Assembly (NCBI GenBank): GCA_009777625.1
Contig: WRLL01000008.1
Coordinates: 1 to 35,215, forward strand
From: Candidatus Saccharimonadota bacterium
Lineage (GTDB): Bacteria > Patescibacteriota > Saccharimonadia > Saccharimonadales > Saccharimonadaceae
Direction of reading: 5' to 3'
DNA: 35,215 bases
Positions 1-35,215 of the stretch are shown in pieces (position 1 is the first letter of the stretch; every line of letters begins with the position of its first letter). The position numbers were made by a program, and so were the translations under genes. A model generated the notes under the pieces. That model was not told the origin of the DNA. It searched no databases and saw nothing but the letters and a program-made list of their open reading frames with translations.

Positions 1-717
1 AGCTGGACGCCCGACAAAGCCGTTGACCAGATCCGCGGGCCATCTGGCTCGACGGTCAAATTAGCGATTCTGCGCGATGGCGCGACACAGGAGTTCTCTA
101 TAACACGAGCCAGAATCACCAACCCGAGCGTACGATCAGAAATCGTCGATGGGATCGGGTATTTAAGGATTTCGCGCTTTGGCGATGACACGGCCAGTCT
201 GACCGAGCAAGCAGCTACACAGTTCAAGGAGGCCAACGTCAAAGGCATTATTTTAGATTTACGCGGCAATGGCGGTGGCTATGTTGATTCGGCGCAGGCC
301 ATAGCCAGCCTGTGGCTGAAACCCGGTTCGGTGGTCGTCCAGGAGAGGCGCGGCGACAGGGTCTTCGACACGCTAAAGGCCAGTGGCGATCCGACGTTAC
401 TAGACGTTCCAACAGTAGTACTGATCGATGGCGGCTCGGCGTCGGCTTCGGAAATTGTGGCCGGTGCCTTACGCGATAACGGCGCAGCGAAATTGGTTGG
501 TGAGGAATCCTATGGCAAAGGAAGTGTGCAGGAATTGTTGACACTGCGAAGTGGCGCCGGGCTGAAAGTTACCGTAGCCAAATGGTACACGCCAAAAGGT
601 TCTAATATCAACGGCGATGGGCTGAGCCCGGACGTTGAGGTGTCGATGACAGCAGAGCAGTTCGATGCTGGTGACGATACGCAGCGGGCAGCAGCAGTTG
701 ACATCTTGAGGAAATAA
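1..717 (+). CDS. ctpA: C-terminal processing protease, S41 family (5' truncated by window edge)
   Basis: The reading frame is open from base 1 and ends at TAA 715-717, so 238 codons of a longer protein are present. The first ~40 residues look like the end of a PDZ domain (peptide-binding), followed by the S41 protease core: IILDLRGNGGGY, then GGSASASEIVAG with the nucleophile being the middle Ser of SASAS (fragment residue 148), and GEESYGKGSVQ with the general-base Lys at fragment residue 173. The 25-residue Ser-to-Lys spacing matches E. coli Prc (S452/K477). CtpA/Prc proteases cut exported proteins near their C termini in the envelope; the signal peptide or TM anchor would lie upstream of the window. 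No terminator was seen between it and the promoter at 730. Confidence 0.93.
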   Translation, partial: SWTPDKAVDQIRGPSGSTVKLAILRDGATQEFSITRARITNPSVRSEIVDGIGYLRISRFGDDTASLTEQAATQFKEANVKGIILDLRGNGGGYVDSAQAIASLWLKPGSVVVQERRGDRVFDTLKASGDPTLLDVPTVVLIDGGSASASEIVAGALRDNGAAKLVGEESYGKGSVQELLTLRSGAGLKVTVAKWYTPKGSNINGDGLSPDVEVSMTAEQFDAGDDTQRAAAVDILRK

Positions 718-729
718 TTGATTAGCTAC

Positions 730-760
730 TTGACAATGCGGGGGGGGGTAGTGTTATACT
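730..760 (+). promoter_or_regulatory. Promoter with G9 tract in the -35/-10 spacer
   Basis: TTGACA at 730-735 and TATACT at 755-760 are separated by 19 bp, 9 of which are an uninterrupted G run (740-748). A consensus spacer is 17 bp, so G7 would be optimal and each slip of the tract would change promoter strength. It drives the small gene at 815. The boxes are read directly; length-dependent expression is inferred from known spacer-tract loci such as Neisseria porA. Confidence 0.75.
740..748 (+). repeat. G9 homopolymer tract 1 (promoter spacer)
   Basis: Nine consecutive G between the -35 and -10 boxes of the promoter at 730-760. It is one of five G9 tracts in the window, all on the + strand. 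Confidence 0.95.
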
Positions 761-814
761 CTCATGTCATGGGACAGAGCGTCTCATACTCTGGATAGAG
801 AGGAGGGGTCTGTC

Positions 815-1084
815 ATGTCAGATCCCGTTTTGCGAGACCTGATCGTCTTAGCCGTCAATAAAGAGGGCGGTGAAATTAGGTCTGGCACATTGGCGGGCCT
901 CCGGGAACGACTCCAGAAGTCTGGAGTCAAGGTGTCATCGAACGTTCGCCTGAAGAGGGAACTGTGGCATCTGGGGAGAGAGGGGAAGCTGGTCGTATCT
1001 CGACCACCCCTGGCTGCCCCGATGAGGGGTATGCCGGATCGCAGTTGGCGACTTTCTCTCCCTCCTGGTAGCCTTGTCGGCTAA
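815..1084 (+). CDS. Small winged-helix-like protein (89 aa)
   Basis: I chose ATG 815 because AGGAGG lies 8 nt upstream (801-806). The in-frame ATG at 764 would sit only 3 nt after the -10 box, upstream of the expected transcription start. The protein has a helix-helix-helix layout followed by a beta-hairpin-like 'wing' (GKLVVSRP ... RSWRLSLP), with basic residues in the third helix (NVRLKRELWHLGREGK). This resembles winged helix-turn-helix DNA-binding folds, but I recognise no named family. If it is a regulator, the G9 tract in its promoter would make its level switchable. No obvious operon partner follows; a hairpin cluster lies 12 bp after the stop. Confidence 0.6.
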   Translation: MSDPVLRDLIVLAVNKEGGEIRSGTLAGLRERLQKSGVKVSSNVRLKRELWHLGREGKLVVSRPPLAAPMRGMPDRSWRLSLPPGSLVG

Positions 1085-1095
1085 TAAAGGGAGAG

Positions 1096-1132
1096 AGCTG
1101 GGGCGGCGGGCAGCTTTTTCGTCCGCCGCCCC
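1096..1132 (+). terminator. Competing hairpins downstream of the small wHTH-like gene
   Basis: Two mutually exclusive folds are visible. AGCTG (1096-1100) can pair with CAGCT (1111-1115) and is followed by a T run (to 1119), like a weak intrinsic terminator. Alternatively, a perfect 10-bp GC stem forms between 1100-1109 and 1123-1132, burying that T run in its loop. It may be a terminator, or a terminator/antiterminator pair ahead of the response regulator. Confidence 0.45.
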
Positions 1133-1239
1133 AAGAGGGCACAAACTCAACCGCTACCCACTCTATCCAGAATCTCATGGTGTCGTCCTTGCAGGCCATT
1201 TGGCCTCGGGCGGCACCATCGCCTTTTCATAAGGAGCTC

Positions 1240-1268
1240 TTGCTAAATGATCCAAAATCGCTTATACT
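1240..1268 (+). promoter_or_regulatory. Promoter of response regulator, leaderless type
   Basis: TTGCTA (1240-1245), a 17-bp spacer and TATACT (1263-1268). The ATG of the next gene is at 1276, 7 nt after the -10 box, so transcription should start at or within a base or two of the start codon. No Shine-Dalgarno sequence can fit. Confidence 0.7.
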
Positions 1269-1275
1269 TGTGGCC

Positions 1276-1656
1276 ATGGAAGTAAAGAAGAAAATTTTGC
1301 TGGTTGAGGATGACGAAACTCTGGCAGCAGTGTACAAACAGCGGCTAGAACTGGAGGGTTTCGAGATTCAGCATAGCAAAAACGGTGAGGACGCGCTGGA
1401 TACGGCGGTCAAATTTCAGCCTGATTTGATTCTGCTGGATGTCATGATGCCGAAGTTGAACGGTTTTGACGTGTTGGACATCCTGCGTAACACGCCAGCG
1501 ACGCGCAATATTCATATCATCATGTTAACGGCGCTGAGCCAGCCAAAAGATGCCGAGCGGGCCAAGGAATTGGGCGCAGATGACTTTTTGGTCAAATCGC
1601 AGGTCGTGATCGGTGACGTTGTTTCGCGGGTTAAACATCAGTTGGGTGTAGCTTAA
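1276..1656 (+). CDS. Single-domain response regulator
   Basis: This 126-aa protein consists of only a CheY-like receiver domain. Visible are the acidic pocket ED D (E11, D12, D13), the phosphoacceptor D55 in LLDVMMP, the switch Thr T85 in MLTAL and the conserved Lys K107 in FLVKSQ. There is no output domain, so it probably acts by protein-protein contact or as a phosphorelay step. No kinase adjoins it; the nearest histidine kinase is at 9577. Longer upstream starts in frame are rejected because ATG 1276 sits exactly where the promoter at 1240-1268 would start RNA. Confidence 0.93.
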   Translation: MEVKKKILLVEDDETLAAVYKQRLELEGFEIQHSKNGEDALDTAVKFQPDLILLDVMMPKLNGFDVLDILRNTPATRNIHIIMLTALSQPKDAERAKELGADDFLVKSQVVIGDVVSRVKHQLGVA

Positions 1657-1673
1657 GTTGATTCTTTGGTCAA

Positions 1674-1701
1674 TTGACTTTTTATTGTGGTTATGTTAAA
1701 T
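1674..1701 (+). promoter_or_regulatory. Probable promoter of the 271-aa gene
   Basis: TTGACT (1674-1679), a 16-bp spacer and TTAAAT (1696-1701). This predicts a ~30-nt leader containing the Shine-Dalgarno AAGG at 1728-1731, 8 nt before ATG 1740. The -10 match is only moderate. Confidence 0.45.
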
Positions 1702-1739
1702 TAATCGCATACTGGATTAATAACAAAAAGGAAAATTGA

Positions 1740-2555
1740 ATGGATACAGACAGAGGGCCAGGCGGCACATCGGGCAAGTTACCGGAGCGGCGGCGGGGGG
1801 GGGATGTTTTATCGGAGCTAATGAAGGCAGCAAGTAGCATTTTGCCTCCGGGGATGGAGTCTGTGGAAGTTTCTAACGATGAAACGTCACAAGCTCTTCA
1901 CGACGAGCTAATAGCGACTGGATTTTCTGAGGAGGGAATAGCTTTGCCAGACGATCACCACGAATATACTTCCCCTGATAAGAGCATGGGCACTAGAGGC
2001 TTCGTGCGTGTCAAAAGAACCGACGGCGGCCAACAAGATGATTGGCGTGTGGTTGCTGTAATTAGCAAGAAAGACCTAGTATCGGTAGGCAATTTCCTTC
2101 CTGATTCAAAAGGCGGGCAGTATTATACCGGAGATGAACATAGTCATGGAGAGCACGAGCGTGTTTTTTTAGTCAGAGATGCAGAAACAAACTCTGAAAC
2201 TGGAGAACGGATTTCATCTAAATTAATGAAATCTGTTTCTTATAAAACATTTATGGAGTGGCAAGAAGAAAAGAAAAGAAACGAAGAAAGACGTGAGGAG
2301 GCGCAAAGGCGTGCAGAAGACCCAAGGCTTGAAGCCAAGAGGGAATACTCTCGGGCCATTGATAATATGCTTGCTGCATGGGCAAAGGCCAATCCCGGGC
2401 AAGTGGAGAAATGGCGCGCTGCTTACCAGCAGCATCTTAGATACGCCTTCGAGAATGACCACGTAATGTCCCACGGAGATGATCCAGAGGAAGATTTTTG
2501 GCAATGGATGAGGGGGCAAGTAGCGGGGAATTTGGTTATCGCGCAGACTATCTGA
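1740..2555 (+). CDS. Hypothetical protein with N-terminal G9 tract (phase-ON as sequenced)
   Basis: The 271-aa product matches no family I recognise. There is no signal peptide or membrane segment, so it is probably cytoplasmic. After a Gly/Arg-rich N terminus come a mixed region with VRVKRTDGGQQDDWRVVAVISKKD, a highly charged probable coiled coil at about residues 172-205 (EWQEEKKRNEERREEAQRRAE), and a Trp-rich C terminus (AAWAKANPGQVEKWRAAYQQ, DFWQWMRG). Codons 19-21 lie in a G9 tract (1795-1803). G9 keeps the frame open, while G8 or G10 reaches a stop within about 15 codons. An in-frame ATG at 1819 could allow reinitiation. Start choice rests on AAGG 8 nt upstream. Confidence 0.7.
   Translation: MDTDRGPGGTSGKLPERRRGGDVLSELMKAASSILPPGMESVEVSNDETSQALHDELIATGFSEEGIALPDDHHEYTSPDKSMGTRGFVRVKRTDGGQQDDWRVVAVISKKDLVSVGNFLPDSKGGQYYTGDEHSHGEHERVFLVRDAETNSETGERISSKLMKSVSYKTFMEWQEEKKRNEERREEAQRRAEDPRLEAKREYSRAIDNMLAAWAKANPGQVEKWRAAYQQHLRYAFENDHVMSHGDDPEEDFWQWMRGQVAGNLVIAQTI
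1795..1803 (+). repeat. G9 homopolymer tract 2 (in 271-aa gene)
   Basis: Nine G between C1794 and A1804, encoding RRGGD. Loss of one G gives ...GGG ATG TTT TAT CGG AGC TAA and gain of one G also leads to an early TAG, so the gene is ON only at 9 (or 9+-3). Confidence 0.95.
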
Positions 2556-2575
2556 TCAAGAGGGTCGCGAATTAA

Positions 2576-2848
2576 TTAAACAACGCAAACCTGAGTGCGC
2601 TTGACGGTCTTGCCGGTGAAACGACGAGTTTTGACTTCATTGAACGCAACAGTGCCGTCTTTGGCAGCGTGGATTGTGAAGTTGCGGCTGACATATGTGC
2701 CAGGGCCGGCGATTTTGGTGGCGCCGACCTGGCGGACCAGAACTTCGCCGCTATTGACTTTTTGGCCGCCGAAACGCTTGACGCCCAGGCGCTTGCCAGC
2801 GTTGTTGCGATTGTTCTTGGACGTACCGCCCGCTTTAACATGGGACAT
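2576..2848 (-). CDS. rpmA: Large ribosomal subunit protein bL27
   Basis: This 90-aa basic protein has the L27 signature: KAGGTSKNNRNNAGKRLGVKRFGGQKV near the N terminus, then GEVLVRQVGATKIAGPGTYVSRNFTIHAAKDGTVAF. L27 sits at the peptidyl-transferase centre of the 50S subunit. The start is the ATG at 2846-2848, with AAGGAG about 9 nt upstream on the minus strand; a 20-residue longer reading exists but lacks ribosome-binding support. L21 (rplU), its usual partner, is not adjacent. It is convergent with the 271-aa gene, 20 bp apart. Confidence 0.96.
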   Translation of the reverse strand: MSHVKAGGTSKNNRNNAGKRLGVKRFGGQKVNSGEVLVRQVGATKIAGPGTYVSRNFTIHAAKDGTVAFNEVKTRRFTGKTVKRTQVCVV

Positions 2849-2879
2849 CTTAAAAACTCCTTCAATTAAACTTGGCTCG

Positions 2880-2908
2880 ATTGTAGCAAATTTTGGGATG
2901 GAATGCAA
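2880..2908 (-). promoter_or_regulatory. rpmA promoter
   Basis: On the minus strand TTGCAT (2903-2908) and TACAAT (2880-2885) are spaced by exactly 17 bp. Transcription would start near 2873, giving a ~25-nt leader with the AAGGAG ribosome-binding site. Confidence 0.75.
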
Positions 2909-2934
2909 TAGTTTACGTACATTTTTCGAGAAAG

Positions 2935-4197
2935 CTATTGTTTCTTTTTCAAGACAAGCAACTCGCGGCCAACAATCTGGTCCTCACGGTGATAGATTAG
3001 CGACTGGTTGCCTTCAGAATAAGAGATCTGCTCGTAGCCAAACTCTGTCAATTTCTTAGTTAGTGGTAAATGACGCGTTCTGTCATTGATAAACCAACAG
3101 GGGACGGCAATACACAAGCCAGTTTCGGAGGTGATTTGCTTCAGAAGATTTTGCAGGAACTTAGTCAGGATCAGATTGCAGTTTGTGATGTTTTCGCCCA
3201 AGTTTTCTTCGGTCGGTGTGAAAGAATAGGGACGGCCGAGGTAGGTTTCGGTGGCAACGAAGCCAATCGGCTGTTCCCAGGTGAATTCCGTGGCGTCGCC
3301 GACGTTCAACAGATAAGGGATTTCGCGGCGGAATTTCTGTGCCAGCCAGTCAAGGTTGGTGCGTGAATAGTCGATCATGCGAGGCTCGAGATCGGTGCCG
3401 TAGGCTTTCAGACCCATTAGGGCGGCTTCTTGCAGGACTACACCGGTGCCACAGAAGGGGTCGAGGAGGGTCTTGGCTTTGACCGCAGAATCTCTGAGTA
3501 ATGTTTCGTCCGGGCACAGATTGGGTACGCGCCCGTCGTTACGGGGCGCAGCCCGATCTTCCTCGCAAGGGCCGTTGCCCTTTGCGCAGCCCCGTCCGAA
3601 ATCACTACTCAGAGATTCTGCTGGTCTGACTGCCAGGTTTATCATTGTCTGCGCCAACTTCGGTGGCAACATGCCGACCCTCGCGTCGCGTTTTGGCCGG
3701 CCGCGGTCACGCAGGGTGTAGGTGTTCAGGTCTTGCACGCCAATTAGCTCGGCGATGATCAAGCGGTGACCAGCGCGGGCCATCATCAACTCAACTTTAT
3801 TGGGCGATGCGCCGAGGCGATTACCCAGGGTCGCCGCGTCAGAAATTTCAGGTTCAGAGTTCGGCAGAATGCGCATCGATCGCGACAAATGTTTCTTAAG
3901 GAAGATTCCGGTCTTTTGTGCTTCTCTGGCCGAAGTGTCTCGGCCATAATGGCTAATTCCCAGGGTGATTTTCCCATCGGGTAGGGCAGAGAACTTATCG
4001 ATCAAAAACTTATTAGCTTCGCCGGTTTGATCCCAGATGACGCGGCCGACTTTGCGGACGCCGCCTAGTCGATCGATGTCGGCTGATTCGGTTTTGACCA
4101 GGGCCACGTTCGGTAAAATTAGTTCGGCGTTACCAAACACAGCGCGCAATTCAGCGAGGCTTATCTCTGGTTGGCGGCCTAATATGAACATTAGCAT
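2935..4197 (-). CDS. TRM11-like SAM-dependent RNA methyltransferase with repeat-derived insert
   Basis: A 420-aa protein. The N-terminal half (FILGRQPEISLAEL, ..., NTYTLRDRGRPKRDARVGMLPPKLAQTM) has the layout of TRM11/TrmG10 tRNA guanosine N2-methyltransferases, which place a THUMP-type RNA-binding part before a Rossmann fold. SAM motif I is LLDPFCGTG at about residues 255-263, followed by YGTDLEPRMI. The catalytic motif IV, usually DPPY, reads ATETYLGRP here, so substrate and chemistry are uncertain. Residues ~193-238 are encoded by a structured inverted-repeat element (3485-3621) that looks like an in-frame insertion. ATG 4195-4197 follows TATAAT (4204-4209) by 6 nt, indicating a leaderless mRNA; upstream extension is rejected for that reason. 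Confidence 0.8.
   Translation of the reverse strand: MLMFILGRQPEISLAELRAVFGNAELILPNVALVKTESADIDRLGGVRKVGRVIWDQTGEANKFLIDKFSALPDGKITLGISHYGRDTSAREAQKTGIFLKKHLSRSMRILPNSEPEISDAATLGNRLGASPNKVELMMARAGHRLIIAELIGVQDLNTYTLRDRGRPKRDARVGMLPPKLAQTMINLAVRPAESLSSDFGRGCAKGNGPCEEDRAAPRNDGRVPNLCPDETLLRDSAVKAKTLLDPFCGTGVVLQEAALMGLKAYGTDLEPRMIDYSRTNLDWLAQKFRREIPYLLNVGDATEFTWEQPIGFVATETYLGRPYSFTPTEENLGENITNCNLILTKFLQNLLKQITSETGLCIAVPCWFINDRTRHLPLTKKLTEFGYEQISYSEGNQSLIYHREDQIVGRELLVLKKKQ
3485..3621. repeat. 137-bp inverted-repeat element inside the methyltransferase gene
   Basis: The 24-bp left end (3485-3508) and the right end (3597-3621) are near-perfect inverted copies (GCAGAATCTCTGAGTA... / ...TACTCAGAGATTCTGC). 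Inside are further hairpins with CGTT loops: AAGGGC-CGTT-GCCCTT, and GCGCCCGT-CGTT-ACGGGGCGC (stem with one bulged G). There is also a direct repeat GCGCAGCCC. The element keeps the reading frame and adds roughly 45 residues between the N-terminal half and SAM motif I. Confidence 0.75.
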
Positions 4198-4203
4198 ATG
4201 TAT

Positions 4204-4227
4204 ATTATATACGATTTTTGTTACAAT
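4204..4227. promoter_or_regulatory. Overlapping divergent leaderless promoters
   Basis: The minus-strand -10 TATAAT (4204-4209) lies 6 nt before the methyltransferase ATG. The plus-strand -10 TACAAT (4222-4227) lies 7 nt before the GTG of the YbhN-like gene at 4235. The two start sites are under 40 bp apart, so the promoters must share or compete for RNA polymerase. No clear -35 boxes at 17 bp were found. Confidence 0.6.
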
Positions 4228-4234
4228 AGTGATC

Positions 4235-5443
4235 GTGTCAAACTTTAAAAAAGATTTTCGGTCGTCCTTCCACGAAGCGCGCAGCTCAATCATTGCACAG
4301 CGGTTGGCGATACGCGGTAAAAGGCGAGCCAAGCAGACCCAAACCAAGAAACGTGGCGGTCGTTTCTGGCTGAATATCGCGACGTTTGTATTGATCGTCG
4401 TCGTTTTGGTGATGGCTCGGCATCACCTGGTCGAGGCTTGGCATTTGGTTGGTCAGACGAATTTGCTGATTTTGTCTCTGTTGGTTCCGGTGCAATTTTT
4501 GTCTTATTATGCCAGCACGGAGATTTTCTTTACTTATTTAAGGGCGAGGGGGCAATTAAAGCAAACAAGTACTTTGCAGGCGACGGGTATGTCGCTAGAG
4601 CTGAATTTCGTCAATCACGTTTTCCCGTCGGGTGGTGTCAGCGGCATGTCGTATATGATCTGGCGGCTCGGCAAATTGGGCGTCAACGCCGGACAGGCAA
4701 CGATGGCGCAGATCATGAAGTTCACAATGCAGATGGGCACGTTTCTGGTTTTGATGACGCTGGCACTGATCTGGGCGACGCTCGAAAACCGAACGGCCAG
4801 TTGGGTGGTGGTATCGGCGGCAATCGGTATTACGAGCCTGGTTTTTCTAGTGGTTTTTGGCAGCTTCCTGATTAAATCGCGCGAGCGTATGAAGAGTTTC
4901 GCCGGCTTTTTGACGCAGAATTTGAACTACTTGGTCAAGAAGATTACTTTGGGCAAAAAGACTAAAGCATTCGAGCTGACGCGTGTCGAGAAATTCTTTA
5001 TCGATTTCCACGAAGATTTCATGGTGCTGCGGGCCGACAAAACGCTGCTGCGCCGGCCGATTGCCTGGTCGTTCGCATTCAATATTTTCGAGATTTTGTT
5101 GTTCATGGTGGCGTTTTGGGCGCTGGGCACATTTATCAATCCGGCAGTTTTGCTGATCGCATACGGTGCGGCAACGCTGGCGGGGTTGGTGATGTTCACG
5201 CCGGGTGGCGCCGGTGCCTACGAGGCGATCATGATTGGAATTTTGACAGCCAGCGGTGTTAACGGCGGTGTGGCTTTTGCCGGCGTGATTCTGGCGCGCG
5301 TCATTTTACTGGTCGGCACGCTGATCAGTGGGTTCGTGGTTTACCAGCGGGCTTTGGCCAAATTCGGCCGACCGGATTTGGATAAGAAGATTGATTTGAC
5401 GCCAGATGGTGAGGTTGAGAGGGCGGAGGATGAAAAGGAGTAG
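4235..5443 (+). CDS. YbhN/LPG-synthase-TM-like integral membrane protein (flippase-like)
   Basis: A 402-aa polytopic membrane protein with about 7-8 hydrophobic segments starting near residue 50. The motif SLELNFVNHVFPSGGVSGMSYMIWRL and, near the C terminus, MFTPGGAGAYEAIMIGIL are typical of the UPF0104/YbhN family related to the membrane domain of lysylphosphatidylglycerol synthase and the archaeal AglD tail. Members are thought to act in lipid or lipid-linked glycan handling; the substrate cannot be read from sequence. I chose GTG 4235 because a TACAAT -10 box ends 7 nt before it; ATG 4183 would be upstream of that promoter. The stop overlaps the Shine-Dalgarno region of xseA. Confidence 0.82.
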   Translation: MSNFKKDFRSSFHEARSSIIAQRLAIRGKRRAKQTQTKKRGGRFWLNIATFVLIVVVLVMARHHLVEAWHLVGQTNLLILSLLVPVQFLSYYASTEIFFTYLRARGQLKQTSTLQATGMSLELNFVNHVFPSGGVSGMSYMIWRLGKLGVNAGQATMAQIMKFTMQMGTFLVLMTLALIWATLENRTASWVVVSAAIGITSLVFLVVFGSFLIKSRERMKSFAGFLTQNLNYLVKKITLGKKTKAFELTRVEKFFIDFHEDFMVLRADKTLLRRPIAWSFAFNIFEILLFMVAFWALGTFINPAVLLIAYGAATLAGLVMFTPGGAGAYEAIMIGILTASGVNGGVAFAGVILARVILLVGTLISGFVVYQRALAKFGRPDLDKKIDLTPDGEVERAEDEKE

Positions 5444-5450
5444 TACGCAG

Positions 5451-6692
5451 GTGAGCTTACTTGATGAAGAAACTTGTCATCCTGAACTTGTTTCAGGATC
5501 TTCAGAATCTCATGAAGTAAGCCCAGAACTTCCTTCCGCCACTCGTAGCAGCGAAGTCGTTCCCGAATTCACTGTCTCCGAAGCCACAGCTCTCTTTAAC
5601 CAAATATTTGAAACTGCCACGCCGACGATAACAGTCATCGGTGAAGTGGCCAACTTCAAAGTCAACCAGGGCAAGTGGGTTTTCTTTGATTTGAAAGATG
5701 AAGAATCTTCCTTAGGTTGTTTCATGAGCGTTTATAATCTGCGCATCGCGGTCGAGGACGGCATGAAAGTCGCTATAGTAGCGCGGCCGCAAATCACGAA
5801 ATGGGGCAAGTTTTCACTGACTGTACAGCAGATTCGGCCGGTTGGCGAAGGTTCGATTAAACGAGCGTTTGAATTATTGCGTGCAAAGTTGGACAAGGAA
5901 GGATTGTTCGCGCCAGAGAGGAAACGATTATTGCCAGAATTGCCGCAAAGAATCGGCGTGATTTCTTCGATCGATGCGGCTGGCTACAAGGATTTTGTTA
6001 AGATCATTAGCCAAAGAATGGGCGGAATGGAAATTATTGTTGCGCCAGTGCAAGTGCAGGGCGAAGTCGCGGCCGAACAAATAATCGCGGCGCTAAAATA
6101 TTTCAACGAAATGTCGGATTTGCCGGAGGTGATTTGCTTGTTGCGCGGCGGCGGCTCGCGCGACGACCTGATTGCCTTTGACGACGAAAAGCTAGTGCGC
6201 GAGATTGCCGCGTCACGCGTGCCGATTATCACCGGCGTTGGTCACGAAATTGACACGACGTTAGCGGATTTGGTGGCCGATGTGCGAGCGTCGACGCCGA
6301 GCAATGCGGCGGAGATTTTGGTGCCGGACAAGCGGGAGATTCTGGCTGGCGTTGAAATGCGGTTAGGTGGCTTGCTCGGTGGAATGCGAACAAAAATTGA
6401 ACGTGCGGAAAAAGAAGTGGCTGATAATCTTGATCATATGAAACGAACAATGGAAAATATGATTTCTGTAGCAGAAAATCGCCTGAGACTACTTAACGAT
6501 TCCTTGCAGCATCTGAATCCGCGCGAAGTTTTGCGCCGCGGCTACGCGATTGTTCGCACCGCAAACGGCGAAATATTGCACACTAAACCGCAAGTTTCTG
6601 ATAAAATTGTCGTTGAAAATCTGAAATTCTTAATCAATGCCAAAGTCGAAAACGTAATGAATAAAGTAGATTCTGAAACAAGTTCAGAATGA
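5451..6692 (+). CDS. xseA: Exodeoxyribonuclease VII large subunit
   Basis: 413 aa from GTG 5451. An N-terminal OB-fold (ITVIGEVANFKVNQGKWVFFDLKDEESSLGCFM) precedes the catalytic domain with RIGVISSIDAAGYKDF, LRGGGSRDDL and TGVGHEIDTTLADLVADVRASTPSNAAE, then a long coiled-coil arm. With XseB it degrades single-stranded DNA into oligonucleotides. Residues ~9-20 (CHPELVSGSSES) are encoded by a palindromic repeat unit and the last residues and stop codon by a reverse copy (6670-6693), so both ends appear altered by repeats. The start is uncertain: AAGGAG at 5435-5440 supports GTG 5451, while ATG 5430 is the other option. It forms an operon with xseB. Confidence 0.93.
   Translation: MSLLDEETCHPELVSGSSESHEVSPELPSATRSSEVVPEFTVSEATALFNQIFETATPTITVIGEVANFKVNQGKWVFFDLKDEESSLGCFMSVYNLRIAVEDGMKVAIVARPQITKWGKFSLTVQQIRPVGEGSIKRAFELLRAKLDKEGLFAPERKRLLPELPQRIGVISSIDAAGYKDFVKIISQRMGGMEIIVAPVQVQGEVAAEQIIAALKYFNEMSDLPEVICLLRGGGSRDDLIAFDDEKLVREIAASRVPIITGVGHEIDTTLADLVADVRASTPSNAAEILVPDKREILAGVEMRLGGLLGGMRTKIERAEKEVADNLDHMKRTMENMISVAENRLRLLNDSLQHLNPREVLRRGYAIVRTANGEILHTKPQVSDKIVVENLKFLINAKVENVMNKVDSETSSE
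5476..5510 (+). repeat. Palindromic repeat unit A, copy 1 (inside xseA)
   Basis: ATCCTGAA (5479-5486), loop CTTGT, TTCAGGAT (5492-5499) within a 35-bp unit that matches the copy in pta (31563-31597) at 33 of 35 positions. It adds the peptide HPELVSGSSES to XseA in frame. Confidence 0.85.
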
Positions 6693-6693
6693 C
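6670..6693 (-). repeat. Palindromic repeat unit A, reverse copy over the xseA stop
   Basis: ATTCTGAA-ACAAG-TTCAGAAT followed by GAC is the reverse complement of unit A (GTCATTCTGAACTTGTTTCAGAAT, with T for C in the stem). The xseA TGA (6690-6692) lies in it, so the repeat supplies the C terminus and the stop. Confidence 0.75.
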
Positions 6694-6718
6694 AATAATT
6701 ATGAAAGCGAGGTGAAAA

Positions 6719-6940
6719 GTGTCCGCGAAAAATGACAAGACTCTGCGCGAAATGCTAGATGAATTTGAGGCGATCGTGGCCTGGTTCAACGGCGAGGATT
6801 TGGATGTCGAAGCGGCCAGCGCGAAGTTCGAGGAAGGCTCGAAACTAGCCGAACAAATCCGTAAAAAACTAGCCGAAGAGAAAAACAAGATCGAAATTAT
6901 CGAGAAAAGTTTTGCAGGAAAAAATGAGGAGGAAATATGA
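6719..6940 (+). CDS. xseB: Exodeoxyribonuclease VII small subunit
   Basis: A 73-aa helical protein with the XseB pattern: TLREMLDEFEAIVAWFNGEDLDVEAASAKFEEGSKLAEQIRKKL. Several small subunits bind the arm of XseA to form the exonuclease VII complex. It starts at GTG 6719 with GAGG (6709-6712) in range and ends in an ATGA overlap with the next gene, indicating translational coupling. Confidence 0.92.
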   Translation: MSAKNDKTLREMLDEFEAIVAWFNGEDLDVEAASAKFEEGSKLAEQIRKKLAEEKNKIEIIEKSFAGKNEEEI

Positions 6941-7702
6941 GCAAAAAATTCACGGGCAAAGTAGCCTTAGTAACCGGCGCGACATCTGGTATTGGCAAAG
7001 AAATCGCCAGACAATTGTTGGCTCATGGCACTAAAGTTGTCGTTAACTACGGCGGCAATGAGGAGCAAGCAAAAGAAACCTACGACGAATTTGGCCGTAT
7101 GTTTGGCGCAGGGGGGGGGCTTTTTGTTGGCCAAAGCTGACGTGTCCGATGGGGCCCAAGTCACAGGAATGATCGTCAAGACCGAACAGGAATTCGGCGG
7201 ATTGGATTTCTTAATCAACAACGCCGGTATCGATTTCATGGAATCGATCGAGGATTTTGATTTAGATAACTTTCGCCGTGAGATCGACGTCAATTTGACC
7301 GGCCGGTTTATCTGCGTTCAAAAGGCTGTACGACTTCTTAAAAAATCGAAACAGCCGCGTATTATCAACATCGCGTCGCGGCTGGGTACGCGGCCGATGA
7401 CTTTGTCGGCACCATATTGCACGGCCGAGGCAGCGACGATCATGCTGACCAAAGTCGCGGCGCTGGAACTGGCTGAATACGGCATCAAAGTCAACACTGT
7501 CAGCCCGTCGATGACCTTGACACCGATGGCGTATCAGAGCTACACCGACGACGATATTGCAGAAATGGCCGAGAAAAATCCGTCACGGCGACTCGGCAAA
7601 CCAGAAGACGTTGCGAACGCGGTGTTGTTCTTGCTCGACGAAAAGTCGGATTATATCAACGGTGAGAATTTGAATGTGAACGGCGGGATCTTGTTAGTAT
7701 GA
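6937..7702 (+). CDS. Short-chain dehydrogenase/reductase, frame-shifted at a G9 tract (phase-OFF)
   Basis: The 5' part (6937-7140) stops soon after a G9 tract at 7111-7119, while the rest of the protein continues in the next frame. With eight G the gene would encode an uninterrupted 254-aa SDR. The nucleotide-binding motif TGATSGIG (residues 14-21), NNAG (95-98), Ser147 and Tyr160 are present. The usual catalytic YxxxK reads YCTAE, so the active-site Lys is Glu164; oxidoreductase activity is therefore doubtful. The C terminus LNVNGGILLV is intact, suggesting the gene is under selection rather than decayed. The start overlaps the xseB stop (ATGA). It is either phase-variable or carries a homopolymer sequencing error. 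Confidence 0.85.
7111..7119 (+). repeat. G9 homopolymer tract 3 (in SDR gene, OFF phase)
   Basis: Nine G between A7110 and C7120. Eight G would give GCA GGG GGG GGC TTT TTG TTG GCC and restore the SDR frame. Confidence 0.95.
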
Positions 7703-7724
7703 AAAAGTATGAGGCCAGAATAAA

Positions 7725-8231
7725 ATGATCATCGGCCTAATCGTCGGAATTTTAGTCGTGGCGATTATCGGCGTTGGCGTCCTAGCTGGCGGCGCGCCCT
7801 TTGTACCGACACGCAAAATCTGGATTGATGACGCCATGAAACTGGCAAAGGTCAGCGCGGACGACGTGATAGTCGATCTGGGTAGCGGTGATGGGGCGGT
7901 CCTAAAACAGGCGCTGAAGAAAGGTGCGAAGCGAGCAATTGGCTACGAGGTCAATCCCTTGCTAGTTTGGTGGTCGCGGTTGCGGCTGAAAAAATTTGGC
8001 AAAAGGGCAGTAGTTCTTAACCAGAATTTCTTTCACGAAAAGTTGCCGCGCGATACGACGGTGATTTATCTGTTTCAGGTCGACAAGGTGCTGAAGAAAA
8101 TCCCGCGGTTCATCGAAAAGCAACGGGCGAACTTAACAACGAAAAAACTGCGCGTAGTCTGCTTTGGTTTTGCACTGCCAGATCTGGAGCCAAAGCAAAA
8201 ACGGGGCGGTATGAATCTTTACGAATTCTAG
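7725..8231 (+). CDS. Membrane-anchored SAM methyltransferase, FAM173/ATPSc-KMT-like
   Basis: 168 aa. An N-terminal transmembrane helix (residues ~2-22) is followed by GGAPFVPT and a small methyltransferase core with SAM motif I VDLGSGDGAVL and GYEVNPLLV. This arrangement resembles the FAM173/ATPSCKMT lysine methyltransferases, whose eukaryotic members modify the ATP synthase c ring; the substrate here is unknown. The gene begins at ATG 7725 with only weak ribosome-binding sequence (GAGG at 7711-7714) 22 bp after the SDR stop, so it is probably in the same transcript. Confidence 0.78.
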   Translation: MIIGLIVGILVVAIIGVGVLAGGAPFVPTRKIWIDDAMKLAKVSADDVIVDLGSGDGAVLKQALKKGAKRAIGYEVNPLLVWWSRLRLKKFGKRAVVLNQNFFHEKLPRDTTVIYLFQVDKVLKKIPRFIEKQRANLTTKKLRVVCFGFALPDLEPKQKRGGMNLYEF

Positions 8232-8260
8232 TTGCGCGTACGCAACGTTTATGCTAAACT
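8232..8260 (+). promoter_or_regulatory. Leaderless promoter of the 223-aa anchored protein
   Basis: TTGCGC (8232-8237), a 17-bp spacer and TAAACT (8255-8260) preceded by TGC, an extended -10. ATG 8267 follows after 6 nt. The -35 box lies in a small palindrome GTTGCG-CGTA-CGCAAC. Confidence 0.65.
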
Positions 8261-8266
8261 TGTGCC

Positions 8267-8938
8267 ATGAAACTCGGGTGGAAATCTGACCAGCGCGGCG
8301 CAGCCAATCCGTTTTTGATTGGTATGATTACTTTCGCGGTTTTGGCGATTGGTGCGGCCGGGGCGTTCTTTTGGGCGTTCATGCAGATGCAGGATTATCG
8401 AAATAACGTCAACGAAAAAATTGATGTAGCTGTCGAAGAAGCCAAGGCCGAACAGAAAGAAGAGTTGCAAGCGCAATTCAACGAGGATTACAAACGGCCA
8501 TTCTTAACGTTCCAGAGCTCGCCCGATTTTGGCTCGATCAGCTTTGAATATCCGCGAACCTGGGCGCAATACATTGCCAAGAGCGACGGCGCCTTGGAAC
8601 TGTACTTTTATCCGGTGGCTGTACCAACGGTGAATCGGCAAACGCCGTTTGCGCTACGTGTCGTAGTGGCTGACAAAGCCTATGATCAGGTTCTGAAATC
8701 CTATGAAAGCAAGATTAAAAATGGCGATCTGTCGGCCTCGACGCTGACGATTGGAAAGACAGACAGCTTTTCCGGCTTTGAAGGCATGCGAATCGACGGC
8801 CAGTTTGACAAAACCATCAACGGCTCGACGGTGATTTTCAAAATTCGCGACAAGACTTTGCAGATTTTTGTTGACAGCCAGGATTTCATGAAAGATTTCA
8901 ACGAAACGGTTTTGCCTAGTCTAAAGTTTGAGCCCTAG
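8267..8938 (+). CDS. Hypothetical membrane-anchored extracytoplasmic protein
   Basis: 223 aa, no family recognised. A cytoplasmic stub containing QRGAANP leads into one transmembrane helix (residues ~17-40), a charged coiled-coil-like stretch (EEAKAEQKEELQAQF) and a ~140-residue globular domain with alternating beta-rich segments (FGSISFEYPRTWAQYI, ELYFYPV, ALRVVVADKAY, FKIRDKTLQIFV). The domain order suggests a single-pass protein with its C terminus outside the cell. It is monocistronic behind its own leaderless promoter. Confidence 0.8.
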   Translation: MKLGWKSDQRGAANPFLIGMITFAVLAIGAAGAFFWAFMQMQDYRNNVNEKIDVAVEEAKAEQKEELQAQFNEDYKRPFLTFQSSPDFGSISFEYPRTWAQYIAKSDGALELYFYPVAVPTVNRQTPFALRVVVADKAYDQVLKSYESKIKNGDLSASTLTIGKTDSFSGFEGMRIDGQFDKTINGSTVIFKIRDKTLQIFVDSQDFMKDFNETVLPSLKFEP

Positions 8939-8992
8939 GAAAAATTGTCAATTATATAGTACAATTATTATCGTCATAAAACTGGAGGAAAA

Positions 8993-9499
8993 ATGAATGA
9001 TCTGATTATTCGAGAAATTGTTTTAGGCGACAGGGAACAAGTATTCAATTTGATAGATACAGTGTTGGGTAGTTTGGATAGAAAAGATTTCTTTATCCCA
9101 TATTCGGATGAAGAAAAAGCAAAATTTTTCGATAAATCCTATGCTCATCACTACGGGGCTTTTGAGGGCGATAAACTTGTTGCTATAAATGGAATATATG
9201 TTGAAGATGATTCAATAAGAGATTATTATGATATCTTGGATATTGACAAGTCCGAAAGTATTGGTGAATTAGGCGGCTTTTTGGCCCTGCCGGAATATAC
9301 AGGCAGAGGCATCATGACAAAATTAAGCGAAAAACAGCTGGAATTAGCGAAAAAATTAAATATCAATCATATGGTAGCAACGGTGCATCCCGAAAATATC
9401 GGGAGCCGTATCATTTTGGAAAAAATGGGATTGAAATGTTTTAATACGATTACTTCGGGGGGGGGCTACCTGAGGAATGTGTATTATAAGAAAATGTAG
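8993..9499 (+). CDS. GNAT-family N-acetyltransferase with C-terminal G9 tract
   Basis: 168 aa. The acetyl-CoA motif A is LGGFLALPEYTGRGIMTKL (R-G-x-G-like loop TGRGI), followed by HPENIGSRIILEKMGL. These proteins move an acetyl group from acetyl-CoA to an amine; the acceptor is unknown. GGAGG ends 4 nt before ATG 8993. The gene is visibly AT-richer than its neighbours, which suggests transfer. Codons ~155-158 are the G9 tract 9457-9465, in frame as sequenced. G8 would end the protein after SGGAT and G10 after about eight altered residues, so slippage would change the last beta strand. Confidence 0.85.
   Translation: MNDLIIREIVLGDREQVFNLIDTVLGSLDRKDFFIPYSDEEKAKFFDKSYAHHYGAFEGDKLVAINGIYVEDDSIRDYYDILDIDKSESIGELGGFLALPEYTGRGIMTKLSEKQLELAKKLNINHMVATVHPENIGSRIILEKMGLKCFNTITSGGGYLRNVYYKKM
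9457..9465 (+). repeat. G9 homopolymer tract 4 (3' end of GNAT gene)
   Basis: Nine G after TTC (9454-9456), encoding SGGG near the C terminus. Both +1 and -1 changes alter and shorten the terminus. Confidence 0.95.
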
Positions 9500-9576
9500 G
9501 GAAAGTTTTTCGGGCTGATTCTGTCAATATCAAACCATAATCAACATCATTTTGCGAATTTTGCTATAATTGAAAC

Positions 9577-10299
9577 ATGAATTCCGTGGAGGGAGATTCG
9601 GACTTGGCGCAGTCGTCGCTGATCGCAGCGGCGCACGAGTTAAAGTCGCCGCTGGTGTTGTTGCGGCAGTTGTCTTTCCATATGGGTGAAGCTGATTCGT
9701 TGAACCAAGCCGAAATCGCGCAGCGGGTGCGTTTGACCAGCGAGCGGGCTTTGCGGCTGGTTGACAATTTGACCAAGACGGCGCGGCTGGACGACGCGAT
9801 GTTTCAATTGGAGCCGGTGCAATTACGCGGCGTCTTCTCGGAAATTTTAGAAGAAATGTCGCCGTTGGCTCGTGCTATGAATCAAAAGTTTTCGTTGAAA
9901 GTTGCAAAGTCAATGCCAGCGATTGTGGCCAATCGCGATCTGCTAAGCGGGCTGCTGGTCAATCTGCTGGATAACTCTTTGCAGTACAATTCTGCTGAAC
10001 GGGCGATCGAGATTTCAGCGCGAATTTCGCGACATCGGACAGAGGCGATTGTGGCGGTGCGCGATCATGGCGCAGCGATTGATCTGGCGGAATTTCGCCG
10101 ACTTAATGATAGTTTAGGTCGGCAAATTCAACCAATATCAGCGCGGCCTTTATCGTCGGGACTAGGATTGTTTATTGCTGGAGAATTTGCACGGGCCATG
10201 AAAGGGCAATTGTCGGTAGTGCGGCATCGCGCGGGCGGGTTGACATTTTCGGCTAGTTTGCCGATTTCTCATCAGTTAAGTTTGCTGGAGGCGGGATAA
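9577..10299 (+). CDS. Soluble sensor histidine kinase
   Basis: 240 aa without a membrane segment or separate sensor domain. The dimerisation box has the phosphoacceptor His20 in AAHELKSPL. The ATPase part shows the N box NLLDNSLQYN, the D/G1 box VRDHGA and the G2 box SSGLGLFIA. It should autophosphorylate and pass phosphate to the response regulator encoded next, whose GTG lies 1 nt after this stop. ATG 9577 is 6 nt after TATAAT (9565-9570, with upstream TGC, extended -10), so the mRNA should be leaderless. How it senses a signal without a sensor domain is unknown. Confidence 0.9.
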   Translation: MNSVEGDSDLAQSSLIAAAHELKSPLVLLRQLSFHMGEADSLNQAEIAQRVRLTSERALRLVDNLTKTARLDDAMFQLEPVQLRGVFSEILEEMSPLARAMNQKFSLKVAKSMPAIVANRDLLSGLLVNLLDNSLQYNSAERAIEISARISRHRTEAIVAVRDHGAAIDLAEFRRLNDSLGRQIQPISARPLSSGLGLFIAGEFARAMKGQLSVVRHRAGGLTFSASLPISHQLSLLEAG

Positions 10300-10300
10300 A

Positions 10301-10783
10301 GTGACCGACGACGAATCTCTGCGATGTCATTCCGGACTTGATCCGGAATCCAATCAATCATCGCATGGATCCCGGAATAAATCCGAGATGACAAATCGCG
10401 AAAAGCTGAGAATTTTATTGCTGGAAGACGACAAATGGCTGGCAGAAAGTCTATTTGAAATGTTGCGAGACGATTTCGAAATTCGCGTGGTGAATAATCC
10501 GGAAAAAGTCTTTGACGTCATGGAAACTTGGTGGCCCGACGTCATGCTGGCCGATGTGGTTTTGGGCGCGAAAAACTTGTTCGTGTTGTTGCATGAAATG
10601 CAAAGCTACGTTGACACACGCGTGGTTCCGACTGTCATTTTGTCGTCAATCTCACAACAAATTAGCGTAAGTGATTTGGAAAAGTTCAATGTGCGAAAAG
10701 TTCTGGACAAGGCAAAAATCACACCTGACGGCATGCGGCAAGCTTTGCGCGAAATTGCGTTGAAAGGCGAGGCGGTGAAATGA
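10301..10783 (+). CDS. Response regulator with repeat-derived N-terminal extension
   Basis: 160 aa from GTG 10301, with GGAGG (10288-10292) inside the kinase gene. The receiver domain starts at about residue 35 (LRILLLEDDKW) with acidic residues E42/D43/D44, phosphoacceptor D85 in MLADVVLG, VILSS and the conserved Lys in VLDKAK. No output domain follows. Residues ~9-30 (CHSGLDPESN...) are encoded by a 67-bp palindromic element, and a second start at ATG 10388 inside the end of that element would give the bare receiver. It overlaps recO by ATGA (10780-10783), so kinase, regulator and recO form one translational unit. Confidence 0.88.
   Translation: MTDDESLRCHSGLDPESNQSSHGSRNKSEMTNREKLRILLLEDDKWLAESLFEMLRDDFEIRVVNNPEKVFDVMETWWPDVMLADVVLGAKNLFVLLHEMQSYVDTRVVPTVILSSISQQISVSDLEKFNVRKVLDKAKITPDGMRQALREIALKGEAVK
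10326..10392. repeat. 67-bp palindromic element B inside the response regulator gene
   Basis: It begins GTCATTCCGGA and ends TCCGAGATGAC. The 26-nt left arm and the reverse complement of the right arm match at about 20 positions, with a ~15-nt centre. It is read in frame as CHSGLDPESNQSSHGSRNKS. Units of this type are scattered in many bacterial genomes. Confidence 0.85.
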
Positions 10784-11469
10784 GCGAATTCCTTAAAACC
10801 AAAGCAATAATTTTGCGTCGAACCAACTACGGCGAAGCCGATCGCATTCTGCAAATCCTGACGCCGGACAACGGCAAGCTGTCCGTCATGGCACGCGGCG
10901 TGCGGAAAGAAAAATCACGATTAGCTGGCGGCATCGAGCTGTTCGCGGTCTGTGATTTGACCTTGACCAAATCCGCGCAAAATACGGGTGAGATATGGAC
11001 ATTAACAGGGGCGAAGTTGAACAAATTCTTTGCTCAGATCATGACGAATTACGACAAATTGCAGTTTGGTTACGAGGCAATAAAGCAAGTCGCACGAGCG
11101 GCCGAGCAAATCGATGAGCCGGACTTTTTTGAACTTTTGGCTGATGCTTTTGCGGCGCTGGACGACACAAAAATTGATTTGAAAATAACGCAAACTTGGT
11201 TCTATCTTTCTTTGGCAAAACTCCTTGGCAATGAACTGAATATGGCAACCGACAACCACGGCATGAAGTTGGTCGAAGACGCGCGTTACAATTTCGACGC
11301 GGGCGAGCAGGTTTTTGTCTTCGCGACGTCGGGACGTTACGACGCCGGGGCGATAAAACTCCTGCGCGTCATGACGTCAAACCGGCCGGACGTCGTGGCG
11401 AAAATCGCTGGCGTGCAGGAAATTTTGGATAATTGTTTGTATTTAGCAAAAATGGCAGCGAAGGTTTAG
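10780..11469 (+). CDS. recO: DNA repair protein RecO
   Basis: 229 aa. The N-terminal OB-fold has the RecO pattern KTKAIILRRTNYGEADRILQILTPDNGKLSVMARGVRKEKSRLAGGIELF. A helical domain (residues ~85-160) and a C-terminal segment follow. RecO binds single-stranded DNA and SSB and, with RecR, loads RecA. The zinc-binding cysteine cluster found in many RecO proteins is absent. Overlap with the response regulator stop (ATGA) indicates coupling. The operon partners are unusual for recO, which more often sits with era or glyS; here glyQS follows 43 bp downstream. Confidence 0.93.
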   Translation: MSEFLKTKAIILRRTNYGEADRILQILTPDNGKLSVMARGVRKEKSRLAGGIELFAVCDLTLTKSAQNTGEIWTLTGAKLNKFFAQIMTNYDKLQFGYEAIKQVARAAEQIDEPDFFELLADAFAALDDTKIDLKITQTWFYLSLAKLLGNELNMATDNHGMKLVEDARYNFDAGEQVFVFATSGRYDAGAIKLLRVMTSNRPDVVAKIAGVQEILDNCLYLAKMAAKV

Positions 11470-11512
11470 AGAAAGCATTTTCTTTTTGCCAACTTCATAG
11501 TAAAATATTCCC

Positions 11513-12907
11513 ATGGAAGAAATAGTTTCACTGGCCAAGCGCCGCGGCTTTATTTATCAAGGTTCGGAAATTTACGGCGGTTTGGCCGGGACGTGGGATT
11601 ACGGCCCGTTGGGCGTGCAGCTGAAACGCAACATAACGAACCTGTGGTGGAAAACGTTTGTCGAACAGCGCGACGACATGTACGGCATTGATGCGGCGAT
11701 TCTGATGAACCAAAAAGTCTGGCAGGCCTCGGGCCACGTCGGCGGTTTTGCTGATCCGCTGGTTGAGGATTTAGTCAACAAAAAACGCTGGCGGGCTGAT
11801 CATATTCTCGAGGATGCCGGCATCAAAGATGTTGCCGCAATGTCGATCGACCAGATGAATCAGGTTATCGCTGACAAGGAAATAAAATCGCCCGATGGAA
11901 ATCCTCTGGGAAAGATTCGCCAGTTTAACATGATGCTGCGGACTTTTGTCGGTGCGGCGCAGTCCGAAACGCGCGAAGTCGAGCCGGGCGTCGAGAGCTT
12001 TGACTATGAAACTTCTTCGGTCAGTTATCTGCGTCCGGAAACAGCGCAGGGAATTTTCGTCAATTTCAAAAACATCGTCGATAGTTTCTATCCGGATTTG
12101 CCGTTTGGCGTGGCCCAGATTGGAAAGGCTTTTCGAAACGAAATCAGTCCGCGCGATTTCATTTTCCGCCTGCGCGAGCTAGAGCAAATGGAGATGGAAA
12201 TCTTTATCAATCCTGATAATTGGCAAGCAGAATTTGACAAGTGGCTGAATCTGCAAAAGGAATTTTATCTGAGTCTGGGCCTGCCGGAATCGAAATACCA
12301 CCAAATCGAAGTGCCGGCCGAAGATCGGGCACATTACAGCCAGCGTTCGATTGACACAGAATTTGACTTTGCGATCGGCCAGAAGGAATTGTGGGGGCTG
12401 GCTTACCGGACGAATCACGACTTGATGGCGCATCAAAAAATGAGTGGCAAGTCGATGGAATATCGGCCGAAAGACGGCGGCGAATCGTTTGTGCCGCATG
12501 TCATCGAGCCGACCTTTGGCGTGGATCGAACTTTGCTGGCGGTGTTGGATAATGCTTACACGGTGGACGAAATTGGCGGGGAGAAGCGGGCTTACCTTAA
12601 ACTGCCGCGACACTTGGCGCCGGTGGTGGCTGTTGTTTCGCCACTTCTGAAAAATAAACCGGAACTGGTCAAGAAAGCTCGCGAAGTATACGAATCCTTA
12701 CGCCAGTCGATTGACGGGCGAATTATGTGGGACGACAGCGGCAATATCGGTAAACGCTACCGCAAGGCCGACGAAATCGGCGTGCCGCATTGCGTGGTTA
12801 TTGATTTCGATTCTTTGGATAATGATGATGTTACGGTGCGGGATCGGGATACGACGGAGCAGGTGCGGGTGAAAATTGAAGAATTGACCAGTTTTCTTAA
12901 AAAATAG
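11513..12907 (+). CDS. glyQS: Glycyl-tRNA synthetase, dimeric (single-chain) type
   Basis: 464 aa, the usual length of the alpha2 type. The N terminus is IVSLAKRRGFIYQGSEIYGGLAGTWDYGPLG. Class II motif 2 is FRNEISPRDFIFRLRELEQMEMEIF and motif 3 is PHVIEPTFGVDRTLLAVL, with a C-terminal anticodon-binding domain (LAPVVAVVSPL ... NIGKRYRKADEIGVPHCVVI). It charges tRNA-Gly in the cytoplasm. ATG 11513 is 6 nt after TAAAAT (11501-11506), fitting a leaderless transcript separate from recO. Confidence 0.97.
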   Translation: MEEIVSLAKRRGFIYQGSEIYGGLAGTWDYGPLGVQLKRNITNLWWKTFVEQRDDMYGIDAAILMNQKVWQASGHVGGFADPLVEDLVNKKRWRADHILEDAGIKDVAAMSIDQMNQVIADKEIKSPDGNPLGKIRQFNMMLRTFVGAAQSETREVEPGVESFDYETSSVSYLRPETAQGIFVNFKNIVDSFYPDLPFGVAQIGKAFRNEISPRDFIFRLRELEQMEMEIFINPDNWQAEFDKWLNLQKEFYLSLGLPESKYHQIEVPAEDRAHYSQRSIDTEFDFAIGQKELWGLAYRTNHDLMAHQKMSGKSMEYRPKDGGESFVPHVIEPTFGVDRTLLAVLDNAYTVDEIGGEKRAYLKLPRHLAPVVAVVSPLLKNKPELVKKAREVYESLRQSIDGRIMWDDSGNIGKRYRKADEIGVPHCVVIDFDSLDNDDVTVRDRDTTEQVRVKIEELTSFLKK

Positions 12908-12928
12908 CGTCAAATAACGGAGGTAATA

Positions 12929-13825
12929 ATGGGTAAAGACGACATTTTCAAAGTAGCCATGCTGCAGATGAAACCGATGGGAAACTTGGCAGAGAATATC
13001 GAAAAAGGCGTTAAGTTCTGTCGCAAAGCCAAGGATCTTGGCGCAGATATCGCAGTCTTTCCCGAGATGTGGAGCAACGGCTACGAGCAGCTTTTCGCAG
13101 GTTGCGATAGCACTTACTGCAAAGACAATCAGGATTTTCCTAAAGAAAAGCTAGACGAATGGTTGGATAAAGCGGTGCACGACGATAGCGAATTCGTACA
13201 GACCTTTACAAACTTGGCCAAGGAATTAGAAATGGCGATTGCCATGACTTATTTCGAGAAGACCGAAAACAAACCTCGCAACACGGTTTTGGTGGTCGAT
13301 CGATTCGGCAAGAAAATTCTGAAATATTCCAAGGTTCACACAGTTGATTGGCAGATGGAACACTTCTTGGAGCCAGGAAAAGAATTTGTGGTCAGCGAGT
13401 TGGATTACGGTCGCGGCAAAGTCAAATTAGGCGCAATGATTTGTTTTGATCGAACTTTCCCAGAAAGCGCTCGGGTCCTGATGCTGAAAGGTGCCGAGAT
13501 TATCATCATTCCTAACGCTTGTGCTATGCAACAGATTCGGCGGGATCAGCTTAAAGTTCGGGCTTTTGAAAATATGGCTGGTGTTGTTCTGGTTAATTAT
13601 CCTGATGATGATCAACGCGAAGCTTGGGGCAAATCTGGTGCGTACAGCCCCGTTTGGCGTGACAGTCAGCGAAATGAGCTGGACACAGTAATTGTTGAAA
13701 TGGGCGAGGGAGAAGACATCGCGATTGCAGATTTTGATCTTCGCGAGATCAGGGAGTTTCGCGGAAAAGGCGATATTGTCATAGGCAACCGCAAACCCCA
13801 AGCCTATGAAGAGCTCGTAAAATAA
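12929..13825 (+). CDS. Carbon-nitrogen hydrolase (nitrilase superfamily)
   Basis: 298 aa with the Glu-Lys-Cys triad of the family: E46 in VFPEMW, K135 in KYSKVHTVD and C172 in MICFDRTFPES. The superfamily hydrolyses C-N bonds in amides, carbamoyl groups or nitriles. The sequence FDRTFPESAR and the lack of extra domains suggest an aliphatic amidase or N-carbamoyl-amide hydrolase branch, but the substrate cannot be assigned. GGAGG stands 5-6 nt before ATG 12929, and the gene is 21 bp after glyQS, so it is likely cotranscribed. It ends 6 bp from the convergent pheA stop. Confidence 0.92.
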   Translation: MGKDDIFKVAMLQMKPMGNLAENIEKGVKFCRKAKDLGADIAVFPEMWSNGYEQLFAGCDSTYCKDNQDFPKEKLDEWLDKAVHDDSEFVQTFTNLAKELEMAIAMTYFEKTENKPRNTVLVVDRFGKKILKYSKVHTVDWQMEHFLEPGKEFVVSELDYGRGKVKLGAMICFDRTFPESARVLMLKGAEIIIIPNACAMQQIRRDQLKVRAFENMAGVVLVNYPDDDQREAWGKSGAYSPVWRDSQRNELDTVIVEMGEGEDIAIADFDLREIREFRGKGDIVIGNRKPQAYEELVK

Positions 13826-13831
13826 AAGTTA

Positions 13832-14644
13832 TTAGAAGCTGCCAAGTAGATGAACTTCGTTGCCAGCTTCTTGCAAATCTTTTACAACGTTTTTAGCTTC
13901 CTTATCGTTACCCAAGAAGTCAATATAAAACTTGTAGCGCCATTTTTCACCAATGATCGGCCGCGATTGCAATTTTGTTAAGTTAAGTTGATGGGCGACA
14001 AAAATTCCCAAAGCTTCGTAAAGGGCACCAGGCTGGTGGCCAGTCGTCAAAATCAAGCTGGATTTGCCGGTTTGTGTCAGGTCGGGGTGGGGAATCAGGC
14101 TCTTATTTTTCGTCAGCGCGACGAAACGTGTGAAATTAACCGGGTTATCTTCGATATTTTCCGCCAACACTTTGACGTCAAAGAGGTTTAGTGTCTGTAC
14201 GCCAGCGATGGCGGCTTTGGTCGGGTCTTTCTCCGCGGCGATATGACGGACGGCGGCGGCGGTGTCTTCGAATTCGATTTTGTCAGCACGGGGAAAATTC
14301 TTTTCCAGATAATCTTTGCATTGATCCAGCGCGACGGGGTGCGAATAAATTTCTCTTATTTCCTTTGCGTCAGAGTTGGGCAGGCCGATTAGGTTCTGGT
14401 GAATGCTGAGTTCAGTTTCGGCAAAAATTTGTGCGCCGGACTTTTCCAACAGATCGTAGACTTCGTTGATGCTGCCGTGAAGTGAATTTTCGATGGCGCT
14501 GAGGCCGATCGTTTTGTCGTCAAGCCTAGCGAAAAGTTGTGAAAACGTGGAACATGGGATAATTTCAATATCGCGGCCAAACAATTGTTCGGCGGCCTGG
14601 TGGTGGAACGAGCCGAGCTCGCCTTGGATTAGGATTTTTAGCAT
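13832..14644 (-). CDS. pheA: Prephenate dehydratase
   Basis: 270 aa, the length of monofunctional prephenate dehydratases. The catalytic domain has GELGSFHHQAAEQLFG, AIENSLHGSINEVYDLL and the active-site NFTRFVAL motif. A C-terminal ACT domain shows GALYEALGIF and the ESRP-like LQSRPI used for phenylalanine feedback control. It converts prephenate to phenylpyruvate. No other shikimate or aromatic gene is in the window, which is notable because CPR genomes usually lack amino-acid biosynthesis. ATG 14642-14644 is chosen; a longer in-frame reading runs into palindrome C and is rejected. A weak -10 TAGAAT lies 10 nt before the start. Confidence 0.92.
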   Translation of the reverse strand: MLKILIQGELGSFHHQAAEQLFGRDIEIIPCSTFSQLFARLDDKTIGLSAIENSLHGSINEVYDLLEKSGAQIFAETELSIHQNLIGLPNSDAKEIREIYSHPVALDQCKDYLEKNFPRADKIEFEDTAAAVRHIAAEKDPTKAAIAGVQTLNLFDVKVLAENIEDNPVNFTRFVALTKNKSLIPHPDLTQTGKSSLILTTGHQPGALYEALGIFVAHQLNLTKLQSRPIIGEKWRYKFYIDFLGNDKEAKNVVKDLQEAGNEVHLLGSF

Positions 14645-14685
14645 GACGAGGAATATTCTAACATATTTTGTCCCATTATCACTCT

Positions 14686-14752
14686 TCGTCATTGCGAGCG
14701 TAGCGAAGCAATCCAGAAACAATAGATTGCTTCGCTACGCTCGCAATGACGA
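14686..14752. repeat. Perfect 28-bp palindromic element C
   Basis: The arms 14686-14713 and 14725-14752 are exact inverted copies (TCGTCATTGCGAGCGTAGCG... core) around an 11-nt loop. It sits between pheA and the tRNA-Pro promoter. The 'TCATTGCGAGCGTAGCGAAGCAATC' type unit is a common dispersed palindrome in unrelated bacteria. It could act as a bidirectional transcription barrier. Confidence 0.9.
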
Positions 14753-14773
14753 GATGATCGTAAATCATTTGAG

Positions 14774-14803
14774 TTGCACGCAACTTGTTATTCGTGTTAT
14801 AAT
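14774..14803 (+). promoter_or_regulatory. tRNA-Pro promoter
   Basis: TTGCAC (14774-14779), an 18-bp spacer and TATAAT (14798-14803), predicting a start near 14810, six bases before the mature tRNA. The -35 box overlaps the small palindrome AGTTGC-AC-GCAACT. Confidence 0.75.
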
Positions 14804-14815
14804 CCACTCGGTTGA

Positions 14816-14891
14816 CGGGGTGTGGCGCAGTTGGTAGCGCGCAGCGTTCGGGACGCTGAGGTCGTCCGTTCAAGTCGGATCACCCCGACCA
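14816..14891 (+). tRNA. tRNA-Pro (CGG)
   Basis: A 76-nt cloverleaf: acceptor CGGGGTG/CACCCCG, D arm GCGC...GCGC, anticodon stem CAGCG/CGCTG with loop TTCGGGA (anticodon CGG, reads CCG), 5-nt variable loop, T arm GTCCG-TTCAAGT-CGGAT. The CCA end is encoded (14889-14891). Confidence 0.96.
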
Positions 14892-14918
14892 GAAATTATT
14901 CAAACTAGGGAGGGCGGT

Positions 14919-15269
14919 ATGGCGGTCAATATCAAACGAATTTACACGCCGGCGTCAGGCGAGGATGGTTTTCGTGTTTTAGTTGATCGCCTCTGGCCGC
15001 GCGGCGTTAGCAAGGAAGAAGCCAAACTGGATCTGTGGCTAAAGGAAATCGCACCGAGCAATGAACTGCGTGAATGGTTCGGCCATGATCCAGCCAAGTG
15101 GGCCGAATTCGAAAAACGTTATATTATAGAACTGAACGAAAATCCTGAAACGGTTGATCAACTGCGCGAGATTCTAAAAAAGAATAAGAGAGTAACGTTG
15201 CTCTACGGCGCGCGGGACGAAACTCACAATGAAGCGGTTGTGCTGCAAAAGTATATTCATAAAAGTTGA
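14919..15269 (+). CDS. DUF488 (YeaO-like) family protein
   Basis: 116 aa with the family features IKRIYTPASGEDGFRVLVDRLWPRGVSKEEAKLDLWLKEIAPSNELREWFGHDP and RVTLLYGARDETHNEAVVLQKYI. DUF488 proteins are small cytoplasmic proteins of unknown biochemical role. GGGAGGG (14908-14914) precedes ATG 14919. It lies 27 nt after the tRNA and no promoter of its own was seen, so it may be transcribed together with tRNA-Pro. Confidence 0.93.
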   Translation: MAVNIKRIYTPASGEDGFRVLVDRLWPRGVSKEEAKLDLWLKEIAPSNELREWFGHDPAKWAEFEKRYIIELNENPETVDQLREILKKNKRVTLLYGARDETHNEAVVLQKYIHKS

Positions 15270-15295
15270 ATTTAATAAGCTAAAGCAGGTATAAT
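15266..15295 (+). promoter_or_regulatory. Sortase promoter, leaderless type
   Basis: TTGAAT (15266-15271, overlapping the DUF488 stop), an 18-bp spacer and TATAAT (15290-15295). The sortase ATG at 15303 is 7 nt after the -10 box. Confidence 0.65.
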
Positions 15296-15302
15296 CTTTA
15301 CT

Positions 15303-16133
15303 ATGCATAAACCGCGATTCAAAATCAGCAAGAAAAGCCGCAAGAAATTGCTTTGGCTAATGCCGTTGTCGATTGGCGCCGTAGTGCTGATCTATAACGC
15401 GTTTATCCTGATAACTTGGGTGGTTGATCATTATGCGATCACAACAGAAATCGCGCAACTCAACGAAACCACGGAAATTGCCGAAGTCGTCGAAGGCGAA
15501 CCGGTCAACCCACCAAAGGACAACAATGACAACGACTACTGGAATTTCATGAAAATGTCGCTGCTGAACGTCGACATCGCGGAGTTAAAAAAACAAAACC
15601 CCGACACGGTTGGCTTCATCAGCGTAGCCGGCACGAACATCAATTATCCGGTGGTGCAGACTGGCGACAACGATTATTATCTGCATCATTCTTTTAAGAA
15701 GAGCAAAAATAACGCAGGTTGGGTGTTCATGGATCATCGCAATAGCGCCGGTCTGACTGATCAAAACACAGTAATTTATGGCCACAGTCGACTGGGCGGT
15801 ACGATGTTTAGTACGCTGAAGAATATCTTGAACAGTTCGTGGGTTGACGTTCGCGATAATCACGTTGTCCGATATGTTTCTGAAACTGAGACTATGTTGT
15901 TCCAGGTTTTCTCGGTTTATACGGTGCCGGTGGAATCTTATTATATTCAGACCAGGTTTGGCAATGACGCGCAATATCGCGGATGGGCGAACGAGATGAT
16001 CGGCCGCAGCAAATATGATTTTCGAACGTCCGTCGATGAAAATGACCAGGTTTTGACGCTGTCGACTTGTCATAATGACAACAGCGTTCGGGTTGTGATG
16101 CAAGCGAAGCTTATCAAGAAAAATTCTTTGTAA
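15303..16133 (+). CDS. Sortase, class B-like
   Basis: 276 aa. A basic N terminus (KPRFKISKKSRKK) and one transmembrane helix (residues ~17-40) anchor it with the catalytic domain outside. Visible are the class B-like entry NPDTVGFISVAGTNINYPVVQTGDNDYYLHHSF, catalytic His161 in VIYGHS, Cys256 in TLSTCH and Arg263 in SVRVVMQ. Sortases cleave a sorting signal and join the protein to peptidoglycan or to another pilin. The gene immediately downstream encodes a protein with a NPATG sorting signal, so the pair is a probable enzyme-substrate unit. The mRNA is predicted to be leaderless. Confidence 0.93.
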   Translation: MHKPRFKISKKSRKKLLWLMPLSIGAVVLIYNAFILITWVVDHYAITTEIAQLNETTEIAEVVEGEPVNPPKDNNDNDYWNFMKMSLLNVDIAELKKQNPDTVGFISVAGTNINYPVVQTGDNDYYLHHSFKKSKNNAGWVFMDHRNSAGLTDQNTVIYGHSRLGGTMFSTLKNILNSSWVDVRDNHVVRYVSETETMLFQVFSVYTVPVESYYIQTRFGNDAQYRGWANEMIGRSKYDFRTSVDENDQVLTLSTCHNDNSVRVVMQAKLIKKNSL

Positions 16134-16153
16134 AAATTGCTGTGGAAAAAGTC

Positions 16154-16182
16154 TTGCACCGCTAAAATGATTATGTTATAAT
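16154..16182 (+). promoter_or_regulatory. Promoter of the sorting-signal surface protein
   Basis: TTGCAC (16154-16159), a 17-bp spacer and TATAAT (16177-16182). The start near 16189 gives a ~29-nt leader with AAAGGA before GTG 16218, so this gene has its own promoter and a conventional ribosome-binding site. Confidence 0.8.
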
Positions 16183-16217
16183 GATCGCAGCAAAAGGGTA
16201 AAATAGAAAGGAAAACA

Positions 16218-17111
16218 GTGGTGGTAGAAAGTATTAGAGCATTTAAGAAAGGCGCATTCGGCCTATTCGCGGCGTTTGCGCTAGCTGTTTCGGTTCTGGC
16301 GGCGGGCTTCTCGGGCGCGCCGGCGTCGGCCTTGAGCCCGAGTTCGTGGCTTTATGTAGACGGAACAGATATAGTTTTGGGTGGCGTAGTTACGGGCAGC
16401 GTGGTTGCTGGCGCGAGCTATGATGAGCCAACGAACACTTTGACCTTTGACAACTATACGGGCAATTGGATGTGGGCAGAATATATGGATAACCTGAACA
16501 TCGTTTTGGTTGGCACGAATACCTTTACGCAAGGCACGATGAGCTCTTCGATTATGGGGTTCTACTACGGAACCAGCGTAACCATTTCGGGGAGTGGAAC
16601 GCTGAACGTGAACCACACGGGTACTGGCTCGACGATGGGTATTGAGGCGGAAGGTAACGTAACTATTGCGAGCGGAGCAACGGTCAATATAAATATGGCT
16701 AGCGCGTCTTTTTCTAGTTACGGCATTTTCACGGACGGCTCGATAAACATTGCCAATGGTGCAAATGTTACGATAGATGTCGATTCTACAACATTTTACG
16801 CGATGGCGGCAAATGCGATTAATATCGGTGCTGGTGCAGTTATCAAAGAAGGCCTCGATGTTGCAAGTGCTGTAACTGTGCCGAGCTTGACCTTGGTCCC
16901 GAGTAGCGGTCTGCTGACGACACTGCCATTCGTGTCAATTATGCCCGGATCAACCACGGGTGGCGGCGGCGATATCGTTGACAACACTAATAATCCGGCT
17001 ACTGGTGATGTTAACTTTGCTGTGATTGTCGGTAGTTCTATGGTGGCGTTGGTTAGCGCAGTGCTGGGAACGTTGATGCTGAAGCGACGCCGAGCAGCGA
17101 TTAAGTACTAA
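16218..17111 (+). CDS. Sortase-anchored surface protein (NPATG sorting signal)
   Basis: 297 aa from GTG 16218 (AAAGGA ~6 nt upstream). A signal peptide (GLFAAFALAVSVLAAGFSG, probable cleavage after ASA) is followed by a Ser/Thr/Gly-rich, beta-strand repeat region of the kind 'SYDEPTNTLTFDNYTG ... ITISGSGTLNV ... VTIASGATVNI', which should fold as a parallel beta-helix or carbohydrate-binding-like stalk. The C terminus is a sorting signal: NPATG, a hydrophobic stretch (FAVIVGSSMVALVSAVLGTLML) and KRRR. NPATG is a variant of LPXTG and close to the NPQTN type of class B sortases. The adjacent sortase is the likely anchoring enzyme. Confidence 0.85.
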   Translation: MVVESIRAFKKGAFGLFAAFALAVSVLAAGFSGAPASALSPSSWLYVDGTDIVLGGVVTGSVVAGASYDEPTNTLTFDNYTGNWMWAEYMDNLNIVLVGTNTFTQGTMSSSIMGFYYGTSVTISGSGTLNVNHTGTGSTMGIEAEGNVTIASGATVNINMASASFSSYGIFTDGSINIANGANVTIDVDSTTFYAMAANAINIGAGAVIKEGLDVASAVTVPSLTLVPSSGLLTTLPFVSIMPGSTTGGGGDIVDNTNNPATGDVNFAVIVGSSMVALVSAVLGTLMLKRRRAAIKY

Positions 17112-17131
17112 AGTCAAAGGTTCAATCCAAG

Positions 17132-17157
17132 AAAGGCCGAGTTGAATTGGCCTTTTT
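17132..17157 (+). terminator. Intrinsic terminator of the surface protein gene
   Basis: AAAGGCC (17132-17138), a 10-nt loop, GGCCTTT (17149-17155) running into T5. It sits 20 bp after the stop and could also stop transcription of tRNA-Arg from the other strand only weakly (A-rich side). Confidence 0.8.
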
Positions 17158-17231
17158 GGTTGAGTAAAGAAAAATTTCGAACTAAAAAGCTCCGCAAGCC
17201 ATTTGGCCGGTAAAACTTTGGAATAAATTCT

Positions 17232-17308
17232 TGGTACACCCGATATGATTCGAACATACGACCTTTGGCTCCGCAAGCCAACGCTCTATCCAGCTGAGCT
17301 ACGGGTGC
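17232..17308 (-). tRNA. tRNA-Arg (GCG)
   Basis: A 77-nt cloverleaf on the minus strand: acceptor GCACCCG/CGGGTGT (G1-U72 wobble), D arm GCTC-AGCTGGATA-GAGC with A20, anticodon stem TTGGC/GCCAA and loop TTGCGGA (anticodon GCG), T loop TTCGAAT, and an encoded CCA (17232-17234). A20 and C35 fit arginine identity. Most bacteria read CGN with tRNA-Arg(ACG) converted to inosine, so a GCG anticodon is unusual. Confidence 0.93.
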
Positions 17309-17387
17309 ATATACCTTACTTGTTATCTTATGCCCCTCTGTAATTCTCCGCCGCGTTGGCAACGCTCATTATTTGCGTTTCACGCAG

Positions 17388-17412
17388 CAGCTGAGCTACA
17401 GGTGCATACCTT
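17388..17412 (-). pseudogene. Decayed 5' fragment of tRNA-Arg
   Basis: CAGCTGAGCTACAGGTGCATACCTT repeats, with one substitution and a 2-nt deletion, the sequence over the 5' end of the true tRNA (17291-17317). A still weaker copy follows at about 17416-17444 (ACGCAGCAGTTGA...GATGCATAAC). Only the acceptor and D-arm half is kept. Confidence 0.6.
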
Positions 17413-17498
17413 GTTACGCAGCAGTTGAAGCACGATGCATAACTCGGATATTCTATCAGAAATATAAAAAAAGTTCAACGTCCAGTCAACCGAACCTC

Positions 17499-17526
17499 TT
17501 GCATTTGCATTTCAATATGATAAAAT
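17499..17526 (+). promoter_or_regulatory. Probable promoter of the large beta-helix protein
   Basis: TTGCAT (17499-17504), a 16-bp spacer and TAAAAT (17521-17526). A second TTGCAT directly follows the first (17505-17510). The leader would be ~45 nt, ending in AGAAGG before GTG 17577. Confidence 0.5.
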
Positions 17527-17576
17527 GTTAGTGCTTGTATTAAAATATTAAACAGAGGAAAAGCAAAGAAGGTGTC

Positions 17577-20519
17577 GTGAAGATAAGGAAAAGAATCAAG
17601 GCTAGCCAGATCACAGCGATTCTTTTAGCTGCTGTTGTTGGCGCTTCGGCGCTGATCACTATGCAGCCAGAGGCGACAAATGCTTCGATCCTTAACCAGA
17701 AATATCGTTTTATCGACACGAATTACGCGATTCCCAGTTCGAACGTGACAATTGTCGATCCGAATGGCAATGACACGACCGGCGACGGTTCGCAGCTGAA
17801 ACCTTACAAAACTTTGCAAAAAGCGTATAGTAGCACGGTGACCGGCGGCACGGTTGTCATGAATTCCGGCATCTATCGCCAGCCACACATGTTTATCGAT
17901 AGAACGGTGACGATTCAGGCGGCGCCGCACGCCGAGGTCTGGATCAAGGGTACTCGCGTGGTGACGAACTGGGTGCAAAGTGGTTCGGTTTGGATTGCCA
18001 GCGGTTGGGCGCCGAACTTTTGCAATGGTTATTTTCAGGGTAATACTAGTCTGAGTTGTACAACTAATCCTAATCCAGCTGTCGAAGGCATGGCGGCTTA
18101 TCCGTCGCAGGTTTTCTTTAATGAACAGCCTTTGACAGAGGTAACTAGTCAAGCGGCAGTTGGCCCGGGCCAATTCTACATTGACTCGGCCGGGCAAAGG
18201 GTGATTGTCGGCAGCAACCCGGGCGGGCAGACGGTCGAAGTTTCAGAGCACCAGCGAGCCCTGTCAATAACCGCGACAAATGTCCAACTGCTGGGAATTA
18301 ACTTTGCGCAATATTCACCGCAACAAGGCTGGCAGCGGACTGGCCAAACTCTGGACGTGGGGCCGTGCCAGGTTTATGTGGCCAATGGTAACATCCTGAT
18401 TGAAAATATGGTGATGGTGCAGTCGGCAGCATACGGTTTGTCGACCTCTGGTGCCAACGTAACGGTTCGCAACTCGCAGTTTATAGATAACGGCGCAAAT
18501 GGCATGGGTTCTAATCGCGGCGATAATCTGCTGGTTGAAAACAACAAATTCATTAACAACAACTCGGCTGGGTTTAATGTGACCAGTTGTGGTGACTACT
18601 GCGGTGTCAGTGATATCAAGATTACTCATGCTGAGAACATCACATTCCGCGGAAATTTCTTGTCCGGCACAGTTGGTCCTGGCTTTTGGTGTGACGAGGG
18701 CTGTATTGACACTAAGGTCATAAATAACTTTGCTTCGGGCGTTACAGGAGAAAGCATCTTTTACGAAGTTTCATCGCAAGCGATTATTGCCGGTAACATT
18801 GTCGAAGGGTCAGGTAACGGCGGGATAACAGTCGCCAGTAGCGATCATGTTCAGGTTTACAATAATACCTTGACGCGCAGCAAACGACCTCTGCGCGTAT
18901 ACGAGGACCCGCGTGTTGCCAGTTGCAATAAATATGTTATTGGCACGGGTTGTACGGCGCCAGAGAATTGGTCGATGTCGAAAGGTTTGACCTGGAGTAC
19001 GACTAACTTGATCGTTCGCAACAATATTTTTTCGCGGGCTATGGCCGTCTCTGGTGAAAATCAATTAGTGCGATTTCAAGGAGTGGTGAAGCAAGACGGC
19101 TCTGAAGTGTGGGCGGGCGATATGCTCGATGCGATGGATCACAACGCCTATTTTCGCAATTCAGCGAGCGATTGGCACACGGTTTGGTATGCTACCTCTG
19201 CGCCAACGATTTATTTCAGTCTAGCGAATTTTCAGACAGGGACGGGCTTCGGGCAGAATTCTTATGATCAAGTTGTGGCCACGGTTTCTAATCCGAACTT
19301 TGTCAACGAGTCGCTGGGCCTGACAGATCTGCAAAATAGTAATTACAATCTTGCGTCGGGCAGTCCTTATCTGAACTATGGAGCGCCTTTGCCGACTGAT
19401 GTGGCGACGGCGATGGGTTGGCCTAGTGGTGTACCGGTCAATGTTGGTGCCCTTAACAATCAATATATGTCGCTGCCGCTCGCGACAACGCCGATGCTGC
19501 AGGTGATGATTACTTCGCCGATTGTCGGTGCATCATTAACGGGAACGCCGACTTTGACGGTGAGCTTGGCGAACGACAATCCTATCAGTAAAGTCGAGTA
19601 TTTCGCGGATGGAACAAAGATTGGCGAGAGCACGTCAAGTCCTTTCTCCTTTAACTGGAATACTTCGACGGCGACTAACGGCGACCAGGCTTTGACGGCC
19701 GTTGTGACTGATTCGTTAGGCAATACCGCGACCAGTTCGGCAGTTTATGTAACGGTGGCGAATGCCGGGACGGTCCCTTCGGCTCCTCAGAATCTGACGT
19801 TGACACCGGGCAATAACCAAATCACTGCCAGCTGGACGGCGCCAGCCAGCGATGGTGGAAGTCCAATCACTGGATATGTGGCAAGGATTTCGGGCAATGG
19901 CGGTACGACTTGGCTGCAAACTCAGAATGTGGCCGGGACAACGTATACGTTTACAGGGCTCGATCCGAGCGTCACATATACGGTGGAAGTTTGGGCCACT
20001 AACCTAAATGGAGCCAGTCCGAGCGTTTTGACGACTGGTCGGCCGCAATATGTTACTTTGACTATGCCGGGAACTAACCCTTCGCTGTCGGTGACTCCGG
20101 GATCGACGCCGAGCTTTTCTTCGACTTCTTTATCGACGACAGTGGCTAGTAGCGGGACTTACCAGATGACCATGTCGACCAATTCGGCTTCGACGGCTTT
20201 GACTAACGGCAGCAATACGATTCCGGCGTCGTCGGGAACTGTGGCGTCGCCGATCACTATGGCGGCGGATACTTGGGGCTTTCGCGTAGACAATTCATTT
20301 GGTTTTGGTGCTGGGCCGACCACCGCGTCAAGCAATGCCGCGGCTTTGCCGTTCACCTGGGCTGGCGTACCACCGGTTACTTCTCCGGCGATTATTTCTC
20401 TTGGTACTTCAGCGACAGCTGGGCGAACGCATACAATCTGGTTCGGTGTTGGTGCTTCAGCGGGTAAACCATCCGGTTCTTATACGCAAACTCTTGTTAT
20501 TACAGTGGTGGGGGGCTAG
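17577..20519 (+). CDS. Large secreted beta-helix / Ig-like / FN3 surface protein
   Basis: 980 aa from GTG 17577. After a signal peptide (cleavage near ATNA, residue ~36) come a pectate-lyase-like right-handed beta-helix (residues ~55-600; opens with DPNGNDTTGDGSQLKPYKTLQKA), an Ig-like domain (~640-730; VEYFADGTKIGESTSSPFSF), a fibronectin type III domain (~731-825; PSAPQNLTLTPGNNQITASW) and a C-terminal domain (~828-980). That last domain is clearly homologous to most of the next protein (PITMAADTWGFRVD, FGFGAGPTTA, TIWFGVGA). No LPXTG signal is present, so the shared domain may hold the protein at the surface. The beta-helix suggests glycan binding or cleavage; no catalytic residues can be named. 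Confidence 0.88.
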   Translation: MKIRKRIKASQITAILLAAVVGASALITMQPEATNASILNQKYRFIDTNYAIPSSNVTIVDPNGNDTTGDGSQLKPYKTLQKAYSSTVTGGTVVMNSGIYRQPHMFIDRTVTIQAAPHAEVWIKGTRVVTNWVQSGSVWIASGWAPNFCNGYFQGNTSLSCTTNPNPAVEGMAAYPSQVFFNEQPLTEVTSQAAVGPGQFYIDSAGQRVIVGSNPGGQTVEVSEHQRALSITATNVQLLGINFAQYSPQQGWQRTGQTLDVGPCQVYVANGNILIENMVMVQSAAYGLSTSGANVTVRNSQFIDNGANGMGSNRGDNLLVENNKFINNNSAGFNVTSCGDYCGVSDIKITHAENITFRGNFLSGTVGPGFWCDEGCIDTKVINNFASGVTGESIFYEVSSQAIIAGNIVEGSGNGGITVASSDHVQVYNNTLTRSKRPLRVYEDPRVASCNKYVIGTGCTAPENWSMSKGLTWSTTNLIVRNNIFSRAMAVSGENQLVRFQGVVKQDGSEVWAGDMLDAMDHNAYFRNSASDWHTVWYATSAPTIYFSLANFQTGTGFGQNSYDQVVATVSNPNFVNESLGLTDLQNSNYNLASGSPYLNYGAPLPTDVATAMGWPSGVPVNVGALNNQYMSLPLATTPMLQVMITSPIVGASLTGTPTLTVSLANDNPISKVEYFADGTKIGESTSSPFSFNWNTSTATNGDQALTAVVTDSLGNTATSSAVYVTVANAGTVPSAPQNLTLTPGNNQITASWTAPASDGGSPITGYVARISGNGGTTWLQTQNVAGTTYTFTGLDPSVTYTVEVWATNLNGASPSVLTTGRPQYVTLTMPGTNPSLSVTPGSTPSFSSTSLSTTVASSGTYQMTMSTNSASTALTNGSNTIPASSGTVASPITMAADTWGFRVDNSFGFGAGPTTASSNAAALPFTWAGVPPVTSPAIISLGTSATAGRTHTIWFGVGASAGKPSGSYTQTLVITVVGG

Positions 20520-20577
20520 CCTATGTGAAAACTTTTTAAAACTTAAGTAAGAAAAAATAAATAAAAGGAGAAAGATT

Positions 20578-21189
20578 ATGAAAAAAGTTCGTAAACTACA
20601 AGCCGCGGCCGCCAGTGTTGGTGTTGCTGCAATGGCTGTTTTCGCAGTCGCACCAGGCGCGTTTGCTGCGACTGACAACAGTAGCACTGTCATCAACGCT
20701 AACCTGGGTTCGACCATCAGCGTAACTAGCGGTGCAACTGTCACGTTGAACGTCACGCCGACTGCCAGCGGTTCGATCACGACGGCATCTGATACTGTTA
20801 CAGTTACGACAAACGACAGCAATGGTTACACGTTGACGTTAGCGACAAGTGGGGCCTCGAATGCTTTGGTCGGTACGCCTAGCGGCACGATTGCGGCATC
20901 GGCGGGTACGATGGCTGCGCCGGTTACTTTGGCGGCGGATACCTGGGGCTACCGCGTGGATGGCGTCGGCGGTTTTGGCGCTGGGCCGACAACGGCTGTC
21001 AACAACCAGGCGACTGAATCGCACTCTTGGGCGGCTGTGCCTGTTAGCGGTTCGGCTGACACTATCAATACTACTACTGGCGCAACCAGCGGCGAGAACA
21101 CAACTGTCTGGTATGGTTTGAATGCTACTACGGCCAAGGCCGGCGGTGTTTACACTAACACTGTGGTTTATACGGCGACGACGCGATAA
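20578..21189 (+). CDS. Secreted surface protein made of the shared C-terminal domain
   Basis: 203 aa. A classical signal peptide (KKVRKLQAAAASVGVAAMAVFAVAPGAFA-A) is followed by a Thr/Ser/Ala/Val-rich mature protein without Cys. Residues ~75-203 align with the C terminus of the 980-aa protein: SNGYTLTLATSGASNAL, GTMAAPVTLAADTWGYRVD, GFGAGPTTA, TTVWYGLNA and YTNTVVYTA. AAAGGAG (20567-20573) is a strong ribosome-binding site and the gene has its own terminator, both consistent with high expression. It may be an abundant coat, S-layer-like or pilin-like subunit; I know no named family for it. Confidence 0.85.
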   Translation: MKKVRKLQAAAASVGVAAMAVFAVAPGAFAATDNSSTVINANLGSTISVTSGATVTLNVTPTASGSITTASDTVTVTTNDSNGYTLTLATSGASNALVGTPSGTIAASAGTMAAPVTLAADTWGYRVDGVGGFGAGPTTAVNNQATESHSWAAVPVSGSADTINTTTGATSGENTTVWYGLNATTAKAGGVYTNTVVYTATTR

Positions 21190-21206
21190 GTGTACAGGAT
21201 TGCTTC

Positions 21207-21235
21207 GAGGAGCCTTCGCGGGCTCCTCTTTGTTT
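21207..21235 (+). terminator. Intrinsic terminator after the 203-aa surface protein
   Basis: GAGGAGCC (21207-21214), loop TTCGCG, GGCTCCTC (21221-21228) and TTTGTTT. Confidence 0.88.
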
Positions 21236-21257
21236 GGTGCGTGTTATACTTATTACC

Positions 21258-21728
21258 ATGATAAGCTATTTTACCGATGGTTCAGCCTCGCCAAATCCGG
21301 GGCCAGGTGGTTTTGCGGTGATTAAGGATGGCGTGCCATATTTAATCGGCTCTGAATCTTCTGGCTCTGAAGTTGCACGAATACGAACGACCAATATCCG
21401 CATGGAAGGCTTGGCGATCTGGGCGGCCTTAACAGATGCCGACGGAGAAGAATGCGAAATCACCACTGACAGTGAGTTCTGGATCAATGTTCTGACGAAA
21501 TGGGCGCCGACGTGGAAAACGAACGGCTGGCACAAGAAGGGCGGGATCAAAAACCTTGACATTGTGCAGCCGTTGTTTGAAGCGTTTCAGAACTCTCGAG
21601 CGAGTTTGATTTGGACGCGTGGCCATATTGGCACAGAGTTGAATGAATTGGCCGACGAATGGGCCAACGAAGCGCGAAAGCAAAAAATCACCGGCACGAA
21701 GCGGGTGATTGAATTAGCAGACATGTAA
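21258..21728 (+). CDS. rnhA: Ribonuclease HI
   Basis: 156 aa with the four acidic catalytic residues in the usual positions: D7 in FTDGSASPNPGPGG, E50 in RMEGLAIWAAL, D71 in TTDSEFWI and D133 in ELNELADEWAN, plus His123 in RGHIG. It degrades RNA in RNA-DNA hybrids. ATG 21258 lies 7 nt after TATACT (21245-21250), a leaderless arrangement; an upstream in-frame start would precede the -10 box. The 3' end overlaps the antisense small membrane protein gene. Confidence 0.94.
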   Translation: MISYFTDGSASPNPGPGGFAVIKDGVPYLIGSESSGSEVARIRTTNIRMEGLAIWAALTDADGEECEITTDSEFWINVLTKWAPTWKTNGWHKKGGIKNLDIVQPLFEAFQNSRASLIWTRGHIGTELNELADEWANEARKQKITGTKRVIELADM

Positions 21729-21895
21729 AATGAAGTGAGGGCGGAGAAGAACTCCAAGAACCCGCCGACTATCATGTACAGCAGGTCCCAAATTGTCCGC
21801 ACGACCTCGGCCGACTGTTCGGGGTTCTTCACGGTGGCGAACACCGCGAAGATTACTGCTAGCCAAATCATGTACTGCTTGACCTTGGCTGGCAT
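21587..21895 (-). CDS. Small membrane protein, convergent overlap with rnhA
   Basis: 102 aa. PAKVKQYMIWLAVIFAVFATVKNPEQSAEVVRTIWDLLYMIVGGFLEFFSALTSF forms two hydrophobic segments (residues ~8-22 and ~36-52). Beyond residue ~56 the gene is antisense to the end of rnhA, and the sequence there (CFRASLAHSSANSF...) looks unconstrained. A ribosome-binding site AGGAAG stands ~7 nt before ATG 21893-21895, and a promoter plus a structured ~98-nt leader lies upstream, which supports expression. No family recognised; a small two-helix protein of this sort could be a toxin-like or phage-derived protein, but that is a guess. Confidence 0.55.
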   Translation of the reverse strand: MPAKVKQYMIWLAVIFAVFATVKNPEQSAEVVRTIWDLLYMIVGGFLEFFSALTSFYMSANSITRFVPVIFCFRASLAHSSANSFNSVPIWPRVQIKLAREF

Positions 21896-21958
21896 GATGC
21901 TTCCTTTCTGGTGAGTCGCAGCGTCAGAAAAGACGCGCGACAGGTGGTTTGTGAGCGC

Positions 21959-21992
21959 AACTTTTCCTGAATCCTCAGATTCACGAAAAGTT
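21959..21992 (-). other. 5'-leader stem-loop of the small membrane protein mRNA
   Basis: Arms 21959-21973 and 21978-21992 form 14 of 15 base pairs around a CTCA loop. The predicted start of the minus-strand transcript (~21993) is directly next to it, so the RNA would begin with this hairpin. A second hairpin GCGTC-TTTTCT-GACGC lies nearer the start codon. Confidence 0.65.
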
Positions 21993-21999
21993 TATATAA

Positions 22000-22027
22000 A
22001 TTATATATCTTTTTGACCTTTCGTCAA
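22000..22027 (-). promoter_or_regulatory. Promoter of the small membrane protein
   Basis: On the minus strand TTGACG (22022-22027), a 16-bp spacer and TATAAT (22000-22005). It is divergent from the promoter at 22056-22084. Confidence 0.65.
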
Positions 22028-22055
22028 GTTCTGTCGTATCGCGAGTCGTTCAACC

Positions 22056-22084
22056 TTTACACTAAAACGGATATGCTTTACAAT
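22056..22084 (+). promoter_or_regulatory. Promoter of the tail-fibre/hydrolase fusion gene
   Basis: TTTACA (22056-22061), a 17-bp spacer and TACAAT (22079-22084), giving a ~28-nt leader to ATG 22120. The ribosome-binding sequence is weak. Confidence 0.65.
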
Positions 22085-22119
22085 GAGACGCGATGCAAAC
22101 CACGCGGGACGAAAAATAA

Positions 22120-23388
22120 ATGGCACGTTTGCCAATTGTCGGCGGCGATCCGGATAACTGGGGCACGGTTCTAAATGATTTTTTGAATGTAGCGCATAAT
22201 TCGGATGGCACTTTGAATGCGGCGGCTGTTTCGGCTACTGCGCCGGTTACATCGGTGGCTGGACGGGTTGGAGCTGTTGTCTTGGCGCGATCTGATGTGG
22301 GTTTGGGCAATGTCGATAACACGTCGGATTTGAACAAGCCGATTTCAACTGCGACGTCGGCGGCCCTGAATAATAAATTAAGTTTAAGCAATTCTTTGTT
22401 TGTCATCTGGGCCAACAGTGCGACGACTTTCCCGAGTCGTTTGACTAGCATTCCAGCAGATTACACTGGCCGTGTAGTCTTTGATTCCGGGGATTTCCCG
22501 GATCATCCAGGGCCGACGGATATGGTGCCGGGGGATCGGTGGAAGAGAAGGGGGATTAATCCCGGTCCTGGCGCTCCTAATTCACCGGTGATTGATGCTG
22601 TTGGATCGTTCGATTTTACCCCGGCGGGGCTTTCACTGCCGCAGATTCCGATTCATTATGCGATTGGTTCTGGCGATCCGCGGACTTCGTTGATAGTAAT
22701 CGCCATGCACGGTAATAGCCGCGACGCTGTTGGTCTGCGGAATACGTGGGCTGAACTTATCGCTGATAAACCGATTGTCGTCGTTGTGCCAGAGTTTGAC
22801 ACGATTAACTTTTCGGGGTCGCGTCGGTACAATCAGGGCCTTATTTTGAACGCCAGCGGGAATTTGTTGCCGGCGTCGCAGTGGACTTTTTCTTATATCG
22901 AACCTTTGTTTTATGAAATGCGTTCAAGGATCGGTGGTCAGCAAACTACCTTTGATATGTTCGGGCATTCAGCCGGCGCGCAGTTTACTCATCGATATGT
23001 TGAAATTATTCGCGGTGTTCCGCTGCGACGTGCAATTGCTGCGAATGCCGGTTGGTACACGATGACTGATCCGACTTTGCCTTATCCGTATGGGTCGGGC
23101 GGGGCTCCAGCGGCCCTGTTCGATTGGCCGGCGGCGTTTAGTGCTGATCTGACAATTCTGCTCGGCGATCAGGACACAAATGAGAATGATGATGACTTGC
23201 AGCATGATGAATACACCGATGCACAGGGGTTGAATCGTTGGGATCGCGGCAATAATTTCTATAGTAAGTCTCAGGCGTATGCGGCGACTCTTGGCCTGCC
23301 GTATGCTTGGAAACGCCAAGTGGTTCCCGGCGTTGCTCACCAGACTCGGCGGATGAGTATCCCGGCGATTGATCTGCTGCTGGCGTAA
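22120..23388 (+). CDS. Phage tail-fibre-like N terminus fused to an alpha/beta hydrolase
   Basis: 422 aa. Residues 1-90 resemble tail-fibre N termini: GGDPDNWGTVLNDFLNVAHNSDGTL and VGLGNVDNTSDLNKPISTATSAALNNK, the latter a recurrent phage tail-collar repeat. Residues ~175-420 form an alpha/beta hydrolase: oxyanion-side AMHGNS, nucleophile Ser284 in FGHSAGAQ, acid D350/D352 in LGDQDTNEND and His407 in GVAHQTRR. PHB-depolymerase or feruloyl-esterase-type enzymes have this layout, but the substrate is unknown. There is no signal peptide and no other phage gene nearby, so how it reaches a substrate is unclear. It has its own promoter. Confidence 0.78.
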   Translation: MARLPIVGGDPDNWGTVLNDFLNVAHNSDGTLNAAAVSATAPVTSVAGRVGAVVLARSDVGLGNVDNTSDLNKPISTATSAALNNKLSLSNSLFVIWANSATTFPSRLTSIPADYTGRVVFDSGDFPDHPGPTDMVPGDRWKRRGINPGPGAPNSPVIDAVGSFDFTPAGLSLPQIPIHYAIGSGDPRTSLIVIAMHGNSRDAVGLRNTWAELIADKPIVVVVPEFDTINFSGSRRYNQGLILNASGNLLPASQWTFSYIEPLFYEMRSRIGGQQTTFDMFGHSAGAQFTHRYVEIIRGVPLRRAIAANAGWYTMTDPTLPYPYGSGGAPAALFDWPAAFSADLTILLGDQDTNENDDDLQHDEYTDAQGLNRWDRGNNFYSKSQAYAATLGLPYAWKRQVVPGVAHQTRRMSIPAIDLLLA

Positions 23389-23416
23389 TCGGCCTATTTA
23401 TAGTAAAATTCTTAGC

Positions 23417-24403
23417 ATGAATGAAGAAAATGGGGTAGAGAAGAAGGGCGCGGAAAAGCAATTTGACATTTTCGCGTGGGCGAATAACTTGGCGCGGGTG
23501 AAGAACGAGCTGGAGACGGAATTTTTTGTCGTAAATAAGAAATATTCGGTTTATCATCTGCCGGTGGCGTCGGAACTGAAACCGCAGATTGCGCCGGTTT
23601 TCTTGTACGAAATTTTGAACGAAATTGAAAAGGGCGCGGGTTTAGGCCTGGAAATTCGCGAATACGAAAAATCGGAAGCCGAACCGGGCGTGCTGCTATA
23701 TTCGACGCGGGCGCAGGTCAACAACGCCAAAGTCGTGTTGGACACGATCGAAAACCAGCGGCGCGACATCGAAACCTTCAACGAATACGATCATGAATTC
23801 AAAACGATCAAGATGATCGTGGCCAAGTTTTCGCACAAAGATTTTCAACCTTTTTACATTGTAAAAGGGATCAGCGGCGCGTCGTCCTTGAACGAAAGAA
23901 GTGCGTGGGAAATCGGTTCCAGCGGCAAGTTGGAAGAATTCAAGGCTGCCACGGCGTTCAAAGTTCCGACTGACAACCAGGTGTTGATCGCGGAAGACAG
24001 AATCTTCGCTTTTAGCCCTAAAAAATTCGAAGCCATGTTCGGCTATGCTTACAAACAGCAAGCGATCGCGGATAAGAAGGTCGAGCAAATCTTGGCGCGG
24101 TATCAGCTGAATTTCCCGGAAGGGCAGGATTTAAACACATTGATTTCCGGTCGTACGAAAACTATCAACAAACTGCAGGACCTTGAACTTGGCACGAAAA
24201 CCCAGGAGGAAATCGTCAGCTATTCCGAAAATATGGCGCTGGATCTGATGACGGCCGACGATGGTGCGATCATCATCATGGATGGGCACGACGTCGATAC
24301 TTTTGTTAGCCTGCTGAACGATGATTTTATGACCAGCGATTTGACGGGCTTGAAATACGAGATAAAAGGGAAGAAGATGCTAGACACCAGCGGAGGCGAG
24401 TAA
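23417..24403 (+). CDS. DUF4868 / KwaB-like protein
   Basis: 328 aa, cytoplasmic, starting at ATG 23417, which is 7 nt after TAAAAT (23404-23409). The C-terminal two thirds follow the pattern I associate with DUF4868, the KwaB component of the Kiwa anti-phage system: EFKTIKMIVAKFSHKDFQPFYIVKG, QVLIAEDRIFAFSPKKFEAMFGY, a helical linker and a final LLNDDFMTSDLTGLKYEIKGKKML. This match is from memory of the family, not a search. It is followed after 1 nt by two paralogous membrane proteins, paralleling the KwaA (membrane) plus KwaB pairing, although these partners are larger than KwaA and seem unrelated to it. Confidence 0.62.
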   Translation: MNEENGVEKKGAEKQFDIFAWANNLARVKNELETEFFVVNKKYSVYHLPVASELKPQIAPVFLYEILNEIEKGAGLGLEIREYEKSEAEPGVLLYSTRAQVNNAKVVLDTIENQRRDIETFNEYDHEFKTIKMIVAKFSHKDFQPFYIVKGISGASSLNERSAWEIGSSGKLEEFKAATAFKVPTDNQVLIAEDRIFAFSPKKFEAMFGYAYKQQAIADKKVEQILARYQLNFPEGQDLNTLISGRTKTINKLQDLELGTKTQEEIVSYSENMALDLMTADDGAIIIMDGHDVDTFVSLLNDDFMTSDLTGLKYEIKGKKMLDTSGGE

Positions 24404-24404
24404 A

Positions 24405-25484
24405 TTGTTCAACCCGTCCAGACTGAACTACGCCGCCCTGGGAAAAGGCATCAAGTTCAAACGCCGTGATTTTACGCGTCAGCAGTTGGAGGAGAATGGC
24501 TTTGGGCGAAGAAATATTTTGACGAGCTCCTCGAAAAAAATCATACTAGGTTTCTTAGTCCTTCTGTCTGTCGTTGTGATTTTGCCCATTATATTAAAAA
24601 GTGACGAAACTGTGAAAAGCATATCAAACAACCCCATAGACGCGTTGGCGGTGTTGTTGATTATTTCTTCGATAATTTTTTATTTCAAGTGGGTCATCGA
24701 CCGATTGGAAAATTATCAGTACAAACTCCTGCGGTTTGCGATTGACAACGGATTGAAATATGGCGGCTCGTACACCAACAAGCCGTCAGCTGACCGAATT
24801 ATGTTTAGCGTGGCGAGTCGCAGTCGATTCAAATCAGACGAGAAAGTTCTTTCTTGGTCAAAGGGCGACTATGCGCTGGGGCGGTTTGAATACGAAGCGG
24901 GCCTGCGACATACTTTTGCAATAAACTATATGTCCGTCAAGTTGCCGCGCCATATGCCGCAGCTGTTTCTGAACTCGAACCAGAATAAACTTAATATAAA
25001 AACTGATACTTTCCGCGTTAAGAAGCTGAAACTCGAGGGCGATTTTGCCAACACTTTTACATTGTACGCGCCGCCAAAATATGCGGTTGACGCGCTGCAA
25101 GTTTTCACGCCGGACGTCATGGCGGCGCTGATGGATCATGGCACGCAGTACAATTACGAGATTTTGGATGATCGTTTATACATTTATTCATTGGATATTT
25201 TTTCGCAATATGCTTTGGCAAAGAAAGAAACGATGCAAAATCTTCTCGAGTCGACGGCCAGGTTGGCGCCCGAATTTACGCATCAGTCAAAGAATTATCG
25301 GGACGTTGGCGCCCGAACTTTTGGCGAAAATTCAGTGGCTGATCATGGCGCGCGAATTCAGAAACGCGTTTGGTGGTCACGACTCAGGCCGTGGGCGAAA
25401 TTTTGGATAATTGCATACATAATCCAGCTGATTTTGTTGGCTGCTTTGTTGATTTATCTTGGTGCTATAGGGGAATTAACCTAA
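24405..25484 (+). CDS. Membrane protein, paralogue 1 of a tandem pair (DUF3137-like core)
   Basis: 359 aa from TTG 24405. GGAGG at 24392-24396, 8 nt upstream, and alignment with the paralogue (NYAALGKG.. versus NYNALEKD..) decide this start. Two membrane segments lie at residues ~44-64 and ~78-98 and a third at ~332-354. The central cytosolic region ends in VKKLKLEGDFANTFTLYAPP, DALQVFTPDVMAALMDHG and YNYEILDDRLYIYS, resembling DUF3137. It is encoded 1 nt after the KwaB-like gene, so the two should be translated together. Function unknown; a membrane sensor or effector partner of the upstream protein is inferred. Confidence 0.78.
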   Translation: MFNPSRLNYAALGKGIKFKRRDFTRQQLEENGFGRRNILTSSSKKIILGFLVLLSVVVILPIILKSDETVKSISNNPIDALAVLLIISSIIFYFKWVIDRLENYQYKLLRFAIDNGLKYGGSYTNKPSADRIMFSVASRSRFKSDEKVLSWSKGDYALGRFEYEAGLRHTFAINYMSVKLPRHMPQLFLNSNQNKLNIKTDTFRVKKLKLEGDFANTFTLYAPPKYAVDALQVFTPDVMAALMDHGTQYNYEILDDRLYIYSLDIFSQYALAKKETMQNLLESTARLAPEFTHQSKNYRDVGARTFGENSVADHGARIQKRVWWSRLRPWAKFWIIAYIIQLILLAALLIYLGAIGELT

Positions 25485-25501
25485 ATGAGGAGGGAATAGG
25501 A

Positions 25502-26545
25502 ATGATCAACGCGAATCTAAATTACAACGCGCTGGAAAAGGACGCGCGGTTCGACATCAACGATTTCACGCCGCAACAGATCGAAACGGCCGGGTTGGAA
25601 AAGACTGGCCGACAGATGAAAATCTTTCGTGTTATTCTTTACTTCTTTGGTGGTTTTACTGCGTTCGGTTTCCTGATGAACCTGGTTGGCCTTTTCGAAC
25701 GCGGTGGTGATTCTGGTTGGTCTTTCTCGCAGATTTTCATGCAGACGATTTGGCTAGTGTTAATAATACTTTTCATAGTAAAGGCTCCGCGCTGGTTTTT
25801 GCGCACCAAACTGAGGCTGCTAAAATTTGCACAGGACAACGGATTGAAATATGACGCTCGAGTCCGCAAACCGACCGAAGACCTGATGATCTTTAAATTA
25901 GGTCACAGCCAAAAGATCAGCGATATAATTAGTTGGCCGAATCAGGAAAATCACCTAGGCCGGTTTACTTACACAGTCGGTCATGGCAAGAATCAGCAGA
26001 CTTACACATATAGTTATGTGGCCATCAAACTGCCGCGCCGACTGCCGCATCTTTTCATTAACTCAAAGAAGAACATGATCAATCCTCAGATCAGCGGATA
26101 TAAGGTCGAAAAGCTGAAGCTCGAGGGCGATTTCCCGAAAACTTTCGTTGTTTACGCGCCGCCGCAATATCGCGTTGACGCGCTACAGGTTTTGGCGCCG
26201 AATGTCATGGCGTCGCTCCTTGATCATGGTTGGCAATATGATTACGAAATCATTGACGATTGGCTGTATATTTTCTCGGGCAGCTATTCTTTTAATAGTA
26301 AGAAAACAATGCAAAGCCTCCTCGAATCGGCCGCTCGTCTAGCGCCAGAGATTTCTCATCAGGCCAAAAATTATAAGGATGCGGCGACGCAAACCTTTTC
26401 AGAAAATGTGATTGCCGAATCAGGAGCGCGAATTGAAAAGAAAAAGTGGTCGCGACAGATGTGGATTATGGTTATCGTGGTAACTCTTTCTATTCTTTAT
26501 ATGATTTTCAATTTGTTCTGGGGTTTTAGTCAAATAGATTTATAG
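25502..26545 (+). CDS. Membrane protein, paralogue 2 of a tandem pair (DUF3137-like core)
   Basis: 347 aa from ATG 25502, with AGGAGGG (25488-25494) 7 nt upstream. It shares the whole layout of the preceding protein: two N-terminal membrane helices (~40-62, ~76-96), DNGLKYDARVRKP, LPRRLPHLFINSKKN, KLKLEGDFPKTFVVYAPPQY, DALQVLAPNVMASLLDHG, YDYEIIDDWLYIFS and a C-terminal helix (~318-338). The two copies arose by tandem duplication and have diverged strongly at the ends. Retention of both suggests a hetero-oligomeric membrane complex. It is the last gene of the three-gene unit; a weak hairpin AAAAC-GCCA-GTTTT followed by ATTTTT at 26613-26632 may end it. Confidence 0.8.
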   Translation: MINANLNYNALEKDARFDINDFTPQQIETAGLEKTGRQMKIFRVILYFFGGFTAFGFLMNLVGLFERGGDSGWSFSQIFMQTIWLVLIILFIVKAPRWFLRTKLRLLKFAQDNGLKYDARVRKPTEDLMIFKLGHSQKISDIISWPNQENHLGRFTYTVGHGKNQQTYTYSYVAIKLPRRLPHLFINSKKNMINPQISGYKVEKLKLEGDFPKTFVVYAPPQYRVDALQVLAPNVMASLLDHGWQYDYEIIDDWLYIFSGSYSFNSKKTMQSLLESAARLAPEISHQAKNYKDAATQTFSENVIAESGARIEKKKWSRQMWIMVIVVTLSILYMIFNLFWGFSQIDL

Positions 26546-26638
26546 TGGCCGTGCCGTCTTTCGAAAGTCGCGTGGAGATTGGGAGCTTGCGGGACCGATC
26601 TCCGCTACTTGCAAAACGCCAGTTTTATTTTTACAACA

Positions 26639-26667
26639 TTGACTTAAGCGGTTTGCAGTGCTAAAAT
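26639..26667 (+). promoter_or_regulatory. pgsC-pgsB operon promoter
   Basis: TTGACT (26639-26644), a 17-bp spacer and TAAAAT (26662-26667). The leader is ~27 nt with GAGAGGG before GTG 26700. Confidence 0.75.
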
Positions 26668-26699
26668 CGAAACATGTAAAAACATAAGAGAGGGAATTA

Positions 26700-27662
26700 G
26701 TGGAAGTATTCGGGGGTTCGCTGGAACTCGCGAGGGCTGTGTTTTTATTAGGTGCGGTCCTAGCGCTGGTTTACAAGATGAAGTTCGGTGTTACGCCGGG
26801 CGGCATTATCGTGCCGAGTTTGATGGCCTTGGCGCTGTACAGCGGGCTAGTTCCTTTTATCATTATGGTGCTGCTCAGCGCAGCAAACTGGGGAATATAT
26901 AAATTATTCTTGGCGCGGTTTCCGTTGTCGCATCGTATGGAATCTTTGGCGGCTATGTCGCTGTCGATCATGCTGTCATTGATTGTGATGGCGCTTTTCC
27001 AACAATACATAGCCAACAGTCATGAATTCATCGTAATGAACTTGGTGACGCCCGGGCTGTTCACGATCAGTGCGCGAAAGTATGGCGTAACGCCGGTGAC
27101 ATTCGGCACATTGGTGGTTACTTTTACGGTATATATTATTGGTATTACGCTGGCGGCGGTTTTGCCAGTTGGGACCTTGACGCAATCGGCGGCGTCGCTG
27201 GCGCATTATCAGCATTTGGAGCTGGTCAATCCTTTCATAGTTTTGCCAGTCAGTTTGGCAATAGCGGGAATAACATACTGGCAGTTTGGCCTGCGCAGCG
27301 GCGGCTATGTGATTGGACCGATCGTGGCGGCGATTGCAGTTAGCTCGTGGGTTCAGGCGCTGATGTTGGTGGCGGGCATTATTTTCAGCTACTTTGCGAT
27401 TCAGATTGTTCTTAAATATACTCAGGTGATCGGTTTGCGGCGTTTTGTGCTAAGTTTAGTCGCCGGCTTTGTCGTGGTCAGTATAATGGATTGGATAGCG
27501 GCGCGATACCTTGTGCCGGGTTATTTAGTGTCGGTAACGGCGTCGTTGATCGCGGTGGCGGTCGTGACGAATGACTTGACTTTGCAATCGCCAAAGGATT
27601 CGATCAAGAAAGGCGTCATGCCGTCCATGTTGGTTTCGTACTTAACGAGGTTGGCGGTTTAG
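26700..27662 (+). CDS. pgsC: PgsC/CapC-like membrane protein, double length
   Basis: 320 aa, about twice the ~149 aa of Bacillus PgsC. The first half matches PgsC: ALVYKMKFGVTPGGIIVPSLMALAL, LVTPGLFTISARKYGVTPVTFGTLVVTF. The second half repeats a related but degenerate layout (QFGLRSGGYVIGPIVAAIAVSSWVQAL, DWIAARYLVPGYLVSVTASLIAV), so it looks like an internal duplication. All hydrophobic, about 9-10 membrane segments. PgsC works with PgsB in making and exporting poly-gamma-glutamate. The GTG start follows GAGAGGG, and its stop codon directly abuts the ATG of pgsB. Confidence 0.85.
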   Translation: MEVFGGSLELARAVFLLGAVLALVYKMKFGVTPGGIIVPSLMALALYSGLVPFIIMVLLSAANWGIYKLFLARFPLSHRMESLAAMSLSIMLSLIVMALFQQYIANSHEFIVMNLVTPGLFTISARKYGVTPVTFGTLVVTFTVYIIGITLAAVLPVGTLTQSAASLAHYQHLELVNPFIVLPVSLAIAGITYWQFGLRSGGYVIGPIVAAIAVSSWVQALMLVAGIIFSYFAIQIVLKYTQVIGLRRFVLSLVAGFVVVSIMDWIAARYLVPGYLVSVTASLIAVAVVTNDLTLQSPKDSIKKGVMPSMLVSYLTRLAV

Positions 27663-28862
27663 ATGATAATTACGATGACGGTCACAGCGGTCGCGGGAAT
27701 GTATGTTTTTAATAGTGTGCGCACTAACAAACGACACGAAAGGCGGATGAAAAGAACGTTTAACTATCGCGTCCATGTCAACGGCACACGTGGCAAATCG
27801 TCGGTGACGCGGTTGATCGCGGCAGCCCTGCGCGAGGGCGGAATCCCAACGATGGCCAAGACAACGGGCACGGCAGCGCGGATTATTCTTGGCCATACAC
27901 ATGATATTGTTATCCAGCGGAAAGAAGCCAACATTCACGAGCAGAAACGAATTCTAGATCAATATATTGGGGACGGTCGATTCCGCGCAGTGGTGTTGGA
28001 ATGTATGGCGATTAACCCGATTTACCAGGACTATCTGGAATCAAAGATCATGCATTCAACGATTGGCATTATCACGAACGTTCGTCAGGACCACGTTGAC
28101 ATGATGGGGAAGACTCTGCCGGAAATCGCGCGTAGTCTGGCTAACACTATTCCAGAGAACGGGCATTTCGTGACCTCTGAAAGAAATCCTGCATTGCGGG
28201 CAATCTTTCAAAAAATCTGCAACCAGCGCGGCACAACAATGCACACAACGCGTCGCATGAAGATCAGCGACGAGGACATGGCTGGCTTTTCGCATTTCGA
28301 ATACAAATCAAATGTGGCGATTGCCCTGAAAGTCGCCGAGCTTTGCGGCATTAAACGCGAAAAGGCGTTATCTGGCATGTGGCAGGCTTTGCCCGACCCA
28401 GGTGCATTTGTGGTCAAACACCTTGAAAAGAATAAGAAGACGATTCACTGGGCCAACCTGTTTGCCATTAACGACCGTGAAAGCTTCATTCTGACAGTCA
28501 ATGAACTGTCAAAGGAATTGGGCGATGATGTCAAGAAAGCAGTGATTCTTAACAATCGTCGCGATCGGCCGGAACGCGTCATGCAGTTTGTCGATATCGC
28601 TGTTAACACGTTGAAAGTCGATTACATCTTTGCAATTGGGGAATTTGAAAAGCGGGTCGTGGATGGCGTGCGAAAACTTGATCCGAAAGGGCGCGTAAAA
28701 GTTGTCGCTATGGGCAATCTGTCGCAATTTAGAAATACCAACGGAGAACAACTGTTTAACCGAATTGCCCGAGAATTCGATAGCGAGACTCTGCTATTCG
28801 GTGGTGTCAACATTCACACGCCGCAGGCAGCGGCTTTACTTGAAGCACTAGAGCGCGATTAA
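27663..28862 (+). CDS. pgsB: Poly-gamma-glutamate synthase PgsB/CapB-like ligase
   Basis: 399 aa. A short N-terminal hydrophobic segment is followed by a Mur-ligase-type P-loop VNGTRGKSSVTRLIAAAL, then LECMAINPIYQDYLESKIMHSTIGIITNVRQDHVDMMG and KAVILNNRRDRPERVMQFVDI, all typical of CapB/PgsB. The family uses ATP to form amide bonds in poly-gamma-glutamate; the product in CPR cells is not known. It starts immediately after the pgsC stop. The usual third gene pgsA/capA is absent from the window. Confidence 0.93.
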   Translation: MIITMTVTAVAGMYVFNSVRTNKRHERRMKRTFNYRVHVNGTRGKSSVTRLIAAALREGGIPTMAKTTGTAARIILGHTHDIVIQRKEANIHEQKRILDQYIGDGRFRAVVLECMAINPIYQDYLESKIMHSTIGIITNVRQDHVDMMGKTLPEIARSLANTIPENGHFVTSERNPALRAIFQKICNQRGTTMHTTRRMKISDEDMAGFSHFEYKSNVAIALKVAELCGIKREKALSGMWQALPDPGAFVVKHLEKNKKTIHWANLFAINDRESFILTVNELSKELGDDVKKAVILNNRRDRPERVMQFVDIAVNTLKVDYIFAIGEFEKRVVDGVRKLDPKGRVKVVAMGNLSQFRNTNGEQLFNRIAREFDSETLLFGGVNIHTPQAAALLEALERD

Positions 28863-28880
28863 TTGTGATACAATATCGTC

Positions 28881-29894
28881 ATGTTAGAAGAACCCAAAGC
28901 TCAAGTCACCGGCGCCAAGATCGTCGTCATCGGCGGTGGAACCGGTTCGTTCGTAATATTATCAGGGCTGAAAAACTACGCACACGATATAACGGCGTTG
29001 GTCAATATGGCCGACGACGGCGGTTCGACGGGGCAGCTGCGCGATGAATTGGGGGTGTTGCCGCCGGGCGATGTGCGACAGTGCTTGGTGGCGTTGAGTG
29101 GTTCACCACGAGCGCGCGATCTGTTCAACTATCGTTTTGACGAGGGGAGTTTGGCGGGTCATGCCTTCGGCAATCTTTTTCTGGCGGCGCTGGAGAAAAT
29201 GACCGGCAGTATGTCGGCAGCGATCGAGTTGGCTGACGATGTGTTGAACGTCGAAGGGCAGGTCATCCCGATCACATTGGATCAAATTACAATTTGCCTG
29301 GACCACGGTGGCAAGGAAGTCCTGCGTCATGAGCGCAATATCGATGGTGCAACATTTGTTAAACAGCACCCCAAGTTCTGGCTAGAGCCGCGTCCCAAGG
29401 TCAACAAAGCAGCCGTTGAAGCAATCATGGCGGCCGATATCGTAGTGATTTCACCGGGCAGTGTCTATAAAAGCCTGGCGCCAGCATTGGTCGTGCCGGG
29501 CGTCGGCGCGGCACTACGAAAAACTACGGCACGCAAAATTTACGTTTGCAACCTGATCAATAAACCTGGACAGACCGACAATTTCAAAGTTCACGATTTG
29601 GCGGCCGAAATGGAACGGCTGGCCGGCGGAAAATTCCTCGACTATGTGATTTATAACGTTCACCAGCCCGGCAAAAGGTTGCTAGAAAAGTATGCCGCCG
29701 AAGGAGAATTGCCAGTCGAGATCGACGCCGCAGCGCTGAAAGCAGCCCATTACAAAGCCAAAGGCGCGGAACTGCTGGCCGGCGAAGTCTGGGAAAATCA
29801 GAACAAGAAAGACCCGCTAGCATCGCAGCGAACATTGATTCGTCACGACCCAGACGCCGCCGCACGAGCGATCATGAAGATTTATTTTTCTTAG
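28881..29894 (+). CDS. yvcK: YvcK/CofD-like protein (gluconeogenesis factor)
   Basis: 337 aa with the family motifs VVIGGGTGSFVILSGLKNY, VNMADDGGSTGQLRDELGVLPPGDVRQCLVAL and ADIVVISPGSVYKSLAPALVVPGV. YvcK binds UDP-sugars and in Bacillus is needed for growth on gluconeogenic carbon and for cell-wall synthesis. The context here (pgsBC upstream, nagB and pta downstream) fits a link between central metabolism and the envelope. ATG 28881 is 6 nt after TACAAT (28869-28874), so a leaderless mRNA is predicted although the gene lies only 18 bp after pgsB. WhiA and RapZ, frequent neighbours elsewhere, are not here. Confidence 0.93.
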   Translation: MLEEPKAQVTGAKIVVIGGGTGSFVILSGLKNYAHDITALVNMADDGGSTGQLRDELGVLPPGDVRQCLVALSGSPRARDLFNYRFDEGSLAGHAFGNLFLAALEKMTGSMSAAIELADDVLNVEGQVIPITLDQITICLDHGGKEVLRHERNIDGATFVKQHPKFWLEPRPKVNKAAVEAIMAADIVVISPGSVYKSLAPALVVPGVGAALRKTTARKIYVCNLINKPGQTDNFKVHDLAAEMERLAGGKFLDYVIYNVHQPGKRLLEKYAAEGELPVEIDAAALKAAHYKAKGAELLAGEVWENQNKKDPLASQRTLIRHDPDAAARAIMKIYFS

Positions 29895-29898
29895 GGCA

Positions 29899-29957
29899 TG
29901 AGACAAAACCAAGGTTTTTTCTCATCGCGCCGGGACAAAAAGTATGATTTTTGTCTC
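29899..29957 (+). terminator. Tandem hairpins after yvcK
   Basis: The first hairpin pairs 29899-29910 (TGAGACAAAACC) with 29913-29924 (GGTTTTTTCTCA), 11 of 12 positions. The second pairs 29932-29941 (GGGACAAAAA) with 29948-29957 (TTTTTGTCTC, one G-U) and is followed by CTCTTTTT. Together they should stop transcription from yvcK in an intrinsic manner. Confidence 0.7.
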
Positions 29958-30012
29958 GAGCTGCTCTTTTTCCTTTCGGCCGCCGAGTAAAACCTGTTAT
30001 AATTTGTGTAAT

Positions 30013-30630
30013 ATGAAAACCGCTTTATTACTTGATTTTGATGACACAATTTTCGATTTGAATAGCTTTCGGGTTGGCTACAATCAATTTTGGGCTGAGA
30101 ACTTTTCTAATGAGACAAATGCGAAAATTATCGAATCGTTGGAAAAGTATCGGAAACACGGGAATGCTTTCGAGCCTTATCAAATGATGACCGATGATGA
30201 AAAGAAGTGCGACGGCGATTATTGCCGACAAAACGCACCGCAGTTCATACACACGGACGTAGCTGATTTTTTAGATAATTTGGATCAGGATAAGTTCGTG
30301 CCGATCATTATGACCTTTGGTGAGGAAGAATTTCAGAAGGCCAAGATAAATGCGTTAGGTTTAGATTTGCCAGCGATTTTTCTTGACCACCCCGACAAGA
30401 CGCTGGAAATCTCTCGGCTATGGAACGGCGATCATTATGAAATTAATGGAGAAACTTATTCGGAAATTATTTTAGTTGACGATCGCGACCGGAGTTTCAA
30501 TGGATTTGAAAAGTTGCCTAATGCAAGGGGATTTTTGCTGAATCGCGGCAGTCATGCAGATAAGAATGATCATGAATTGCTGGCAAAGAACGTAAAGGTC
30601 GTAGATTCCTTCTGCGATATCATGTTATAA
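30013..30630 (+). CDS. HAD-superfamily hydrolase
   Basis: 205 aa. Motif I is LLDFDDTIFDL with the nucleophile D8 and D10; motif II lies in PIIMTFGEEE; motif IV is ILVDDRDRSF. Such enzymes usually act as phosphatases on small phosphorylated metabolites; the substrate is unknown. ATG 30013 lies 9 nt after TATAAT (29998-30003, with TG at -14, extended -10), so the leader is at most 2-3 nt. A longer frame from 29944 passes through the terminator hairpin and is rejected. Confidence 0.88.
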   Translation: MKTALLLDFDDTIFDLNSFRVGYNQFWAENFSNETNAKIIESLEKYRKHGNAFEPYQMMTDDEKKCDGDYCRQNAPQFIHTDVADFLDNLDQDKFVPIIMTFGEEEFQKAKINALGLDLPAIFLDHPDKTLEISRLWNGDHYEINGETYSEIILVDDRDRSFNGFEKLPNARGFLLNRGSHADKNDHELLAKNVKVVDSFCDIML

Positions 30631-30728
30631 TTGTATCGTATCAGATTTCCTCGTGCGACCGAGATTACACCAGATCTCGCTGGCGCGGTGCGATGTGACT
30701 AGAAGAAAAGCATCAAGGGGGAAAAGTT

Positions 30729-31439
30729 ATGAGAATCATCGTTTGTGATAACTACGACGAAATGTCACGCCTGGCGGCGGAATTTGTCAAAAGTCAGATA
30801 ATTATGAAACCAAACTGTGTCTTAGGTTTGGCGACCGGATCGACGCCGGTGGGAATGTATAAAACTTTGGCTGAGATAAAGTTGGATTTTTCTGGCGTGA
30901 CTTCCTTTAATCTGGACGATTATTATCCGATAGAACGGGCGAATCCGCAGGGCTACTTTTACTTTATGAAGGAACACTTTTACAGTAAAGTTAATATCAA
31001 GGGCGAGAATACTTTCATCCCGAATAGCGAGGCAAAAGATGCGAACGCGGAATGTGAAAAGTATGAGAAAACAATTACAGAAAAAGGCGGCATTGATCTG
31101 CAGATTTTGGGCATAGGGCAAAATGGCCACATTGCTTTCAATGAGCCTGGTGATGAGTTAACAGCTGATACGCACGTTGTCGATCTGGCGGAGAACACAA
31201 TTGACGCCAACTCGCGGTTCTTCGACAACAGAAGCCAGGTTCCGACGCAGGCGCTGACGATGGGAGTCGCGACCATTATGAAAGCCAGGAAAATTGTTAT
31301 ATTGGCCAGCGGTGCAGGAAAGGCCGCGGCGGTGAAATCTTTGTTAAAGAATAAGGTTAACACGCAGGTGCCGGCGACAATGCTATGTATGCACCCGGAT
31401 GTAACGTTGATTTGTGATAAAGAAGTAATGGGTAAATAA
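30729..31439 (+). CDS. nagB: Glucosamine-6-phosphate deaminase
   Basis: 236 aa, the usual bacterial length without the regulatory extension of E. coli NagB. LATGSTPVGMY is the phosphate-binding loop, NLDDYYP carries the catalytic Asp (D63) and GIGQNGHIAFNEPG the catalytic His and Glu. It converts glucosamine-6-phosphate to fructose-6-phosphate and ammonia, linking amino-sugar use to glycolysis. AAGGGGG (30715-30721) precedes ATG 30729. The ~100 bp upstream holds a hairpin CGAGAT-N8-ATCTCG and a possible -10 TATAAT overlapping the HAD stop. pta follows after 8 bp. Confidence 0.96.
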   Translation: MRIIVCDNYDEMSRLAAEFVKSQIIMKPNCVLGLATGSTPVGMYKTLAEIKLDFSGVTSFNLDDYYPIERANPQGYFYFMKEHFYSKVNIKGENTFIPNSEAKDANAECEKYEKTITEKGGIDLQILGIGQNGHIAFNEPGDELTADTHVVDLAENTIDANSRFFDNRSQVPTQALTMGVATIMKARKIVILASGAGKAAAVKSLLKNKVNTQVPATMLCMHPDVTLICDKEVMGK

Positions 31440-31447
31440 GGAGAATC

Positions 31448-32314
31448 ATGACGAAAAGTATCCCAAAAATAATTTTTCCCGAAGGCTGCAATGACTTCAT
31501 CAAGGAAGCCGCAAAAATGGCCGCAGAGCAGGGGATTTGCGAGCCGGTTTTGCTGGATAATAGTCATCCTGAACTTGTTTCAGGATCCTCAGAATCCGGA
31601 GAAAATTCTTTAATAGTTGCCATGAAGAAACTGGCCGCCGGCGAAGTCGACGGCGCGGTGGCCGGCATCGACTACACGACGCGCGATGTGATTTTGTCAG
31701 CGCGCGATTTCGTTGGCATGCGGACGGATGTGAAAACCTTTTGTTCGTTGTTTGCGATAGAATTTCCAGAGAATTTGCCGACTGAATTTGCGGACAAAAC
31801 TTTGGTGATGGCCGATGGTGGCGTGGTGAAGAATCCGACGGCCGAGCAGTTGGCGGATATCATTTTGCTAACTGCCGATGCGGCAGGGGTAATTCTTAAG
31901 ACCGAACCGCGGGTGGCTTGCCTGAGTTTTTCGACTTATGGATCGGGTGGAAAGGACGAAACAATTGCCAAAATCAACGAGGCGATTACGATTGTTAAGG
32001 GGAAAAACCCGAACTTGAAAATCGATGGTGAGATGCAACTCGACGCCGCGATCAATCCGCGCGTGGCTGTGAAAAAAGGCTCACAGTCAGAGGTCGCCGG
32101 CCAAGCTAACGTGTTAATTGCGCCCGATCTGAACAGCGGTAACATTTTGTACAAGGCATTAGAACAGTTTGCTGGTGCGCATGCATATGGACCGATCTTG
32201 CTTGGCTTTAACAAGCCTATTTCCGATCTGTCGCGCGGCAGCACAACTGCGGATGTCTTGGGTTCGATCAAAATCGTCGCGGCGCAAATTAATAAGAAGG
32301 AAAAGAATGATTAA
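31448..32314 (+). CDS. pta: Phosphate acetyl/butyryltransferase with repeat-derived insert
   Basis: 288 aa, catalytic PTA_PTB domain only. Motifs: KIIFPEGCNDFIKEAAKMA at the N terminus, RVACLSFSTYGSGG, IDGEMQLDAAI, NVLIAPDLNSGNILYKAL and GPILLGFNKPISDLSRGS. It interconverts acetyl-CoA and acetyl phosphate; no acetate kinase is in the window. Residues 39-50 (SHPELVSGSSES) come from palindromic unit A and are almost identical to the XseA insert. They fall in a surface loop position after the first Rossmann-like strand pair, so activity is probably kept. GGAG precedes ATG 31448, and nagB-pta-GNAT form an operon. Confidence 0.93.
   Translation: MTKSIPKIIFPEGCNDFIKEAAKMAAEQGICEPVLLDNSHPELVSGSSESGENSLIVAMKKLAAGEVDGAVAGIDYTTRDVILSARDFVGMRTDVKTFCSLFAIEFPENLPTEFADKTLVMADGGVVKNPTAEQLADIILLTADAAGVILKTEPRVACLSFSTYGSGGKDETIAKINEAITIVKGKNPNLKIDGEMQLDAAINPRVAVKKGSQSEVAGQANVLIAPDLNSGNILYKALEQFAGAHAYGPILLGFNKPISDLSRGSTTADVLGSIKIVAAQINKKEKND
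31563..31597 (+). repeat. Palindromic repeat unit A, copy 2 (inside pta)
   Basis: ATCCTGAA (31566-31573), loop CTTGT, TTCAGGAT (31579-31586). 33 of 35 bases match the xseA copy at 5476-5510, in the same orientation and the same reading frame (HPELVSGSSES in both proteins). Confidence 0.88.
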
Positions 32315-32759
32315 AGAAATTACAATCGAGAGGCTGAAAAAATTTAGTCATGATGATGCGGTTGGCATTGGGAAATTAGGGCCTTCGCTGTCAGCACGCT
32401 TTGACGATAGTCCCATGGGCGATGAGATGCTAAGAAAAATCGTCGAATCGCCGAGCCATGCGCAGATTGTCGCGCGCGACGAAACTGGCAAAATTGTTGG
32501 CGCTGTCACGATGAACACAGTTTACGCGCCATTTGCCGGCCGAATCGGCTATCTGGAAGAGATCGTAGTTGACGCTGACACGCAGGGCGGGGGCATCGGA
32601 GGAAAATTGTGGGACGCGGCGGTGGCCTGGGCACGCGAGCAGGGTCTGGATCGGATTGAGTTTACTTCGCGGAAGGACCGCGCGGCTACACATGCTTTTT
32701 ATGAGAAACGCGGTGCGTTTGTGCGCGAGTCAAATCCTTATCGATTTGAGCTTGAGTAA
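32307..32759 (+). CDS. GNAT-family N-acetyltransferase
   Basis: 150 aa. Motif A is GYLEEIVVDADTQGGGIGGKLWDAAVAWA with the acetyl-CoA loop QGGGIG, and motif B ends in THAFYEKRGAF. The acceptor is unknown. ATG 32307 overlaps the pta stop by 8 nt and AAGGA (32297-32301) lies inside pta, so it is coupled to the pta-acetyl-phosphate operon. Unlike the GNAT at 8993 its base composition matches its neighbours and it has no G tract. Confidence 0.92.
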   Translation: MIKEITIERLKKFSHDDAVGIGKLGPSLSARFDDSPMGDEMLRKIVESPSHAQIVARDETGKIVGAVTMNTVYAPFAGRIGYLEEIVVDADTQGGGIGGKLWDAAVAWAREQGLDRIEFTSRKDRAATHAFYEKRGAFVRESNPYRFELE

Positions 32760-32811
32760 TTATTATCTTCACTTCATCACCGTTGGTTTGTTTTCCGGAC
32801 AGATCATCTTA

Positions 32812-32840
32812 TTGACATACACGCGGTTATCTTATATAAT
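32812..32840 (+). promoter_or_regulatory. Consensus promoter of the G9-containing small gene
   Basis: TTGACA (32812-32817), a 17-bp spacer and TATAAT (32835-32840) match the sigma70 consensus at all 12 positions, the best promoter in the window. Confidence 0.9.
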
Positions 32841-32849
32841 ATGATTATT

Positions 32850-33194
32850 ATGAGCGCTGAAACTGGAGACGACACAAACCCCATGGGGGGGGGTAAATAT
32901 TCACGTGATTGGGATGCTGCACTAAGGTTTTTGACTAGACCAGTTAGTAAAGAAGAATTGGATTGGTTGGCGGGAATGGCATTAATCGGTGATGAAGAGC
33001 TATGTCGGATGGTAGAACCCTACAGTCTCGAAGAGATAGATCAATCGATAGCAACGTTACGTGCTTTTGCTCAAGCAAATCAACCTGGAGACAGGGAGCA
33101 GCGATGGTCAGAAACGGCGAAAATAATTGGCAGTAAAAGTCTTTATTCAGTTCCGGCGCAGCGAACGGGATTGTATTCTTCACAACGCTATTAA
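32850..33194 (+). CDS. Small hypothetical protein with N-terminal G9 tract (phase-ON as sequenced)
   Basis: 114 aa from ATG 32850 (alternative ATG 32841 touches the -10 box). ATG 32850 is 9 nt after TATAAT, so the leader is nil or 2-3 nt. The product is hydrophilic, with SKEELDWLAGMALIGDEELCRMVEPYSLEEIDQSIATLRAFAQ in two or three helices; no family recognised. Codons ~12-15 (MGGGK) are the G9 tract 32885-32893. G10 gives an immediate TAA after GGG GGG GGG; G8 runs 12 codons to a stop. The gene is therefore switchable and, when ON, strongly transcribed. No terminator was seen after it. Confidence 0.75.
   Translation: MSAETGDDTNPMGGGKYSRDWDAALRFLTRPVSKEELDWLAGMALIGDEELCRMVEPYSLEEIDQSIATLRAFAQANQPGDREQRWSETAKIIGSKSLYSVPAQRTGLYSSQRY
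32885..32893 (+). repeat. G9 homopolymer tract 5
   Basis: Nine G in ATG GGG GGG GGT near the 5' end of the 114-aa gene; any change not a multiple of three truncates the protein. Confidence 0.95.
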
Positions 33195-33218
33195 TTTTCT
33201 TCATCTGTTATTTTAGAG

Positions 33219-33227
33219 TTATCCACA
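33219..33227 (+). promoter_or_regulatory. Perfect DnaA-box consensus sequence
   Basis: TTATCCACA matches the consensus exactly, in the gap upstream of the MraZ operator. It is single, so an origin is not supported; DnaA control of the mraZ region is possible, as is chance. Confidence 0.4.
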
Positions 33228-33253
33228 GATTCTTCTTTGACTTAATCAAAATG

Positions 33254-33296
33254 TGGGTCATAGGGGCTTGAAATGGGTGATCGTGGGTGATATAAT
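33254..33296 (+). promoter_or_regulatory. mraZ promoter with MraZ operator repeats
   Basis: TTGAAA (33268-33273), a 17-bp spacer and TATAAT (33291-33296). TGGGT repeats start at 33254, 33274 and 33284, that is 20 and 10 bp apart, with a GGGG remnant near 33263. MraZ is known to bind TGGGN direct repeats with 10-bp period upstream of its own gene; two of the repeats fill the spacer, so binding should block the polymerase (autorepression). Confidence 0.85.
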
Positions 33297-33369
33297 TTGG
33301 TCAGTGGAAATAAACAAACACCACAGAACATCAAATCAATGAATTAACAGGGAAGGGCGGCGGACCGAA

Positions 33370-33750
33370 ATGGATTACTTTGAGCGGAGATTGGACGACA
33401 AAAATCGTTTGACTTTACCGCCAGAGTTGCGCGACAGCCTTACCGATGTTGTTATCGCTCGCGGTTTCGGTCAGTATCTGCACATGTATCCGAAAAATGT
33501 CTGGGACAAGGACATCGAGCAGGCGCTGGTCGGCGACATCCTGGACGAAAAGATCGCTGATCTGAACGTGCAGTTCCGCATGGGCAAGATCGACGTTCGG
33601 CCGGACAGCAAGCAGGGCCGCATCACCCTTGAGCAACACCTGTTGGATTACGCTGGGATCGATCGCGAACTGGTGGTCGTCCGGGCGGGGAAATACTGGC
33701 GGATCCTGTCCAAGGAAATGGCTGAGCAGTCCGCGACGAAAAATCCTTAA
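33370..33750 (+). CDS. mraZ: Transcriptional regulator MraZ
   Basis: 126 aa, slightly shorter than the usual 140-150. It has the two AbrB-like half-domains with DxxxR-type motifs: DDKNRLTLPPELRD near the N terminus and DSKQGRITLEQHL in the second half. MraZ forms a ring that binds the TGGG repeats seen at 33254-33287 and represses the division and cell-wall cluster. ATG 33370 lies behind GAAGGGCGG. The gene is separated from rsmH by a 368-bp structured segment instead of the usual tight junction. Confidence 0.93.
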   Translation: MDYFERRLDDKNRLTLPPELRDSLTDVVIARGFGQYLHMYPKNVWDKDIEQALVGDILDEKIADLNVQFRMGKIDVRPDSKQGRITLEQHLLDYAGIDRELVVVRAGKYWRILSKEMAEQSATKNP

Positions 33751-33818
33751 CAATTTCAAAAATATGGTTCAGCGGCGGGAAATCGCTAACGAATCAAATG
33801 GGCACCTTAACAAACACA

Positions 33819-34048
33819 GAGGCCAACTACTCGGCAATCAGCCGGAAAGCAATCGCCGGCTAAATGGATTGTCGGACATCGGGCTACGCAAGTAGCTCAA
33901 ACAAAAACTCCACCTCACACATAAGTCTCTCATATGCTTGTTCGACCGGATTTTCTTTGATAGAGAATGCAACGAATGAACAAGCATAACTTAGAAAAAT
34001 AAAACAAACAGTTTGAAAATCAAAACTGATTGCCGAATAGGTGGCCTC
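33819..34048 (+). ncRNA. Putative structured RNA between mraZ and rsmH
   Basis: This stretch has no convincing gene but strong folding potential. The ends pair over 23 nt: GAGGCCA (33819-33825) with TGGCCTC (34042-34048), CTA with TAG, and TCGGCAATCAG (33831-33841) with CTGATTGCCGA (34026-34036), with only two 1x1 mismatches. Inside are GCCGG/CCGGC (33841-33860), a 7-bp stem closed by a GCAA tetraloop (33881-33898), ATGCTTGTTC/GAACAAGCAT (33934-33943/33978-33987) extended by TAAGT/ACTTA, and CAGTTT/AAACTG (34009-34028), which competes with the outer helix. RNase P, tmRNA, 6S and SRP hallmarks are not seen. It may be a free RNA or the rsmH leader, comparable in position to the actinobacterial mraW RNA motif. 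Confidence 0.6.
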
Positions 34049-34118
34049 CGTAACAACAGCGTGAAATCTTCTCCTCTTATGCTATCATAAAGGAGCGCGG
34101 TTTCGCGCGAAAAAGGAT

Positions 34119-35084
34119 ATGAAAATCACACCACAACAACTCCATATTCCAGTTCTGCTCGACGCGGTTTTAGATTTACTAAGGCCTAGGGCGGGTGAAA
34201 GCTACTTGGATTTGACGGCCGGTTACGGCGGTCATGCCCGAGCGGTGATTGCTCGCGATCGCGCAGCGAATTGTGCGACCTTAGTTGATCGCGACGAGTT
34301 TGCGATTTCGCATCTCGGCGATTTGCAGGAGCAGAGCGCGCGCATTATTCAGAGCGATTTTTTGGCAGCAGCTGAGAAATTATGCGATGAGAATGCGAAA
34401 TTTGATATGATTTTGTTGGATCTCGGTGTTAGTTCGCCACAATTGGATTTGGCTGAGCGCGGATTTTCTTTCGCTAAAGACGGCCCGCTGGACATGCGAA
34501 TGGATCAGTCGGCCAAATTAACAGCCGCGGAAATCGTCAATCGTTGGTCGCGAAAAGACTTGGAAAAGATCTTGATCGAATACGGCGAAGAACCGCCACG
34601 ATTGGCTGCGAAAATTGCCTGGGCGATTGTGCTGCGGCGGAAGAAAGAGAAGTTCACGTCAACCAACGACCTGGCCGAAGTCGTACGAATCGCCATCGCG
34701 AAAACAGACGGCGGCAAGTACCACAAAGTCCATCCGGCGACGAAAACTTTTCAGGCGATTCGGATCGCGGTCAACGACGAGCTGGGGCAATTGAAGAAAA
34801 CTCTGCCGATTTTGCCTGATTTGTTGAACGACGACGGGCGACTGGCGATCATTTCTTTTCACTCGCTGGAAGATAGAATCGTGAAGAATTTCCTGAAAGA
34901 GCGGAGCGAAGACGGCCTTGAAGCTACTTTAAAAATCCTTACCAAACATCCGATTTCGGGAGCCGAAAACGATGAAAATCCGCGAGCGCGCAGTGCAAAA
35001 TTACGCGCCGCCGAAAAAGTTACGACTTACCACCATACTCCACAATCAGTTAACCAACCGCGACGGGCAACCGCGCAGCAATAA
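34119..35084 (+). CDS. rsmH: 16S rRNA (cytosine1402-N4)-methyltransferase
   Basis: 321 aa. Motifs are HIPVLLDAVLDLL, YLDLTAGYGGHARA (SAM motif I), LLDLGVSSPQLDLAERGFSF.KDGPLDMRMD (catalytic region), HPATKTFQAIRIAVNDEL and LAIISFHSLEDRIVK. It methylates N4 of C1402 in 16S rRNA. Position after mraZ matches the division and cell-wall cluster of most bacteria. AAAAAGG (34108-34114) lies 4 nt before ATG 34119, and just upstream a CGCG-GTTT-CGCG hairpin could affect access to it. The C terminus is rich in Gln/Arg. Confidence 0.96.
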   Translation: MKITPQQLHIPVLLDAVLDLLRPRAGESYLDLTAGYGGHARAVIARDRAANCATLVDRDEFAISHLGDLQEQSARIIQSDFLAAAEKLCDENAKFDMILLDLGVSSPQLDLAERGFSFAKDGPLDMRMDQSAKLTAAEIVNRWSRKDLEKILIEYGEEPPRLAAKIAWAIVLRRKKEKFTSTNDLAEVVRIAIAKTDGGKYHKVHPATKTFQAIRIAVNDELGQLKKTLPILPDLLNDDGRLAIISFHSLEDRIVKNFLKERSEDGLEATLKILTKHPISGAENDENPRARSAKLRAAEKVTTYHHTPQSVNQPRRATAQQ

Positions 35085-35107
35085 ATAAAAACAGAAAGGA
35101 GCGATTT

Positions 35108-35170
35108 ATGCAGATCAAAGTTGTCAATAAATCGCGCGCGCAGAGAGTTCTGGTCCGAAAAGGCCACTGA
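35108..35170 (+). CDS. Possible 20-codon small ORF
   Basis: MQIKVVNKSRAQRVLVRKGH, preceded by AAAGGAG (35095-35101) with 6-nt spacing. It is basic and begins 23 bp after rsmH, where most bacteria place ftsL. It may be a short peptide, a leader ORF or the first codons of a broken gene; the window ends too soon to decide. Confidence 0.35.
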   Translation: MQIKVVNKSRAQRVLVRKGH

Positions 35171-35215
35171 ATGAGGGCGCGCTAGAACAAAAACAAAAAC
35201 GAGAAATATAAAAGT

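What the first reader, a model, noticed from the sequence alone, without database searches (positions are those of the whole stretch)
33819..34048. Multi-hairpin structured RNA enclosed by a 23-nt long-range helix between mraZ and rsmH
Twenty-one base pairs with two 1x1 mismatches link the ends of a 230-nt non-coding stretch. Inside are at least four hairpins, one with a GCAA tetraloop. One internal hairpin (34009-34028) competes with the outer helix, which would suit a switch controlling rsmH or the division operon. No known RNA family is recognised.
Basis: partly seen in the sequence, partly recalled or inferred. Interest (0 to 1): 0.72.

Follow-up and report, generated by a model that had tools for sequence, protein, structure and literature searches.

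The report
Undescribed class-wide structured RNA before rsmH
Between two cell-division-cluster genes, nearly all examined members of the ultra-small Saccharibacteria class carry a previously undescribed folded RNA with almost invariant single-stranded stretches, which looks like a new noncoding RNA that the cell makes much as it makes ribosomal RNA.

Summary
Window 33819-34048 has a 21-bp closing helix with two 1x1 mismatches and folds far better than shuffles (z -8.6). It is also conserved. Of 110 loci upstream of rsmH in Saccharibacteria, all but a few carry the same RNA. The helix pairs in 98.5% of cells, 16 of 21 pairs show compensatory changes, and G-U far exceeds A-C, so the plus strand is the RNA. 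A model of its core matches 306 of 393 genomes of the class. Most sub-threshold hits in other orders of the class also lie just before rsmH.

New anatomy: an H-type pseudoknot just inside the helix; nearly invariant unpaired motifs (CACCUCCC, ACUCCACCUC, AUAAGUCUCUCA, ACAAAAACAAACA); and an rRNA-type boxA upstream of the helix (60/80 loci, 1.7 expected).

No Rfam family matches; tmRNA and RNase P lie elsewhere. In lineages without mraZ the RNA persists behind its own promoter, and in the window's family rsmH often has a separate promoter after the RNA.

Best reading: a noncoding RNA made like a miniature pre-rRNA (boxA, then a leader-trailer-type helix), possibly excised, acting through its exposed motifs. 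The family is secure; its function is inferred.

The parts
33268..33296 (+). sigma70-type promoter (TTGAAA-17-TATAAT, with TG before the -10) upstream of mraZ, within GTGGGT-type repeats resembling MraZ sites; probable start of the transcript carrying the RNA
   Evidence: 11/12 match; same layout in homologues
33304..33324 (+). 5' leader hairpin GTGG-AAATAAACAAACA-CCAC; a similar hairpin stands directly before boxA and the RNA in lineages without mraZ
33370..33750 (+). mraZ
   Evidence: TIGR00242, E 1.6e-11, below the curated cut-off
33802..33813 (+). boxA-like GCACCTTAACAA before the closing helix
   Evidence: boxA-like site within 140 nt upstream of the helix in 60/80 loci vs 1.7 expected; same motif in six rRNA leaders of relatives
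33819..33841 (+). 5' strand of the closing helix
34026..34048 (+). 3' strand of the closing helix, containing near-invariant UAGGUG; its unpaired G34041 is invariant in 80 loci
33842..33872 (+). H-type pseudoknot: S1 CCGG 33842-33845/33856-33859, S2 GCAAUC 33849-33854 / GAUUGU 33867-33872
   Evidence: found in 77/80; S2 covaries; own-species complementarity 4.68 vs 3.70 +/- 0.11 across species, 0/500
33881..33898 (+). hairpin with GCAA loop, lineage-specific; stands where most relatives have the CACCUCCC motif
33908..33932 (+). near-invariant unpaired core CUCCACCUCACACAUAAGUCUCUCA
   Evidence: model R1 finds it in 306/393 genomes
33934..33987 (+). stem-loop AUGCUUGUUC/GAACAAGCAU, variable in sequence and length among homologues
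34001..34010 (+). A-rich linker AAAACAAACA (consensus ACAAAAACAAACA)
   Evidence: invariant columns
34061..34088 (+). weak promoter-like site GTGAAA-16-TATCAT before rsmH; stronger extended -10 sites here in many family members
34119..35084 (+). rsmH, the constant downstream neighbour of the RNA

Best explanation
It is a new family of structured noncoding RNA of the class Saccharimonadia, made from the promoter of the division cluster and organised like a small pre-rRNA. SHOWN by comparison: the fold, the pseudoknot, the strand, the invariant unpaired motifs, the boxA upstream and its place before rsmH. INFERRED: (1) RNA polymerase leaving the mraZ promoter (or a dedicated promoter where mraZ is lost) reads boxA, NusB/S10 assemble and protect the C-rich, G-poor untranslated stretch from Rho; (2) the 5' and 3' strands pair into a leader-trailer-type helix, which RNase III or a similar enzyme may cut, releasing an RNA of about 180-230 nt; (3) the pseudoknot and helix present the CACCUCCC / ACUCCACCUC / AUAAGUCUCUC and A-rich stretches to a partner: a protein, or purine-rich (Shine-Dalgarno-like) RNA by base pairing. 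Its production would follow the division cluster's own control.
For: Helix 98.5% paired, 16/21 pairs compensatory, shuffles 0/500; G-U 193 vs A-C 18; pseudoknot; nearly invariant single strands; boxA 60/80 vs 1.7 expected, matching the rRNA leaders and the published boxA consensus GYTCTTTAANA (PMC5725501). RNA kept where mraZ is not upstream (L137, L034, L180, L112, L141, L145, L146), with a TTGCnT-17-TAaAcT-type promoter and 5' hairpin in most of these, while rsmH often has its own extended -10 promoter after the RNA: a promoter is spent on the RNA alone. Pre-16S rRNA has the same order, boxA then a leader-trailer helix of more than 17 bp (PMC10250234). A second small RNA beside tmRNA, with promoter and intrinsic terminator, shares CAAAAAyAAACA and CAAAAACUCCAC, suggesting a common partner.
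Against: No expression data. The RNA is hardly ever found away from rsmH, which fits a cis element as well (although tmRNA and RNase P are also within about 6 kb of each other in 8/8 genomes, so ncRNA order is conserved here). Outside the window's family there is usually no promoter between RNA and rsmH. No target or partner found; complementarity to rRNA is no better than that of a shuffled core. Excision by RNase III is inferred only.
Confidence: 0.5

Rival explanations
1. Cis-acting leader of rsmH and the genes behind it: the closing helix hides a Shine-Dalgarno sequence (AGGUGA/AGGUAA in its 3' strand), and a protein, metabolite or ribosome event opens it, with the CACCU copies of the core as alternative partners of AGGUG.
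For: Constant position and strand before rsmH. In several loci of other orders and in L007, L008, L131, L148 the 3' strand lies about 7-9 nt before AUG. 16S 3' ends read AUUACCUCC, so AGGUAA/AGGUGA can pair with them. Downstream boxA-regulated genes are known (PMC5725501).
Against: In most of the order the 3' strand is 12-230 nt from AUG and still near-invariant; the window's family often has its own rsmH promoter; the competing hairpin is not conserved; no terminator-like U runs were seen after the RNA.
Confidence: 0.3
2. Processive antitermination element: boxA plus the structured RNA modify RNA polymerase so that it reads through the division operon.
For: boxA and possibly a second boxA-like GyACyUU after the pseudoknot; C-rich, G-poor core (C:G 1447:111) resembling a Rho-binding site; structured leader RNAs with this role are known in principle.
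Against: rsmH often has a promoter of its own after the RNA; a degenerate Rho site needs no invariant sequence; Rho and Nus factors were not surveyed in the genomes.
Confidence: 0.12
3. RNase P, tmRNA, SRP, 6S or another known RNA in disguise, or a chance fold.
For: Large size and a pseudoknot; RF00169 (small SRP) not found in nine genomes.
Against: tmRNA and RNase P found elsewhere in all nine genomes searched for each; no Rfam match for the window's copy or in 20 homologous loci; massive covariation.
Confidence: 0.02

Closest known systems
Pre-16S rRNA leader/trailer unit (boxA plus leader-trailer helix; PMC10250234)
   Same: boxA followed by a long helix joining both ends of an untranslated RNA; boxA motif shared with the Saccharibacteria rRNA leader.
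   Different: Encloses about 180 nt with no rRNA; its own invariant motifs; lies in the division cluster. Processing not shown.
UpsM, sRNA from the dcw 5' leader of Rhodobacter (PMC5089854, PMC8625941)
   Same: Noncoding RNA from the promoter region of the same gene cluster; acts in cis and trans there.
   Different: Lies before mraZ, ends at an intrinsic terminator and is confined to Rhodobacteraceae; no boxA or pseudoknot is mentioned in the parts of the papers read (abstract and passages). Not aligned here.
mraW RNA motif RF01746 (Actinomycetales; PMC2864571)
   Same: Listed candidate structured RNA named after rsmH (mraW).
   Different: No match of its covariance model to the window's RNA or to 20 homologous loci.
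boxA-regulated suhB leader (PMC5725501)
   Same: boxA in an mRNA leader outside rRNA.
   Different: No comparable large structured RNA is described in the sections read; opposite effect (repression).
decRNAs of the E. coli mraZ-rsmH operon (PMC6156199)
   Same: Stable RNA fragments excised from transcripts of the same operon.
   Different: Those lie inside coding sequences (mraZ, ftsL, ftsI, murE); this one is intergenic with covariation.

Membership tests
Rfam families in general (4227 models) | score over the family's gathering threshold | tested here: not met
   window; 20 homologous loci; only chance hits
tmRNA RF00023 | is the genome's tmRNA gene | tested here: not met
   separate tmRNA over cut-off in 9/9 genomes, in G000 on contig C9
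RNase P RF00010 | is the genome's RNase P RNA gene | tested here: not met
   separate gene in 9/9 genomes
Small SRP RNA RF00169 | match to the family model | tested here: not met
   no match in the RNA; none found anywhere in nine genomes, so where SRP RNA lies is open
6S RNA RF00013 | match to the family model | tested here: not met
   no match in the RNA; one sub-threshold hit elsewhere in G028
mraW motif RF01746 | match to the family model | tested here: not met
boxA-controlled transcription unit | boxA matching the organism's rRNA boxA at a consistent place | tested here: met
   (60/80 vs 1.7)
boxA-controlled transcription unit | NusB/S10 dependence of transcription | not testable with these tools
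   needs experiment
Leader-trailer processed RNA | helix of at least 17 bp joining the ends, covarying | tested here: met
   (21 bp in 23 nt)
Leader-trailer processed RNA | RNase III cleavage within the helix | not testable with these tools
   needs RNA end mapping
Riboswitch/cis switch | mutually exclusive conserved alternative pairings | tested here: not met
Riboswitch/cis switch | ligand-dependent control of the downstream gene | not testable with these tools
   needs probing and reporters

The most novel reading that the evidence does not exclude
A class-wide, possibly essential stable noncoding RNA of Saccharimonadia, expressed from the division-cluster promoter through an rRNA-like boxA/leader-trailer route. 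It would work as an RNP or as a global base-pairing RNA with anti-Shine-Dalgarno-like (CACCUCCC, ACUCCACCUC) motifs, sharing its partner with a second small RNA next to tmRNA, and would couple division to translation.
Probability: 0.35. Interest if true: 0.88.

Novelty: categorically new. Interest (0 to 1): 0.75.

Why it matters
Saccharibacteria are ultra-small episymbionts with genomes below about 1.5 Mb. An RNA of some 230 nt kept across nearly the whole class, with unpaired stretches close to invariant, is very probably important, and I found no description of it. It would add an RNA family to a poorly studied branch of bacteria. It puts boxA, normally an rRNA signal, on a division-cluster transcript. 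Clear motifs make the function directly testable in cultivated strains. 'Categorically new' refers to the RNA family, which matches no known family; the proposed route of synthesis is borrowed from known biology.

Tried and rejected
Switch by the 34009-34028 hairpin: not conserved. tmRNA (suggested by closing helix plus pseudoknot): separate gene. RNase P: separate gene. 16S mimicry (ACACACCUCCC vs 16S ACACACCGCCC, the RsmH target; 3' GGUGACCUCCGUAAC vs GGUGAAGUCGUAAC): the 3' likeness is limited to the window's close relatives and the 5' likeness is missing from the window itself. Complementarity of the core to 16S, spacer and partial 23S: no better than shuffled core. Minus-strand RNA: contradicted by the G-U bias. 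Small peptide in the core: A-run length and inserts vary out of frame. Rho-binding site alone: would not need invariant sequence. Exact core pattern in 262 other Patescibacteria: none; the more sensitive model was not run there. rsmH loci of other phyla: no hit. Some motif cut-offs and anchors were chosen after seeing the folds, so counts carry some selection; control comparisons are given where run.

Full report
Observation. The window is contig C8 of a 902-kb genome whose closest named relatives are Saccharibacteria. Between mraZ and rsmH, 33819-33841 and 34026-34048 pair over 21 bp with two 1x1 mismatches. The 230 nt fold to -78.7 kcal/mol, z -8.6, none of 200 shuffles as good. No Rfam family matches the stretch.

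Conservation. RsmH was found in 99 of 101 relatives and the sequence before it was fetched for about 100 genomes. The mraZ-rsmH gap is 245-657 nt wherever both were found, and the individual folds repeat the same architecture. The core motif is in 91 of 110 loci with a strict pattern and in 104 with an extended one. Of the other six, two are cut contigs (L156, L171), two match the first pattern (L147, L159), L178 is degenerate and L177 has none. A few loci are duplicates of one genome.

Covariation. On a 40-sequence MAFFT alignment the closing helix is paired in 98.5% of cells; 16 of 21 pairs change on both sides; shuffles reach none of the five measures and slid versions drop to 22-51%. An unguided scan ranks helix pairs first. 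G-U pairs (193) far exceed A-C (18), fixing the RNA to the plus strand; the 3' side of the first mismatch is always G.

Pseudoknot. The same scan pointed to a second long-range helix. Reading the sequences shows an H-type pseudoknot directly inside the closing helix, with an A-rich third loop, drawn in 77 of 80 loci. Because that search optimises both stems, a fairer test defined stem 1 alone: the loop pairs better with its own downstream strand than with those of other species (4.68 vs 3.70 +/- 0.11 bp, 0/500, 53 loci). Stem 2 shows both-sided changes in all five pairs even on the unguided alignment, though only about 70% of cells pair there.

Unpaired motifs. CACCUCCC, ACUCCACCUC, AUAAGUCUCUCA and ACAAAAACAAACA are near-invariant. 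Inserted hairpins fall between them in some lineages. The A-run length varies out of frame, so the core is not coding.

boxA. GCACCTTAACAATT-like sequence lies within 140 nt before the helix, usually about 15-55 nt, in 60 of 80 loci against 1.7 in shuffles. The rRNA leaders of six relatives carry the same motif, e.g. CTTTGACAATTTAGTTG, and it fits the published consensus GYTCTTTAANA (PMC5725501).

Distribution. A 54-position model of the core matches 306 of 393 genomes of the class, normally once per genome. Missed genomes listed there are largely of one genus (g2) with a diverged core; two tested low scorers (G139, G009) have the hit just before rsmH. In other orders of the class most top hits, even at E 0.001-0.8, again lie just before rsmH, with the same helix and mismatches. 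The exact core pattern is absent from 262 other Patescibacteria, and 69 rsmH loci of mostly other phyla give nothing.

Transcription. In the window a strong promoter precedes mraZ, with GTGGGT repeats like MraZ sites and a DnaA box. Seven loci without mraZ upstream keep the RNA; most show a TTGCnT-17-TAaAcT-type promoter and a similar 5' hairpin in front of boxA (I read several of these by eye, the scorer did not always rank them first). Half of the tested window-family loci have an extended -10 just before rsmH (21/42 vs 0.7), others almost none (1/26). So in this family the RNA and rsmH can be separate units.

Mechanism. boxA followed by a long helix joining the ends is the layout of pre-16S rRNA, where the leader-trailer helix is essential (PMC10250234). 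I therefore prefer a boxA-protected, possibly excised noncoding RNA with exposed binding motifs (0.5) over a cis leader (0.3). Position before rsmH alone does not decide: tmRNA and RNase P also keep each other's company in these genomes. For the cis view, the 3' strand AGGUGA/AGGUAA sits at Shine-Dalgarno distance in several loci of other orders and a few of this one; against it, that strand stays conserved where it lies far from rsmH.

Limits. There is no expression evidence; the function is inference. Alignments were not structure-aware, and relatedness inflates shuffle controls. Literature searched: open PMC only; no paper describing this RNA was found.

Noticed in passing
G028:C1 near 816539 (L218), G023:C1 near 1149010 (L223), G015:C1 near 678582 (L220): A second undescribed small RNA of about 100 nt next to tmRNA on the opposite strand, with sigma70 promoter, hairpin, CAAAAAyAAACA, CAAAAACUCCAC and an intrinsic terminator; shares two motifs with the RNA studied here.
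   Followed up: partly
window:33219-33227 and upstream of mraZ in relatives: Exact DnaA box TTATCCACA (either strand) upstream of mraZ in 21 of 37 loci, beside GTGGGTA repeats resembling MraZ sites; the one-mismatch count is confounded by those repeats.
   Followed up: partly
nine Saccharibacteria genomes (G000, G001, G010, G015, G023, G028, G034, G057, G095): The small bacterial SRP RNA model RF00169 finds nothing; the large SRP model was not tried.
   Followed up: no
G028:C1:821085-821237 (L215): Sub-threshold 6S RNA hit (31.8 bits) near RNase P and tmRNA; might be the 6S RNA of this group.
   Followed up: no
L200-L205, 16S rRNA leaders: GUGGAGUU-like sequence before boxA in several rRNA leaders, complementary to AACUCCAC of the RNA core; not above shuffled expectation.
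   Followed up: partly
family f1 loci, e.g. L013, L027, L028, L147: Short hairpin directly before the rsmH AUG with a -10-like sequence in or near its loop; would block translation of read-through RNA but not of a leaderless transcript.
   Followed up: no
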